Shown one piece after another: positions 1 to 52,038 of a stretch of DNA of 52,038 bases. The position numbers and the translations under genes are program-made. Position 1 is the stretch's first letter. The number at the start of each line of letters is the position of its first letter. The notes beneath the pieces are model-generated. The model was not told the origin of the DNA. It ran no database searches and was given only the letters and a program-made list of their open reading frames with translations. This DNA comes from Flavobacteriales bacterium (GTDB lineage: Bacteria; Bacteroidota; Bacteroidia; Flavobacteriales_D; Crocinitomicaceae), in NCBI GenBank assembly GCA_015665275.1, contig JADFAL010000025.1:1-52038 (forward strand). Direction: 5' to 3'.

Positions 1-473
1 ACGACTTCTCTAACACGGAGTTAGACGGACTCACGGAGCCATATACGATATTCAAAAAAGGTAAGTACAAAGTAGGAATCTTTGGAGTTGGAGTGGAGTT
101 GGATGGACTTGTTCCTGACAATAAATACGGTGAAACGCAATATCTCGATCCAGTAGAACAAGCCACAGATTGTGTAGAAAAACTTAAGGAGGAGGGCTGT
201 GATTTAATTATCTGTCTGTCGCATTTAGGATATTCCTACGACGACAAAGACCGGATGTCAGATGTCAACCTCGCACGCAAAACAAAAGGCATTCATCTCA
301 TCATTGGTGGGCATACGCATACCTTTTTAGAGAAGCCAGTTGAAGAAACAAACGCTGACGGAAAAACAGTATTGATCAACCAAGTGGGATGGGCTGGAAT
401 CAACCTAGGAAGAATTGATTTTCACTTTGAGAAGTCAAAGTTCGAGCAAGAAGCGTTGATTTTGGTGAAGTAG
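1..473 (+). CDS. Metallophosphatase, 5'-nucleotidase family (C-terminal part, cut by window start)
   Basis: The reading frame is open from base 3 to the TAG at 471-473, so the gene begins before the window. Two signatures of the calcineurin-like metallophosphoesterase fold of 5'-nucleotidases/UDP-sugar hydrolases are visible: CLSHLGY (the His-containing metal site) and GGHTHTFL near the end. The protein stops about 60 residues after GGHTH with ILVK and has no separate C-terminal substrate-binding domain. This fits the short, single-domain Bacteroidota form that usually sits beside a separate 5'-nucleotidase C-domain gene. It would remove phosphate from nucleotides or nucleotide sugars in the periplasm. 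The fold is clear; the exact substrate is inferred. Confidence 0.85.
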   Translation, partial: DFSNTELDGLTEPYTIFKKGKYKVGIFGVGVELDGLVPDNKYGETQYLDPVEQATDCVEKLKEEGCDLIICLSHLGYSYDDKDRMSDVNLARKTKGIHLIIGGHTHTFLEKPVEETNADGKTVLINQVGWAGINLGRIDFHFEKSKFEQEALILVK

Positions 474-605
474 AGGGCTTGGTAGAAGGTAGAAAGTCAA
501 AAGTAGAAAGCTTTTCACCTTCCTCCATTACCTAAACGTTAAATAACTAATTTTATCCAACCATTGAGAATCATCAGACGTCAAGGTCGTAAACACTCAA
601 ACACT

Positions 606-1313
606 ATGAAGTTAATTGCTTACCTATCCGCTGTTTTAATTAGTTCTAGCGCATTCGCTCAAGAGGAGATCATTATCATTGATCGTTCAAAAACGCGCAT
701 TAAAACAGAACGAGACATCAAGAAAAATGAAAACGATCAGGTCATAAAATTTGCTCCATTGAGCATGTTTGATGGCGAGATATTATTTGGCTACGAGCGT
801 CAATTGACTGCTAAAGGAAGCTTTGATGTTGAATTAGGACCTACCATTTCGAAAATCTCATTCGGAGTTCCCGGACACGTTGGAAACTCATTTGAACCTT
901 CCGTTGGAGAATCTGGTGGATTAGGGGTAGTACTCGGAGTTGCTTATCGCTACTATCCTTTGGACGAAACCGAAGCATTAAATCGCTTTTATGTTTCACC
1001 ACAGTTCAGATATAAATTATACACGCATTCTGTTCAGGATTATTCTGGGTTTGTGCCAGGAGTTCAGCGTGGAAATGAAACAATGGCCAACTTCTTCTTC
1101 AATTTTGGATACCAATCATGGTTGTCGGAAACTTTTTCGATGGATTTCTATTTCGGAATTGGAATTGGAAATTATTCGAGCCGTGATTATTACGCCGAAA
1201 ACTTCTTCAACGGTACCGAATGGGAATACCAGTGGAGAGAAGAAGTACGATCAGGACCACGTTACGTATTGAATGCGGGAATTAAGGTGGGGATTGGTTC
1301 CAAATCAAAATAA
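606..1313 (+). CDS. Secreted protein, probable outer-membrane beta-barrel
   Basis: The start chosen is ATG 606, which gives a clean signal peptide (MKLIAYLSAVLISSSAFAQ). An in-frame TTG at 564 would add residues that do not look like a signal. The mature part of about 215 residues alternates aromatic and polar residues in short strands (for example FDVELGP, YRYYPLD, RFYVSPQFRYK, FFNFGYQSW, MDFYFGIGIGNY). It ends with a strand-like segment, as in small outer-membrane barrels of the DUF3575/OmpW size class. I do not recognise a named family. Its stop lies 1 nt before the convergent glycosyltransferase stop. Confidence 0.6.
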   Translation: MKLIAYLSAVLISSSAFAQEEIIIIDRSKTRIKTERDIKKNENDQVIKFAPLSMFDGEILFGYERQLTAKGSFDVELGPTISKISFGVPGHVGNSFEPSVGESGGLGVVLGVAYRYYPLDETEALNRFYVSPQFRYKLYTHSVQDYSGFVPGVQRGNETMANFFFNFGYQSWLSETFSMDFYFGIGIGNYSSRDYYAENFFNGTEWEYQWREEVRSGPRYVLNAGIKVGIGSKSK

Positions 1314-1314
1314 C

Positions 1315-2277
1315 TCAGACATACCAGACATTTTTACCTAAAGTATATCCCAAGCGCGTCACGAGATTCTCGAGGCGCGTTTTGTTTTCTGGGTATATAG
1401 CTAATAGAAGGAGGTCGCAATTGCAAGTTTCCGGGTCAAGAATAGTAAGTCCATAAATAGGAGCTTTGTAACGTTGATGTTCATGATCGAACCATGAGAT
1501 TTCGAAGTCATTTTGTAGATGTTCGGCAATTAGTTTTCCTTTCGGACCGGCGCCAAAGACGCCTAATGTTTTACCTGTTTCAGAGCGTTTGAACCAATCA
1601 AGTTTTAAGTGGAAAAAGGAGGACTGATCGTACACCTCTGAATTTCTGGAAGTACGATCGGGATGCTCACGCCAGAGATGGGTGACCTGATGAACAGAAA
1701 TAATTTCGTAACCATACTTTCGCCAAAGGAAGGTCATGTCGTAATCCTCTGGATAATTTAGCTGACTAAAAATGCGATCCTCACGAAGGAATTTTGTCGG
1801 GACCAACCAATTCGGGGAAGCTACCACGCACTCTCTATAGATGTGATCAAAGTGATCGTTTTGATTAATGCGTTCGTTCAGCCAATGCTCGTATTTTCGA
1901 TAGCCTTCGGATACTTCGGTATCTGAGAAGTAATTGACTTTTCCGGTAACAATGTACCTTCCGTCCTTTGCTGCATTCAGTAGTACCTCCAATTTGTCTT
2001 TTGGCATAAGGTCGTCGGCATCCATGCGTGTAATGAAATCGCCCGAAGCTGTGTTTAGCCCCGTTTGAAGCGCCGGAATAATTCCTTCTCCAATGTTCTC
2101 ATAAGTTCGAATTCTAGAATCTTTAAACCCTCTAATAATTTCAGGTGTCTCGTCTTCGGAATGATCGTTAATGGCAATTAATTCCCAATTCTCGTATGTC
2201 TGATTTGAAATGGACCGGACTGTTTCTTCAATCCAAGGCGCGGCATTACGAAAGGGCAGGAGGATAGAGATTTTCAT
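1315..2277 (-). CDS. GT2 family glycosyltransferase with C-terminal Rossmann-like domain
   Basis: Residues 1 to about 215 form a GT-A glycosyltransferase family 2 domain: N-terminal KISILLPFRNA, the SISNQTYENWELI segment, AINDHSEDET for nucleotide-sugar binding, and RMDADD as the metal-binding DxD. The last 90 residues are not part of the GT2 core. They begin GKTLGVFGAGPKGKLIAEHL, a GxGxxG nucleotide-binding turn, followed by alternating strands and helices. The enzyme probably adds a sugar to a surface glycan, with the tail possibly binding a nucleotide. It is coupled to the upstream exported-protein gene by a 4-nt overlap. Donor and acceptor cannot be read from sequence. Confidence 0.85.
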   Translation of the reverse strand: MKISILLPFRNAAPWIEETVRSISNQTYENWELIAINDHSEDETPEIIRGFKDSRIRTYENIGEGIIPALQTGLNTASGDFITRMDADDLMPKDKLEVLLNAAKDGRYIVTGKVNYFSDTEVSEGYRKYEHWLNERINQNDHFDHIYRECVVASPNWLVPTKFLREDRIFSQLNYPEDYDMTFLWRKYGYEIISVHQVTHLWREHPDRTSRNSEVYDQSSFFHLKLDWFKRSETGKTLGVFGAGPKGKLIAEHLQNDFEISWFDHEHQRYKAPIYGLTILDPETCNCDLLLLAIYPENKTRLENLVTRLGYTLGKNVWYV

Positions 2278-3038
2278 TGTTTGTCCTTGCTGAGAAGTAA
2301 TTCAAAGTCGATAGAATCGAAATCATATTCCCATGCCTTGTGATTCCCTGTGTTTACGACCAGGTCAAAGTCAGTTGCTCGATCTGCCGGAATGAATAAT
2401 CTGTAGCGGTATCGTTCTATTTCATTGGGGAATTCGAAAACATAAATTTGTCTTGTTTCATCGATCAATTGAATATTTAGCGTTTCCTTTTGACCATCAT
2501 ACACCTCTAGTTCAAAAGAATGCGAAGCTGTATCTGAAGTCATATGAGAAAGAATTTGGAATGGCATAGGGCCATCCATGTACCATTTAATGAAAACACT
2601 ATCAGACAATATTCTTCGGCCCGCATTTCCAAAATCGGAGGGTTTGTAGATGTAGTATTTGTCGTTGAGTGAATAGAGCGGAATCCACTTTTTCGGAAGG
2701 CCGGATGCCGAGTTAGCCTTTAGATCATCGGCTCGGTCAACATTCGTGCCATAATTCTCAAGAGATCCCTTATCGTATTCATCAAAATCAAAACTTGTCA
2801 GCCAGGAATAAAATTTACTGGAGCGATTTGTATCGATGTATAAATAATTGTAATCCGTCCATTCTTCACTTCGGACGACTTTCCGACGTAAGAATAATGT
2901 ATCGTGATATAAACTGAGTGTAGTGATGTCATCCGGGTTCGATACAGTATCTCCGACAACAGTGTCTGTTTCTGAATACTGTGCATGCAAAAAAGAGCCT
3001 GTGGCTAAAAATGCTAGTAATACAATAAGAATCTTCAT
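2274..3038 (-). CDS. Exported protein of unknown function
   Basis: A 254-aa protein with a typical signal peptide ending ATGSFLHAQ. The mature part is acidic and aromatic-rich (YDHTLFLRRK, WTDYNYLYID, FSWL-like strands, KWYMDGPMPFQ) and looks all-beta. I recognise no family. It is the first gene of a two-gene minus-strand unit and overlaps the glycosyltransferase start by 4 nt (ATGA), so the two are probably translated together. Possible roles are surface glycan handling or a periplasmic accessory, but this rests only on that linkage. Confidence 0.6.
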   Translation of the reverse strand: MKILIVLLAFLATGSFLHAQYSETDTVVGDTVSNPDDITTLSLYHDTLFLRRKVVRSEEWTDYNYLYIDTNRSSKFYSWLTSFDFDEYDKGSLENYGTNVDRADDLKANSASGLPKKWIPLYSLNDKYYIYKPSDFGNAGRRILSDSVFIKWYMDGPMPFQILSHMTSDTASHSFELEVYDGQKETLNIQLIDETRQIYVFEFPNEIERYRYRLFIPADRATDFDLVVNTGNHKAWEYDFDSIDFELLLSKDKQ

Positions 3039-3054
3039 GGCATTTGAAGGTAAT

Positions 3055-3087
3055 AAAAAACCCTGACGCTCATCAGAGGCCAGGGTT
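3055..3087 (-). terminator. Rho-independent terminator after lpdA
   Basis: On the minus strand a 7-bp stem (AACCCTG with CAGGGTT) encloses about 15 nt and is followed by a run of T (seen as A at 3055-3060 on the plus strand). It lies between the end of lpdA and the start of the next minus-strand gene, so those genes form separate units. Confidence 0.75.
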
Positions 3088-3108
3088 CATATTTCGTTTG
3101 AGTAATAT

Positions 3109-4500
3109 CTACAAGTGAATCACTTCATCGTAAGCAGCAGCTGCAGCTTCCATCACCGCTTCTGACATAGTAGGGTGAGGGTGCACTGTTTTAATCAATT
3201 CGTGTCCAGTTACTTCTAGCTTGCGAATTGCTACAATCTCTGCAATCATTTCCGTTACGTTTGCTCCGATCATATGACCTCCAAGCAATTCTCCGTACTT
3301 CGCATCAAATACCAATTTCACAAATCCTTCTTTTGCTCCGGCAGCACTTGCTTTACCAGAAGCTGAGAATGGGAATTTCCCAATTTTAACATCGTATCCT
3401 GCTTCCTTAGCCGCCGCTTCGGTCATACCAACAGAGGCAACTTCGGGAGAACAATACGTACATCCTGGGATGTTGTTGTAATCCAATGGTTCTGGATTTT
3501 GGCCAGCGATTTTCTCCACACAGATAATTCCTTCAGCAGAAGCTACGTGAGCCAATGCCGCATTTGGAAGTACATCACCAATTGCGTAGTATCCAGGGAT
3601 GTTTGTTTGGTAGTAATCGTTCACCAAAATTCGGCCACGATCTGTTACTACTCCAACATCTTCCAATCCGATATTTTCAATATTCGCTTCAATTCCAACG
3701 GCAGAAAGAACAACATCACATTCGATAACTTCTTCTCCCTTCTTCGTTTTCACTATCACTTTACATCCGGTACCTTTTGTGTCAACAGACTCAACAGATG
3801 AATCGGTCATTACTTTAATTCCAGACTTCTTGAAGTTTTTAGATAGTTCTTTCGATACATCAATGTCTTCGATAGGAACGATTTTCGGTAAGTATTCAAC
3901 AACCGTTACCTCTGTTCCAATTGCATTGTAGAAGTAAGCGAACTCTACCCCGATCGCTCCTGAACCAACAACCACCATTTTCTTAGGTTGCTTTTCCAAA
4001 GTCATCGCTTGACGGTATCCAATTACCTTTTTACCGTCTTGTGGCAAGTTTGGTAGTTGACGTGAACGTGCTCCAGTAGCAATGATCACACCTTTATCCG
4101 CTGCATATTCTGTTTTCTTTCCTTTGTCGTCGGTAACTTCAACCTTCTTTCCAGCCTTGATCACACCGCTTCCCATGAGCACATCGATCTTGTTCTTTTT
4201 CATCAAGAACTGAACTCCTTTGCTCATCCCACCGGCAACGTCGCGGCTACGTTTTACCATAGCACCAAAGTCTGCCTTTCCTTCTTTTACAGTGATTCCG
4301 TAATCAGAGGCATGGTTGATGTATTCGAACACATTCGCACTTTTCAAAAGCGCCTTTGTAGGGATACATCCCCAGTTCAAACAAATCCCACCAAGATTTT
4401 CACGTTCAACAATGGCTGTTTTCAACCCTAGTTGTGATGCACGGATGGCAGCTACGTAACCTCCGGGACCACTTCCAACAACTATAATATCGTAACTCAT
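3109..4500 (-). CDS. lpdA: Dihydrolipoyl dehydrogenase (E3)
   Basis: A 463-aa flavoprotein that reoxidises dihydrolipoamide with NAD+ in pyruvate and 2-oxoacid dehydrogenase complexes or the glycine cleavage system. Visible features are the FAD-binding GSGPGG near the N-terminus, the redox-active disulfide in GGICLNWGCIPTKA (Cys40 and Cys45), a second nucleotide-binding GSGAIGVEF, the FAD loop ending YAIGDV, and the C-terminal HPHPTMSE with the catalytic His/Glu pair (about His442 and Glu447). Length and motifs match the family throughout. No E1 or E2 gene is adjacent; the gene stands alone with its own terminator. Confidence 0.97.
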   Translation of the reverse strand: MSYDIIVVGSGPGGYVAAIRASQLGLKTAIVERENLGGICLNWGCIPTKALLKSANVFEYINHASDYGITVKEGKADFGAMVKRSRDVAGGMSKGVQFLMKKNKIDVLMGSGVIKAGKKVEVTDDKGKKTEYAADKGVIIATGARSRQLPNLPQDGKKVIGYRQAMTLEKQPKKMVVVGSGAIGVEFAYFYNAIGTEVTVVEYLPKIVPIEDIDVSKELSKNFKKSGIKVMTDSSVESVDTKGTGCKVIVKTKKGEEVIECDVVLSAVGIEANIENIGLEDVGVVTDRGRILVNDYYQTNIPGYYAIGDVLPNAALAHVASAEGIICVEKIAGQNPEPLDYNNIPGCTYCSPEVASVGMTEAAAKEAGYDVKIGKFPFSASGKASAAGAKEGFVKLVFDAKYGELLGGHMIGANVTEMIAEIVAIRKLEVTGHELIKTVHPHPTMSEAVMEAAAAAYDEVIHL

Positions 4501-4787
4501 ACTATTTGAAATGTAATTCTGTTCTAAAATTAAGCTCCGCGAAGGTAATGATTTTTTGGGTTTGGAAGGCGCTTGTGCAATCGTCAGTTTGACAGATCAA
4601 TGAATCGATGGTGGCACAAATTGTACAAAGCAAATTTTGAATTTAATAGTGACATGAACTGCAACCAACTACTCTCCACTTCTTCAAATCACAACGGTGG
4701 GAAACAACAATTGGGCGTAGGAAAGTTTTCTGAATGATGAATAAGGCGAATTCCTTCAGTTTGCAAGTGAAACTAAAAAATATAAAA

Positions 4788-7070
4788 ATGAAAACAACAG
4801 ACCTTCGAATTGGAATTATCACAATGCTTGTGTTTTTCCTGATGTGCATGGGAAGCTTCGTCTTTGCCAATGGCACACCTACTGGAAATCCAATATTAGA
4901 AATTGACAATCAATCTTACAACGGAACGTACGATCCAGGAGTAGGACATTTATTAACCAATGACATTACCGAATTGCTATGTGAGAAGGTGGACGTTGGT
5001 TTTATAGGGATTGAAGTCGACGCCAGTTCAGGACAAGGTCAGATTCTTCTGACGATCTACGAAAATGGGAATTTGCTTACGCACTCAGGATATTTAGATG
5101 TTCAGGGTGGAGTAGATGAGCTCGTAGGTTTCAATCCTGTGTCGAATTTAGAAATGCAGGCATCGAGCGTTTACACTCTTGGAGTGATGTATTCGAGTCC
5201 AGATCCCATTTACTTTAAAACTACGGATGTTCCTTCACAGATGGGACCGCTTGGTTATAATGTTGTTGCTTCATCCATCGATATGAACTCAGCATTCCCA
5301 GTACTTCCTGCGACTTTGAATGGGGTAGACAGTCTTGATTTCAATGTTGGATTCCGTATTCAAGGAACCTTAACACCAACTCATACTGATGCCACCGTTT
5401 TTGTTTCTTCTTGTGGTGAGTACAACGCTCCTTCGGGAACGGCCACATACATGACCAACGGAACCTATACCGATGTAATAGCGAATGCGGCCGGATGTGA
5501 TAGTATTATTACGTTACATGTTACTATTAACGAGCCTGTCTATGAAACCGAATTTGTCGACGCTTGTTCGGATTACTTTTGGGCAGAAAACAATCAAACC
5601 TATAACGCTAGTGGTACCTATTACACGCAGTATGTCGGTGCCAATGGATGCGATTCGATTCGGGTACTTGAATTAGATGTACATAATGGAGCCACCAATG
5701 TTGTTTCGAACGTCTCCGCTTGTGAAACGTATGTATGGCCTGAAAATGGACAAACCTATGTTACTTCCGGAGTGTATTCTGTGACCTATCAAAACGTTCT
5801 TGGGTGTGATTCAGTTATAACGCTGAATTTGAATGTTGGCTATCCAGTAGTTGATGTGGTAAGCGAACAATCGTGTGGTTCTTACTTCTGGGAAGAATCG
5901 GGAGAATCATACACCAGTTCAGGAACCTATTTCTTCACGAAACATATTGACGGACAGCCCTGTGAAGCCATGTTTCAATTGAATTTGACCGTACATCCAG
6001 AAATCACCATGACTCAAAGTGAAACGTCTTGCGGAACATATACTTGGCCAGTAGATGGAAATACTTACTCAAGTAGTGGTACCTATAATGGATATATCAC
6101 AAGTTCTACGGGATGTGATACCCTAGTGACGTTGGATTTGGTCATCAATGAGCCGGTTCAAACGGTTGATGTAATCTCAACGTGCGATTCAACCTATACT
6201 TGGGTGAATGGAATAACCTATTCTTCGAATATCAATACTGCAACAATGGTGTATCAAACAGTAAACGGGTGTGATTCCATTGTGACCTTAGATTTGTATT
6301 TCTACGATGTTCAGAATGCAACAGAAACTGTTGTTTCGTGCGGCCCATTTACTTGGATGGACGGGATAACGTATACGCAGACTCCAATTGTAGCTCCGAA
6401 CTTTACGCAAACGAACAGTAATGGATGTGATCAGGTGACCTATCTCAACTTAACCGTTCTTGAATCGTCGTCAGCGACACATTCGGTAACTGCATGCGGA
6501 GCGTACACCTGGATCGATGGGAATACGTATACAAGCTCCAATAATACAGCGACACATATCTTGACAAACGCGGCCGGTTGTGATTCGGTGGTAACACTTA
6601 ATTTAACCATCGCACCAATCGACAATTCTGTTTCTGTGAATGGAATGACATTGACGAGCAATCAATCCAATGCGCAGTATCAATGGTTTGAAGACGTAAA
6701 CGGATTACAAATAATTCCGGGGGCAACAAATCAGTCATTCACTGCATCTCAAAACGGAACGTACGTTGTGGAAGTAACGCAGTCTTCATGCATGGAAATC
6801 TCATCAGGATCTATAATTGCTTCGGCGGGAATTGATGAGGAAACTGGACCTATTGTAACACTTTCTCCGAATCCATCGAATGGGCAATTCAAGATTAATG
6901 GAGATTGGGTTTCGGCAACCTTATACGACCTTTCCGGAAGAACAATTGCAATGCAATCCGACCCGATGAATAAGCAAGTGAACGCGAGTGGAGTTGCCAC
7001 CGGGAAATACATTTTAACGGTTCAATTATCGAATAGTGAAATAGTGGTTTTAGACGTGTTAATTGAATAA
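4788..7070 (+). CDS. T9SS-sorted repeat protein with eight two-cysteine repeats
   Basis: The start chosen is ATG 4788, because the longer ATG at 4734 would place 18 extra residues before a normal signal peptide (MKTTDLRIGIITMLVFF, cleaved near FANG). After an N-terminal domain of about 170 residues come eight repeats of about 47 residues, each of the form SCxxYxW...GxTYxxSGxY...GCDSxxTLxLxI. A Cys near each end suggests a disulfide. Next are an Ig-like module (YQWFEDVNG, IIPGATNQSF) and a type IX sorting domain (LSPNPSNGQFKI, LYDLSGRTI, GKYILTV). It is probably a secreted or surface-anchored adhesin. A close paralogue follows directly. The ligand is unknown. Confidence 0.85.
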   Translation: MKTTDLRIGIITMLVFFLMCMGSFVFANGTPTGNPILEIDNQSYNGTYDPGVGHLLTNDITELLCEKVDVGFIGIEVDASSGQGQILLTIYENGNLLTHSGYLDVQGGVDELVGFNPVSNLEMQASSVYTLGVMYSSPDPIYFKTTDVPSQMGPLGYNVVASSIDMNSAFPVLPATLNGVDSLDFNVGFRIQGTLTPTHTDATVFVSSCGEYNAPSGTATYMTNGTYTDVIANAAGCDSIITLHVTINEPVYETEFVDACSDYFWAENNQTYNASGTYYTQYVGANGCDSIRVLELDVHNGATNVVSNVSACETYVWPENGQTYVTSGVYSVTYQNVLGCDSVITLNLNVGYPVVDVVSEQSCGSYFWEESGESYTSSGTYFFTKHIDGQPCEAMFQLNLTVHPEITMTQSETSCGTYTWPVDGNTYSSSGTYNGYITSSTGCDTLVTLDLVINEPVQTVDVISTCDSTYTWVNGITYSSNINTATMVYQTVNGCDSIVTLDLYFYDVQNATETVVSCGPFTWMDGITYTQTPIVAPNFTQTNSNGCDQVTYLNLTVLESSSATHSVTACGAYTWIDGNTYTSSNNTATHILTNAAGCDSVVTLNLTIAPIDNSVSVNGMTLTSNQSNAQYQWFEDVNGLQIIPGATNQSFTASQNGTYVVEVTQSSCMEISSGSIIASAGIDEETGPIVTLSPNPSNGQFKINGDWVSATLYDLSGRTIAMQSDPMNKQVNASGVATGKYILTVQLSNSEIVVLDVLIE

Positions 7071-7091
7071 GTGAAAAACCGTTAAGTGTTG

Positions 7092-7128
7092 GCGCCGTTG
7101 GGTTTATCTCAACGGCGCTTTTTCTTTT
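7092..7128 (+). terminator. Rho-independent terminator
   Basis: A perfect 9-bp stem GCGCCGTTG/CAACGGCGC with a 9-nt loop is followed by TTTTTCTTTT. It ends transcription of the first repeat protein before its paralogue. Confidence 0.9.
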
Positions 7129-7268
7129 GCTTAAGACTGCTGGGTCAGTATAAATCGTTAATGAGCGCGATTCCAACGTTCGGAAATTAAAGCAGGTATA
7201 AGGAAAAATGCCAGGGCGTAAAATCTTGGTTTACAATCATCTTTGTGAGCAAATATAAATTATCTCTC

Positions 7269-9533
7269 ATGAAAAAGACTTTACAATTTCAGCCTGTCAA
7301 AAGCGTATTCGCGCTACTGTTCATTTTAATGGTTAACGGAACTTACGGGCAAACAGATATTTTGGCGGTTGACCCTACCTCCTTTACTGGATCAATTGGA
7401 ATTCCTGGAGACGCGTTCACCGCTTCGGACATTCAAAATCTCGGATGCAACAAAGCTGACGTCACATTTCTCGGGGTAGAAGTGGATGCCAGTTCTAACT
7501 CAGGTCAAATCGTACTCGGATTGTATGAAGGCAATCAATTGATCTATCAAACAGATCCCATTCAAGTCACAGGTGGAATTGATGAATTGGTTGGACAGAA
7601 TCATGTCCCGGGAGTCGTTATGCAGGCAAATACGCAATATCGCATTGGTGTTATTTCATTTACGAGCTCAGGTAATATTTACGTAAAGACTAGCAGTGCT
7701 CCAATGCATCAGGGATTTACTGGATTTGCGAGCGGTTTTTCTTTTTTCAATACGACAACGACATTTCCAGCCTTGCCAGATCCATATGCGGCAACTGGGG
7801 CTTGGGCGTTTAATATTGCCTTTCATCTCGAAGGAAACATCAGCACAACAAATACTTTCGCGCATCTAACGGAGGCCGCATGTCAAACGTATACTTCTCC
7901 GAGCGGGAATTATACATGGACATCCAGTGGGTTGTATCAAGATACAATTCCAAATGCAACCGGATGCGACAGTATTCTCTCCATTGACTTAACGGTTGGG
8001 CATCCTTCAACAACTTGGGAATATGCGACTGCATGCAATGGATATATTTGGCCATTAACAGGTATCAATTATGCATCCTCCGGAGTATTTACCGAGTATT
8101 TAATAGACCAAAATGGTTGTGACTCCATTGTTAAACTCGATTTAACAATCAATTATTCCTCCATGAATGCGGACACGGCTATAGCTTGTGATAGCTATAC
8201 TTGGCCTTTTAATGGAGCAACGTACACGACGAGCGGCATTTACACGGACACATTGACTTCTTCGTATGGATGTGATTCCATTGCTACGCTTAATCTTACT
8301 ATAGGATATTCCAATGGTAGCAGTCAGACTGCAGTTGCTTGTGATAGCTATACTTGGCCGACGAATGGTATAACTTATTCGTTGTCTGGGACGTTTATGA
8401 GTTTGTTTACCAATGCTTCCGGCTGCGATTCAATTGTAACCCTGAATTTGACTATAAACAATAGTTATGAGTTCATCGACGAGGAGATTGCTTGCGATAG
8501 CTATACATGGGGCGTGAATGGTGCTACGTATACTTCAACAGGAGTTTATTTCGAAAACTACACTTCAATACATGGATGCGATTCTGTGCATATCTTGAAC
8601 CTCACGATTAACTCATCAAGTGTTGGTACAGACGTCATTGTTGCTTGCGATGCCTATACATGGATTGACGGAAATACGTATACCACTTCTAACAATACGG
8701 CAACGCATACCTTAACAAATTCAGTGGGTTGTGATTCATTGGTGACATTGGATTTGAGCATGTACTACACGCAAAATGCTGTTGAATCCGTAGTTTCTTG
8801 CGGTCCTTTCACTTGGATTGATGGAAATACGTATACATCGAGTATCACAGGCCCTAAGGACACATTGACTACTTCGCAAGGGTGTCATTTTATTAAAACA
8901 TTGGATCTAACGGTGTTGAATCCATCTGCCGGAGAAGATGCCGTTTCATCATGTCTACCAATCACTTGGATCGATGGGAATACATATTCTTCTTCAAACA
9001 ATACTGCAACTTATGTATTGACCAATGTGGCAGGATGCGACTCTGTGGTGACCTTGAACTTGACGATCAATGAAGTAAATACCGATGTGGACCTAAATGG
9101 AAGTGTTTTAACAGCATTGGCATCAGGCGCTCAATACCAATGGATGGAATGCGCTGGTGATTTGGTAGAGATTCCAGGAGCAACTCAATCAACATATACT
9201 GCGGCAGCAAACGGAGACTACGCAGTTAGAGTTACGGAAGGACAATGTACTGCCACTTCTGATTGTAAAACTGTTGCTGTAGTTAATGCAAATGAATTGG
9301 AAAGCAACGCTTTTAGTTTGTATCCAAACCCGTCCAACGGGCAATTTCAGATCACTTCTGAGGGAGAATTGCAGTCCATTGAGTTGATGGATATGTCGGG
9401 AAGATTATTAACGGTTCCAACCGACTTAAACACTGGATCAATCGATGCTTCTGCATTAGCTCCTGGCAAATACTTAGTTCGTATAACTACCATTTATAAC
9501 GAAACCCGAGTAGCGACAGCTTTAATTGAGTAA
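7269..9533 (+). CDS. T9SS-sorted repeat protein, tandem paralogue
   Basis: ATG 7269 gives a signal peptide ending MVNGTYGQ; an in-frame GTG at 7245 is less likely. The architecture is that of the preceding gene: an N-terminal domain of about 170 residues sharing VDASSNSGQIVL and GGIDELVG, eight two-cysteine repeats (several starting ACDSYTW), an Ig-like module (YQWMECAGDL, IPGATQSTY) and a type IX sorting tail (LYPNPSNGQFQI, GKYLVRI). Repeat 7 has GCHFI where the others have GCDS. Repeats 7 and 8 match the same-numbered repeats of the first paralogue best, which points to duplication of a whole eight-repeat gene. It is a predicted secreted or cell-surface protein. Confidence 0.85.
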   Translation: MKKTLQFQPVKSVFALLFILMVNGTYGQTDILAVDPTSFTGSIGIPGDAFTASDIQNLGCNKADVTFLGVEVDASSNSGQIVLGLYEGNQLIYQTDPIQVTGGIDELVGQNHVPGVVMQANTQYRIGVISFTSSGNIYVKTSSAPMHQGFTGFASGFSFFNTTTTFPALPDPYAATGAWAFNIAFHLEGNISTTNTFAHLTEAACQTYTSPSGNYTWTSSGLYQDTIPNATGCDSILSIDLTVGHPSTTWEYATACNGYIWPLTGINYASSGVFTEYLIDQNGCDSIVKLDLTINYSSMNADTAIACDSYTWPFNGATYTTSGIYTDTLTSSYGCDSIATLNLTIGYSNGSSQTAVACDSYTWPTNGITYSLSGTFMSLFTNASGCDSIVTLNLTINNSYEFIDEEIACDSYTWGVNGATYTSTGVYFENYTSIHGCDSVHILNLTINSSSVGTDVIVACDAYTWIDGNTYTTSNNTATHTLTNSVGCDSLVTLDLSMYYTQNAVESVVSCGPFTWIDGNTYTSSITGPKDTLTTSQGCHFIKTLDLTVLNPSAGEDAVSSCLPITWIDGNTYSSSNNTATYVLTNVAGCDSVVTLNLTINEVNTDVDLNGSVLTALASGAQYQWMECAGDLVEIPGATQSTYTAAANGDYAVRVTEGQCTATSDCKTVAVVNANELESNAFSLYPNPSNGQFQITSEGELQSIELMDMSGRLLTVPTDLNTGSIDASALAPGKYLVRITTIYNETRVATALIE

Positions 9534-9570
9534 AACGCTAAAGTGTATAATTTGATAGTTTGTACGCGAG

Positions 9571-9598
9571 AGCACCGTTGGGAAACGGTGCTTTTTTT
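9571..9598 (+). terminator. Rho-independent terminator
   Basis: A 9-bp stem AGCACCGTT/AACGGTGCT with a GGGA loop is followed by seven T. It closes the second repeat-protein gene. Confidence 0.92.
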
Positions 9599-9616
9599 GT
9601 TTTCAACATAATGGAA

Positions 9617-11104
9617 TTAAAGACTCAAAACAACTCCATTGACCGTGGTAATAATTGAATTGATGTATTGTTGTGTTACTTGATCTTTCATCGCTTTATC
9701 CGTTGGAAAAGGCTGAGAATCCAAATCAACTCCTGTCTCAATGTTTTCAGGAAGAGCGAGGATGTCACCACTTTCCAAAGATGCATATTCGTTAGTATGC
9801 TCTACTAATGATTCTGCGCTTTCAGAATGAATAACCTTGCCATCTGTCATGTCTTTGATTCGATACGACCAATTCAGAGAAGCTGATTTCGTGCGGCTTA
9901 CAATTGCAACCATTGCGAATGCGGTGCGCATCTTTTTCACCTTAACAGTATCACCGTTGGCATTTACTTCTTCGTCCCAATATTCAACCTGATTGCTGTT
10001 CTGGCGCACTTCTCTTCGTATGTCTCCCAGAATAACTTGTGGATTTCTTTCAGATACTTCTAGAGTAAAATCAATGTCGTCCGTCTCTTCAGAAGAGTAG
10101 TAGGTCACCCAGCGTGTAGATTTCTTTTTGTTCAATGTACCCGAAAATGATGCTGCGTCCTGAAAATAATCGTCACCTTCCATAGTTAAAAGTATGCGCG
10201 TCATTCCAAGGCTCTCTGCTTTTTCAAGTAATCTTTCCTCGTCTTGTTTTAAGGTTCGGAACGATCGCGCCTTATTAATGAGTTCGAATGCCAATCGTGC
10301 GTTCCTTTTGGTAGGAGATTCCATTAGTTTTCTAGCTTCCGCCATCCAAGAATCTCCAATAATGAAGTTGGCCAGCGTCAGTAATTCTTCTTCACTGGAG
10401 TTTAAAGGTCGATGTGAACGTGCTTCCTTAATAAGGCTTATGGCCTTTTGAGCATCAGACTTAGAACTTCCCAACAATAGAAGAGAAGCCTTTCCAATTA
10501 ATTGATCACCAATTTTCTGGTGCATTGTCTCTATGCTGGATTCATAGTTAATGATGTTCAATCGATCTTTGAAAGAAGGAACGGCGAGCATACTTTCATG
10601 TCTTTCACCAATCGTTTTGTAAATTTTCAAGGCCTTGTCGAAATCATCTGTGGCAATTAGACTGCTTGCCATTCCGAGGTCATTGCTGTTCTCTTGGTTG
10701 AATTTGGCTGCTACAAAATCAAGTGCATTCGAATCATAGAGAATGTTCTTCAGATTGCCATGAATTCCAGGGTGGCGAACCTTTAACAAGAAGTTATTCA
10801 TCCGAATCAACGCGTTGAATGAGTGTTGCCAGTCCGTATTTGGAGAAGTAATAGCCTTGATATGACGAACGTATACAGCATCATAGCTCGGGTAGATGAC
10901 TTCAGAGAACTTCTTCTTCAACTTCACCTTTTTATTCTGCTTATAAACCGCATCAACGAAAGCCTGTTCGTAGAAACCATTTTTAAGCAATTTTTTTGGG
11001 CTCTGGGCATTTGAATGTCCCGTGCTAAGGAGCAGGAAGATCAAGATTAGCAATAGCTGTGATTGCTTTGAAATCAAACGAGTAGTAATGTTCAAGGTCG
11101 TCAT
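9617..11104 (-). CDS. Exported protein with TPR-like repeats, unknown function
   Basis: The start chosen is ATG 11104, which gives a plausible signal peptide (hydrophobic LLLILIFLLLSTG, cleavage near SNAQ). An upstream in-frame ATG would add 11 residues. The protein has about 495 residues. The middle contains two related helical units, QKAISLIKEARSHRPL followed by SSEEELLTLA, and RLAFELINKARSFRTL followed by KQDEERLLEKA, typical of TPR-like pairs. The C-terminal half is mostly beta with conserved-looking acidic segments. It is predicted to act in the periplasm or at the outer membrane. I do not recognise the family. Confidence 0.6.
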   Translation of the reverse strand: MTTLNITTRLISKQSQLLLILIFLLLSTGHSNAQSPKKLLKNGFYEQAFVDAVYKQNKKVKLKKKFSEVIYPSYDAVYVRHIKAITSPNTDWQHSFNALIRMNNFLLKVRHPGIHGNLKNILYDSNALDFVAAKFNQENSNDLGMASSLIATDDFDKALKIYKTIGERHESMLAVPSFKDRLNIINYESSIETMHQKIGDQLIGKASLLLLGSSKSDAQKAISLIKEARSHRPLNSSEEELLTLANFIIGDSWMAEARKLMESPTKRNARLAFELINKARSFRTLKQDEERLLEKAESLGMTRILLTMEGDDYFQDAASFSGTLNKKKSTRWVTYYSSEETDDIDFTLEVSERNPQVILGDIRREVRQNSNQVEYWDEEVNANGDTVKVKKMRTAFAMVAIVSRTKSASLNWSYRIKDMTDGKVIHSESAESLVEHTNEYASLESGDILALPENIETGVDLDSQPFPTDKAMKDQVTQQYINSIITTVNGVVLSL

Positions 11105-11217
11105 GCGGTCAAAGATACAATTTGCATGCCACCGCAAAAATTCGGAACGACTTCAAGATTGTTTAAAAACTGTTGAATATTCTGCTTTGACCAAAGAAAC
11201 ACGTCTGTAATTATCCT

Positions 11218-11225
11218 TAAATTTG
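11218..11225 (+). promoter_or_regulatory. Candidate Bacteroidota -7 box for purL
   Basis: TAAATTTG matches the TAnnTTTG -7 consensus of Bacteroidota primary sigma factors and lies 18 nt before ATG 11244. No TTG sits at the expected -33 spacing, so support is partial. Confidence 0.35.
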
Positions 11226-11243
11226 CAGCATCATTCACAGTAT

Positions 11244-13484
11244 ATGGAAAGTACAACACAGCAAGTTGCAACAGTAGAACAAGCAGTCGAACTAGGATTG
11301 CGAGAAGATGAGTTTGAAATGATCAAAGGGATTTTGGGGCGAACTCCAAATTTCACTGAGACAGCAGTTTACTCCGTTATGTGGTCGGAGCACTGTTCGT
11401 ATAAAAACTCTATTTACTGGTTGAAACAGCTCCCGAAAGAAGGTCCTCAGATGCTTGTAAAAGCGGGAGAAGAAAATGCCGGATTGGTTGATTTAGGCGA
11501 AGGGATCGGATGTGTCTTCAAAATTGAATCGCACAACCACCCGAGTGCTTTGGAACCATATCAAGGAGCCGCAACAGGAGTTGGAGGGATTAACCGTGAC
11601 ATCTTTACGATGGGAGCGCGTCCCATTGCTCAGTTGAACTCACTGCGTTTTGGAAACATCGAACGAGATCGTACGAAATGGTTGGTGAAAGGTGTAGTAA
11701 AAGGAATTGGTGATTACGGTAACTCTTTCGGGATTCCAATCGTTGGAGGAGAAGTATTCTTCGATGATTCTTACAACACAAATCCATTGGTGAATGCATT
11801 CTCAGCTGGAATTATCGATCCTTCAAAAATGATCTCTGCTACTTCTGCAGGGGTTGGAAACCCAGTTTTCATTGTGGGCTCATCCACTGGTAAAGACGGA
11901 ATTGCAGGTGCGGCATTCGCATCAAAAGATATTACAGAAGATTCTGCAGACGATCTTCCTTCAGTACAGGTAGGTGACCCATTCATGGAGAAGCTATTAT
12001 TGGAGGCAACAATGGAGTTGGCCGAAACAGATGCTGTTGTTGGTATGCAAGATATGGGAGCTGCCGGAATTACTTGTTCCTCATGCGAGATGAGTGCAGC
12101 CGGTGAAAATGTTGGAATGGACATTAACTTGGATAAAGTGCCAACGCGTCAAGAGAACATGCTTCCGTATGAGATTTTACTTTCCGAATCACAAGAGCGT
12201 ATGCTTGTTGTAGTGCAGAAAGGAAAAGAACAAGTCGTAAAAGACATTTTTGATAAATGGGATTTGCATGCTGAAGAAATCGGTATTGTGACAGAAGGTG
12301 GTCAAGTGCGTTACTTCATGAATGGAGAAATTGTTGGAGATGTTCCAGCAGAATCCTTAGTTCTTGGAGGAGGTGCACCAGTTTACGAGCGTGAGTACAA
12401 AGAGCCTGCTTATTACCAAGAATACAAGAAATTTAATATCGATGATGTAAAGCAACCAGATGATCTACGCGAAGTAGCCTTCAGTTTGTTGCAACATCCA
12501 AATATCGCCTCCAAGCGTTGGGTCTACGAACAGTACGATTCAATGGTAGGAACGAAGAATATGGCTACCAACCGACCAGCAGATGCAGGAATCGTAAACA
12601 TCAAAGGAACCGATCGTGCTTTGGCAATGACAGTAGATTGTAACTCCCGTTATGTAAACGCTGATCCACACGTAGGAACAATGATTGCAGTATCCGAAGC
12701 AGCAAGAAATATTACTGTTGCAGGAGGAGAACCAAGTGCGATCACCAACTGTTTGAACTTCGGAAACCCATACAATCCGGAATCATATTGGCAGTTTGTT
12801 GGTGCGATTAAAGGAATGTCTGAGGCATGTCGCAAATTTGAAACTCCTGTAACTGGTGGAAACGTATCTTTCTACAACCAAACAGTAAAAGATGGGGTAG
12901 AGGTGCCGGTATTCCCAACACCAACTATTGGAATGATTGGGGTTGTGAATGATAAGTCGAAAATCATGACTTTGGATTTCAAATACAAAGGTGATTTGAT
13001 CTTCATTCTTGGACAGTCGCACAACGATATTGGGTCTTCCGAATATGTAGCTTCGTACCACGGAATCAAAGAAACGCCAGCTCCTTACTTCAACTTGGAG
13101 GAAGAATTTGCCTTGCATCAAGTAGTGAAAGGACTTATTGGAAACCAACATATCAACGCAGCTCATGATGTATCTGACGGTGGATTGTTCGTAGCATTGA
13201 CAGAGATGGGAATGCCGAACGGACTTGGTTTTGATATTGTAACAGATTCAGAGGTACGCGAAGATGCTTTCCTTTTCGGAGAAGGGCAAGGACGTGTAGT
13301 AGTTACCGTAAATGAAGATCAAGAAGACGAATTCTTAGAGTACATGATGAACTCAGGAACGAGTTTCACATTGCTCGGACATGTTACCAAAGGTAAGATG
13401 ATGGTGGACGACGAGCACTTCGGATTTATGGAAGAGGCACGTAACCTTTACGAAAACGGACTTGCGAAGCACCTCGAAAATTAG
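11244..13484 (+). CDS. purL: Phosphoribosylformylglycinamidine synthase subunit PurL
   Basis: ATG 11244 gives 746 residues, the size of the small PurL of Bacillus type, which needs separate PurQ and PurS subunits. It catalyses the ATP- and glutamine-dependent conversion of FGAR to FGAM in purine synthesis. Visible signatures are WSEHCSYKNS near the N-terminus, SHNHPSALEPYQGAATGVGGI, the glycine-rich DMGAAGITCSSCEMSAAG, the second-half TGGNVSFYNQ, and HDVSDGGLFVALTEM near the C-terminus. PurQ and PurS are not in the window. A few dozen bases separate it from the DUF4290 gene downstream, which may be cotranscribed. Confidence 0.95.
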   Translation: MESTTQQVATVEQAVELGLREDEFEMIKGILGRTPNFTETAVYSVMWSEHCSYKNSIYWLKQLPKEGPQMLVKAGEENAGLVDLGEGIGCVFKIESHNHPSALEPYQGAATGVGGINRDIFTMGARPIAQLNSLRFGNIERDRTKWLVKGVVKGIGDYGNSFGIPIVGGEVFFDDSYNTNPLVNAFSAGIIDPSKMISATSAGVGNPVFIVGSSTGKDGIAGAAFASKDITEDSADDLPSVQVGDPFMEKLLLEATMELAETDAVVGMQDMGAAGITCSSCEMSAAGENVGMDINLDKVPTRQENMLPYEILLSESQERMLVVVQKGKEQVVKDIFDKWDLHAEEIGIVTEGGQVRYFMNGEIVGDVPAESLVLGGGAPVYEREYKEPAYYQEYKKFNIDDVKQPDDLREVAFSLLQHPNIASKRWVYEQYDSMVGTKNMATNRPADAGIVNIKGTDRALAMTVDCNSRYVNADPHVGTMIAVSEAARNITVAGGEPSAITNCLNFGNPYNPESYWQFVGAIKGMSEACRKFETPVTGGNVSFYNQTVKDGVEVPVFPTPTIGMIGVVNDKSKIMTLDFKYKGDLIFILGQSHNDIGSSEYVASYHGIKETPAPYFNLEEEFALHQVVKGLIGNQHINAAHDVSDGGLFVALTEMGMPNGLGFDIVTDSEVREDAFLFGEGQGRVVVTVNEDQEDEFLEYMMNSGTSFTLLGHVTKGKMMVDDEHFGFMEEARNLYENGLAKHLEN

Positions 13485-13523
13485 TAGCTTGGCACCATAA
13501 TTCGCGCCAGCGGAAATTAGAAT

Positions 13524-14162
13524 ATGCAATATAACACAGCCAGAGGGAAGCTTCTTCTCCCGGAATATGGACGTAATGTTCAAAACATGATCAGCCATGC
13601 AATGGAGATCGAAGATCGTGATGAGCGCCAAAGAGCGGCTCAAGCAATCATTGAAGTGATGGGACAATTGAACCCGCACCTTCGTGATGTTGATGATTTT
13701 CGCCATAAGTTGTGGACGCACTTGTTCATTATGTCTGATTTCAAGCTGGATGTAGATTCACCGTACGAGATTCCAAAGAAAGAAATGCTGGATGAGAAGC
13801 CAGACATAATGGAATATCCGAAAAGCCGAATTCGGTTTGGTCATTACGGACAATACACGCAAAAAATCTTGGAGGGTGCTGAAGAGATGAGTTCGGAAGA
13901 GGAGAAAGAGTACCTCACCAGTAAAATGGGGAACTTCATGAAACGTCAGTTTCTTTCGCATAACAACAGTGCCGTAGAGAACAGTGTAATTGCAGAGCAA
14001 TTGAACGAACTTTCCAAAGGAACGCTGAAAATTGACAATCCAGACGAATTGATCACTACGAAGCAAATGTTGAAGACGATTACACCTCAAAACAACAATC
14101 GCCGCGGAAGCAACAACAACAATCGTAAGAAGAAGCAGCAGCAACACAAACGTCGTAGATAG
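13524..14162 (+). CDS. DUF4290 domain-containing protein
   Basis: A 212-aa protein whose first 165 residues match the DUF4290 family of Bacteroidota (MQYNTARGKLLLPEYGRN, VMGQLNPHLRDVDDFRHKLWTHLFIMS). It is helical, has no signal peptide and is probably cytoplasmic. The last 25 residues form a low-complexity basic tail of Asn, Arg, Lys and Gln, which suggests nucleic-acid or ribosome contact. It lies directly before murA, a neighbourhood I recall for this family in Bacteroidota, so a link to cell-wall synthesis is possible. No biochemical function is known to me. Confidence 0.85.
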   Translation: MQYNTARGKLLLPEYGRNVQNMISHAMEIEDRDERQRAAQAIIEVMGQLNPHLRDVDDFRHKLWTHLFIMSDFKLDVDSPYEIPKKEMLDEKPDIMEYPKSRIRFGHYGQYTQKILEGAEEMSSEEEKEYLTSKMGNFMKRQFLSHNNSAVENSVIAEQLNELSKGTLKIDNPDELITTKQMLKTITPQNNNRRGSNNNNRKKKQQQHKRRR

Positions 14163-14185
14163 AATTTACACGTCTAATAGAAGTT

Positions 14186-14208
14186 GAGGTCAAAATGGTG
14201 TTGACCTC
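14186..14208 (+). other. Perfect 8-bp stem-loop without T tract
   Basis: GAGGTCAA at 14186-14193 pairs with TTGACCTC at 14201-14208 around a 7-nt loop, in the 188-nt gap between the DUF4290 gene and murA. There is no T run after it, so it is not a standard terminator. It may be an RNA-processing or regulatory element. Confidence 0.5.
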
Positions 14209-14350
14209 GGACCTCCAACTATCTACTTCCTTCCACAATTACCATCTCATTTCCGCTCTCACATTTGTTGGTGGAAAACTTTTCGTTGGTTAAACCTGAT
14301 GCGTGTTAGCATTGAGTAGCTTCACAGTAGAACAATAATCAACGATATAA

Positions 14351-15658
14351 ATGGCATCATTTGAGATTCACGGAGGAAAACCGTTAAAGGGAGAACTGAC
14401 CCCCCAAGGAGCGAAAAACGAAGCGCTACAAGTACTTTGTGCACCCTTGCTTACTCCAGAAAAAGTAACTATTTCCAACATTCCCGATATCGTTGATGTC
14501 AACAAGCTAATAGGTTTGTTGCAGGCCATGGGAGTGAAAATCGAAAAGGTGGAAAAAGGAACCTACATCTTTCAGGCAAAGGATATCGATCTAGAGTATA
14601 TGCAAACGGAAGATTTCAAAACACGGGCAAGTTCGCTACGTGGTTCCGTGATGATTGTAGGTCCAATGCTAGCACGATTCGGAGTAGGATATTTGCCAAA
14701 ACCCGGAGGAGACAAAATTGGTCGTCGCCGTTTGGATACACACTTCACAGGAATGATGAAGTTAGGAGCCAAGTTCAACTACGATGCCGGTGAGCACTTC
14801 TATGCAGTGGAAGGTAAGAAATTGAAAGGAGCGTACATCCATATGGATGAAGCATCTGTAACAGGAACAGCAAATATTGTCATGGCAGCCGTTCTTGCAG
14901 AAGGAGAAACGACAATTTACAACGCAGCTTGTGAGCCGTACTTGCAGCAATTGTGTAAGATGTTGAATAGCATGGGAGCGAAAATCTCAGGAATTAGTTC
15001 CAATATGCTCACGATTAAAGGAGTGAAGAAATTGGGAGGATGTTATCACCGCATTTTGCCAGATATGATTGAGATCGGTTCTTTCGTTGGCTTGGCTGCA
15101 ATGACTGGGTCGGAAATTACCATCAAAGATGTTTCTTGGGAGAATTTGGGAATCATTCCAACCATTTTCCGCCGATTGGGAATTAAAATTGAGAAGAAGG
15201 GTGATGACATGTTTATTCCGAAGCAGAAGTCGTATGAAATTGAAACGTTCATTGATGGTTCTATCATGACGATTGCGGATGCACCGTGGCCAGGATTTAC
15301 ACCAGATTTGCTGTCTATTATTCTTGTAACAGCTATTCAGGCAAAAGGAAGCGTGCTTGTGCATCAAAAGATGTTCGAATCGCGATTGTTCTTCGTAGAT
15401 AAATTGATTGATATGGGCGCACAAATCATCTTGTGTGATCCGCACAGAGCAACAGTTATCGGAATGGACCGGAAAACGCAATTGCGCGGAATTCAGATGA
15501 CTTCACCAGATATCCGTGCAGGAGTTTCCTTGCTAATTGCTGCACTTTCGGCAAAAGGGAAGTCAACCATTCATAACATCGAACAAATCGACCGTGGATA
15601 CCAAGACATCGACATTCGTCTGAACAATTTGGGGGCGGATATTCGAAGAATAGGGTAG
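14351..15658 (+). CDS. murA: UDP-N-acetylglucosamine 1-carboxyvinyltransferase (Asp-type active site)
   Basis: A 435-aa EPSP-synthase-fold enzyme that transfers enolpyruvate from PEP to UDP-GlcNAc, the first committed step of peptidoglycan synthesis in the cytoplasm. N-terminal QGAKNEAL carries the substrate-binding Lys22 and Asn23. The catalytic loop reads PKPGGDKIGRRRLDTH: Asp121 (codon 14711-14713) stands where E. coli MurA has Cys115. In other bacteria Cys-to-Asp at this site keeps activity but abolishes alkylation by fosfomycin, so fosfomycin insensitivity of this enzyme is a reasonable inference. The C-terminal RGYQDIDIRLNNLGADI is family-typical. Confidence 0.95.
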   Translation: MASFEIHGGKPLKGELTPQGAKNEALQVLCAPLLTPEKVTISNIPDIVDVNKLIGLLQAMGVKIEKVEKGTYIFQAKDIDLEYMQTEDFKTRASSLRGSVMIVGPMLARFGVGYLPKPGGDKIGRRRLDTHFTGMMKLGAKFNYDAGEHFYAVEGKKLKGAYIHMDEASVTGTANIVMAAVLAEGETTIYNAACEPYLQQLCKMLNSMGAKISGISSNMLTIKGVKKLGGCYHRILPDMIEIGSFVGLAAMTGSEITIKDVSWENLGIIPTIFRRLGIKIEKKGDDMFIPKQKSYEIETFIDGSIMTIADAPWPGFTPDLLSIILVTAIQAKGSVLVHQKMFESRLFFVDKLIDMGAQIILCDPHRATVIGMDRKTQLRGIQMTSPDIRAGVSLLIAALSAKGKSTIHNIEQIDRGYQDIDIRLNNLGADIRRIG

Positions 15659-15680
15659 AACTAGAAAACTGATAAAAAGA

Positions 15681-15708
15681 AAGGCTCGGAATGATCTGAG
15701 CCTTTTTT
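15681..15708 (+). terminator. Rho-independent terminator after murA
   Basis: A 10-bp stem, starting AAGGCTC and pairing with GAGCCTT and including one G-T pair, has a 4-nt loop and a T6 tail. Confidence 0.92.
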
Positions 15709-15723
15709 GTAATTTGGTCTCTT

Positions 15724-16206
15724 ATGTTACGGCCTACAATTCTAGTTTTTTTTCTAATCACCGCTGGTGTATTAAATGCTCAACATGCTCAGCAGAGCGG
15801 TAGTCCTTTTGAACCTATTTCATCGGAAGATCAATTTCTAGGTGTTTGGATTCTGGAGGATTCACACGAATATATATATCCATTGTGCCTTCCAGAAGAG
15901 GAATTCTGCGATATGAGTCCCGGCGGGAATAAACTGATTTTTAGCGACAATTCGAATTACTTTTTTAGCTATGTTAGCCCAGAATTTGGAGCCGCTATCA
16001 ATCTACAATTTACATACGAAAGAACGGGCGGTCACTTTGATTGTATTCTGACGATGACAAACGCGGCAGGATATTGGATGGAACATGAATATCAATCCTT
16101 TTCCTTCGAATTAGAATATTCTGAGGAATTAAATAAGCTACAGATAACAAGTCAGGACTTGGAGATGTTTCATTTCAGACCTGCAACAGAAAAAGATTTA
16201 AGATGA
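15724..16206 (+). CDS. Small exported protein of unknown function
   Basis: A 160-aa protein with a signal peptide ending AGVLNAQ. The mature part begins with a lipocalin-like phrase (FLGVWILEDSHEY) and continues as beta strands (KLIFSDNSNYFFSY, INLQFTYER, FDCILTMTN, QSFSFELEYS, NKLQITSQD). That pattern is common in small periplasmic beta-barrel proteins, but I do not recognise a specific family. Its stop overlaps the next start by 4 nt (ATGA at 16203), so it is translationally coupled to the thioredoxin-like gene. Confidence 0.55.
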   Translation: MLRPTILVFFLITAGVLNAQHAQQSGSPFEPISSEDQFLGVWILEDSHEYIYPLCLPEEEFCDMSPGGNKLIFSDNSNYFFSYVSPEFGAAINLQFTYERTGGHFDCILTMTNAAGYWMEHEYQSFSFELEYSEELNKLQITSQDLEMFHFRPATEKDLR

Positions 16207-16706
16207 AAATATTATTGTTGATGATACCGATGTTCTTCTTCCTCAGTGGAATGAAACAGAGTTCCCCGTTAAAAGGAGCAAACGCACCAGATTTTGAATT
16301 GCAATCTCCAAAAGGGAAGACCATTAAGTTGTCTAAAATGAAAGGCAAAATGGTTCTAGTAGATTTCTGGGCTTCTTGGTGCCGACCGTGCCGAGGAGAG
16401 AATCCGAACGTCGTTCAAGCCTATGAAAAATACCGCAAAAGTAAGTTCAAGAAAGGAAAAGGATTTGAGGTGCTGAGCGTGTCATTAGATCGTAGTGAAG
16501 ACGCATGGGTACAAGCAATTGAAGCCGATGGATTGGTTTGGAAGAATCACGGTTGGGATCAAGATGGAGCCGTTTCCAAACTCTACGGAGTATCTTCAAT
16601 TCCCAAAGCATTTCTTATTGACGGAGAAGGAAAGATCGTGGCTTCTGGCGATGAGGTTCGCGGAATGAACTTACATCTGACATTAGACGATCAGCTCGAC
16701 AACTAA
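16203..16706 (+). CDS. TlpA-like periplasmic thioredoxin-fold protein
   Basis: A 167-aa protein with an N-terminal hydrophobic export or anchor segment and an AhpC/TSA-Redoxin-type thioredoxin fold: GANAPDFELQSPKGK, VLVDFWASWCRPCRGENP with the WCRPC active site, then SLDRSEDAW and GVSSIPKAFLIDGEGKIV with the cis-Pro. Such proteins reduce disulfides or cytochrome c precursors in the periplasm. It is coupled by a 4-nt overlap to the exported protein upstream and sits 7 nt before the DUF2490 gene. The physiological partner is not visible. Confidence 0.88.
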   Translation: MKILLLMIPMFFFLSGMKQSSPLKGANAPDFELQSPKGKTIKLSKMKGKMVLVDFWASWCRPCRGENPNVVQAYEKYRKSKFKKGKGFEVLSVSLDRSEDAWVQAIEADGLVWKNHGWDQDGAVSKLYGVSSIPKAFLIDGEGKIVASGDEVRGMNLHLTLDDQLDN

Positions 16707-16713
16707 ACCAAAT

Positions 16714-17475
16714 ATGCGTTACAAACACTATTTATTAGCCCTGTCTTTTTTAGGGTTATCTGCCAATTCTCAAGCTCAAATCGATGGAGATCAACTCGGA
16801 GCTTGGTACATGTACTTTTTTAATCATGAGTTCAAGAAGGATGCCCGATGGGGATTCCAGGGGGATGTTCAGTTCCGAAATTGGGATTTCGGAGCCGATC
16901 TTGAGCAATTGCTTTTACGTGGAGGAGCAACATTCAGCCCAACCAATGCCAACGTGAAATTCACCCTTGGATATGGAAACATCACAACCGGAACCTTCGG
17001 CGATGACGATGCAACGGTAACTGAAAGCCGCATCTATCAAGAAGCCTTATTTCCTGTTAAATTTGGCAATCGTTTTCATACAAATCATCGGTTTCGCTAC
17101 GAGCAACGATTCGTTGAAAATCAGAATTTCAGAACGCGCTACCGTTATAACTTCTTCATGAACATTGCCTTGAATAAGAAAGTATTGGAGAAAGGAACTG
17201 TCTACTTGGCCTTGTATGATGAGTTGTTCATCAACGGAGAGCGAAATATTGGGAATGGAGTAGACGTTGAACTCTTCGATAGAAATCGTTTTTATTTAGC
17301 CTTTGGATACGTAATCAAGAAAGGAATGAAAGTGCAATTGGGAATCATGCGCCAAACGACAAACGGTTGGAGCAAGAATCAAATGCAAGTAAGCTTTCAT
17401 CATAAATTTCAAGGTCCTTTAACCTTCTGGAAAACAATTCATGATTACCTTTATCCTCGATCTAAAGAATTATGA
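16714..17475 (+). CDS. DUF2490 family outer-membrane-like protein
   Basis: A 253-aa protein with a signal peptide ending ANSQAQ and the DUF2490 pattern: LGAWYMYFFNHEFKKDARWG, LEQLLLRGGATFSP, FKFTLGYGNI-like strands, HRFRYEQRFVENQNFRTRYRYNF, and a C-terminal region of amphipathic strands. The family is predicted to form a beta-barrel in the outer membrane of Bacteroidota; its function is unknown. The stop codon overlaps the start of a 54-aa secreted peptide gene by 4 nt. Confidence 0.82.
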   Translation: MRYKHYLLALSFLGLSANSQAQIDGDQLGAWYMYFFNHEFKKDARWGFQGDVQFRNWDFGADLEQLLLRGGATFSPTNANVKFTLGYGNITTGTFGDDDATVTESRIYQEALFPVKFGNRFHTNHRFRYEQRFVENQNFRTRYRYNFFMNIALNKKVLEKGTVYLALYDELFINGERNIGNGVDVELFDRNRFYLAFGYVIKKGMKVQLGIMRQTTNGWSKNQMQVSFHHKFQGPLTFWKTIHDYLYPRSKEL

Positions 17476-17636
17476 GGATACTCACAACGTGTCTGTTTCT
17501 ATTGCTACTATTCCCAACCCAAGCGCAAATGTCGCCCAAGGATGGAATCGAGTTGAGAAAACTTTTGTTGGCAAATGTCAATGAGCTTCGAGACCGCGAA
17601 ATCAAGCAAATGTATTGTGAAACGTGTCCGAATTAA
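17472..17636 (+). CDS. Short secreted peptide (54 aa), possible CAP-domain remnant
   Basis: ATG 17472 overlaps the DUF2490 stop (ATGA). The frame codes for a signal peptide (MRILTTCLFLLLLFPTQAQ) and a mature part of about 35 residues with LRKLLLANVNELRDREIK and a closing YCETCPN. The first helix resembles the start of SCP/CAP domains, which often open with a helix of this kind, so the gene may be a truncated CAP protein or a true small periplasmic peptide with a CxxC. The overlapping start and signal peptide support real translation. Confidence 0.5.
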   Translation: MRILTTCLFLLLLFPTQAQMSPKDGIELRKLLLANVNELRDREIKQMYCETCPN

Positions 17637-17698
17637 ATAGAAGGCGTTACCTTTTATGTTTTGCTACATTATAAAGTAAAGACTTAAAAATTCAAACC

Positions 17699-19000
17699 AT
17701 GAAAATTTACTATTCCTTAATCCTTGCAAGTTTGATTCTTTTCGGATGTACAACCAGCGAAGTTGCTCAGAAAGAAAACAAATCAAAGAAAGAAGACAAA
17801 GAAGTGGCCTCAGTTATCGAACCGATGAGTTTTGATCAAGGTGCAGAAATGTATACCGTTAGTGCAGTTGAAGCCGATACCATTTTCACTCCTACCGGAA
17901 GCACGATTCTTTTCGAACCAAATTCCTTCGTAGATGCAGATGGAAAAGCAATCAAGGGAAAAGTGAACATAGAATGGCAGGAGTTTCACTCACTAGGTGA
18001 GATCATCGCTTCGGGAATTCCAATGAAATATGATTCTGCAGGAGTAGCGAACGATTTCGAATCTGGAGGAATGTTTACCATTGCCGCTAACTATAAGGGC
18101 CAACCAGCCGAAATCGCACCAGGGAAATCTGTTGAAGTGAACTTGGCTTCCATGCAAGACACACCATGTTACAACTTTTACGAGCTGGATGAGAAGACGG
18201 GAGATTGGGATTACAAAACGACTAAAAATGGTGAGAAGGTTGAAGAAGATGCGGCTGAAGTTGAAGATCAGGCATCGGAAGCAACAGGAACTATTTTTGA
18301 AATGAACCTAAACACGCACAGCTTTCCAGAATTGGCCAATCAAAGCATACTCGGATGGCAAGCAACGGAGAATCTGAGTTCGAAAGAGCGTGGATGGATC
18401 AAACAATCAACGACCAAAGTGCGTATCGCTCAGAAGAATCCTGATGGAACCTATCAATTAGAAGCAAAAGACAAAAAGTCTTCTAAAACCTATGACGTGA
18501 CTCCTTATACAGAAGATCAAGCAATGGCCGACAGCCAAGAAAACGAGAAAATTTTAGATGCTGCCGCAGATGAACTAATTGCATATCAAGCAAATGTTGC
18601 TGCTGGAAAAGTAATTCGCAGTATTCAAATTACAGGATTCGGAACGTACAACTGGGATGTAATCAACAAAAGAGAAAACTCTTTGCCATTGTATGCACGA
18701 TTCTCCTATCCAAAAGGAGTGAATCCAGATTTGGTGACCTTACGTTTAATCTCGCCAGAAGAAAACTTCGTAGTGTCGTACAATTCCAAAGAAGATGATA
18801 AATTTTCTTTTGATCCTGAGAAGCGCAATTTATTGATCGGAATTCTTCCAAACAACGAGATTGTTTCTATGTCTAACGCCGGATTCGACAGTGCGCGTGG
18901 GAAATCTAGAGGATCTGACCACACCTTCAAATTGGAAAAAACAGGACTCAAGTTGAAGTCACCAAAAGACATCATGAAGTATATGAATCAATTGATTTAA
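17699..19000 (+). CDS. Lipoprotein with ZU5-like N-terminal region
   Basis: A 433-aa protein with a lipobox (ILFGC, Cys17) and a charged linker. Residues of about 55-165 resemble ZU5/autoproteolytic-type beta domains (TPTGSTILFEPNSFVDADGKAIKGKVNIEWQEF and IASGIPMKYDSAG). The C-terminal half (IQITGFGTYNWDVINKRENSLPL onward) is another beta-rich region. It is predicted to be anchored in the outer or inner membrane, facing the periplasm or the surface. The GTG start of the WG-repeat gene is next to its stop, so the two are probably coexpressed and may work together. The function is unknown. Confidence 0.65.
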   Translation: MKIYYSLILASLILFGCTTSEVAQKENKSKKEDKEVASVIEPMSFDQGAEMYTVSAVEADTIFTPTGSTILFEPNSFVDADGKAIKGKVNIEWQEFHSLGEIIASGIPMKYDSAGVANDFESGGMFTIAANYKGQPAEIAPGKSVEVNLASMQDTPCYNFYELDEKTGDWDYKTTKNGEKVEEDAAEVEDQASEATGTIFEMNLNTHSFPELANQSILGWQATENLSSKERGWIKQSTTKVRIAQKNPDGTYQLEAKDKKSSKTYDVTPYTEDQAMADSQENEKILDAAADELIAYQANVAAGKVIRSIQITGFGTYNWDVINKRENSLPLYARFSYPKGVNPDLVTLRLISPEENFVVSYNSKEDDKFSFDPEKRNLLIGILPNNEIVSMSNAGFDSARGKSRGSDHTFKLEKTGLKLKSPKDIMKYMNQLI

Positions 19001-19001
19001 T

Positions 19002-22000
19002 GTGCGCATACTCTTAACGCTATTTCTTGTTCTAGGCACCTACATTTGCTGGTCGCAACAACCCTTGATTGGAATAAAAAATGGGGATTGGATTATTATC
19101 AAAGGGTCCACCCAAAAGAAGCTTCCAAAAGATTATTACGACGTTGGTAATTTCGACCAGCAGGGATTTGCTTACTTCGCCAAAAACGGCAAATACGGAA
19201 TCATCGATGCCGACGGAAAGGAAGTTTTTCCTCCACAATGTATTCGCATGGAATCGTTTGGCTGGGCTATGTTTGGAGGAATAGGTGAGGAGGCCAATAT
19301 GCTCATCGATCTTAAAAATGAGTGGGTAATCGATACGTGCAAACGATGGAATCCGATAAATAACTACTGGACCTACCTTTATAGATCAGGAGAAGAGCAA
19401 TTGCTGAATTATTCTTCCGGGCGTACCATCAATCTTGATAGCACTACCTCAGTCACCAAACAACGACTCGGATTTGTAAATATCAAATACGAAGACAAAG
19501 AAGTTTTATACGATCCGCTTGGCGCCGAGGTTGATTTGGAAGGTGGATATGCCATACTTCAAGAGCAATACATCCGATTGAAGAATAAAACATCCCATAC
19601 GCTCATTCTAGAGAATTCCGATACCTATGAATTGCCCTTAAATACTACAGATTTTAAGTACGACGGGAATTACTTTCAATATTCGCTTCCCAATCGAACG
19701 GTTCGCACCGATTTGTTTGGAGAAGTTTTGATCGACGTACCTTATGGAAGTATAAAAGACGCAGGGTTCAATCGATTCATATTCGGAGATAAAGGAAAAT
19801 CTGGAATAATGGACGGTTTTGGAAACGTGTTAGTTCCTGCCAATTTTTTATTCATCAACCCTACGCGTCAAGGCTATTTTGTAACGCAATCAACTGGGGT
19901 AGGGCTCTTAAACAAGTCTGGTGTTTTGGAAGTTCCGTGTAAGTTCGAAACAATCAAAAAACAAGGAGACTTGTACATTGTTGGATCGGAATCAGGTCTG
20001 TTCGGGGTCTATTCAGCAAAGGTAGGGAAGTTGATTGCTCCTACAAAATTCAAAAAGGTTACTATTTCCGATGATCGAATTCGCGGTTGGTTCAACGAAT
20101 CGTTGCAGATTTTGTATTTTAATCAAGATCATGGAATTGATAAGAAATTAACGCTCAACAATACGGTAAGTCGATTTGCTTTGGCCAATGAATCTAATAA
20201 TGGTTACGATCCGCGATTGTTGACGATCGGTTGGTTTTTTGAGGAGAAACCGAAATTTGATGAAGAAGGTTTCAATATCGGTACCATTCAAAAATGGGGC
20301 ATCAAAGATGCGGCCGATAGCGTTATTGCAAAGCCAAGATATGCCACGCCCAAATTTATTCCTTCTGCCGGATTTAGCCTTATTCCCATGGGGACTCAGA
20401 AAATGGAGTTTATGGGGAGCGTACTGAAAGACAAAAAGATTTACAAAGCTATCGACCTCAATACGGGCAAAATTTTGCCGGGCGAAATTCTAGACGTCGA
20501 TTCTACGGATGCGCTAACCCGAGAGTATTTGAGGTTCTCTTCCAAACAAGGGTTCGGCTACATCACACAAGACAATGAAGTGCAGAAGGTGTTCCATTTT
20601 GATCGTGAAAACGATATCAATCTCCGCTTCACAACCTCGGAAACGGGAGATTACGCGAAGATCATTGGAGGCGACGAGCGTGAAGCTATTAAGCTGAGTA
20701 CTTTCAAACTAAATGACACGCAGAACCCAAGTTATAGGTCATGGCGTTACAATAGAGAGGTATACGATCATGTTATATTGGAGGACGCCAAATGGAATTT
20801 TATTAGTCCTACAGGAGAACCCTTATTCGCTGATCCTTTTGATTTCGCGGATCGATTCTACAAACACACGGCCATCGTGAAGAAAGCAGACAAGTGGGGT
20901 GTAGTGAATACTGATTCATTAATGATTCCGGCCATCTATAGTTCTATCGAGCGCATGAAGGAATTCAATGACACCGTTTTTATCGTTCGAAAAGCACAAG
21001 GTGGCGCTAGAGTATTAGATCGGAAAGCGAACCGATTGGGACATAAAATAACAGGAGTAAAGAAGGCAAAAAAGGAGTACGCGATCGTTATGGCTGGGAA
21101 GAAAGAATTGGTTTTGAACGGCGACCACGAAATTATTTCATCGGAAGGGGAGCGCTTTCGTGCATTGAACGATCGTTACTTTGTGACTCGATTGCGACGC
21201 CAATCGTACATCTACGATTCTGAAGGAAATTTACTGGCACGTATCGGTGCAAAATCCAGAGATGTTTTCTTCGATCGGTTAATTTTATTTCGCGATGGAA
21301 GTCAATACGGTATCACCAATGATCAAGGAGATACGCTCATCCCAAATGAATATAAGAGTATTGCCATGCACGGAGATTTATTACTGGCACAAGGCAAAGA
21401 AGCGCGGATTTACAATGAAAAGGGAGAAGAAATTTTTGTCTTCCCATCAGAAAAGATTTTGATTGATTCTGTTACCAATAGAATTGCAGTTTGCGTCGGA
21501 GACAAAGTGACCATTTTGGAATCGGACGGAACGAAAGTCAGGAAAATGAAAGGCATTGCACCGGATCTTTTTGTCAATGGAATGCTCATCGATTTGGGAA
21601 CCAAAGGAACAGCGATGGCTGTGGATGAAGGTACGGCAGTACCTCAGGTTGGCATTAAATCCATTGAAAGTGCTGGAAGAACCGGGTTTTTACTGGAGAC
21701 ACGAGACGGCTGGTTGGTGGTGGACCGCGATTGGAATTTTCACAGTGAACTTGGAGACAAATTATTCAAAAGATGCAAGTATCTCGGAGAGGATGTCGTT
21801 TTTCTGAACAAGCCCGGAAACCTCTTTTTTTCTCAGCGCTACGGAAGGTTTGCCTTCGAGGGAAGTCCCGTTAAAAATTTCGATTCAGGATTTGTTTTAA
21901 CCCTTTTAAAGGAAGACCGAAAGTACGTCTATCTTACGCCAGAAGGAGAGAATTACTTCGAACAAGAATTTAGCAATGCAACCCCTTTCAACGAAGGATA

Positions 22001-22271
22001 TGCTGCAGTAAAAATGCGCAGAGGTTGGACTATCATCGATGCGAATGGCAGAGCAAAATCACTCGATTCTTTTGGTGAGATTAAAGTCCATGGAAACGGA
22101 CTTTTTACCACACAAGGTGCATCGTTGTTCGGATTGATCGATCATCACGGGAAGGTTATTTTGAATACCCAATATGAGCGTCTGGAAATTCTTCATGGCG
22201 ATGTGATTCAAGCAGTAAAAAAAGGGGAGTTCTTCTACTTTAAATTAGACGGTACTCCCATAGAGTATTAG
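19002..22271 (+). CDS. Large exported WG-repeat protein
   Basis: A 1089-aa protein starting with GTG 19002, one base after the preceding stop; the start is supported by a signal peptide (MRILLTLFLVLGTYICWSQ). Many WG-type repeats run along its length, for example GKYGIIDADGKEVFPP, GKSGIMDGFGNVLVP, GVGLLNKSGVLEVPCKF, DKWGVVNTDSLMIPAIY, SQYGITNDQGDTLIPNEY and SLFGLIDHHGKVILN. WG repeats form solenoid beta scaffolds for protein binding. The protein is probably periplasmic or surface-exposed. It pairs with the lipoprotein upstream, so a lipoprotein-anchored complex is a reasonable guess. Confidence 0.82.
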   Translation: MRILLTLFLVLGTYICWSQQPLIGIKNGDWIIIKGSTQKKLPKDYYDVGNFDQQGFAYFAKNGKYGIIDADGKEVFPPQCIRMESFGWAMFGGIGEEANMLIDLKNEWVIDTCKRWNPINNYWTYLYRSGEEQLLNYSSGRTINLDSTTSVTKQRLGFVNIKYEDKEVLYDPLGAEVDLEGGYAILQEQYIRLKNKTSHTLILENSDTYELPLNTTDFKYDGNYFQYSLPNRTVRTDLFGEVLIDVPYGSIKDAGFNRFIFGDKGKSGIMDGFGNVLVPANFLFINPTRQGYFVTQSTGVGLLNKSGVLEVPCKFETIKKQGDLYIVGSESGLFGVYSAKVGKLIAPTKFKKVTISDDRIRGWFNESLQILYFNQDHGIDKKLTLNNTVSRFALANESNNGYDPRLLTIGWFFEEKPKFDEEGFNIGTIQKWGIKDAADSVIAKPRYATPKFIPSAGFSLIPMGTQKMEFMGSVLKDKKIYKAIDLNTGKILPGEILDVDSTDALTREYLRFSSKQGFGYITQDNEVQKVFHFDRENDINLRFTTSETGDYAKIIGGDEREAIKLSTFKLNDTQNPSYRSWRYNREVYDHVILEDAKWNFISPTGEPLFADPFDFADRFYKHTAIVKKADKWGVVNTDSLMIPAIYSSIERMKEFNDTVFIVRKAQGGARVLDRKANRLGHKITGVKKAKKEYAIVMAGKKELVLNGDHEIISSEGERFRALNDRYFVTRLRRQSYIYDSEGNLLARIGAKSRDVFFDRLILFRDGSQYGITNDQGDTLIPNEYKSIAMHGDLLLAQGKEARIYNEKGEEIFVFPSEKILIDSVTNRIAVCVGDKVTILESDGTKVRKMKGIAPDLFVNGMLIDLGTKGTAMAVDEGTAVPQVGIKSIESAGRTGFLLETRDGWLVVDRDWNFHSELGDKLFKRCKYLGEDVVFLNKPGNLFFSQRYGRFAFEGSPVKNFDSGFVLTLLKEDRKYVYLTPEGENYFEQEFSNATPFNEGYAAVKMRRGWTIIDANGRAKSLDSFGEIKVHGNGLFTTQGASLFGLIDHHGKVILNTQYERLEILHGDVIQAVKKGEFFYFKLDGTPIEY

Positions 22272-22285
22272 AAAATGATCGATAA

Positions 22286-23740
22286 TTATCGAATTATTAT
22301 CTGTTCAAAGACGGGCGAAGAAATCGAGTTGTCTACTTTTAATAGATAAACTCCAGCATCGAAGTAATCTCGGATGTGAATCGAGTCGGTATTCGAATAA
22401 TGCGCATCTAAAAGAACTTGACCTGCCGTATTCAGGATTTGTACATGAATTGTTTCCATCACATCTCCTAACCGAATTGTAAATGCACCGTTATTCGGGT
22501 TGGGATAAATTTGATAGGAATGCAGTTGATTCTCTTCAATCCCTACCAATAAAACTGAAGTCCAAAGATCCGGTCTGTCCTGTTCCAGCACCTCTCGCAT
22601 CAAATCAATTTGGCCGAAAGTAAATGCATTTTGACAGTCTCCATTGGAATAATCCATGTAGTTTTCAACCATGTTCGGAAGGTCTTGTCCGTTAATATTG
22701 TCAGTGCAAGTGTTCGCGGATTGATTGCAGGCCCAATTGGCATGATTCGCAGCGTTTGGAGTATCTGAAATGAAATCGTCCTCAGTGCAGTTCCCATCGC
22801 CCCAAATATGTCGTAATCCGAGATAATGTCCCACTTCGTGTACCATTACCTTGCCTTGTTTGGCCTTTCTATTGAACTGCTGATATGGGGAAGGGTAGGA
22901 CAATGAATTATTACTTCCAACTGCAACATAGTGCATCAATACGCCTTGTTTATAAATACCAACATCAGTTAGCGGAGTTAAAGGCCAATTAGGATGATTC
23001 TCTGGTGGAGTGGCAAGCCCTAAATAAACGAGTTCTTCAAAGTTATTTACTTGAGGTTCAAAAATTCTCAAGTCGCCAATCCAAATGTTCAGATATCGCG
23101 TTGAATCCCATGCATTAATCCCTCCATCACTTGTACTAGTGAGACGGAAGATATTTATGAAAAGAGAATCATTTACCCATTGCTGAATTTGGGCTTGCTG
23201 TGAAGTCGAATATGGCAAAATTCCACCAAAATGCTCAATACTTGTCTGGGCCCGTGTAATTCCAGTTGTTGGATTTCCTTGCGGATCTGTGGATGCCATG
23301 ACAAACTCAATCTGAGCATCCCCTACCAATGGAAGAAACTCTGGGCGGGTATTCGCCGTTTCGGGGTTTTGACGTCGGAAACAGGCATTAAGTACATCTA
23401 GTTGATCAAATAGAACAGAGTCCGGTATATTCTCAGCCGTGTTATTGTGAACTACGTGAAATACCACAGGAATTATGTAACGCTCTGAGTAATTGCTTTG
23501 TTGTTTTTCTAATTCGGAGTTAGAAACAATTGATTCCAAATGTTCGTTTTGAGCATTCATATATCCCGGCGTACTTTGATCCTTGATCTCCATCAGATGA
23601 TGACTCCCGCAGGAAACGAATGGTGATTCGCTGATGGAAACTTCAGGATTCAAGGCCTGCTTTACAAGCTGACTCGACACAAATGGAGCGCTAATCATTA
23701 CAATCATTAACACCAAAATAATTTTCTTCACGTTCTTCAT
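22286..23740 (-). CDS. Secreted M43 (cytophagalysin-type) zinc metalloprotease with T9SS tail
   Basis: A 484-aa preproprotein: signal peptide, propeptide of about 60 residues, then a pappalysin/cytophagalysin catalytic domain. The zinc site HEVGHYLGLRH is at about 301-311, followed by WGDGNC and the Met-turn NYMDYSNGDC typical of metzincins. The C-terminal 75 residues (IYPNPNNGAFTIRLG, VYLLKVDN) form a type IX secretion sorting domain, so the protease is exported across the outer membrane. The likely role is degradation of extracellular protein. It converges with the WG-repeat gene, stops being 14 nt apart. Confidence 0.93.
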   Translation of the reverse strand: MKNVKKIILVLMIVMISAPFVSSQLVKQALNPEVSISESPFVSCGSHHLMEIKDQSTPGYMNAQNEHLESIVSNSELEKQQSNYSERYIIPVVFHVVHNNTAENIPDSVLFDQLDVLNACFRRQNPETANTRPEFLPLVGDAQIEFVMASTDPQGNPTTGITRAQTSIEHFGGILPYSTSQQAQIQQWVNDSLFINIFRLTSTSDGGINAWDSTRYLNIWIGDLRIFEPQVNNFEELVYLGLATPPENHPNWPLTPLTDVGIYKQGVLMHYVAVGSNNSLSYPSPYQQFNRKAKQGKVMVHEVGHYLGLRHIWGDGNCTEDDFISDTPNAANHANWACNQSANTCTDNINGQDLPNMVENYMDYSNGDCQNAFTFGQIDLMREVLEQDRPDLWTSVLLVGIEENQLHSYQIYPNPNNGAFTIRLGDVMETIHVQILNTAGQVLLDAHYSNTDSIHIRDYFDAGVYLLKVDNSISSPVFEQIIIR

Positions 23741-23815
23741 AGCAAGCGAGATTTATAATTGTGATACAAAGGAAGAGAAGATCAGAATGCCAAAATTGTA
23801 TTTTTGGGACACGGA

Positions 23816-24655
23816 TTAATCTGGTGTCCAGAAAGTTTGATTATCCCCAAATTTTTTCAATTGTTTGAAGAACCTTGTCGGGTTGGTTTTGGTAATCCGT
23901 TTGAAGTTCCGAATAAAATCGGATTGATCGTAGTAGTTGAGATCTAGAGCCAAACCGGTAAAAGAGGGCTTCTCGGCAGCCTCTTGATAAACTTCCACAG
24001 CTTTTCGGAACTGTATTAGCGAAGCATAATTCTGAACACTATAATTCAGATGTTTACGGAACATACGTAGTAAGGTCTTTCTGCTTATTCCAAGTTCGTT
24101 AGCAACCGATTCAATGGAGTGCTTATTTTTATCATCAAAGAGAATTGTAATGGCCGATTTCAATTTATCAACCTCCAATTGCTGGAGATTGCTAAATAAA
24201 AAATCATCTAGTAAACGAACCTTTTCATCAATGGATGCACTGAAAAGATGTTGTCGGAATGGTGCAATTTTTTGTTCGAAATAATCAAACTCGCAATTGA
24301 GTTCGAAATGAATGATTTCAGAAAGAGGACGATCTAGAAAATGATTCAATCCAAGAGGCTCAAATACAATTCCGATTTTTTGAAATTTACCATGAATTTT
24401 TGTTTTGGCAAACTGCGTAAACATCTGAGCATATGCGCAAATGAACGAGCCCGGCTCAGGTGTTACGTTAGAATGTGTTGGGGGGATTAGGTTCACCTTT
24501 GAATCTTGGTAAAGGGTTACCGCATTCTTGAAATGAGGGTAGTACGAAAATGAAAGTTTATTGGTATCCTCATCTGAACTATGGAAATAGTAATAGCTGA
24601 CGAACTTTTGAAGTTCATGCAACACAGGGATCCGTGTTTCAAAGGTTGTTGCCAA
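23816..24655 (-). CDS. AraC-family transcriptional regulator
   Basis: A 279-aa protein. Residues of about 1-165 are a sensor-like region (FETRIPVLHELQKFVSYYYF) and the last 100 hold two helix-turn-helix motifs of the AraC/XylS type (SVANELGISRKTLLRMFRKHL and TGLALDLNYYDQSDFIRNFKRIT with the family's Q-S-DFIR-NFKR pattern). The best start is TTG at 24655; no nearby ATG gives a better N-terminus, so the start is uncertain. It is divergent from grpE. An inverted TGTCA/TGACA pair at 24701-24725 lies in its upstream region. Confidence 0.85.
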   Translation of the reverse strand: MATTFETRIPVLHELQKFVSYYYFHSSDEDTNKLSFSYYPHFKNAVTLYQDSKVNLIPPTHSNVTPEPGSFICAYAQMFTQFAKTKIHGKFQKIGIVFEPLGLNHFLDRPLSEIIHFELNCEFDYFEQKIAPFRQHLFSASIDEKVRLLDDFLFSNLQQLEVDKLKSAITILFDDKNKHSIESVANELGISRKTLLRMFRKHLNYSVQNYASLIQFRKAVEVYQEAAEKPSFTGLALDLNYYDQSDFIRNFKRITKTNPTRFFKQLKKFGDNQTFWTPD

Positions 24656-24826
24656 AGGGGAATATTATAATCTCCAATTTAGTTCAATTCTTGATATTTC
24701 TGTCAATTATTTACTTGAAATGACAGTTCAGTTGGGTCTTGTACGTTTTTCGATCTCTCGTTAATTTTAAATTGGATGGAACTCCTAGAGAGCATTAGAA
24801 AGGAGAATCCTAAAGTATTTTTCTTA

Positions 24827-24892
24827 CTAGTAGAACGCAGACAACCAAAGCGCGATCAAAATGATAATTTGAAGGATAAATAACTTTTTCAT
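24827..24892 (-). CDS. Possible 21-aa hydrophobic micro-ORF
   Basis: ATG at 24892 reads MKKLFILQIIILIALW and continues for five more residues to TAG at 24827. This is a short basic start and a single membrane segment, the shape of small membrane peptides. It could equally be chance in AT-rich DNA. It lies in the AraC-grpE gap on the AraC strand. Confidence 0.2.
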   Translation of the reverse strand: MKKLFILQIIILIALWLSAFY

Positions 24893-25090
24893 TGCATAGA
24901 TTTTCAGCACTTGGCAAAACTACGTCAGAGGGACATCTTAGACCAAGCAACTCATGACAGTAATTTTCCGCTTCATGACATTTATAGAAGGAAAACCAGA
25001 GTTTTGCAAGAAGTTGACCGTCGAATGTGCCAACTTTTCACTTCAAATGACATTTCTGCTGACATCCTGTCCGTTTTTCGCTATTGGCAG

Positions 25091-25098
25091 TATCTTTG
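25091..25098 (+). promoter_or_regulatory. Candidate -7 box for grpE
   Basis: TATCTTTG matches the Bacteroidota TAnnTTTG consensus exactly and lies 29 nt before ATG 25128, just downstream of the TGACA pair at 25048 and 25060. No clear TTG lies at -33, which may mean that activation depends on the upstream repeats. Confidence 0.4.
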
Positions 25099-25127
25099 CC
25101 ATCTTCGAAATCGGAAAAAAGGCAAAC

Positions 25128-25694
25128 ATGACAGAAGAAAATAACGTACAGAACGAAGAACAAGAGAACGTGAAGGATCAATCGGCAGAAACTGTAGAGG
25201 ATGTGTCTGCTGGAACGGATGCAAAGGAAGAAACTCAAGAAACCCCACAGGCGCCTACTATGGAGGATAAGTACAACGAGTTGAACAACAAATACCTTCG
25301 TATTCATGCCGAGTTTGATAACTACCGAAAGCGCACGAACAAGGAGAAAGTAGACTTGATCAGTACTGCAAATGCAGGAGTTTTGAAAGATTTACTTCCG
25401 GTATTGGACGATTTCGAACGCGCCATTGCGAATAACGAAAAAGCAGAGGACATTGAAAGCGTGAAAGAAGGGTTCAATTTGATTTTTAATAAGTTTTCAT
25501 CGCTACTTCAGTCAAAAGGAGTGAAAGAAATGCCGGCTACCGGAGAAACATTTGACAGTGAACTACACGAAGCAATCGCCAACATTCCTGCTCCAAAGAA
25601 GAAATTGAAGGGGAAAGTGGTAGAAGCTGTAGAGAAAGGATATTACCTCAACGATAAAGTAATACGCTACGCCAAAGTAGTGGTAGGACAGTAA
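25128..25694 (+). CDS. grpE: Nucleotide exchange factor GrpE
   Basis: ATG 25128 gives 188 residues. An acidic disordered N-terminus is followed by the long GrpE helix (KYNELNNKYLRIHAEFDNYRKRTNKEK), the four-helix dimer region (LLPVLDDFERAI) and the C-terminal beta domain (LHEAIANIPAPKKKLKGKVVEAVEKGYYLNDKVIRYAKVVVG). GrpE releases ADP from DnaK in the cytoplasm. dnaJ follows 9 nt after its stop, forming a grpE-dnaJ operon, while dnaK lies 23 kb away. The frame is open for 58 more codons upstream, but that stretch carries the promoter-like elements. Confidence 0.95.
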   Translation: MTEENNVQNEEQENVKDQSAETVEDVSAGTDAKEETQETPQAPTMEDKYNELNNKYLRIHAEFDNYRKRTNKEKVDLISTANAGVLKDLLPVLDDFERAIANNEKAEDIESVKEGFNLIFNKFSSLLQSKGVKEMPATGETFDSELHEAIANIPAPKKKLKGKVVEAVEKGYYLNDKVIRYAKVVVGQ

Positions 25695-25703
25695 TTGCAA
25701 AGT

Positions 25704-26825
25704 ATGAGCGATAAAAGAGATTATTATGAAGTATTGGGCGTTTCAAAAAGCGCTTCTGATGCGGAAATAAAGAAGGCCTATCGTAAGTTGGCGTTAAAAT
25801 ATCACCCGGATAAGAACCCGGACGATGCAGGAGCCGAGGCAAAATTTAAAGAAGCCGCAGAGGCATACGAAGTGCTTAGTAATGCTGAGAAGAAACAGCG
25901 TTACGATCAATTCGGACATGCTGGAATGAGCGGTGCTGGAGGATTCGGTGGTGGTATGAACATGGACGACATCTTCTCGCAGTTCGGAGATATTTTTGGA
26001 AACGCTTTCGGTGGTGGAGGCGGAGGCGGATTCGGTGGTCCACGCGGTGGTACTCGAGTTGTCAAGGGATCGAACTTGCGCGTTAAGATGAAATTGAACC
26101 TCCAAGAAATTGCCGAAGGCGTGACCAAGAAAATCAAGGTTAACAAATTGGTAAACGTTGAAGGTGTTACTTATAAGGATTGCCCAACCTGTAAAGGGTC
26201 GGGTAGAATTACACGCGTCCAGCAAACTTTCCTAGGTGCTATGCAAACGCAAACTACCTGTAATACGTGTCGTGGAGCTGGTAGAATGATTGATAAATGT
26301 CCTTCTGGTGCAGATGAGCAAGGATTGAAACGAGAAGAAGATGTTGTGGAGATCGATATCCCCGCAGGAGTTGAAGAAGGAATCCAGTTAAGCGTTACAG
26401 GAAAAGGAAACGCGGGACCTTTCGATGGGATTCCGGGAGATTTAATCGTTGTCATTGAAGAAGTGGAGCACGAGGAATTGCGTCGTGATGGACAACATTT
26501 GCATTATGAGGCATACGTGAATTTCGTAGATGCCGTACTCGGTGCTTCTATCGAAATTCCAACAGTAACGGGAAAGGCGAAAATCAAAGTCGAAGCGGGA
26601 ACCCAAAGTGGTAAAACACTTAGATTGAAAGGAAAAGGGCTGCCAGTGCTTCAAGGATACGGCACAGGAGATTTATTCGTGCACATCAATGTCTGGACGC
26701 CGAAAAAAGTTTCCAAATCAGAGAAGGAGATCTTGGAGAAATTACGCGATAGCGAAAACTTTGATCCACAACCAGATCATAACGATAAAGGATTCTTTCA
26801 GCGAATGAAAGACATGTTCCATTAA
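25704..26825 (+). CDS. dnaJ: Chaperone DnaJ with reduced zinc finger
   Basis: ATG 25704 gives 373 residues. The J domain has HPD at 34-36, followed by a Gly/Phe-rich linker to about 116 and the C-terminal client-binding barrels. The Cys-rich region has only two CxxCxGxG motifs, CPTCKGSG (160-167) and CNTCRGAG (186-193), instead of the usual four; Cys199 is a lone remnant of the fourth. By position the remaining pair is motifs 2 and 3, which build zinc site II in E. coli, so zinc site I is missing. It stimulates DnaK ATPase and delivers substrates. The CPBP gene starts 1 nt after its stop. Confidence 0.95.
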
Positions 26826-26826
26826 G

Positions 26827-27696
26827 ATGAGTTTTGCCAAAGGATCAGGAGAAAAAGATGCGTCCTGGGAGAAGTATCTCTTGACCGTCATTGCGACCTT
26901 TGGCTCCTTTTTCTTAGGAATGATCGTGGCGGCGAACTTCATGCAAGAGATTCCAAAAGGTGTTTCTGCAGGATGGTCCACGACAATATTTTCTATTCAG
27001 TTAATTCCTTACTTATTCGGGCTTGTTGGACTCTTGGCGAGTGTCAAATTCATCATGAATCGGCCGATTCTTTCAGTCATTACCTCTCGAAAGAAATTTG
27101 ATTGGAAGCGTTTTTTCTTCGCTTTCGGATTGTGGCTGACCTTTCAAATTGTATTCCTAATTTCCGCAAAGTCATCCGGTGCCATTATAACCTTTGACTT
27201 GTCGCTTCGAAATCTATTGCCTTTGTTATTGGTAAGTATCACGTTACTCCCCATTCAAACAGCATTTGAAGATATCTTTTACCGCGGGTTCCTTTTTCAA
27301 GGGTTTTCTCGCGCTATCGGTAAGGCTGGTGTTTCTGTTGTGGCAATCGCTGTTCTTTTCGGACTCATGCATTCAGGCAACCCGGAGATGGATATATTCG
27401 GAAATGTAGCTTTAATCTTTTACATCGTTTCAGGCTTATTTCTCGGACTATTAGCGCATCTAGATGATGGTTTGGAACTGGGGATGGGGTATCATTTCGC
27501 GAATAACTTTTTTGGAGCATTCATTCTCACTAACACATGGCAGGTATTTCAAACCAAGGCTATATTCACGGATTACTCCGATCCGGTTTTTGGCTGGGAA
27601 ATGTGGATTCCGCTAATTGTGCTGCAACCAGCCATGCTCTATGCATTCTATCGCATATATAGATGGAAAAATCCAGTAAAAAGAATTTTAGAGTGA
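26827..27696 (+). CDS. CPBP-family intramembrane metalloprotease
   Basis: A 289-aa protein with about eight hydrophobic segments. The CPBP (Abi/Rce1-like) catalytic motifs are present in order: FEDIFYRG (Glu148, Asp149, Arg153; the first motif is usually EExxxR), FGLMHSGNP (His182) and GYHFANNFFG (His223, Asn227). These proteins cleave or bind substrates within the membrane; bacterial roles include maturation of peptides and stress responses. The ATG is 1 nt after the dnaJ stop, so coexpression with grpE-dnaJ is likely. The substrate is unknown. Confidence 0.9.
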   Translation: MSFAKGSGEKDASWEKYLLTVIATFGSFFLGMIVAANFMQEIPKGVSAGWSTTIFSIQLIPYLFGLVGLLASVKFIMNRPILSVITSRKKFDWKRFFFAFGLWLTFQIVFLISAKSSGAIITFDLSLRNLLPLLLVSITLLPIQTAFEDIFYRGFLFQGFSRAIGKAGVSVVAIAVLFGLMHSGNPEMDIFGNVALIFYIVSGLFLGLLAHLDDGLELGMGYHFANNFFGAFILTNTWQVFQTKAIFTDYSDPVFGWEMWIPLIVLQPAMLYAFYRIYRWKNPVKRILE

Positions 27697-27765
27697 GTTG
27701 TAAGTTCTGATCTTGCTTTACGTCTTCGTATATTAGTCGCACTTTTAACATAACGAACGAACGTA

Positions 27766-28098
27766 ATGAAGACATACTACGATCCGGATGATTTAAAGAA
27801 ATTCGGTAACATCAGTGAATTCCAACCAGAATTGGGAAAGAAATTTTTTGACTATTACGGTAGTGTATTTGCTGATGGAGCCCTCACGAAAAGGGAGAAA
27901 TCCTTAATTGCATTGGCAGTATCTCACGCACTTCAATGTCCATATTGTATAGATGCTTATACGCAAGATGCCATGGAAAGAGGGTATGACGAAGAGCAGA
28001 TGATGGAAGCTGTGCACGTTGCAGGAGCCATTCGTGGTGGAGCAACAATGGTACACGGTGTGCAGATGATGAACAAATACAAAGAGCTCTCAATGTAA
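27766..28098 (+). CDS. Arsenosugar biosynthesis-associated AhpD/CMD-like protein
   Basis: A 110-aa carboxymuconolactone decarboxylase/AhpD-fold protein: LTKREKSLIALAVSHALQCPYCIDAYT with the CxxC pair (Cys58, Cys61), then a helix HVAGAIRGGATMVHG. This matches the peroxidase-like family that accompanies arsS and arsM in arsenosugar clusters. The last base of its stop codon is the first base of the arsS ATG, so the two are coupled. Its chemical role in the pathway is not established; the CxxC suggests thiol redox or arsenic handling. Confidence 0.88.
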   Translation: MKTYYDPDDLKKFGNISEFQPELGKKFFDYYGSVFADGALTKREKSLIALAVSHALQCPYCIDAYTQDAMERGYDEEQMMEAVHVAGAIRGGATMVHGVQMMNKYKELSM

Positions 28099-29144
28099 TG
28101 GCGGTACTTACGCACAAGTCACTGGCAGCGCAAGATCACGAATTGTCAGAATCAGACAAACAACTGAAATTGCTTCAAGAAGCTGGTTTGACTCCCTTTC
28201 AAGACAAATTATCAGACTCGGACTTGTTCCCGTTGAAACCTATTAATTTAGATATTTTCCAAATTAACATTGGGAAGATGTGCAATCAGGTGTGTAAGCA
28301 TTGTCACGTAGATGCAGGGCCTGATCGTAAAGAGATCATGAAGCGCGAGACAATGTTGGAATGTCTGGAGGCAATCGATAAATCCAATTGTTCTACCGTA
28401 GATTTGACAGGTGGAGCACCCGAGATGAACCCAGATTTTCGATGGTTCGTAGAACAATTATCGTCAAAGGGCAAGCATATTATTGTGCGTTGCAACTTGA
28501 CCATTATTGTGGCTAATAAGAAGTACAACGATTTGCCCGAATTTTATAAAAAGCATAAAATTGAAGTCGTTTCATCCTTACCGTATTTTAGTTCGGCGAA
28601 AACAGATGCGCAACGTGGAGACGGTGTTTTCGAACAAAGCATTCGTGCATTGCAAATGCTAAATGCCGTTGGATATGGTATAGAGGGTTCGGGATTGACA
28701 CTGAACTTAGTCTACAATCCTTCTGGAGCCTTTTTACCACCGGACCAATCCGAATTGGCAGGCACTTTTCATACGAAATTGAAAGATCGCTACGATGTAG
28801 TCTTCAACAATTTATTCGCCATTACCAATATTCCTATCAGTAGATACTTGCAATACCTTGTCGCGAGTGGAAACTACAACGAATACATGGAGAAGTTGGT
28901 GAATGCATACAACCCTGTAGCTGCCTCTAACGTGATGTGTAGAACAACACTTTCTATCGGTTGGGATGGCTTCATTTATGATTGCGATTTTAACCAGATG
29001 CTCGACTTGAAAGTGGCGGCGAAAGGACAACATTTACGCGATTTCAATGCAACGGAATTGCAAGAACGAACAATTATAGTAAATCAACATTGTTACGGCT
29101 GCACGGCAGGTGCCGGATCTAGCTGTGGCGGAACAACAACTTAA
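28098..29144 (+). CDS. arsS: Arsenosugar biosynthesis radical SAM protein ArsS
   Basis: A 348-aa radical SAM enzyme. The [4Fe-4S] site is CNQVCKHC (Cys62, Cys66, Cys69), preceded by FQINIGKM, and the SAM-binding LTGGAPEMNP follows. The C-terminus carries a second Cys-rich part (MCRTTLSIGWDGFIYDCDFNQM, then CYGCTAGAGSSCGG) for auxiliary clusters or substrate. In arsenosugar producers, ArsS attaches the 5'-deoxyadenosyl group to methylated arsenic. Its start overlaps the AhpD-like gene and arsM follows 5 nt downstream, so all three form one operon. Confidence 0.95.
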   Translation: MAVLTHKSLAAQDHELSESDKQLKLLQEAGLTPFQDKLSDSDLFPLKPINLDIFQINIGKMCNQVCKHCHVDAGPDRKEIMKRETMLECLEAIDKSNCSTVDLTGGAPEMNPDFRWFVEQLSSKGKHIIVRCNLTIIVANKKYNDLPEFYKKHKIEVVSSLPYFSSAKTDAQRGDGVFEQSIRALQMLNAVGYGIEGSGLTLNLVYNPSGAFLPPDQSELAGTFHTKLKDRYDVVFNNLFAITNIPISRYLQYLVASGNYNEYMEKLVNAYNPVAASNVMCRTTLSIGWDGFIYDCDFNQMLDLKVAAKGQHLRDFNATELQERTIIVNQHCYGCTAGAGSSCGGTTT

Positions 29145-29149
29145 CTCAA

Positions 29150-30121
29150 ATGAAATCATATTTAGATACAACTGTGGATGTATACCGTGAGGCGGCATTG
29201 ACACCTGACGTAGGACTTTGCTGTACTACCACGCCAGTTTGGGTATTGCCAGGATTGGACATGCCAAGCATCATGTTAGAAATGAACTACGGATGCGGAA
29301 GCACGGTAAATCCGCGTGATTTGGTAAATGAACCAACGGTTCTCTATGTTGGAGTAGGAGGTGGAATGGAAGTTTTCCAATTCTCATATTTCAGTCGCAA
29401 GAAGAACGGTGTAATTGGTATTGATGTCGTGGACGAGATGATCGACGCGTGTAAAGTCAACCTTAAAACAGCTGAAGAAACAAATCCATGGTTCAAATCA
29501 GATTTTGTAGATGTGCGCAAAGGCGATGCATTGAATCTTCCCGTGGAAGACAATTCAATTGATGTTGCGGCGCAAAATTGTCTCTTCAATATCTTTGACA
29601 AGGAAGACTTGAAAAAGGCAATTGCTGAAATGTACCGCGTATTGAAGCCAAATGGTCGATTGGTACTTTCAGATCCTGTTACTGAAGATCCAATGCCAGA
29701 ATCATTGCGTAACGACGAACGTTTGCGTGCGCTTTGTTTGAGTGGATCACTTCCTCTGGATGAATACATTAAAATGTTGACCGATGCCGGTTTTGGAACC
29801 ATTGAAGTTCGTGCGAAACGACCGTACCGAGTTTTAGATCCAAACCACTACGATACAGATAAGATGATTTATCTGGAAAGTGTTGAAGTGTGTGCGATTA
29901 AGGATCCAATGCCAGAAGACGGACCGTGCATATTTACAGGTAAAACTGGAATTTACTTTGGTGATGATGAATACTTTGACGATCACAAGGGACATACTTT
30001 ATTGCCAAATCAACCCTTGGCAATTTGCGATAAAACGGCGGGAGCACTTGCTGTGTTGAACCGCGACGATATCTTCATTTCAGAATCCACGTATTTCTAC
30101 GATGGAGGAGGATGTTGCTAA
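29150..30121 (+). CDS. arsM: Arsenosugar-pathway arsenite methyltransferase ArsM
   Basis: A 323-aa class I SAM methyltransferase: N-terminal GLCC (Cys24, Cys25), glycine-rich VLYVGVGGGMEVFQFSYF, acidic GIDVVDEMID for the ribose, and AAQNCLFNIFDKEDL and RALCLSGSL supplying further conserved cysteines that bind As(III). The protein ends GGGCC, an extra Cys pair that could hold arsenic. It methylates arsenite, giving the substrate on which ArsS acts. It is the last gene of the operon and is followed by a strong terminator. Confidence 0.95.
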   Translation: MKSYLDTTVDVYREAALTPDVGLCCTTTPVWVLPGLDMPSIMLEMNYGCGSTVNPRDLVNEPTVLYVGVGGGMEVFQFSYFSRKKNGVIGIDVVDEMIDACKVNLKTAEETNPWFKSDFVDVRKGDALNLPVEDNSIDVAAQNCLFNIFDKEDLKKAIAEMYRVLKPNGRLVLSDPVTEDPMPESLRNDERLRALCLSGSLPLDEYIKMLTDAGFGTIEVRAKRPYRVLDPNHYDTDKMIYLESVEVCAIKDPMPEDGPCIFTGKTGIYFGDDEYFDDHKGHTLLPNQPLAICDKTAGALAVLNRDDIFISESTYFYDGGGCC

Positions 30122-30141
30122 AAGAATATAGCTAGAAAATG

Positions 30142-30185
30142 AAAAGGCCCGCATTTCGACTCTGATCGATGATCGGGCCTTTTTT
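30142..30185 (+). terminator. Rho-independent terminator after arsM
   Basis: A 10-bp stem, with GGCCCG pairing with CGGGCC and flanking A/T pairs, leads into a T6 run. It closes the arsenosugar operon. Confidence 0.9.
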
Positions 30186-30186
30186 A

Positions 30187-30496
30187 TTGATAATGTGCGA
30201 GTTTTGTGTTTGGACAAGGTGCTGTTGTGAAAATTTCTTGTATTGAGTTATTAGGTTAATTGTTAATGTTTATGCGGGATACCTGGATTTCGCTAAATTC
30301 CTTCAACGCAAAAATGCGTTTATGATTCTTTGCATTAACTAGTTTTTGATAGAGATTATCATTATTTTATATAGTCACTTTCCTCCCCTCTATTTTTAAA
30401 ACACAAGGTATATTGCCCTATGGCACAACTTTTGGCATTTTAGAAGCAACCAAAATGCTTTCGAAGATGATTTATCGAAAGTGCAAAACTGTGCTT
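30187..30496. other. 310-nt AT-rich gap with small hairpin
   Basis: Apart from a 6-bp hairpin AACGCA/TGCGTT with an AAAA loop at 30305-30320, I see no gene or clear promoter. A TTG at 30413 or ATGs at 30455 and 30467 could extend the following gene upstream into it. Confidence 0.4.
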
Positions 30497-31486
30497 ATGC
30501 GAACTCTATTACTACTCGTTGTATCAGGTCTGTTACTGACCGTTTCTAGTTGTAAAAACTCCTATCGAATTACGGTCAAGGAGCCGGCGGTAATTCCATT
30601 GCCATCAGAAACTAAAGTTATTGGTGTGATCAATAACGTTACGGATGTGAACAGTCCGCAGAAACCAATTGCCGCAATTTTGAACTCAGCCGAATTGAAT
30701 GGGAATGTGGCCGCGGCAGAAAGAGCAGTAGATGGAATGCTTCGTGCACTGACAAATTCACGCGATATGCGCGGCGAAATCTTCGAGATAGATTCCACGC
30801 ATTTTGATGCTAGCGGAGAGTTGAATTGGACCATTTTAGACAGTCTTGCCGAAGAAAGAGGCATTGACGGATTTGTAGAATTGAATGAAATACGAACCGT
30901 TTCACCAGTAGGAGGGACTCTGCTTGCCAGCGCTACAGGTCAAACCAGAAGTCGATTGAAAGGAACTGTGTTTATCAATGTTCATGTAGTTGCTACAGGA
31001 GAGAATTTTGAACGATTCTCTGCAACTCGAACCTATAATATTCCCACTTCTGGATCTACGAACATCATTGATTTATTAAACGACCTTCAGCGCAGACGTG
31101 AATTTTACCGGGCTCTCGGTTTTCAACTGGGCTTCGAAGTAGGGTCTATGATTTACCCAAATTGGGTTTGGGTAGGAAGAAAGTACTTCACCCGCGGAAC
31201 GCCGGCAGTTAAAAATGCACGTCACATGCTCCGTGAAGGAAATTGGGATTTGGCAGAACGCACTTTGCTTCAGGACGAGGAATATCACAAGAGAGGTAAA
31301 AGAGCGCGGGTATTGTTCAATTTAGCTCTGGCCAATGAAGGGCAAGGGGAATTAGACAATGCGATCTTATATGCGGAAAGAGCAGCGGCGGAAGGTGGTA
31401 GTAAACTTGCGAATGAATACCTCATGATTTTACAGGATCGTAAGCGCCAATTGGACCTTATCGAAGAACGGAACGCAGCGCATTAA
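30497..31486 (+). CDS. DUF6340-like lipoprotein
   Basis: ATG 30497 was chosen because it gives a compact lipoprotein signal (MRTLLLLVVSGLLLTVSSC); ATGs at 30455 and 30467 are also possible. The mature part of about 310 residues starts with a beta region (VIGVINNVTDVNSPQKPI, MRGEIFEIDS, DGFVELNEIRTVSP). It ends with two TPR-like helical hairpins (NARHMLREGNWDLAERTLL and ALANEGQGELDNAILYAERAA). This resembles the DUF6340 lipoproteins of Bacteroidota. It is predicted to be membrane-anchored on the periplasmic side. The function is unknown. Confidence 0.75.
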   Translation: MRTLLLLVVSGLLLTVSSCKNSYRITVKEPAVIPLPSETKVIGVINNVTDVNSPQKPIAAILNSAELNGNVAAAERAVDGMLRALTNSRDMRGEIFEIDSTHFDASGELNWTILDSLAEERGIDGFVELNEIRTVSPVGGTLLASATGQTRSRLKGTVFINVHVVATGENFERFSATRTYNIPTSGSTNIIDLLNDLQRRREFYRALGFQLGFEVGSMIYPNWVWVGRKYFTRGTPAVKNARHMLREGNWDLAERTLLQDEEYHKRGKRARVLFNLALANEGQGELDNAILYAERAAAEGGSKLANEYLMILQDRKRQLDLIEERNAAH

Positions 31487-31576
31487 CTTATCGAGAGTTT
31501 ATTTCAATTGGCATTGAAGCTAAACTTTAAAATACGGAAAAAGAAAGTCAAAGCCTAATATTTGAAGGAGATTTAA

Positions 31577-31604
31577 ATCGGAATATTCCGATATTCCGAT
31601 ATTC
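31577..31604. repeat. 16-bp palindrome fused to 8-bp direct repeats
   Basis: A perfect palindrome ATCGGAATATTCCGAT (31577-31592) runs into tandem ATATTCCG units at 31583 and 31591, plus a partial copy to 31604. It lies 98 nt before the ABC transporter start and looks like a regulatory protein site or a slippage-grown repeat. Confidence 0.55.
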
Positions 31605-31701
31605 AAGTCATTTTCTTCATTCAGATATTACCAATGCTAGGCGTTACGTGACATTCTCGTTCTTCTGCGTTATATCCTAACAGTTTATTATCTTCACCCC
31701 T

Positions 31702-32637
31702 ATGAACGAAACGTTGTTAGAAGTACGCAACATCCGCAAAAGTTTTTTCAGAAAAGAAGCGCTCAACAATGTCTCTTTAACTGTAAATAAAGGAGAGGTC
31801 TTTGGCCTTCTTGGCCCTAACGGAGCAGGAAAAACCACACTAATTCGCGTCATCAATAGAATCATTGAACCCGATGAGGGATCGGTGAAATTCGATGGGC
31901 ACTTAATGGAAGCAAATGATCTGCGTCGCATTGGATATTTACCCGAAGAACGCGGATTATTCAAAGACATGACCGTTGAGAATCATGCACTTTTTCTTGG
32001 GAAACTTAGGGGATTGCAAAAGAAGGATATCCAAAACAAAATGGAGTTCTGGTTCGAGACCTTTCAAATGAACGATTGGCGAAAAAAACGTATCGAACAG
32101 CTTTCGAAAGGAATGGCTCAGAAGGTGCAGTTCATTTGTACCGTGCTTCACGAACCAGATTTACTTATTCTAGATGAACCTTTTAGCGGATTCGATCCAG
32201 TTAATGTAGAGCTGATTAAAAAGCAGCTGATGAGTATGCGCGCAGAAGGGAAAACAATTATCCTTTCCACACACAACATGAAAAATGTTGAAGAAATTTG
32301 TGATCGCGCCGCATTGATTCACGAAGCAAAGAAAATTACCGAAGGAACAATATCCGAATTGCAAGGAGCGCAAAAAACAGGATTGTACGCAGTTCGATTC
32401 CGAGGAAACATGCTCACGTTTGTGAATGCGCTTTGGACTGGTTTCGAAGTCTATGATAAAACCGAGCATGGCGATAATCGATTTACTGTTCGAGTTACCA
32501 TGCGAAATGAAAGTTCATTTGATGATTTATTGAATGTCCTTATTGGTCAAGTAAGTATTGAGTCCGCATGGGAAGTAATGCCGACCATGCAAGATGTATT
32601 TATTAACCTTGTTCAACCCGTAAGTAATGAAGAATAG
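31702..32637 (+). CDS. ABC transporter ATP-binding protein (NatA/DUF4162 type)
   Basis: A 311-aa ATPase with Walker A GPNGAGKTT (about residues 38-46), signature LSKGMAQKV, Walker B LLILDEPFSGFDP, and the switch His in STHNMKN. The C-terminal 80 residues fit the extra domain of ABC-2 exporters of the NatA/CcmA type. Its end overlaps the permease gene by 11 nt, so the two proteins form one exporter. The substrate is not evident; the closest general match is the sodium/drug NatAB class. Confidence 0.93.
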   Translation: MNETLLEVRNIRKSFFRKEALNNVSLTVNKGEVFGLLGPNGAGKTTLIRVINRIIEPDEGSVKFDGHLMEANDLRRIGYLPEERGLFKDMTVENHALFLGKLRGLQKKDIQNKMEFWFETFQMNDWRKKRIEQLSKGMAQKVQFICTVLHEPDLLILDEPFSGFDPVNVELIKKQLMSMRAEGKTIILSTHNMKNVEEICDRAALIHEAKKITEGTISELQGAQKTGLYAVRFRGNMLTFVNALWTGFEVYDKTEHGDNRFTVRVTMRNESSFDDLLNVLIGQVSIESAWEVMPTMQDVFINLVQPVSNEE

Positions 32638-33961
32638 TCTTTTAATTGCCATGCGGGAATGGCGCGCAAGAGTTTGGTCCCGATCGTTTTTAGCCATGTC
32701 CATTTTAGGACCTGTGGCCGTTCTCGTGTTTACCTATCTCATTTTCGCCTTTGGGGATGAAGGGGAGCAGAAGTGGAATGTACTCGTTACCGATCCGACC
32801 AATGCGATGGAAGGAAAAATAATGCCAGGGAAAGACAAGTCTGTAACGTATTCATTTGCCAATACAGAGATAGAACACGAAGATTTCCGCGAAGGGTCAA
32901 GATATCAGGAGTTTGACGCGATGATTGAAATAAATCGCAAGGTATTTGAGAATAAGATCAGTCATGTGTTTTTCCGTGATATTCCTTCTGCACGATTGCG
33001 TACAAAGGTTCAGTATCAAGTGGAACGCCGATTGGAAGAGGTCATAGCTGATGAAAAATTCGGAATTTCAGTGCAACGTTACCGCAAGATCAAGCGACCA
33101 CTTACCATGTCCTTTGTGGATTTAAGCGATCCTTATGGGGAATCAAATAGCTTGAATGGCTGGGTAGGATTTTTCTTGGGAGGAGTCATTATTTTGTTCA
33201 TCGGCTTGTTTGGAATGACAATTTTAAGAAGCGTTGCGAGAGAAAAAAGCAATCGAATTGTGGAGGTTTTGATGGGGACATGTTCTTCACGTCAGCTAAT
33301 GACAGGAAAGATCTTGGGAGTTGGTCTTAGTGCCATGTTACAGTTTGTCGTTTGGATAGTCATCATAGGATTCGGTCTTTATTGGATGCGTGAGACTCTT
33401 TTTGTGGATTTGCTGGACCCTAGAAATGCGAATTTTGAAGACGCAGCGCAACAGATGCAAAATCAGTCCTATGCTGCCAAGCAATTCTCATCCATTGAGT
33501 ACAACCGTTTCGTAGACCTAGTTTACAACAAAATCAACTTTGGTTTGATGCTTTCCTATTTCGTAGGATTCTTTATTGGAGGTTACCTATTTTATGCGGC
33601 ATTCTTTGCTTCATTGGGAGCTTCAATGGGAACGGAAAGTGATGGTCAACAATTCGTATTGCCGCTCGTTTTCATCTTATTGATCTCACTCTACACAGGA
33701 TATTATACCATGAATTATCCGGGGAGCACGCTCGTCGAGTGGTTGCAATATGTCCCGTTTACCGCACCTGTGGTCGCGATGGTAAAATTGGCGCAAGGCT
33801 ATGGAGAGAATGGGTATCAAATATACATCTCAATGGCTATTTTGTATGCAAGTGCTGTCGGAATGCTATTGATTGCTTCACGCATTTACAAGAATGGAAT
33901 TCTTCAGTTCGGACACCGATTGCGTTTGGTTCACTTGTTAAAATGGTTACGAAAAACGTAG
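32627..33961 (+). CDS. ABC-2 type transporter permease (NatB-like)
   Basis: A 444-aa permease with one N-terminal membrane helix, a large periplasmic domain of about 150 residues, and then about five helices in the C-terminal half (GWVGFFLGGVIILFIGLFGMTIL, MLQFVVWIVIIGFGLYW, LMLSYFVGFFIGGYLFY, and others). The VAREKSNRIVEVLMGTCSS segment between helices is characteristic of the ABC-2/NatB family. It starts inside the end of the ATPase gene. The Ppx/GppA gene begins 1 nt after its stop, so all three may be one transcript. Confidence 0.92.
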   Translation: MKNSLLIAMREWRARVWSRSFLAMSILGPVAVLVFTYLIFAFGDEGEQKWNVLVTDPTNAMEGKIMPGKDKSVTYSFANTEIEHEDFREGSRYQEFDAMIEINRKVFENKISHVFFRDIPSARLRTKVQYQVERRLEEVIADEKFGISVQRYRKIKRPLTMSFVDLSDPYGESNSLNGWVGFFLGGVIILFIGLFGMTILRSVAREKSNRIVEVLMGTCSSRQLMTGKILGVGLSAMLQFVVWIVIIGFGLYWMRETLFVDLLDPRNANFEDAAQQMQNQSYAAKQFSSIEYNRFVDLVYNKINFGLMLSYFVGFFIGGYLFYAAFFASLGASMGTESDGQQFVLPLVFILLISLYTGYYTMNYPGSTLVEWLQYVPFTAPVVAMVKLAQGYGENGYQIYISMAILYASAVGMLLIASRIYKNGILQFGHRLRLVHLLKWLRKT

Positions 33962-33962
33962 C

Positions 33963-34868
33963 ATGAGACAAGCAGTAATTGATCTAGGAACGAACACCTT
34001 CAATTTGTTGATAGGCGAGATTTTGGATGGAGAATTACAAACCATTTTCTCAACAAAGCAAGCCGTAATGTTGGGGATGGGAGGACTAATCGAAGGGAAA
34101 ATCTCGGAAGATGCGCTAATCAGAGCGAAGAAGACCTTAGAGGAATTTGAGGAAATTGCAATGCGCTATGAGGTAGACAAGATTTATGCGATTGGAACCG
34201 CTGCAATGCGAGAAGCTGAAGATATAGAGGATATCGAAGATTTAACGGATGAATTGGAGATCAACCTACAGGTAATTTCAGGTACAGAAGAAGCAGATTT
34301 AATTTACAAGGGCGTTGCTCTCTTGCATGATTTTCAGGAAGACGGAATTATCATGGACATCGGTGGCGGAAGCAATGAGTTTATATTGGCAGATAAGTCA
34401 GGCGTTTTAGAAGCGGAAAGTTTTAATATCGGTGTGTCTCGGTTGTATCAAATGGTGGGAGAACCAGAAGTTTTCACTTCAGAAATTCGTGAACAAGTAG
34501 ATCGTTTTATCGAACAAGAAACCGGAACATTCTTTACCAATAAGCAGGTGCAACATCTAATTGGAGCATCTGGTAGTTTCGAAACTTTGTATGAAATGAT
34601 CTTCGAAGAACGCTATCCGGAAAATCCTCAAATGATCGAATTGCCTATTGATAAAGTTCATGAGGTTATTCAATGGTCGCTGAAGGCAACGCTTCAAGAA
34701 CGGGTAGAAACCCCATGGATTATCCCAATGCGAAAGAAAATGCTACCCTTTGCTGCCTACTCAATTTTATGGGTGATGAAAAAGCTTGGAACAGAAAAAC
34801 TTTCTATTTGTCCATATTCATTGAAAGAAGGAGCATTTTCACATTATTTCGGTACTCCTGAAGATTGA
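33963..34868 (+). CDS. Ppx/GppA-family exopolyphosphatase-like phosphatase
   Basis: A 301-aa member of the actin-like ATPase fold. Phosphate-1 motif AVIDLGTNTFNLLIGEI is at the N-terminus, and the second glycine-rich loop IIMDIGGGSNEFILA is near residues 134-148. It has only the two N-terminal domains of Ppx/GppA, which is usual for Bacteroidota. It would hydrolyse polyphosphate or pppGpp in the cytoplasm; which one cannot be told from sequence. The start is tight against the permease stop. Confidence 0.9.
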   Translation: MRQAVIDLGTNTFNLLIGEILDGELQTIFSTKQAVMLGMGGLIEGKISEDALIRAKKTLEEFEEIAMRYEVDKIYAIGTAAMREAEDIEDIEDLTDELEINLQVISGTEEADLIYKGVALLHDFQEDGIIMDIGGGSNEFILADKSGVLEAESFNIGVSRLYQMVGEPEVFTSEIREQVDRFIEQETGTFFTNKQVQHLIGASGSFETLYEMIFEERYPENPQMIELPIDKVHEVIQWSLKATLQERVETPWIIPMRKKMLPFAAYSILWVMKKLGTEKLSICPYSLKEGAFSHYFGTPED

Positions 34869-34904
34869 ATTCTCCTTATATTTATTCCCTTAAAACAACC
34901 CAGC

Positions 34905-36077
34905 ATGAGCAAAATACTTGTAGTTGATGACGAAAGAGCAATTCGAAGAGCATTACGTGAAATTCTTGAGTTCGAAGAGTTCGAAGTAGATGAAGCAGAA
35001 AACGGAAAACAAGGTTTAGATAAAGCGAAAGCTGAACAGTACGATGTTATCTTTTGTGACATCAAAATGCCGGAAATGGACGGTATGGAAGTGTTGGATG
35101 GATTGTTGAGAGCGAAAGTTGATGCTCCGGTAATCATGATTAGTGGTCATGGAAATATCGAAACGGCCGTTCAGGCAATCAAAAAGGGAGCCTTTGATTT
35201 TATTGAGAAGCCATTGGACCTCAATCGTATTTTGGTTACAATCCGAAACGCAAAAGATCGAAACGTTCTTATTGAAGAGAAAAAAGTACTGAAGAAAACA
35301 GTGCGCAAATTCAAAGGTTCTTCCATTATAGGGGAAACAGATGAAATCAACAATATTCGCGAGATGATTGAGAAGGTCGCACCTTCCGATGCTCGTGTTT
35401 TGGTGACCGGAGCAAACGGCACCGGAAAGGAATTGGTCGCTCGATCATTGCACGATTTGAGTGATCGTAAAGGGAACCCGTTCATTGAGGTGAACTGTGC
35501 TGCGATTCCATCGGAATTGATCGAAAGTGAATTGTTTGGACACGAAAAGGGTGCTTTTACATCTGCCGTAAAGCAGAAAAAAGGAAAATTCGAATTGGCA
35601 TCCGGAGGTACTCTGTTCCTTGACGAAATTGGAGATATGTCTGCGAGTGCACAGGCGAAAGTCTTGCGCGCATTGCAAGAAAATGTTATCCAACGAGTAG
35701 GAGGGGAGAAGGATATCAAAGTAAACGCTCGCGTAGTTGCTGCAACGAATAAAGATTTGCGTAAAGAGATAGAAGAAGGAAATTTCCGTGAGGATTTGTA
35801 CCATCGTTTGGCCGTGATCTTAATTCATGTTCCATCTTTGAACGAACGCCGTGACGATATTCCATTGTTGGCAGATCACTTTATGACGATGATTTGTGCA
35901 GAGCACGGAATCTCTCGTAAATCTTTTGAGCCGAAAGCATTGGAAGAATTGCAAAAAATCGACTGGTCTGGGAATATTCGAGAACTACGTAACATCGTAG
36001 AACGACTCATTATTCTGTGTGGAGATGAAATCACGGGTGAAGAGGTGAAAATGTTCGCAAACCCAGGGAAATTCTAA
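34905..36077 (+). CDS. Sigma-54-type response regulator without DNA-binding domain
   Basis: A 390-aa protein of NtrC type: receiver domain 1-115 with acidic Asp8, Asp9 and phosphoacceptor Asp52 (CDIKMPEMDG), linker, then an AAA+ domain from about 140 with Walker A GANGTGKE, the sigma-54 loop as GAFTSA (216-221) instead of GAFTGA, Walker B GGTLFLDEIGDM, and arginine-finger region. It ends at residue 390 shortly after WSGNIRELRNIVERLIIL, with no Fis-type helix-turn-helix. It would activate sigma-54 polymerase by another tethering route or act as a non-transcriptional ATPase. No histidine kinase is adjacent. Confidence 0.92.
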   Translation: MSKILVVDDERAIRRALREILEFEEFEVDEAENGKQGLDKAKAEQYDVIFCDIKMPEMDGMEVLDGLLRAKVDAPVIMISGHGNIETAVQAIKKGAFDFIEKPLDLNRILVTIRNAKDRNVLIEEKKVLKKTVRKFKGSSIIGETDEINNIREMIEKVAPSDARVLVTGANGTGKELVARSLHDLSDRKGNPFIEVNCAAIPSELIESELFGHEKGAFTSAVKQKKGKFELASGGTLFLDEIGDMSASAQAKVLRALQENVIQRVGGEKDIKVNARVVAATNKDLRKEIEEGNFREDLYHRLAVILIHVPSLNERRDDIPLLADHFMTMICAEHGISRKSFEPKALEELQKIDWSGNIRELRNIVERLIILCGDEITGEEVKMFANPGKF

Positions 36078-36143
36078 ATAAAAATCAATTCAACACGTTG
36101 TAGTTATAAGTGGATCTCGCTAGAATTTCTAAATACGTGTCAC

Positions 36144-36521
36144 ATGAATAGAGGATTGAGAATTACGCATTGGTTGACAACCGGCCTCGTTTGCCTATTG
36201 TTCACGGCATCGGCATTGACATACATTTTAAGACACGATGAAGTAAGCGAAACTTTCCATTTAAATTTGGGGTTTCCTGCATGGCTTGTGTATCCTATGG
36301 CCGTTGCAAAATTAGGAGCAGTGATTATGTTGCTTTCAAAATTCAATAGAACCTTAACGGAAATTGCTTATGCAGGATTGGTATTTAATATGCTGTTGGC
36401 AGTAGGTGTCCATGTTTTAACTGGAGATTCTCAAATAATTGCTCCAATTGTTGCTTTGATCCTAATATTCGGATCGTACTTTACCTGGAAAAGAAAGTTG
36501 AAATTGGGATTGAACGATTAA
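36144..36521 (+). CDS. DoxX-like small membrane protein
   Basis: A 125-aa protein with four hydrophobic segments (WLTTGLVCLLFTASALTYIL, WLVYPMAVAKLGAVIMLL, IAYAGLVFNMLLAVGVHVL, IIAPIVALILIFGSYF). The size and the LGFPAWLVYPMAVAKLGA pattern match DoxX-like proteins (DoxX_2 subgroup) of the inner membrane. The role of the family is poorly defined; some members are linked to redox. Its stop overlaps a convergent minus-strand stop by 4 nt. Confidence 0.82.
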   Translation: MNRGLRITHWLTTGLVCLLFTASALTYILRHDEVSETFHLNLGFPAWLVYPMAVAKLGAVIMLLSKFNRTLTEIAYAGLVFNMLLAVGVHVLTGDSQIIAPIVALILIFGSYFTWKRKLKLGLND

Positions 36522-37048
36522 AAGTTCAAGAAGGCCAAAAGTGTATCCTGTTCCTCCACATGGAACATATTAGAAGACACCATATCCATCACTGTAGTGT
36601 GAATTAAAACATCGCCGTTCAACCATTCGATTTCTGTAGAATCAGCAGCCATTTCGGCTACCATATCCGGATTCGGATTGAAATTACGCTCCATCATTGC
36701 TCGGTGAGCATACACGCGAATTACGGGTGATTTATGCGACAAAAGCTCATTGAGTTCAAATTCATTCGCAGCAGTACGAAGGCGTGAATAATGGTGATAC
36801 GTTTTACACTTAACCATTGCACCGGGACCTGTATATTCTTCTGTAATTTGTTTTGATTCAGCCAACTCTCCTGCAAGAATGTCAACGTGCTGCTGGTGGC
36901 GCAGTGAATCGTCTGCATTTTTCAACTCCCATTGTGCCAACAATTCTACTTCTTCATCATCAATGACACCATCGCGCGCACTCAAAGAGTAGGTCTTAAT
37001 GACCAACGCCAAAATGATAGAAAATAATGTTAGCAACTTGAATTTCAT
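36518..37048 (-). CDS. Exported protein coupled to the KPVIYLYP gene array
   Basis: ATG 37048, 4 nt after the preceding stop, gives about 176 residues with a hydrophobic leader (MKFKLLTLFSIILALVIK). The rest is helical; LLSHKSPVIRVYAHRAMM resembles one HEAT-repeat unit, and the end is acidic. I recognise no family. It is the last gene of the five-gene minus-strand unit and may act with the four paralogues. The alternative ATG at 37084 would overlap the previous gene and gives a poorer leader. Confidence 0.65.
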   Translation of the reverse strand: MKFKLLTLFSIILALVIKTYSLSARDGVIDDEEVELLAQWELKNADDSLRHQQHVDILAGELAESKQITEEYTGPGAMVKCKTYHHYSRLRTAANEFELNELLSHKSPVIRVYAHRAMMERNFNPNPDMVAEMAADSTEIEWLNGDVLIHTTVMDMVSSNMFHVEEQDTLLAFLNF

Positions 37049-37052
37049 CTCC

Positions 37053-38027
37053 TTAAAAATCTTCCAACAAGACTTTAGAAGCATTTACTTCGGCACCACC
37101 CCATTCAAGGACCGTAAAACCATCTCTTTGCATTTTAGGAACCTCTTGAGATTCCAGCGAAGGATTGTAGTTGTCAGGTACCGTTGCCCAAAGAACGTAA
37201 AAACGTCCGATTTGAGTAGGCTTTGGGCTGATCTCTAATGAAGCAAATGCATCACACACCTCATTGAAAAGCAAGTAAATATACAAATTACTTTTTGTTT
37301 GCAAGATCGGTCCCCAATAGGTGATAAAATCGGCGCGTTCTTCACTCGTCATTCCAAACTGCTGCATCTGAATTTCGAGATATTCAACGGCGTCTGTGCC
37401 GGAAAGAACTACTCCTTCCTTTTTGTTGATGAGTTGTGTAGGAATATCTTGTTCGGATTCCCAGAAAAGATATCGATAAGCTTCCTCCTCGCGCTTCAAT
37501 GTCCCATACGGTTCGCACGCAAAATTCCATTCCAGATCAATATTTGGATAAGTAAACGTGAACTCACCTACAGGATCAACTTTTATTGAAACATCTGTTG
37601 TCTCCTCTGGATAGAGATAGATTACTGGTTTTCTCACAGCATCAATCTTATACGCTCTCGAAAAATTGATACGATACATACTTCGATGTCCACCTTTTAT
37701 TTCCAATTGCATGAGGCGTGTTTCGGCATATTCCTGTCCGGCGTAAAATTGAAAGGAATGAGCACCGGGCACAGTGTGAATGGCCAATGTATCACCTGCT
37801 GAGTAGGGATAAAATAAATTTTCGCCGCCGTCGATGGAGTAAATCAGTTGTTGCTCTCCTAAGTCCGCATCTAAGGTCGTCAAGTCAAAAAGGTAGAGTG
37901 CTTGGTCTTGATTGAGGTTCTGATCCACACTGTCATAAATCAAAGTGTACGGCATCATCAAATAGGAGTCGGAAGCATTGGCTTGAAACGATGCAATGCT
38001 GAGTAATGCAAGGAGTAACTTTTTCAT
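37053..38027 (-). CDS. Exported KPVIYLYP-domain protein, copy 4 of array
   Basis: ATG 38027 overlaps the preceding stop by 4 nt and gives a 324-aa protein with a signal peptide (MKKLLLALLSIASFQANA). It has an N-terminal beta region with PGAHSFQFYAGQEY and then the shared C-terminal domain: KPVIYLYPEETTDVSIKVDP, FTYPNIDLEW, YRYLFWESEQ, SEERADFITYWGP, and terminal DGFTVLEWGG. In the third motif this copy has TYW where the others have TFW. The C-terminal domain also occurs in uncharacterised proteins of Firmicutes, from memory of the family. The function is unknown. Confidence 0.8.
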   Translation of the reverse strand: MKKLLLALLSIASFQANASDSYLMMPYTLIYDSVDQNLNQDQALYLFDLTTLDADLGEQQLIYSIDGGENLFYPYSAGDTLAIHTVPGAHSFQFYAGQEYAETRLMQLEIKGGHRSMYRINFSRAYKIDAVRKPVIYLYPEETTDVSIKVDPVGEFTFTYPNIDLEWNFACEPYGTLKREEEAYRYLFWESEQDIPTQLINKKEGVVLSGTDAVEYLEIQMQQFGMTSEERADFITYWGPILQTKSNLYIYLLFNEVCDAFASLEISPKPTQIGRFYVLWATVPDNYNPSLESQEVPKMQRDGFTVLEWGGAEVNASKVLLEDF

Positions 38028-38986
38028 AGCGTACGAACCATTGTAGTTGACGGTAATTCCTGACCTCCCCATTCCAAGACTGTAAATCCTTCGCGATTCA
38101 TGACAGGTATCTCTTGCGCTCGTGGTGCTATACGAAGTTGATCAACAGGTTGCCAAACCACGTAAATCCGATATACATTGTCTGGTTTTGGTTCAATTTC
38201 TAATTCTCCGAATTGGTCACATTCCTCGTTGAATTTGAATTGTAGAAAAACATCTTCATGAGATGCCATTCGTGGCCCCCAGAAGGTGATGAAATCTGCG
38301 CGTTCTGTGCCATTCAATCCTGCATCTGTCAATTTCTCTTCTAAGAGCGCTGTGACATCCAATCCTGGAACGGTGAATCCTGTATTGAAATCAATTTCTT
38401 CGATGCTCAATTGCTCTGAAGCTTCCCAAAACAGGTAATTGTAGGACTGATCGTCCACAATTAATTTCCCGTCAGGGGATGCCAATACATCCCAACCATT
38501 TTCATATTTCGGATATGTGAAGGTAAATTCTCCCGCTGGGTTCACTTTGACCTGAACATATTGTTCCTCTTGCGGATACAGATATATCACTGGCTTTTCA
38601 GTCAAGATCATCATTTCCGCCGGTGTGAAATTGATCGAGTAATAGTAATGCTTTCCGGCTTCGATGTGAATGACTCCATATTCTTCATAGTAGTCTGGGG
38701 AATAATAGAATTGCAAGCTGTGTGATCCTGCGATGGTTTCCAATTTCAAATCCCCTTGATTGGTGATGAGCGAATGTTCACCTTCAACGTCGTTCAAACC
38801 ATATGTGATAGAAGTTCCCGATAAATCGTTGGCGTTTGGGAAACTGAAGTAAACCATTGATTTGCTTCCTAGGTTGGAATCAACTTTCACAGAATCTGGG
38901 CGATAAATTTGAATTTCGAGTTCTTTCTGTCCCGCAAAAGTTAACGTTGTAACAAATAGCGTGGTCAATAAAATCAAATGTTTCAT
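38024..38986 (-). CDS. Exported KPVIYLYP-domain protein, copy 3 of array
   Basis: A 320-aa protein with signal peptide MKHLILLTTLFVTTLTFAG. N-terminal beta module with AGSHSLQFYYSPDYYEEYG; C-terminal domain with KPVIYLYPQEEQYVQVKVNP, FTFTYPKYENGWDV, NYLFWEASEQ, GTERADFITFWGP and EGFTVLEWGGQE. All motif positions align with the other three copies, yet the spacer sequences are well diverged, so the duplications are old. It overlaps its neighbours by 4 nt on both sides. No catalytic residues can be named. Confidence 0.8.
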   Translation of the reverse strand: MKHLILLTTLFVTTLTFAGQKELEIQIYRPDSVKVDSNLGSKSMVYFSFPNANDLSGTSITYGLNDVEGEHSLITNQGDLKLETIAGSHSLQFYYSPDYYEEYGVIHIEAGKHYYYSINFTPAEMMILTEKPVIYLYPQEEQYVQVKVNPAGEFTFTYPKYENGWDVLASPDGKLIVDDQSYNYLFWEASEQLSIEEIDFNTGFTVPGLDVTALLEEKLTDAGLNGTERADFITFWGPRMASHEDVFLQFKFNEECDQFGELEIEPKPDNVYRIYVVWQPVDQLRIAPRAQEIPVMNREGFTVLEWGGQELPSTTMVRTL

Positions 38987-39984
38987 AGCGATGTATTAGG
39001 TTGATAGTTAGAAATCTGTCCGCCCCATTCCAGCGCAACAAAACCTTCACGATTGAATTTTGGAAGTGCTTGCGGCTGAGTTGCAACTTCTGAATCAATG
39101 GCGGACATGAATATGTAGAATCTATATACGTGATCAGGTTGTGGCGTAATATTCAATTCAGCAAATTTGTCGCACGTCTGGTTCCATTCGAAACGCACCA
39201 AACTGTTTTCGTTCGCAGCTAATTTTGGGCCCCAGAAAGTGATAAAATCGGCCCGTTCTTCTGAGGTGAATCCTACTTGAGTGAGTTTATCTTCGAGGAA
39301 GGAAACCGCGTCTTCTCCTGCAACGGAAAATCCTTCGTTTACCTCAATTTCTTCCAAATGATCTGCTTGTTCAGCTTCCCAGAATAAATAGCGGTAGTCG
39401 ATTCCATTCATCTCTATATTTCCATCCGGCAATGCAACACAGGTCCAATTTTCATTGTATTCAGGATAGTAGAATGGATTTTTTCCGTTATGAATTTCTA
39501 ATTCCACCTCTACAGTTGTTTCTGTCTCGGGATAGAGGTAAATTACTGGTTTGTAAGTAACGATAGGCACTTCGGCTCTACGTGTAAATAGAATGACGCT
39601 ATACGTGTGTTGGTATTGAGCTGGGATGCTTAAAATGCCACTAAAAACTTCGAGATAATTTTGATTTAGATAGAACTGGAAGGAATGATTTCCTGGAGTC
39701 GTCATGATTGAAATTTGTCCTGCACTTAATTGCCCATCGTAATTCACAGAATCTATGCTGTATGAGATAAAAGCATTAGAATCAGAGCTCATTAAATTTT
39801 CGAACTGAAATACAAATTGGGACTCAGACTGAGAATAATCGCTTTGAAATGCAGTGTCTATTAGATGGAATTGGACAAGGCGTTTCATGTCTTCCATTTG
39901 GCGATTTTCGTAGAAATCCCCGCCAGGTTGAGCTTGTACGTGTGCAAATGTCAAAATTGAAAAAATGATTAGTGCATTTCTCAT
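38983..39984 (-). CDS. Exported KPVIYLYP-domain protein, copy 2 of array
   Basis: A 333-aa protein, signal peptide ending AHVQAQ. N-terminal module with PGNHSFQFYLNQNYLEVFSG; C-terminal domain with KPVIYLYPETETTVEVELEI, FYYPEYNENWTCVALPDGN, YRYLFWEAEQ, SEERADFITFWGP and EGFVALEWGGQ. The ENWTxxxxPDGN/PNGN section is shared with copy 1, which makes these two the closest-looking pair. Predicted to be periplasmic or surface-exposed. It overlaps copy 1 and copy 3 by 4 nt. Confidence 0.8.
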   Translation of the reverse strand: MRNALIIFSILTFAHVQAQPGGDFYENRQMEDMKRLVQFHLIDTAFQSDYSQSESQFVFQFENLMSSDSNAFISYSIDSVNYDGQLSAGQISIMTTPGNHSFQFYLNQNYLEVFSGILSIPAQYQHTYSVILFTRRAEVPIVTYKPVIYLYPETETTVEVELEIHNGKNPFYYPEYNENWTCVALPDGNIEMNGIDYRYLFWEAEQADHLEEIEVNEGFSVAGEDAVSFLEDKLTQVGFTSEERADFITFWGPKLAANENSLVRFEWNQTCDKFAELNITPQPDHVYRFYIFMSAIDSEVATQPQALPKFNREGFVALEWGGQISNYQPNTSL

Positions 39985-40952
39985 AGCGATAAGGTATTAG
40001 AAATTGTTGGGATTTCTTGGCCACCCCATTCGATAGCCGTGAATCCTTCTCGTTGGAACGGTGTTAGCTCTTGTGCTTTTGGTATGTGATTGCCGTCGTA
40101 CGCCCCCCATGACATATAAAATCGATGTAAATTATCGGGAGCAGGGGAGATGTTCAATTCAGCGAAAGCATTGCAGTCAAGATCTTGATGAAAGGTCACG
40201 AAAACTTGTTCCTCCTTTTGCATCTGCGGTCCCCAGAAGGTAATGAAATCCGCCCGTTCGCTAGCGGTGAATCCGACGTAGTTTAATTTTTCCTCAAGGA
40301 AACTTGTAATATTATCTGATGTAACAACGAATCCTGCCGTTTCCTTAGGATTTAATGCATCCATTTCTTGTTTCGATTCCCAGAACAAATACTTGTATAC
40401 TTCTCCTTCAATCTCTAAGTTTCCATTTGGATGCATGGTTCCTGTCCAGTTTTCATTGTATGGAGGATACGTAAATGCCATTTCTCCTTTCGCTTCAACA
40501 TTCACTTCAAAGGTAGCGGTGGATTCTGGATAGAGGTAAATTATCGGTTTGTCGACTTCAATTTGCATTCCCTCCGTTCGGAAGGTGCGAATGGAATAAT
40601 AGTGCTTTTCATTTGCTACCAGCGGTAAGTTGTGCGAATAAACCTCGAAGTAGTTGTCATTCACATATATAACGAATCGATGAGAACCTTCTGTAACCTG
40701 ATATTCAAATGCACCTTTCTTCAATTGAATGGTCTCGTTCATTCCGTCGTCACAACTCAGTGTAATTCGTGCGGAAAGATCAACTTTATCCAAATCACTG
40801 AACTTGAAATGGTACACACCTGTATTAACGGGTAGTCCTGATGCCGGTTCTGATTTCTCGAAAATGAAATTTGCCGCGATGCGCTTTTCTTCAGCAAAGG
40901 AAATCATCGAAATCAGTAGGAATAAAAGAAGTAAGTATGTTGATTTCATCAT
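39981..40952 (-). CDS. Exported KPVIYLYP-domain protein, copy 1 of array
   Basis: First gene of the array. ATG 40952 (or 40949) gives about 323 residues with a signal peptide (LLLLFLLISMISFAEE). N-terminal module with EGSHRFVIYVNDNYFEVYSH; C-terminal domain with KPIIYLYPESTATFEVNV, FTYPPYNENWTGTMHPNGN, YKYLFWESKQ, ASERADFITFWGP and EGFTAIEWGGQE. It follows alaS on the same strand with a 143-nt gap that holds a weak terminator, so the array probably has its own promoter within that gap. Function unknown. Confidence 0.8.
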   Translation of the reverse strand: MMKSTYLLLLFLLISMISFAEEKRIAANFIFEKSEPASGLPVNTGVYHFKFSDLDKVDLSARITLSCDDGMNETIQLKKGAFEYQVTEGSHRFVIYVNDNYFEVYSHNLPLVANEKHYYSIRTFRTEGMQIEVDKPIIYLYPESTATFEVNVEAKGEMAFTYPPYNENWTGTMHPNGNLEIEGEVYKYLFWESKQEMDALNPKETAGFVVTSDNITSFLEEKLNYVGFTASERADFITFWGPQMQKEEQVFVTFHQDLDCNAFAELNISPAPDNLHRFYMSWGAYDGNHIPKAQELTPFQREGFTAIEWGGQEIPTISNTLSL

Positions 40953-41038
40953 CAATGTTTTTCTAATGTACAAAAATGATGCAGAAAGGTTCAGTTGAGG
41001 TAACAGACGTATTTACGTTTCAATTTGTCGAAACGTCT

Positions 41039-41057
41039 AAAAGCAAGCGCAGCTTGC
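41039..41057 (-). terminator. Weak terminator-like hairpin after alaS
   Basis: GCAAGC/GCTTGC with a 3-nt loop (41043-41057), read on the minus strand, is followed by TTTTAG. A second hairpin, ACGTTTC/GAAACGT (41015-41036), lies just beyond. Both fall in the alaS-to-array gap. Confidence 0.4.
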
Positions 41058-41095
41058 AGTCTAGTGTTTAAAAGCGCAGCGATTCTATTATCTGC

Positions 41096-43711
41096 CTACC
41101 CCAAAGTTGCTTCAATCTCAGCAATTGCAGCTTTCAACCCGTCTGGATTTTTACCTCCTGCGGTCGCAAAGAAAGGTTGGCCACCACCACCGCCTTGAAT
41201 GTGCTTCGAGGCAGATCGAACCAAGTTCCCAGCGTGGATATCTTTCTCTTTCACCAAGTTGTCAGAAGCAATAACACTTAACGTGCATTTACCATCAGCT
41301 TTACCACCAATAATACCTACAAAATTGTCTACTTCTCCTTTGAACTGGAAGAGGATGTCTTTGATCGAGTTGCCGTCCAATTCTACTGTTTCCGATAACA
41401 AATGGATTCCATTGTGTTCTTTGATCGCCGATTTCAATTCCGACTTAACCCCTTTGGCTTTGTCTTTCTTCAACTGATCAATTTCCTTCTGAAGTTGCGT
41501 GTTTTTGTCCGTCAAATCTTCAATTGCTTTCACAATATCCTTCGGATTCTTTAAATGCGCTGAAAGGCAATCCAACAATCCAGCTTTCTTCTTGTAATAA
41601 GCCTCAGCCGTTTTTCCAGTTATGGCTTCAATACGGCGTACACCAGCAGCCACCGCAGTTTCTTGCGTAATGATAAACAATCCAATTTCTCCAGTAGTTT
41701 GAACGTGTGTTCCTCCACACAATTCCACGGAGTCACCGAATTTGATTACACGAACCGTATCGCCATATTTCTCTCCAAAGAGTGCCATTGCGCCCATTTC
41801 AAGAGCGATCTCCATCGGCGTGTTCCGTTTCTCTTCCAATGGAAAGTTCTTGTGAATGCTAGACTCAACAATAGCTACAATTTGCTCCATTTCTTCATCT
41901 GTCACTTTCGAGAAATGAGAGAAGTCAAATCGTAAATGATCAGGGCTTACCAAAGAGCCTTTTTGTTCCACGTGCGTTCCTAACACGCAGCGCAAAGCTT
42001 CATGCAACAAGTGCGTCGCCGTGTGGTTATATGCAGATGCCAATCGAAGTGTAGAATTTACAACCGCTTCATAAGTAGCATCAAGGTGCTCTGGAAGATC
42101 ATTCATCAAGTGAACAATCAGGTTGTTTTCTTTTTTCGTATCGAAAACAGAGTATTTCGTATCGTTGAACTCTAAATATCCCTTATCTCCAACTTGTCCA
42201 CCTCCTTCGGGATAGAACGGTGTGAGATTAAAGACTACCTGATAGAACGCTTTCTTTTTCTGAGTGACTTTACGGTACTTCACAATTTTCACGTGCGTAC
42301 TCAATAGGTCATATCCAATGAACTCTTGAACGTTGTCTTCTCGAAGTACAACCCAATCGTCTGTTGTAAGGGAGGTTGCTGCACGAGCTCGATCTTTTTG
42401 TCGATTCAATTCGGATTCAAATCCAGCTTCGTCTACACCTAAGTCATTTTCACGAGCAATTAAAGATGTTAGGTCCAACGGAAAGCCATAAGTATCATGC
42501 AATTCGAAAGCTACAGTTCCGTCAATTACTGATTCGCCGCTTTTCTTAACTTCTGCAATGACATTGTCCATGCGTCGCAAACCTTGCTCCAACGTACGGA
42601 AGAAACTTTTTTCTTCCTCTTCAATAACCTTGTGAATCAACGTTTGTTGTTGGTCCAATTCCTGGAATGGATTCTTCATGATATCCACTAAAGTATTTGA
42701 CAACTCGGCTAGGAATGGCTCCTTCAGATTCAAGGTTTGATATCCGTAGCGAATGGCGCGACGAAGAATCCGACGAATTACGTATCCAGCCCCTGTATTT
42801 GAAGGTAATTGCCCGTCTGCGATAGAGAAAGCAATTGCCCGTACGTGATCCGCAATTACGCGAAGTGCAATATCCGTTTCTTCTTTTACGCCGTATTTTA
42901 CGCCTGATATCTGTTCCATTTTACCAATCAAGGTTTGGAACAAATCGGTGTCGTAATTCGATTGTTTTGCCTGCAAGGCCATTGCCAAGCGTTCAAGTCC
43001 CATTCCAGTATCAACGTGTTTTTCGGGAAGTGGTTCCAGCGATGCGTCTGCTTTGCGATTGAATTCCATAAATACGTTATTCCAAACTTCAATCACTTGC
43101 GGGTGATCTTCGTTTACCAACGATTTTCCGTCTACTTTCGCGCGGTCTTCTTCGGATCTTAAATCAACGTGAATTTCAGAACAAGGTCCACAGGGTCCCA
43201 TGTCACCCATTTCCCAGAAATTATCTGCTTTGGATGCCAAAAGAATGCGGTCTTCCGCAATGTACTTCTTCCAAATGTCGTAAGCTTCCTGATCTACAGG
43301 AAGGTTGTCGGTTTTGTCTCCTTCAAAAACAGTTACGTACAATCGATCCTTCTCGATTCCGAATACTTCCGTTAATAAATCCCACGACCATTCGATTGTT
43401 TCTTCTTTGAAGTAATCCCCAAACGACCAGTTTCCAAGCATTTCAAACATGGTATGGTGGTAGGTGTCAACCCCAACTTCTTCCAAGTCATTGTGCTTTC
43501 CGGATACACGTAAGCATTTTTGAGAATTGGCGACACGACGGTTTTTAGGTACGGCATTCCCTAGGAAATAGTCCTTGAATTGGTTCATTCCGGCATTGAT
43601 AAACATCAGCGTAGGGTCGTCTTTAACCACCATCGGTGCGCTTGGCACAATCTCATGTCCTTTGGATTCGAAGTAATCGAAAAACTTTTGGCGTATCTCT
43701 GAAACTGTCAT
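41096..43711 (-). CDS. alaS: Alanyl-tRNA synthetase
   Basis: An 871-aa class II synthetase that charges tRNA-Ala in the cytoplasm. The catalytic core opens with [22 protein letters not shown] and [15 protein letters not shown]. The editing domain has the zinc/editing [11 protein letters not shown] and [13 protein letters not shown]. The C-terminal C-Ala domain ends with the glycine-rich [25 protein letters not shown]. Full length, no disruptions. The MscS gene lies upstream on the same strand, about 70 nt away. Confidence 0.97.
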
Positions 43712-43766
43712 TGTATAAAGTGTCTATTCTTGAATGAAGATTGGGCCTTCGATCAAATCGAGTGCC

Positions 43767-43774
43767 CAAAATTA
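43767..43774 (-). promoter_or_regulatory. Candidate -7 box for alaS
   Basis: On the minus strand this reads TAATTTTG, an exact TAnnTTTG match, about 55 nt before the alaS ATG and between the MscS stop and alaS. No -33 TTG is obvious. Confidence 0.3.
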
Positions 43775-43783
43775 ATACTGAAA

Positions 43784-44902
43784 CTATTTAATTTCTTGCT
43801 TGTAAATTGTTTGAGTTGGGAAGGCAAATTCTAAACCTTCAGCATTGAACTGCTTCAAGATTTCGAGGTTGATTTCTGATTGTGCTGAAAGAATGTAATC
43901 ATCCGACTTGATATAATAAATCACCAATATCCCCATGGAGAAATCTCCCCAAGTATTGAATGAAATCAAAGGTTCATCTGTTACTTTGTCATTGGCAACA
44001 ATAATGGCGCGAAGTAACTTCATTGCTTTCTCCATTTGCTCTGGAGTAGTGTCATACGTTAAACCAAGTGTATTTGAAATTTTTCGAGTTGGCTCTAGTG
44101 TTACGTTCTCTACTGGATTGTCGCTGAACTGACCATTCGGAACGGTAATCAAACGTCCTTCCAAAGTACGCAAGCGTGTGCTTCGTACTCCAATTTCTTC
44201 CACAAAACCATCCATTCCATTCACCTTGATACGATCGCTCATTTTGAAGGGCTTGTCAAGGAATACCATGATTCCACCGAAAATGTTTTTCACAGTGTCT
44301 TGAGCGGCAAGTGCTAAAGCCAAACCTCCAATCCCTAGACCAGCAATCATTGCTCCAATGTTGAATCCACTGTTGCTCAAAGCGATTAGCACCCCCATGA
44401 TCCAAATGATCGCGGTTACTGTTTTTCGGACTATTGGCAACAATTGATCGTCAAAATCACTTTCCGATTTTTCTACTACCGGAACGAGGTATTCTTCCAC
44501 CAAAGAATCGAGAACTCGGGCAATCAGCCACGTTACGTTCAAGATGAAGACAATCATAAAGGTGGTAGCGAAGAAGCTATCTACAGCGTCTGTAAAATGC
44601 AAGCGATTGAACCCCCAGTAAAAACCAAGAATTACGATTCCATAGACAACAGGTTCCTCCAGCTTATCCACAAGAATATCATCAAGACTTGTTTTAGTCT
44701 TGGCAGCGAAGGATTTTACGATGCCTCCGGTGATTTTGTACAAAAGCTTTCCTATGATCAAGGAACTTATCAGAATTACGACAGAAACAACCCAATCGAA
44801 TATGGAATTTGGTCCCCAATTGTCTTGCAAAATGTCAGGAACCCAACTTGGGAATTTGCCTGAAGAACCATAGTGTTTTAACTGGAAAAAGAATGAATTC
44901 AT
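43784..44902 (-). CDS. MscS-family mechanosensitive ion channel
   Basis: A 372-aa inner-membrane protein. Four hydrophobic segments precede the MscS pore and beta domain, recognisable by GAMIAGLGIGGLALALAAQDTVKNIFGGIMVFLDKPFKMSDRI. It is followed by RSTRLRTLEGRLITVPNGQFSDNPVENVT and a C-terminal alpha-beta cytoplasmic cage. It opens under membrane tension to release solutes on osmotic downshift. The length is between the small MscS and the large MscM types. A TATCTTCG sequence in the minus-strand upstream region resembles a -7 box with one change. Confidence 0.92.
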   Translation of the reverse strand: MNSFFFQLKHYGSSGKFPSWVPDILQDNWGPNSIFDWVVSVVILISSLIIGKLLYKITGGIVKSFAAKTKTSLDDILVDKLEEPVVYGIVILGFYWGFNRLHFTDAVDSFFATTFMIVFILNVTWLIARVLDSLVEEYLVPVVEKSESDFDDQLLPIVRKTVTAIIWIMGVLIALSNSGFNIGAMIAGLGIGGLALALAAQDTVKNIFGGIMVFLDKPFKMSDRIKVNGMDGFVEEIGVRSTRLRTLEGRLITVPNGQFSDNPVENVTLEPTRKISNTLGLTYDTTPEQMEKAMKLLRAIIVANDKVTDEPLISFNTWGDFSMGILVIYYIKSDDYILSAQSEINLEILKQFNAEGLEFAFPTQTIYKQEIK

Positions 44903-45006
44903 AAGTTCTTGTTTTATTCAACACGCGAAGATAACGCTTCCTTTCATGTTTTCATGGGGCAATGATGGATTATTACTATATTCAGGGCTTAAAAAAATAC
45001 GCTACT

Positions 45007-45513
45007 ATGAAAAAAACAATTGGACTATTTGCATTAGCATTTATCGTACTAACGGCCTGCGGCCCTTCATCTAGAGTTTCTGAGCCGGAAGATGTTTCGG
45101 ATCAAGTGATGGATATCCTTGAAGATTTGGATGATATGTCGAAGGAAGATTTTCGTGATGCATTCATGACATACGATGAAATGCAGGATCTTGCAGAGGA
45201 CACAGACGTAATTACGGACAAAGATGCCAGAAAACGTTTGAAGAAAATGAAAGAATCTGAATTGAAAAAAGATATGGACAAAGGATTTGCACGTATCTTA
45301 GAGAAAGGTTCAGAGCTTAAAATCAAGTGGGCAGACATCGAGTTTGTTGACTTCGAATACGAAGTTGAAAAGCGCCGAGGAATGAAAGCTTGTGGTGGAA
45401 TGGTAACTTTCAAAAGTGGAAAAAAGAAGTACAACATGCGCTCTGTTTCAATCTATGACGGATCAGGTTACTGTCTTGTATCGCTTGGTGGTCCTTACGA
45501 GGTTCGCGATTAA
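45007..45513 (+). CDS. Small lipoprotein, member of a paralogue pair
   Basis: ATG 45007 gives a lipoprotein signal (lipobox VLTAC) and about 168 residues; an earlier in-frame ATG at 44962 is unlikely. The mature protein has an acidic helical first half (VSDQVMDILEDLDDMSKEDF) and a beta second half (IKWADIEFVDFEYEVEKRRGMKACGGMVTFKSGKKKYNMRSVSIYDGSGYCLVSL). The gene at 46374 has the same layout and matching segments. No known family. It is predicted to be membrane-anchored. Confidence 0.7.
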   Translation: MKKTIGLFALAFIVLTACGPSSRVSEPEDVSDQVMDILEDLDDMSKEDFRDAFMTYDEMQDLAEDTDVITDKDARKRLKKMKESELKKDMDKGFARILEKGSELKIKWADIEFVDFEYEVEKRRGMKACGGMVTFKSGKKKYNMRSVSIYDGSGYCLVSLGGPYEVRD

Positions 45514-45641
45514 TAATTTCTGGTTCCGTTGGTTTTTGTTATCCAAAAACCAATCTTTTGGTGTTTCGTACTTTGTCGGTTGATAGATTTTAATCTAAAT
45601 AAGAAAGGACAAAGGTTTTGCCCCAAAATATAATGGCACAA

Positions 45642-45667
45642 AAAAAGCCACTCGAAAGTGGCTTTTT
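45642..45667. terminator. Bidirectional terminator between convergent genes
   Basis: An 11-bp stem (AAAAAGCCACT/AGTGGCTTTTT) with a CGAA loop has A and T runs on both sides. It can end transcription of both the plus-strand lipoprotein and the minus-strand coiled-coil gene. Confidence 0.9.
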
Positions 45668-45690
45668 ATTGATCTTTAAACTATCGAAAT

Positions 45691-46176
45691 TTAATCTTTC
45701 CTTAGTTTATTTACTTTCTTTTCGAACGCGTCTCTTAAATCCTTCTGAATTTCATTTTCCGCTTCGATAGCTTTTAGCCATGCTTTGATATCTTTTTCTT
45801 CATTTATTTTCTTAATATCAGATATCGAACGTCTTAAAGCATTATTAAAATCTACGTGTTCCAAATCTAACTCACGTAAATCTACACTCTTATCCAGTTC
45901 AAGGTCTCTCAATTCTGCTAAAGCATCCAAAGCATCTTCATCTTTGGTTTGGGCTTTCTTGATTAGGTTTTCTTCTTTACCACCATAATCAGCTAAAATC
46001 TCTTTTTCATCAGCAGCGAAATCAGTCTCAATTTCAAGTGCCTCTTCGTAATAAGATTTTAATTCTTCAGTTTGTTCTTTTTTAAGTTCAAGAGCCTCAT
46101 CTTTGTCCGTTGTATACGACGAACCGCATGATGCCAAAATTGCCCCTACAAATAAAAATGCAAGTATTTTTTTCAT
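45691..46176 (-). CDS. Coiled-coil lipoprotein
   Basis: A 161-aa protein with lipobox ILASC (Cys17). Almost the whole mature part is Glu/Lys/Leu-rich and helical (LELKKEQTEELKSYYEEALEIE, NEEKDIKAWLKAIEAENEIQKDLRDAFEKKVNKLRKD), with no Cys after the lipid anchor. It is probably an extended helical envelope lipoprotein. It sits inverted between two plus-strand paralogous lipoproteins. Function unknown. Confidence 0.65.
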   Translation of the reverse strand: MKKILAFLFVGAILASCGSSYTTDKDEALELKKEQTEELKSYYEEALEIETDFAADEKEILADYGGKEENLIKKAQTKDEDALDALAELRDLELDKSVDLRELDLEHVDFNNALRRSISDIKKINEEKDIKAWLKAIEAENEIQKDLRDAFEKKVNKLRKD

Positions 46177-46373
46177 AATTTTCGTTTAAATTCGATACAA
46201 TTATACTTGAAAGATTGGATTTTACATAAAAAACAATCACATATTTGCGTTATACTTGAAGGAAAAGTTACTAATTCGGTTTATTATAACTATTCTCCTC
46301 TGCCATATGTACAAAGATGATTTTGCCTAATGGACACTTTCAGCCTCAAGATAATGCAAAGACTAATAAATAA

Positions 46374-46874
46374 ATGAAACAGACACTATTCTTCTTCCTA
46401 TTGACTGCTGTTATACTGACAGGCTGCAAATCCAAGGAAAAGGTTTCCGAACCTAAGGATATCGGTCCACAAGTGATGGATATTCTTGAGGAGATGAAAG
46501 ATGTAACGCGCCCTGAGTTTGCGGAGCGTTTTATCTCATGGAATACTTTGCAAGAAATTGCTAGTGACAAGAAGTTGGTCACAGATGAAGAACAGCGTCG
46601 TTCTATGCGCCGCGCTACCAAAAAAGAAATGAAGGTGCGCTACAACTTTATGCACATGCGCCTGAAATCCAAAGGAAAAAGATACGGCATCAATTGGACA
46701 GACATCAAATTCATTGATTTTACCCATGAAATTGAAGAACGAGGAGGCGCAAAATTCTGTTACGGACTACTAACATTCAAATTTCGATCGAGTAAATACT
46801 CCGTACGAACCTCTTCCGTTTATGACGGTTCCGATTACGTCCTTGCCAGCGTAACAGATCTCAGAGAGATGTAG
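46374..46874 (+). CDS. Small lipoprotein, second member of paralogue pair
   Basis: A 166-aa protein with lipobox VILTGC (Cys18). It shares segments with the gene at 45007: KVSEPKDIGPQVMDILEEMKDV, the ITDKDARKR-like VTDEEQRRS, INWTDIKFIDFTHEIEERGGAKFCYGLLTFKF and SVYDGSDYVLASV. It is more basic than its paralogue. The TTATACTTGAA motif occurs twice upstream (46201 and 46250). Function unknown. Confidence 0.7.
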   Translation: MKQTLFFFLLTAVILTGCKSKEKVSEPKDIGPQVMDILEEMKDVTRPEFAERFISWNTLQEIASDKKLVTDEEQRRSMRRATKKEMKVRYNFMHMRLKSKGKRYGINWTDIKFIDFTHEIEERGGAKFCYGLLTFKFRSSKYSVRTSSVYDGSDYVLASVTDLREM

Positions 46875-46927
46875 TCTTTGGCATTCCTATTTAATCTTAT
46901 TTAACAGGCTGTATGGAAGAAACGATG

Positions 46928-46935
46928 TATTTTTG
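46928..46935 (+). promoter_or_regulatory. -7-like box 5 nt before a GTG start
   Basis: TATTTTTG fits TAnnTTTG and ends 5 nt before GTG 46941. If used, transcription would start at or next to the start codon and give a leaderless message. Confidence 0.3.
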
Positions 46936-46940
46936 CACTC

Positions 46941-47912
46941 GTGGCTAAGCAGCAATTTAAATACAATCCCAAAACACTTTCGTACGAAGAAGTCAAAGTA
47001 AGCTTTGGCCGAAAAGTATTTCGCGTTGTGCTATGGTTGGCTCCTAACATTTTGGTAGCGGTATTACTTGCTTTTATTTTCACACGTCAAATTGAATCAC
47101 CAAAGGAACGCGATGCGAATGAAACATTGGCACGTCAGGAACGTGAGTTGAAGCGTTTGAACAAGGATCTCGATGTTTCCTTAAAAGCGTTAAAAGACAT
47201 TCAGGGACGCGACGAAGAAATGTACAGAAAGTCGTTGCATGCCAAAGAGTTCCCTGAAGAATTGAGAACAATGGGAACGGGTGGAAGTGATCGCTATGCC
47301 TATCTCTCGGATTTACCGAACTCTGAAATGCTTTCTTCCACTTCACGAAAATTGGACGAACTCGAAAGAACCTTGTACGCACAATCGTTGTCATTTAATG
47401 AATTGGCAAAACTCGTGCAACAGAAGGAACAAATGGTTTTGTGTATTCCCTCTATACAACCTGTCCGAAATTCTGAATTGAAGCGTCCCATCGGAGGATT
47501 TGGAGTTCGTATTGACCCTATTTATCGAACACGCATGATGCACTCGGGGCTTGACTTTACTGCAGATCGCGGTACTGAAGTGTATGTTACTGGGGACGGA
47601 GTGGTAGAAGTTGTGGAGAGTAAGCGTTGGGGATACGGGAAAAGTATAATTATCAATCATGGCTTTGGATACAAAACTTTGTACGCTCATCTGAGTAAGT
47701 TTGAAGTAAAAGAAGGCCAAAAGGTAAAGCGTGGCGAATTGATCGGATTGATTGGTTCAACAGGAAAGTCTACTGGTCCGCATTTGCATTATGAAGTAAT
47801 TAAGGATGGCACCAAGGTAAATCCAATTGGATATTTTCATTCAGACTTAACTCCCGAACAATACGAGCAAATGCTGGAAATGAGTGAGAACTCATACGAA
47901 GCTATGGATTAG
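46941..47912 (+). CDS. M23 family metallopeptidase (LytM-type)
   Basis: A 323-aa protein starting at GTG 46941. The N-terminus MAKQQFKYNPKTLSYEEVKVSF fits a common Bacteroidota M23 form, followed by one membrane helix (LWLAPNILVAVLLAFIF) and a coiled-coil stretch. The M23 domain has GGFGVRIDPIYRTRMMHSGLDF, with the zinc His and Asp, and HLHYEV near the end. Such enzymes cut peptidoglycan cross-bridges, or regulate amidases when inactive; here the zinc ligands look intact. It is anchored in the inner membrane. Confidence 0.9.
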   Translation: MAKQQFKYNPKTLSYEEVKVSFGRKVFRVVLWLAPNILVAVLLAFIFTRQIESPKERDANETLARQERELKRLNKDLDVSLKALKDIQGRDEEMYRKSLHAKEFPEELRTMGTGGSDRYAYLSDLPNSEMLSSTSRKLDELERTLYAQSLSFNELAKLVQQKEQMVLCIPSIQPVRNSELKRPIGGFGVRIDPIYRTRMMHSGLDFTADRGTEVYVTGDGVVEVVESKRWGYGKSIIINHGFGYKTLYAHLSKFEVKEGQKVKRGELIGLIGSTGKSTGPHLHYEVIKDGTKVNPIGYFHSDLTPEQYEQMLEMSENSYEAMD

Positions 47913-47987
47913 GACAAGTCTGAGTCAACGTTGAGTGGCTTGGTTACCTGAAATTACTCTTACTTTCTCCTTTCATTTTCATACTTA

Positions 47988-48377
47988 TCAAGCACGACTT
48001 TTCATAATACTGAAGAAGTCGGATCCGAAGCGCATTAATTCTCCCTCCATTTCGACATATGTTAGGCGTTCACCACAGGTCGCGGAGAAAAACAAGTCTA
48101 AGTATGGTGCATCGTCTGTCCAAATTTGAATTTCTACAAGCCCAGGACGTTTTAATGATTGCAAGGGTTCTTCACATGAATGACAATAGAAATCTACTTT
48201 ATCACCATTTTCAATAACTAGGTTGTGTTTGGATCGGTATCCATACACGCCAGGCTCTTTCGAAAGCAACAACGGCGTCTTCTGATGATCTTTATAACCT
48301 ACTAGAAATTCGATTTGACTTCCTTTGTTTAGTTGTGTTTGGCAGTGCGGACAATGATAATTGAAATTGGCTAACAT
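47988..48377 (-). CDS. Small zinc-ribbon protein
   Basis: A 129-aa cytoplasmic protein. It has CPHC (Cys9, Cys12) and FYCHSC (Cys65, Cys68) as a plausible four-cysteine zinc ribbon, plus CGERLTYVEMEGE near the C-terminus. The rest is beta-rich (IEFLVGYKDHQKTPLLL, HNLVIENGDKVDF). No signal peptide. I do not recognise a named family; it may bind nucleic acid or protein. It faces away from the divergent dnaK promoter region. Confidence 0.7.
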   Translation of the reverse strand: MLANFNYHCPHCQTQLNKGSQIEFLVGYKDHQKTPLLLSKEPGVYGYRSKHNLVIENGDKVDFYCHSCEEPLQSLKRPGLVEIQIWTDDAPYLDLFFSATCGERLTYVEMEGELMRFGSDFFSIMKSRA

Positions 48378-48495
48378 AGCAGAAGTTGTTGAAGTTAAAC
48401 GGACTTATATTATATAACGAAATTTTTGAATTATAAATTGTCCATGAATATCGCTGAACTTTTAATTATCATTTACCGATAGAACCTCGATAGAA

Positions 48496-48573
48496 CTGAC
48501 ACTTTGACGTTTTGTCAGTCTGTCATTCGCCGGATTTAATGGGAAAACCGTTCATTTTGTCATAAAACTGTCA
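48496..48573. promoter_or_regulatory. Cluster of five TGACA/TGTCA pentamers upstream of dnaK
   Basis: TGACA at 48497 and TGTCA at 48513, 48521, 48558 and 48569 lie 75-150 nt before the dnaK start. CTGACA-N11-TGTCAG (48496-48518) is an inverted pair. Chance would give about 0.2 of these in this length. The same pentamer is clustered before grpE. Confidence 0.5.
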
Positions 48574-48647
48574 GAATATCCCAATGGCATAATCATTGAC
48601 TTAGGGAACACAGATTTATTGAAACAAAAATTTTACAAAATAAAATC

Positions 48648-50564
48648 ATGGGAAAAATAATCGGAATTGATTTGGGAACTACGAACTCATGTGTCTCTGT
48701 AATGGAGGGTAGCGAGCCGGTAGTGATCACAAACTCGGAGGGAAAGAGAACAACACCTTCCGTTGTAGCGTTTGTTGAAGGTGGTGAGCGCAAAGTTGGA
48801 GACCCTGCTAAACGCCAGGCGATTACCAACCCAACTAAGACAATATACTCTATCAAGCGATTCATGGGATCGACTTTTGATGATGTAAAAAAGGAAGTAT
48901 CTCGTGTACCATACGAAGTAGTAAAAGGTGATAATAATACACCGCGCGTGAAAATTGATGATCGCAACTACACTCCTCAAGAAATTTCTGCAATGATTCT
49001 TCAGAAAATGAAGAAAACAGCGGAAGATTATCTTGGTCAGGAGGTATCGGAAGCGGTAGTAACTGTTCCAGCGTACTTTAACGATTCTCAACGTCAAGCG
49101 ACAAAAGAAGCAGGAGAAGTAGCAGGATTGACAATCAAAAGAATTATTAACGAGCCTACAGCAGCAGCATTGGCTTACGGATTGGATAAAAAAGGAATCG
49201 ACCAGAAAGTCGTAGTATTTGACTTCGGTGGAGGTACTCATGATGTTTCTATCCTTGAATTGGGAGACGGAGTATTCGAAGTATTGTCAACGGATGGAGA
49301 TACACACCTTGGTGGTGACGATGTTGATGAGGCAATCATTAGCTGGTTGGCTGACGAATTCAAAGCAGATGAAGGTTTGGACTTAAGAAAAGATCCAATG
49401 GCATTGCAGCGTTTGAAAGAAGCAGCAGAGAAAGCAAAAATCGAGTTGTCATCTACAACGTCAACTGAAATCAACTTGCCATATATTATGCCTGTTGACG
49501 GTGTGCCTAAGCACTTGGTGCGCACATTGCAGCGTGCGAAGTTCGAGCAGTTGATCGCAGAGATCGTTGAGCGTACCATTGCACCTTGTCGTTCTGCACT
49601 GAAAAACGCAGGATTGTCTAAAAGTGATATTGATGAAGTAATCTTGGTAGGAGGATCTACACGTATTCCAGTAATTCAGGATGCAGTGAAGAACTTCTTT
49701 GGAAAAGATCCTTCAAAAGGAGTTAACCCGGATGAGGTGGTTGCAATTGGAGCCGCGATTCAAGGGGGAGTATTGACAGGAGAAGTAAAAGATGTACTTC
49801 TTTTGGACGTAATTCCTTTGTCATTGGGAATCGAAACAATGGGAGGTGTCTTCACAAAGTTGATTGACGCGAATACAACAATCCCAACGAAGAAAAGCGA
49901 GGTGTTCTCGACAGCATCAGACAACCAACCTTCAGTAGACATTCACGTGTTGCAAGGTGAGCGTTCGATGGCAACGGATAACAAGTCTTTGGGACGTTTC
50001 CAATTGTCTGACATTCCACCAGCACCGCGCGGAGTTCCTCAGGTTGAGGTGACATTCGACATCGATGCAAACGGAATTATGAATATTTCTGCGAAAGACA
50101 AAGGAACTGGAAAAGAGCAGTCGATCAAGATTGAGTCTTCTTCAGGTTTGTCAGACGAGGAAATCGAAAAAATGAAGGCAGAAGCTGAAGCGAATGCCGA
50201 TGCGGATCAGAAGAAACGCGATGAAGTAGAAATCATCAACAAAGCGGATTCGTTGATCTTCCAGACGGAACGTCAATTGAAAGAGTACGGAGATAAGATT
50301 CCAGCTGATAAAAAAGCACCAATTGAAGATGCTTTGGCTGAGTTGAAGAAGGAATTCGAAGCGAAGAACATGGAAAACCTTGAGCCGGCGATGGAAAAAT
50401 TGAACGAAGTATTCCAAGCGGCTTCTCAAGAAATGTACAATGCAGCGAATGCTGAAGGTGCAGCCGAAGGTGATGCTGGAGCAGGACCAGAAGCAGGAGC
50501 TGACGCAGGTAACCCAGAAGATGAGGTGACTGATGTTGACTTCGAGGAGGTTGAAGAGAAGTAA
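48648..50564 (+). CDS. dnaK: Molecular chaperone DnaK
   Basis: A 638-aa Hsp70. The ATPase domain has [11 protein letters not shown] at the start, [29 protein letters not shown] and [39 protein letters not shown]. The His in GGGTHDVS replaces the usual Phe, a Bacteroidota trait. [11 protein letters not shown] and [14 protein letters not shown] mark the end of the ATPase domain and the linker. The substrate domain has [17 protein letters not shown] and [14 protein letters not shown], and the lid ends with [13 protein letters not shown]. It binds unfolded proteins with GrpE and DnaJ, whose genes lie 23 kb upstream. It has its own TGACA-rich upstream region. Confidence 0.97.
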
Positions 50565-50579
50565 TTCTTTGAAAAAGAA

Positions 50580-50609
50580 ACGCGTATCTCGACTTCGCTC
50601 GATATGCGT
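50580..50609 (+). other. Imperfect stem-loop between dnaK and its terminator
   Basis: ACGCgTATC (50580-50588) pairs with GATATGCGT (50601-50609) with one G-T pair; the arms enclose TCGACTTCGC. It precedes the terminator by 15 nt and may be an mRNA 3' stabilising structure. The core resembles short interspersed palindromes common between Bacteroidota genes. Confidence 0.4.
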
Positions 50610-50623
50610 ATGAAATAAGAGAG

Positions 50624-50653
50624 AAGGGGTGTTCATAAGAGCACCTCTTTTTT
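50624..50653 (+). terminator. Rho-independent terminator after dnaK
   Basis: GGGGTGTTC (50626-50634) pairs with GAGCACCTC (50639-50647) with two G-T pairs, ATAA loop, then six T. Confidence 0.88.
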
Positions 50654-50678
50654 GTTTTACATCACCTTTATTTCAACG

Positions 50679-50702
50679 CTATATAACCAAATGGTTATAT
50701 AG
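50679..50702. promoter_or_regulatory. 24-bp palindrome upstream of TonB receptor
   Basis: Perfect 11-bp arms, CTATATAACCA and TGGTTATATAG, surround a 2-bp centre. It lies 100 nt before the TonB-dependent receptor start and has no T tract, so it looks like a dimeric regulator's operator rather than a terminator. Confidence 0.55.
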
Positions 50703-50801
50703 GAATATGGTTTACATCTGACATTACTAAATTTTCTTTCGCAATTTTGCATGGTGATGTTGCATCTGCACATTCAGATGCTCAATGAACGCTATCAATA
50801 G

Positions 50802-52038
50802 ATGATCAAATATATATTTATTCTTATCGCCTTGTTACCCATTTCTGCGCATTCGCAGGTAACGCAAACCATTCGAGGAGTGGTTATGGATCGCTACTCG
50901 GAAGAGACAATTCCAAGCGCTAAAATTTTCCTGTTTAGTGCGAATGACACCTTGAGACAATTGAGCGATTTCGATGGTGATTTCCGTTTCGAAAACTGTC
51001 CCGTAGGTCGCTATACCATTGTGGCAAGTTTTCCTCAGTATGAAGATGTAGTACTCTCAAACCTCGAATTGATTTCTTCAAAAGAATTGGTGTTAGAAAT
51101 TAAAATGACCGAACGCGTAGTGCGTATTAACGAGGTAGAAGTAAAGGCAAATAAGGAAGGCGAATCAATCAATAAAATGGCAACCATCAGTGCCAGAACG
51201 TTTTCGGTGGAAGAAACGCAGCGTTATTCAGGAAGTAATAATGATGTAGCTCGAATGGCGCAAAACTTCGCTGGTGTTCAAGGAGCCGACGATTCTCGTA
51301 ATGACATCATTATCCGTGGAAATTCACCTTCTGGAGTCTTGTTCCGGATGGAGGGGATTGATATTCCGAACCCCAATCACTTTGCTCGATTTGGAACTAC
51401 AGGTGGTCCAGTATCGATGCTCAATAACAACGTTTTATCAAATTCGGATTTCTTCACAGGAGCCTTCCCCGCTGAATACGGAAATGCTCTAGCCGGGGTG
51501 TTCGATTTGCGTATGCGAAAGGGAAACAATGAGAAGTTTGAATTCATGGGGCAAATGGGATTCAACGGTGCGGAAGGAATGATTGAAGGTCCTATTTCTC
51601 GCAAGCGGAAGTCTTCTTTCCTAGTGAATTATCGCTATTCGACGTTGGAGTTATTTGAATTGATGGGGATTTCCTTTGGAACAACTGCATTACCTAAATA
51701 TCAAGATGGAAGCTTTAAACTGAACTTTCCATGGAAACGAGGATTGACTAAAGTATTCGGAGTGGGAGGATTGAGTACCATCAATATTTTGTCATCAGAT
51801 ACCGAATCTGAAAACGACATTTGGGGAAATCAGGGGAATGACATCTACTTCACTTCGAACTCAGGAGTGATAGGAGCATCGCACAAACAACGAATTGGAT
51901 CGAGTTCCTTTATCGAGGTATTGACCAGTATCCAAGGAGCCTACAACATGGTTCGAAACGACACATTGGATTTGACCGACGGAACTCCATTCTCGAATTT
52001 CTTCAGTAATTCTGTCATTGGACGACAAACAACGGTTA
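50802..52038 (+). CDS. TonB-dependent receptor (5' part, runs off window end)
   Basis: ATG 50802 opens a frame that stays open for 412 codons to the window edge. A signal peptide (MIKYIFILIALLPISAHSQ) is followed by a carboxypeptidase-like regulatory domain (TIRGVVMDRYSEETIPSAKIFL, FRFENCPVGRYTI), then a plug domain (RMAQNFAGVQGADDSRNDIIIRGNSPSGVLFRMEGIDIPNPNHF) and barrel strands (MRKGNNEKFEFMGQMGFNG). This is the layout of SusC/TonB-dependent transporters in Bacteroidota, without a clear SusC-specific extension visible. The substrate is unknown. Upstream is a 24-bp palindrome. Confidence 0.9.
   Translation, partial: MIKYIFILIALLPISAHSQVTQTIRGVVMDRYSEETIPSAKIFLFSANDTLRQLSDFDGDFRFENCPVGRYTIVASFPQYEDVVLSNLELISSKELVLEIKMTERVVRINEVEVKANKEGESINKMATISARTFSVEETQRYSGSNNDVARMAQNFAGVQGADDSRNDIIIRGNSPSGVLFRMEGIDIPNPNHFARFGTTGGPVSMLNNNVLSNSDFFTGAFPAEYGNALAGVFDLRMRKGNNEKFEFMGQMGFNGAEGMIEGPISRKRKSSFLVNYRYSTLELFELMGISFGTTALPKYQDGSFKLNFPWKRGLTKVFGVGGLSTINILSSDTESENDIWGNQGNDIYFTSNSGVIGASHKQRIGSSSFIEVLTSIQGAYNMVRNDTLDLTDGTPFSNFFSNSVIGRQTTV

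What the first reader, a model, noticed from the sequence alone, without database searches (positions are those of the whole stretch)
37053..40952. Tandem array of four paralogous KPVIYLYP-domain secreted proteins
Four genes of 320-335 codons lie head-to-tail, each overlapping the next by 4 nt. All keep an N-terminal (H)SFQFY-type module and a C-terminal domain with KPVIYLYP, YLFWE, ADFITFWGP and GFTxLEWGG, while the rest has diverged strongly. The C-terminal domain is familiar to me only from uncharacterised proteins, mainly of Firmicutes. Four diverged copies on one message suggest a hetero-oligomeric extracellular complex or a set of binding proteins with different specificities.
Basis: partly seen in the sequence, partly recalled or inferred. 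Interest (0 to 1): 0.8.

Follow-up and report, generated by a model that had tools for sequence, protein, structure and literature searches.

The report
Tandem secreted proteins, one uncatalogued domain
Four neighbouring genes make secreted proteins that carry the same unnamed domain, found in many gut and water bacteria but absent from the family libraries and solved structures we searched, each joined to its own fast-changing front part.

Summary
Four paralogous genes (320-333 codons, minus strand, 40952-37053) overlap by 4 nt at each junction. Each has a signal-peptide-like start, an N-terminal beta-sandwich (a diverged transthyretin-like module) and a C-terminal ~185-aa domain. The C-domain is predicted with high confidence (pLDDT 94.6) but has no convincing match in Pfam, NCBIfam or the PDB (sequence or Foldseek); one giant-virus protein model shares the fold. 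It occurs in Bacteroidota, Bacillota and Spirochaetota, in 54 of 55 complete non-Bacteroidota relatives at the extreme C-terminus: alone behind a signal or lipid anchor, or behind dockerin, S-layer, choline-binding, SH3 or LRR parts. Five charged positions (D/E, E, R, R, E) hold in all 180 distinct domains examined. In the window's genus 20 of 34 genomes carry the family, 17 of them directly before the same core gene; 18 other-genome loci hold 1-7 copies. Copies 1, 3 and 4 are positional orthologs in two related species, and N-modules change faster than C-domains. My reading: one conserved extracellular 'head' carried on several diverging 'mounts'. What the head binds or does is unknown; a fixed four-part complex is disfavoured.

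The parts
39981..40952 (-). copy 1 (323 aa): signal-peptide-like start, transthyretin-like N-module, C-domain
   Evidence: tree: 100/100 clade with the first copies of G126 and G139
38983..39984 (-). copy 2 (333 aa); N-module evolves fastest; in the tree its ortholog is found only in G126
   Evidence: dN of the N-module 0.88 against G126; AlphaFold2 model of this copy
38024..38986 (-). copy 3 (320 aa)
   Evidence: AlphaFold2 model of its C-domain
37053..38027 (-). copy 4 (324 aa)
39553..39924 (-). N-module of copy 2 (residues 21-144), diverged carboxypeptidase-regulatory / transthyretin-like beta-sandwich; matching stretches in the other copies: 40892-40551, 38926-38597, 37967-37632
38024..38608 (-). 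C-domain of copy 3 (the KPVIYLYP...EWGG domain); in the other copies 40562-39981, 39564-38983, 37643-37053
36518..37048 (-). fifth gene (176 aa, no family), same strand, 4 nt after copy 4: a core gene of the genus that marks one edge of the slot; not an obligate partner
41096..43711 (-). alaS, upstream neighbour (not part of the system)
   Evidence: TIGR00344 E 2.3e-269; position in relatives

Best explanation
An accessory operon of secreted two-part proteins. The C-terminal ~185-aa domain is a conserved extracellular 'head' with one common job, binding or acting on a widespread ligand through an invariant charged and aromatic site (D/E62, E102, R147, R172, E179 with W39 and W180; copy-3 domain numbering). 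The N-terminal part is the 'mount' that decides where or with whom the head works. In the window the mount is a fast-diverging transthyretin-like module in four versions; in Clostridia its place is taken by a lipid anchor, S-layer, choline-binding, SH3 or dockerin parts. Copies arise and are lost in place, so different species show the same head on different sets of mounts. Shown: anatomy, homology of both modules, C-terminal position, conserved genomic place, copy turnover, and the faster N-modules. Inferred: one transcript, secretion, that the invariant residues form one site, that the head binds or catalyses, and that the mounts set location or partner.
For: C-domain within 14 aa of the C-terminus in 54 of 55 complete non-Bacteroidota proteins; 17 of 55 have at most 65 aa in front of it, 12 of these with a lipobox-like motif, and one of the 17 (L087) has 106 aa after it. 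Anchor or docking parts: dockerin in 15 of 58, SH3 in 5, SLH in 2, choline-binding in 1. Five charged positions unbroken in 180 of 180 distinct domains taken without any motif requirement. High-confidence model without a PDB match. N-module linked to carboxypeptidase-regulatory domains by profile and by own-genome paralogs with clear PF13715. N dN 0.27-0.88 against C dN 0.14-0.21 between orthologs. Positional orthologs of c1, c3 and c4 in two species and of c2 in one.
Against: No ligand, substrate or localisation is known. The invariant residues could be a buried structural network; I had no coordinates to test whether they cluster. The N-module may evolve fast from weak constraint rather than from partner choice; dS is above 1 or undefined in every comparison, so selection could not be tested. 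No partner gene is shared among Clostridial neighbourhoods.
Confidence: 0.42

Rival explanations
1. Hetero-oligomer: the four proteins assemble into one periplasmic or surface complex, and tight 4-nt coupling sets the stoichiometry.
For: 4-nt overlaps at every array junction of G126 and G139; c1, c3 and c4 kept as separate orthologs.
Against: Copy number is 1-7 in the 18 other-genome loci examined, 2 of them with a single copy in genomes with one match in all; c2 has no ortholog in G139; broken copies beside intact ones.
Confidence: 0.2
2. The C-domain is an enzyme of a new fold, and the copies are isoenzymes aimed at different extracellular substrates.
For: Three acidic and two Arg positions with two Trp held in 180 of 180 distinct domains; dockerin fusions in 15 of 58 relatives and one protein with a GH11 match.
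Against: No invariant His, Ser or Cys; no similarity to any enzyme found.
Confidence: 0.2
3. Poly-immunity array: a string of secreted immunity proteins against toxins of competitors, growing and shrinking in place.
For: Tandem, variable copy number, fast amino-acid change; strings of non-identical immunity genes are known (PMC9484751, start of abstract seen in the search listing).
Against: No toxin gene recognised among the neighbours scanned; the same domain is carried by dockerin, S-layer and LRR proteins in Clostridia; none of the 78 A3 members has a convincing PADLOC match (best E 0.0076).
Confidence: 0.08
4. The C-domain is a C-terminal sorting or export tag and not a functional head.
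For: Nearly always extreme C-terminal (54 of 55), with variable cargo in front.
Against: 17 of 55 have little but a signal or anchor in front of the domain, so there would be no cargo; the domain is large and strongly conserved.
Confidence: 0.07

Closest known systems
Carboxypeptidase regulatory-like / transthyretin-like domain (PF13715, PF13620)
   Same: N-module: profile-profile link (95-96% probability, E 2e-8 and 4e-9; window type to intermediate type E 2e-25); PF13715 or PF13620 at E <= 0.01 in 8 and 5 of 78 family members; own-genome paralogs L117 at E 1e-14 and 3e-15
   Different: The window's own four copies score nothing for it in Pfam, and the direct profile alignment has 5% identity
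Unannotated C-terminal region of Ruminococcus dockerin proteins (perhaps among the 'UNK' modules of R. flavefaciens FD-1, PMC2930009)
   Same: 15 of 58 scanned relatives carry a dockerin with this domain in the same protein; the paper counts 118 dockerin proteins with 155 domains of unknown function (passages seen)
   Different: I did not check which of the paper's UNK modules are this domain; the window proteins have no dockerin
Uncharacterized protein A0A3G4ZNZ8 of Terrestrivirus (giant virus)
   Same: C-domain fold: Foldseek E 3.2e-13, probability 1.00, TM 0.73 on the query, 21% identity
   Different: 406 aa, other context, not characterised
Tandem lipoprotein or immunity paralog arrays of other bacteria (S. 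aureus lpl, esaG strings)
   Same: Tandem paralogs in one place
   Different: No sequence relation tested; known here only from the listing

Membership tests
Carboxypeptidase-regulatory / transthyretin-like domain (N-module) | Pfam match above the gathering score in the protein itself | tested here: not met
   no PF13715/PF13620 match in c1-c4
Carboxypeptidase-regulatory / transthyretin-like domain (N-module) | Homology through intermediates with the same architecture | tested here: met
   the three sets compared were chosen by me by eye
Carboxypeptidase-regulatory / transthyretin-like domain (N-module) | Beta-sandwich fold matching solved transthyretin-like domains | tested here: inconclusive
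   (8 strands, residues 39-131); carboxypeptidase N and D entries align over 84-85 columns (E 0.015 and 0.039), none at E <= 0.001; query ranges not printed
Any named family, for the C-domain | Match to a Pfam or NCBIfam model | tested here: not met
   no convincing match in 102; best scattered single-member hits E 0.0017 (Pfam) and 0.0062 (NCBIfam)
Any solved fold, for the C-domain | PDB sequence or Foldseek match | tested here: not met
   none at E <= 10; best E 0.33, probabilities of the 50 rows printed <= 0.18; the second aligner was unavailable
Type IX secretion cargo | C-terminal sorting domain after the functional part | tested here: not met
   no sorting-domain model at E <= 1 (copy 3 has a weak N-terminal hit to a PorU model, E 0.053); the proteins end 11-13 aa after EWGG
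Poly-immunity array | Cognate toxin encoded beside the array | tested here: inconclusive
   response regulator, Ppx/GppA, ABC transporter, alaS and an MscS-like gene identified; three neighbours without a family; no toxin recognised, not every neighbour scanned

The most novel reading that the evidence does not exclude
The C-domain is a new fold with one conserved charged site: an unnamed, widespread extracellular recognition or catalytic module shared by Bacteroidota, Bacillota, Spirochaetota and a giant virus. The array is a device that displays this one head on a changing set of transthyretin-like mounts. It would explain part of the 'unknown' modules of Ruminococcus cellulosomes.
Probability: 0.35. 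Interest if true: 0.75.

Novelty: new variant of a known kind. Interest (0 to 1): 0.5.

Why it matters
A strongly conserved extracellular domain found in 17 of 296 sampled Bacteroidota genomes (the window's own included) and 18 of 196 of one Clostridial class (two of them seed genomes already known to carry it) has no convincing entry in Pfam or NCBIfam and no solved relative found. Naming it would annotate dockerin, S-layer and lipoproteins together. The tandem arrays, with old orthologous copies and natural single-copy and array-less relatives, give a ready comparative set for finding out what it does.

Tried and rejected
Sequence search of the PDB with one copy (best E 0.35, PCSK9) and with the A3 profile (best E 0.054, desmoglein, over N-module columns only) gave nothing convincing. 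PHROGs on A3 gave 11 families, each in 1 of 78 members, three of them endolysins; I take these to be the extra parts of long members but did not check which member. PADLOC gave nothing convincing. Viral contigs: 74 stretches matched the patterns, none confirmed. Phages: one record. Plasmids: one R. albus record, plus one chance hit at E 7. Clostridial and other non-array neighbourhoods (59 loci): only two broad transporter-like groups recur by my reading of the sequences (13 and 6 loci), one group of 4 that is an antisense reading of the domain gene, and a serpin-like lipoprotein by eye in 3, so no shared partner. Scan of 36400-41200: no promoter excess (11 found, 11.7 expected) and no terminator excess (1 against 4.1); the alaS-c1 gap folds with z -1.0. 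Domain swapping as the cause of the fast copy-2 N-module: its five best N-module matches are copies of other genus members, none in its own array, so not supported. Gene 5 as partner: rejected, since it is present in 12 of the 14 genus genomes without the family. A resemblance to a Planctomycetes/Myxobacteria hypothetical family is recalled from memory and was not tested. Papers: the motif strings KPVIYLYP, VIYLYP, YLFWEG, VVEWGG and TVLEWGG occur in no held paper; this says nothing on papers outside that library. PMC3573020 (passages) describes another Ruminococcus module and does not bear on this one.

Corrections made on checking: the rows of A4 were picked with a KP..Y.Y motif (3 proteins without it dropped, and 7 further rows, near-copies and L087, left out), and the six divergent rows were picked with motif and EWG, so conservation there is partly built in; I recounted without a motif. 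Copy-4 dN was recomputed from the proper start, with no material change.
Full report
What is there. Four genes on the minus strand, 40952-37053, encode proteins of 323, 333, 320 and 324 aa. Each overlaps the next by 4 nt, and all three junctions read CGCTATGA. They are 33-42% identical to each other; the N-part is 19-32% and the C-part 40-49% identical. All four begin with a signal-peptide-like stretch and lack a lipobox (by eye). alaS lies upstream (TIGR00344). A fifth, unrelated 176-aa gene follows 4 nt downstream, then on the other strand a 125-aa gene without a family and genes for a sigma-54 response regulator, a Ppx/GppA protein and an ABC transporter.

Two modules. AlphaFold2 on copy 2 with 78 sequences gives mean pLDDT 90.0 and pTM 0.73, with an N-terminal beta-sandwich (residues about 39-131) and a C-terminal domain (about 139-325) of strands with two long helices. 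The N-module is best read as a diverged carboxypeptidase-regulatory (transthyretin-like) domain. The window copies themselves match nothing of the kind in Pfam, but 8 and 5 of 78 relatives match PF13715 and PF13620 at E <= 0.01. Two paralogous lipoproteins in the window's own genome (L117) match PF13715 at E 1e-14 and 3e-15. Profile comparison links the window-type modules to intermediates (E 2e-25), the intermediates to the canonical type (96.0%, E 4e-9) and the window type to the canonical type directly (95.4%, E 2e-8, 5% identity). Foldseek of the whole model gives no PDB match at E <= 0.001, but several 84-87-column matches include carboxypeptidases N and D.

The C-domain. Modelled alone (copy 3, 102 sequences) it reaches pLDDT 94.6 and pTM 0.91. 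Foldseek finds no PDB match (best E 0.33). A profile finds no PDB sequence even at E 10. Of 102 C-domains none has a convincing Pfam or NCBIfam match. In the BFVD library of viral protein models there is one strong match, an uncharacterised Terrestrivirus protein (E 3.2e-13, TM 0.73). Conservation: one search showed 14 invariant positions in 108 sequences, but those rows had been picked partly by motif. Recounted without a motif (every hit at E <= 1e-5 covering at least 85% of the profile in the loci held; 3 shorter hits dropped), 180 distinct domains all have D or E at 62, E102, R147, R172, E179, P33, W39, W180 and G181; the table has 181 rows because the reference counts twice. W110 fails in 1, K5 in 2 and W61 in 4. 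I had no coordinates, so whether these residues meet in space is not known.

Where else it occurs. In samples, 17 of 296 genomes of the window's phylum (own genome included; taken as Bacteroidota from the record titles), 18 of 196 of the class of L062, a Lachnoclostridium (two seed genomes included) and 3 of 98 of the class of L103, a Treponema (E <= 0.001, one seed included) carry it. In 54 of 55 complete non-Bacteroidota proteins (4 partial ones dropped) the domain lies within 14 aa of the C-terminus, the exception being L087 with 106 aa after it; 17 of 55, L087 among them, have at most 65 aa in front, 12 of these with a lipobox-like motif. Among 58 relatives, 15 have a dockerin, 5 an SH3_3 domain, 3 a copper-amine-oxidase N-domain, 2 SLH and 1 choline-binding repeats. 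A Ruminococcus flavefaciens assembly (L074, G536) has 13 copies. Passages of PMC2930009 report 118 dockerin proteins with 155 unknown domains in R. flavefaciens FD-1; the overlap with this domain was not checked.

The array as a locus. In the taxonomic family of the window (probably Crocinitomicaceae: the record titles name it for several matching loci, though some titles of the same group differ), 72 of 240 genomes match, the window's own included. Of the 43 other genomes with at least two matches in the printed list, which was cut, 42 have copies side by side. Of the 20 stretches I took, mostly from the best matches, 2 are the own genome's dispersed sites; of the other 18, 16 hold 2-7 linked family ORFs (the 7 of L121 include pieces, one ORF of L125 is short) and 2 hold one. 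In the genus, 20 of 34 genomes carry the family somewhere; in 17 of the 20, gene 5 lies at most about 2.2 kb downstream of a copy on the same contig, in 2 it is on another contig and in 1 it was not found. alaS lies within four genes upstream in 7 of 10 genus loci examined, with other genes between in four of them. Gene 5 is in 31 of 34 genomes, including 12 of the 14 without the family, so it is a core neighbour and not an obligate partner. Of six array-less stretches, four show alaS, gene 5, the response regulator and Ppx in the same order, with about 1.3-1.4 kb and no match to copies 1-3 between alaS and gene 5; in the fifth alaS was not seen in the 6.3 kb upstream, and in the sixth alaS and a partial gene-5 match are 3.3 kb apart without the response regulator. 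Genomes without the family are smaller (median 2.5 against 3.5 Mb, Mann-Whitney p 0.0005; 2.4 against 3.6 Mb, p 0.0006, in the 23 at least 90% complete; rounded sizes, not corrected for relatedness).

History. In a 68-protein tree, copies 1, 3 and 4 each form a 100/100 clade with their positional counterparts in G126 and G139. Copy 2 pairs only with the second copy of G126 (100/100), and G139 has no counterpart. So the copies look older than these three species and have not been homogenised. Between orthologs, dN is 0.21-0.23 for c1, c3 and c4 and 0.41 for c2, against 0.05-0.06 for alaS and 0.08-0.11 for gene 5. N-modules (0.27-0.37; 0.88 for c2) change faster than C-domains (0.14-0.21). dS is above 1 or undefined in every pair, so I make no statement on selection; the response-regulator comparison with G126 in that call paired the wrong genes and is not used. 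The five best matches of the copy-2 N-module are not in its own array.

Reading. A conserved C-terminal head with one job, carried at the end of very different secreted proteins, and in this lineage on four old, diverging transthyretin-like mounts coupled in one probable transcript. This fits the facts better than a fixed four-part complex, given the variable copy number, or a sorting tag, given the standalone forms. What the head binds or does is open.

Noticed in passing
L117:6963-8840 (own genome, contig C21): A second pair of adjacent paralogs, lipoproteins with a clear PF13715 module and the same C-domain, beside an oppositely oriented LRR protein.
   Followed up: partly
L118:8055-9797 (own genome, contig C2): A single 581-aa lipoprotein-like protein with the C-domain at its end and no recognised domain in front.
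   Followed up: no
L121:9674-10647 and L125:7784-8179: Array copies that look broken or shortened beside intact ones, fitting birth and death in place.
   Followed up: no
L074 genome (G536): Thirteen copies of the domain in one Ruminococcus flavefaciens assembly, in open frames of 751-1240 residues.
   Followed up: partly
L073, L074, L092: A serpin-like lipoprotein gene lies within the fetched stretch in 3 of 59 loci (recognised by eye); a weak chagasin-type match (E 0.0025) occurs in a dockerin relative.
   Followed up: no
phage record MT835506.1, 4416-4964: An unannotated human-faecal phage record encodes the domain at 38% identity.
   Followed up: no
window 37048-36518: The core gene downstream of the array has a signal-like N-terminus and no family; 24 invariant columns in 9 sequences.
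   Followed up: partly
L061:7464-8588 and L068:7413-8597: Flavobacterium proteins with a TonB-plug-like stretch (by eye in both; Pfam Plug in 1 of 58 members), a carboxypeptidase-regulatory-like stretch and the C-domain.
   Followed up: no
window 43784-44902: An MscS-like mechanosensitive channel gene upstream of alaS, below the curated cut-offs (best E 2.6e-27).
   Followed up: no
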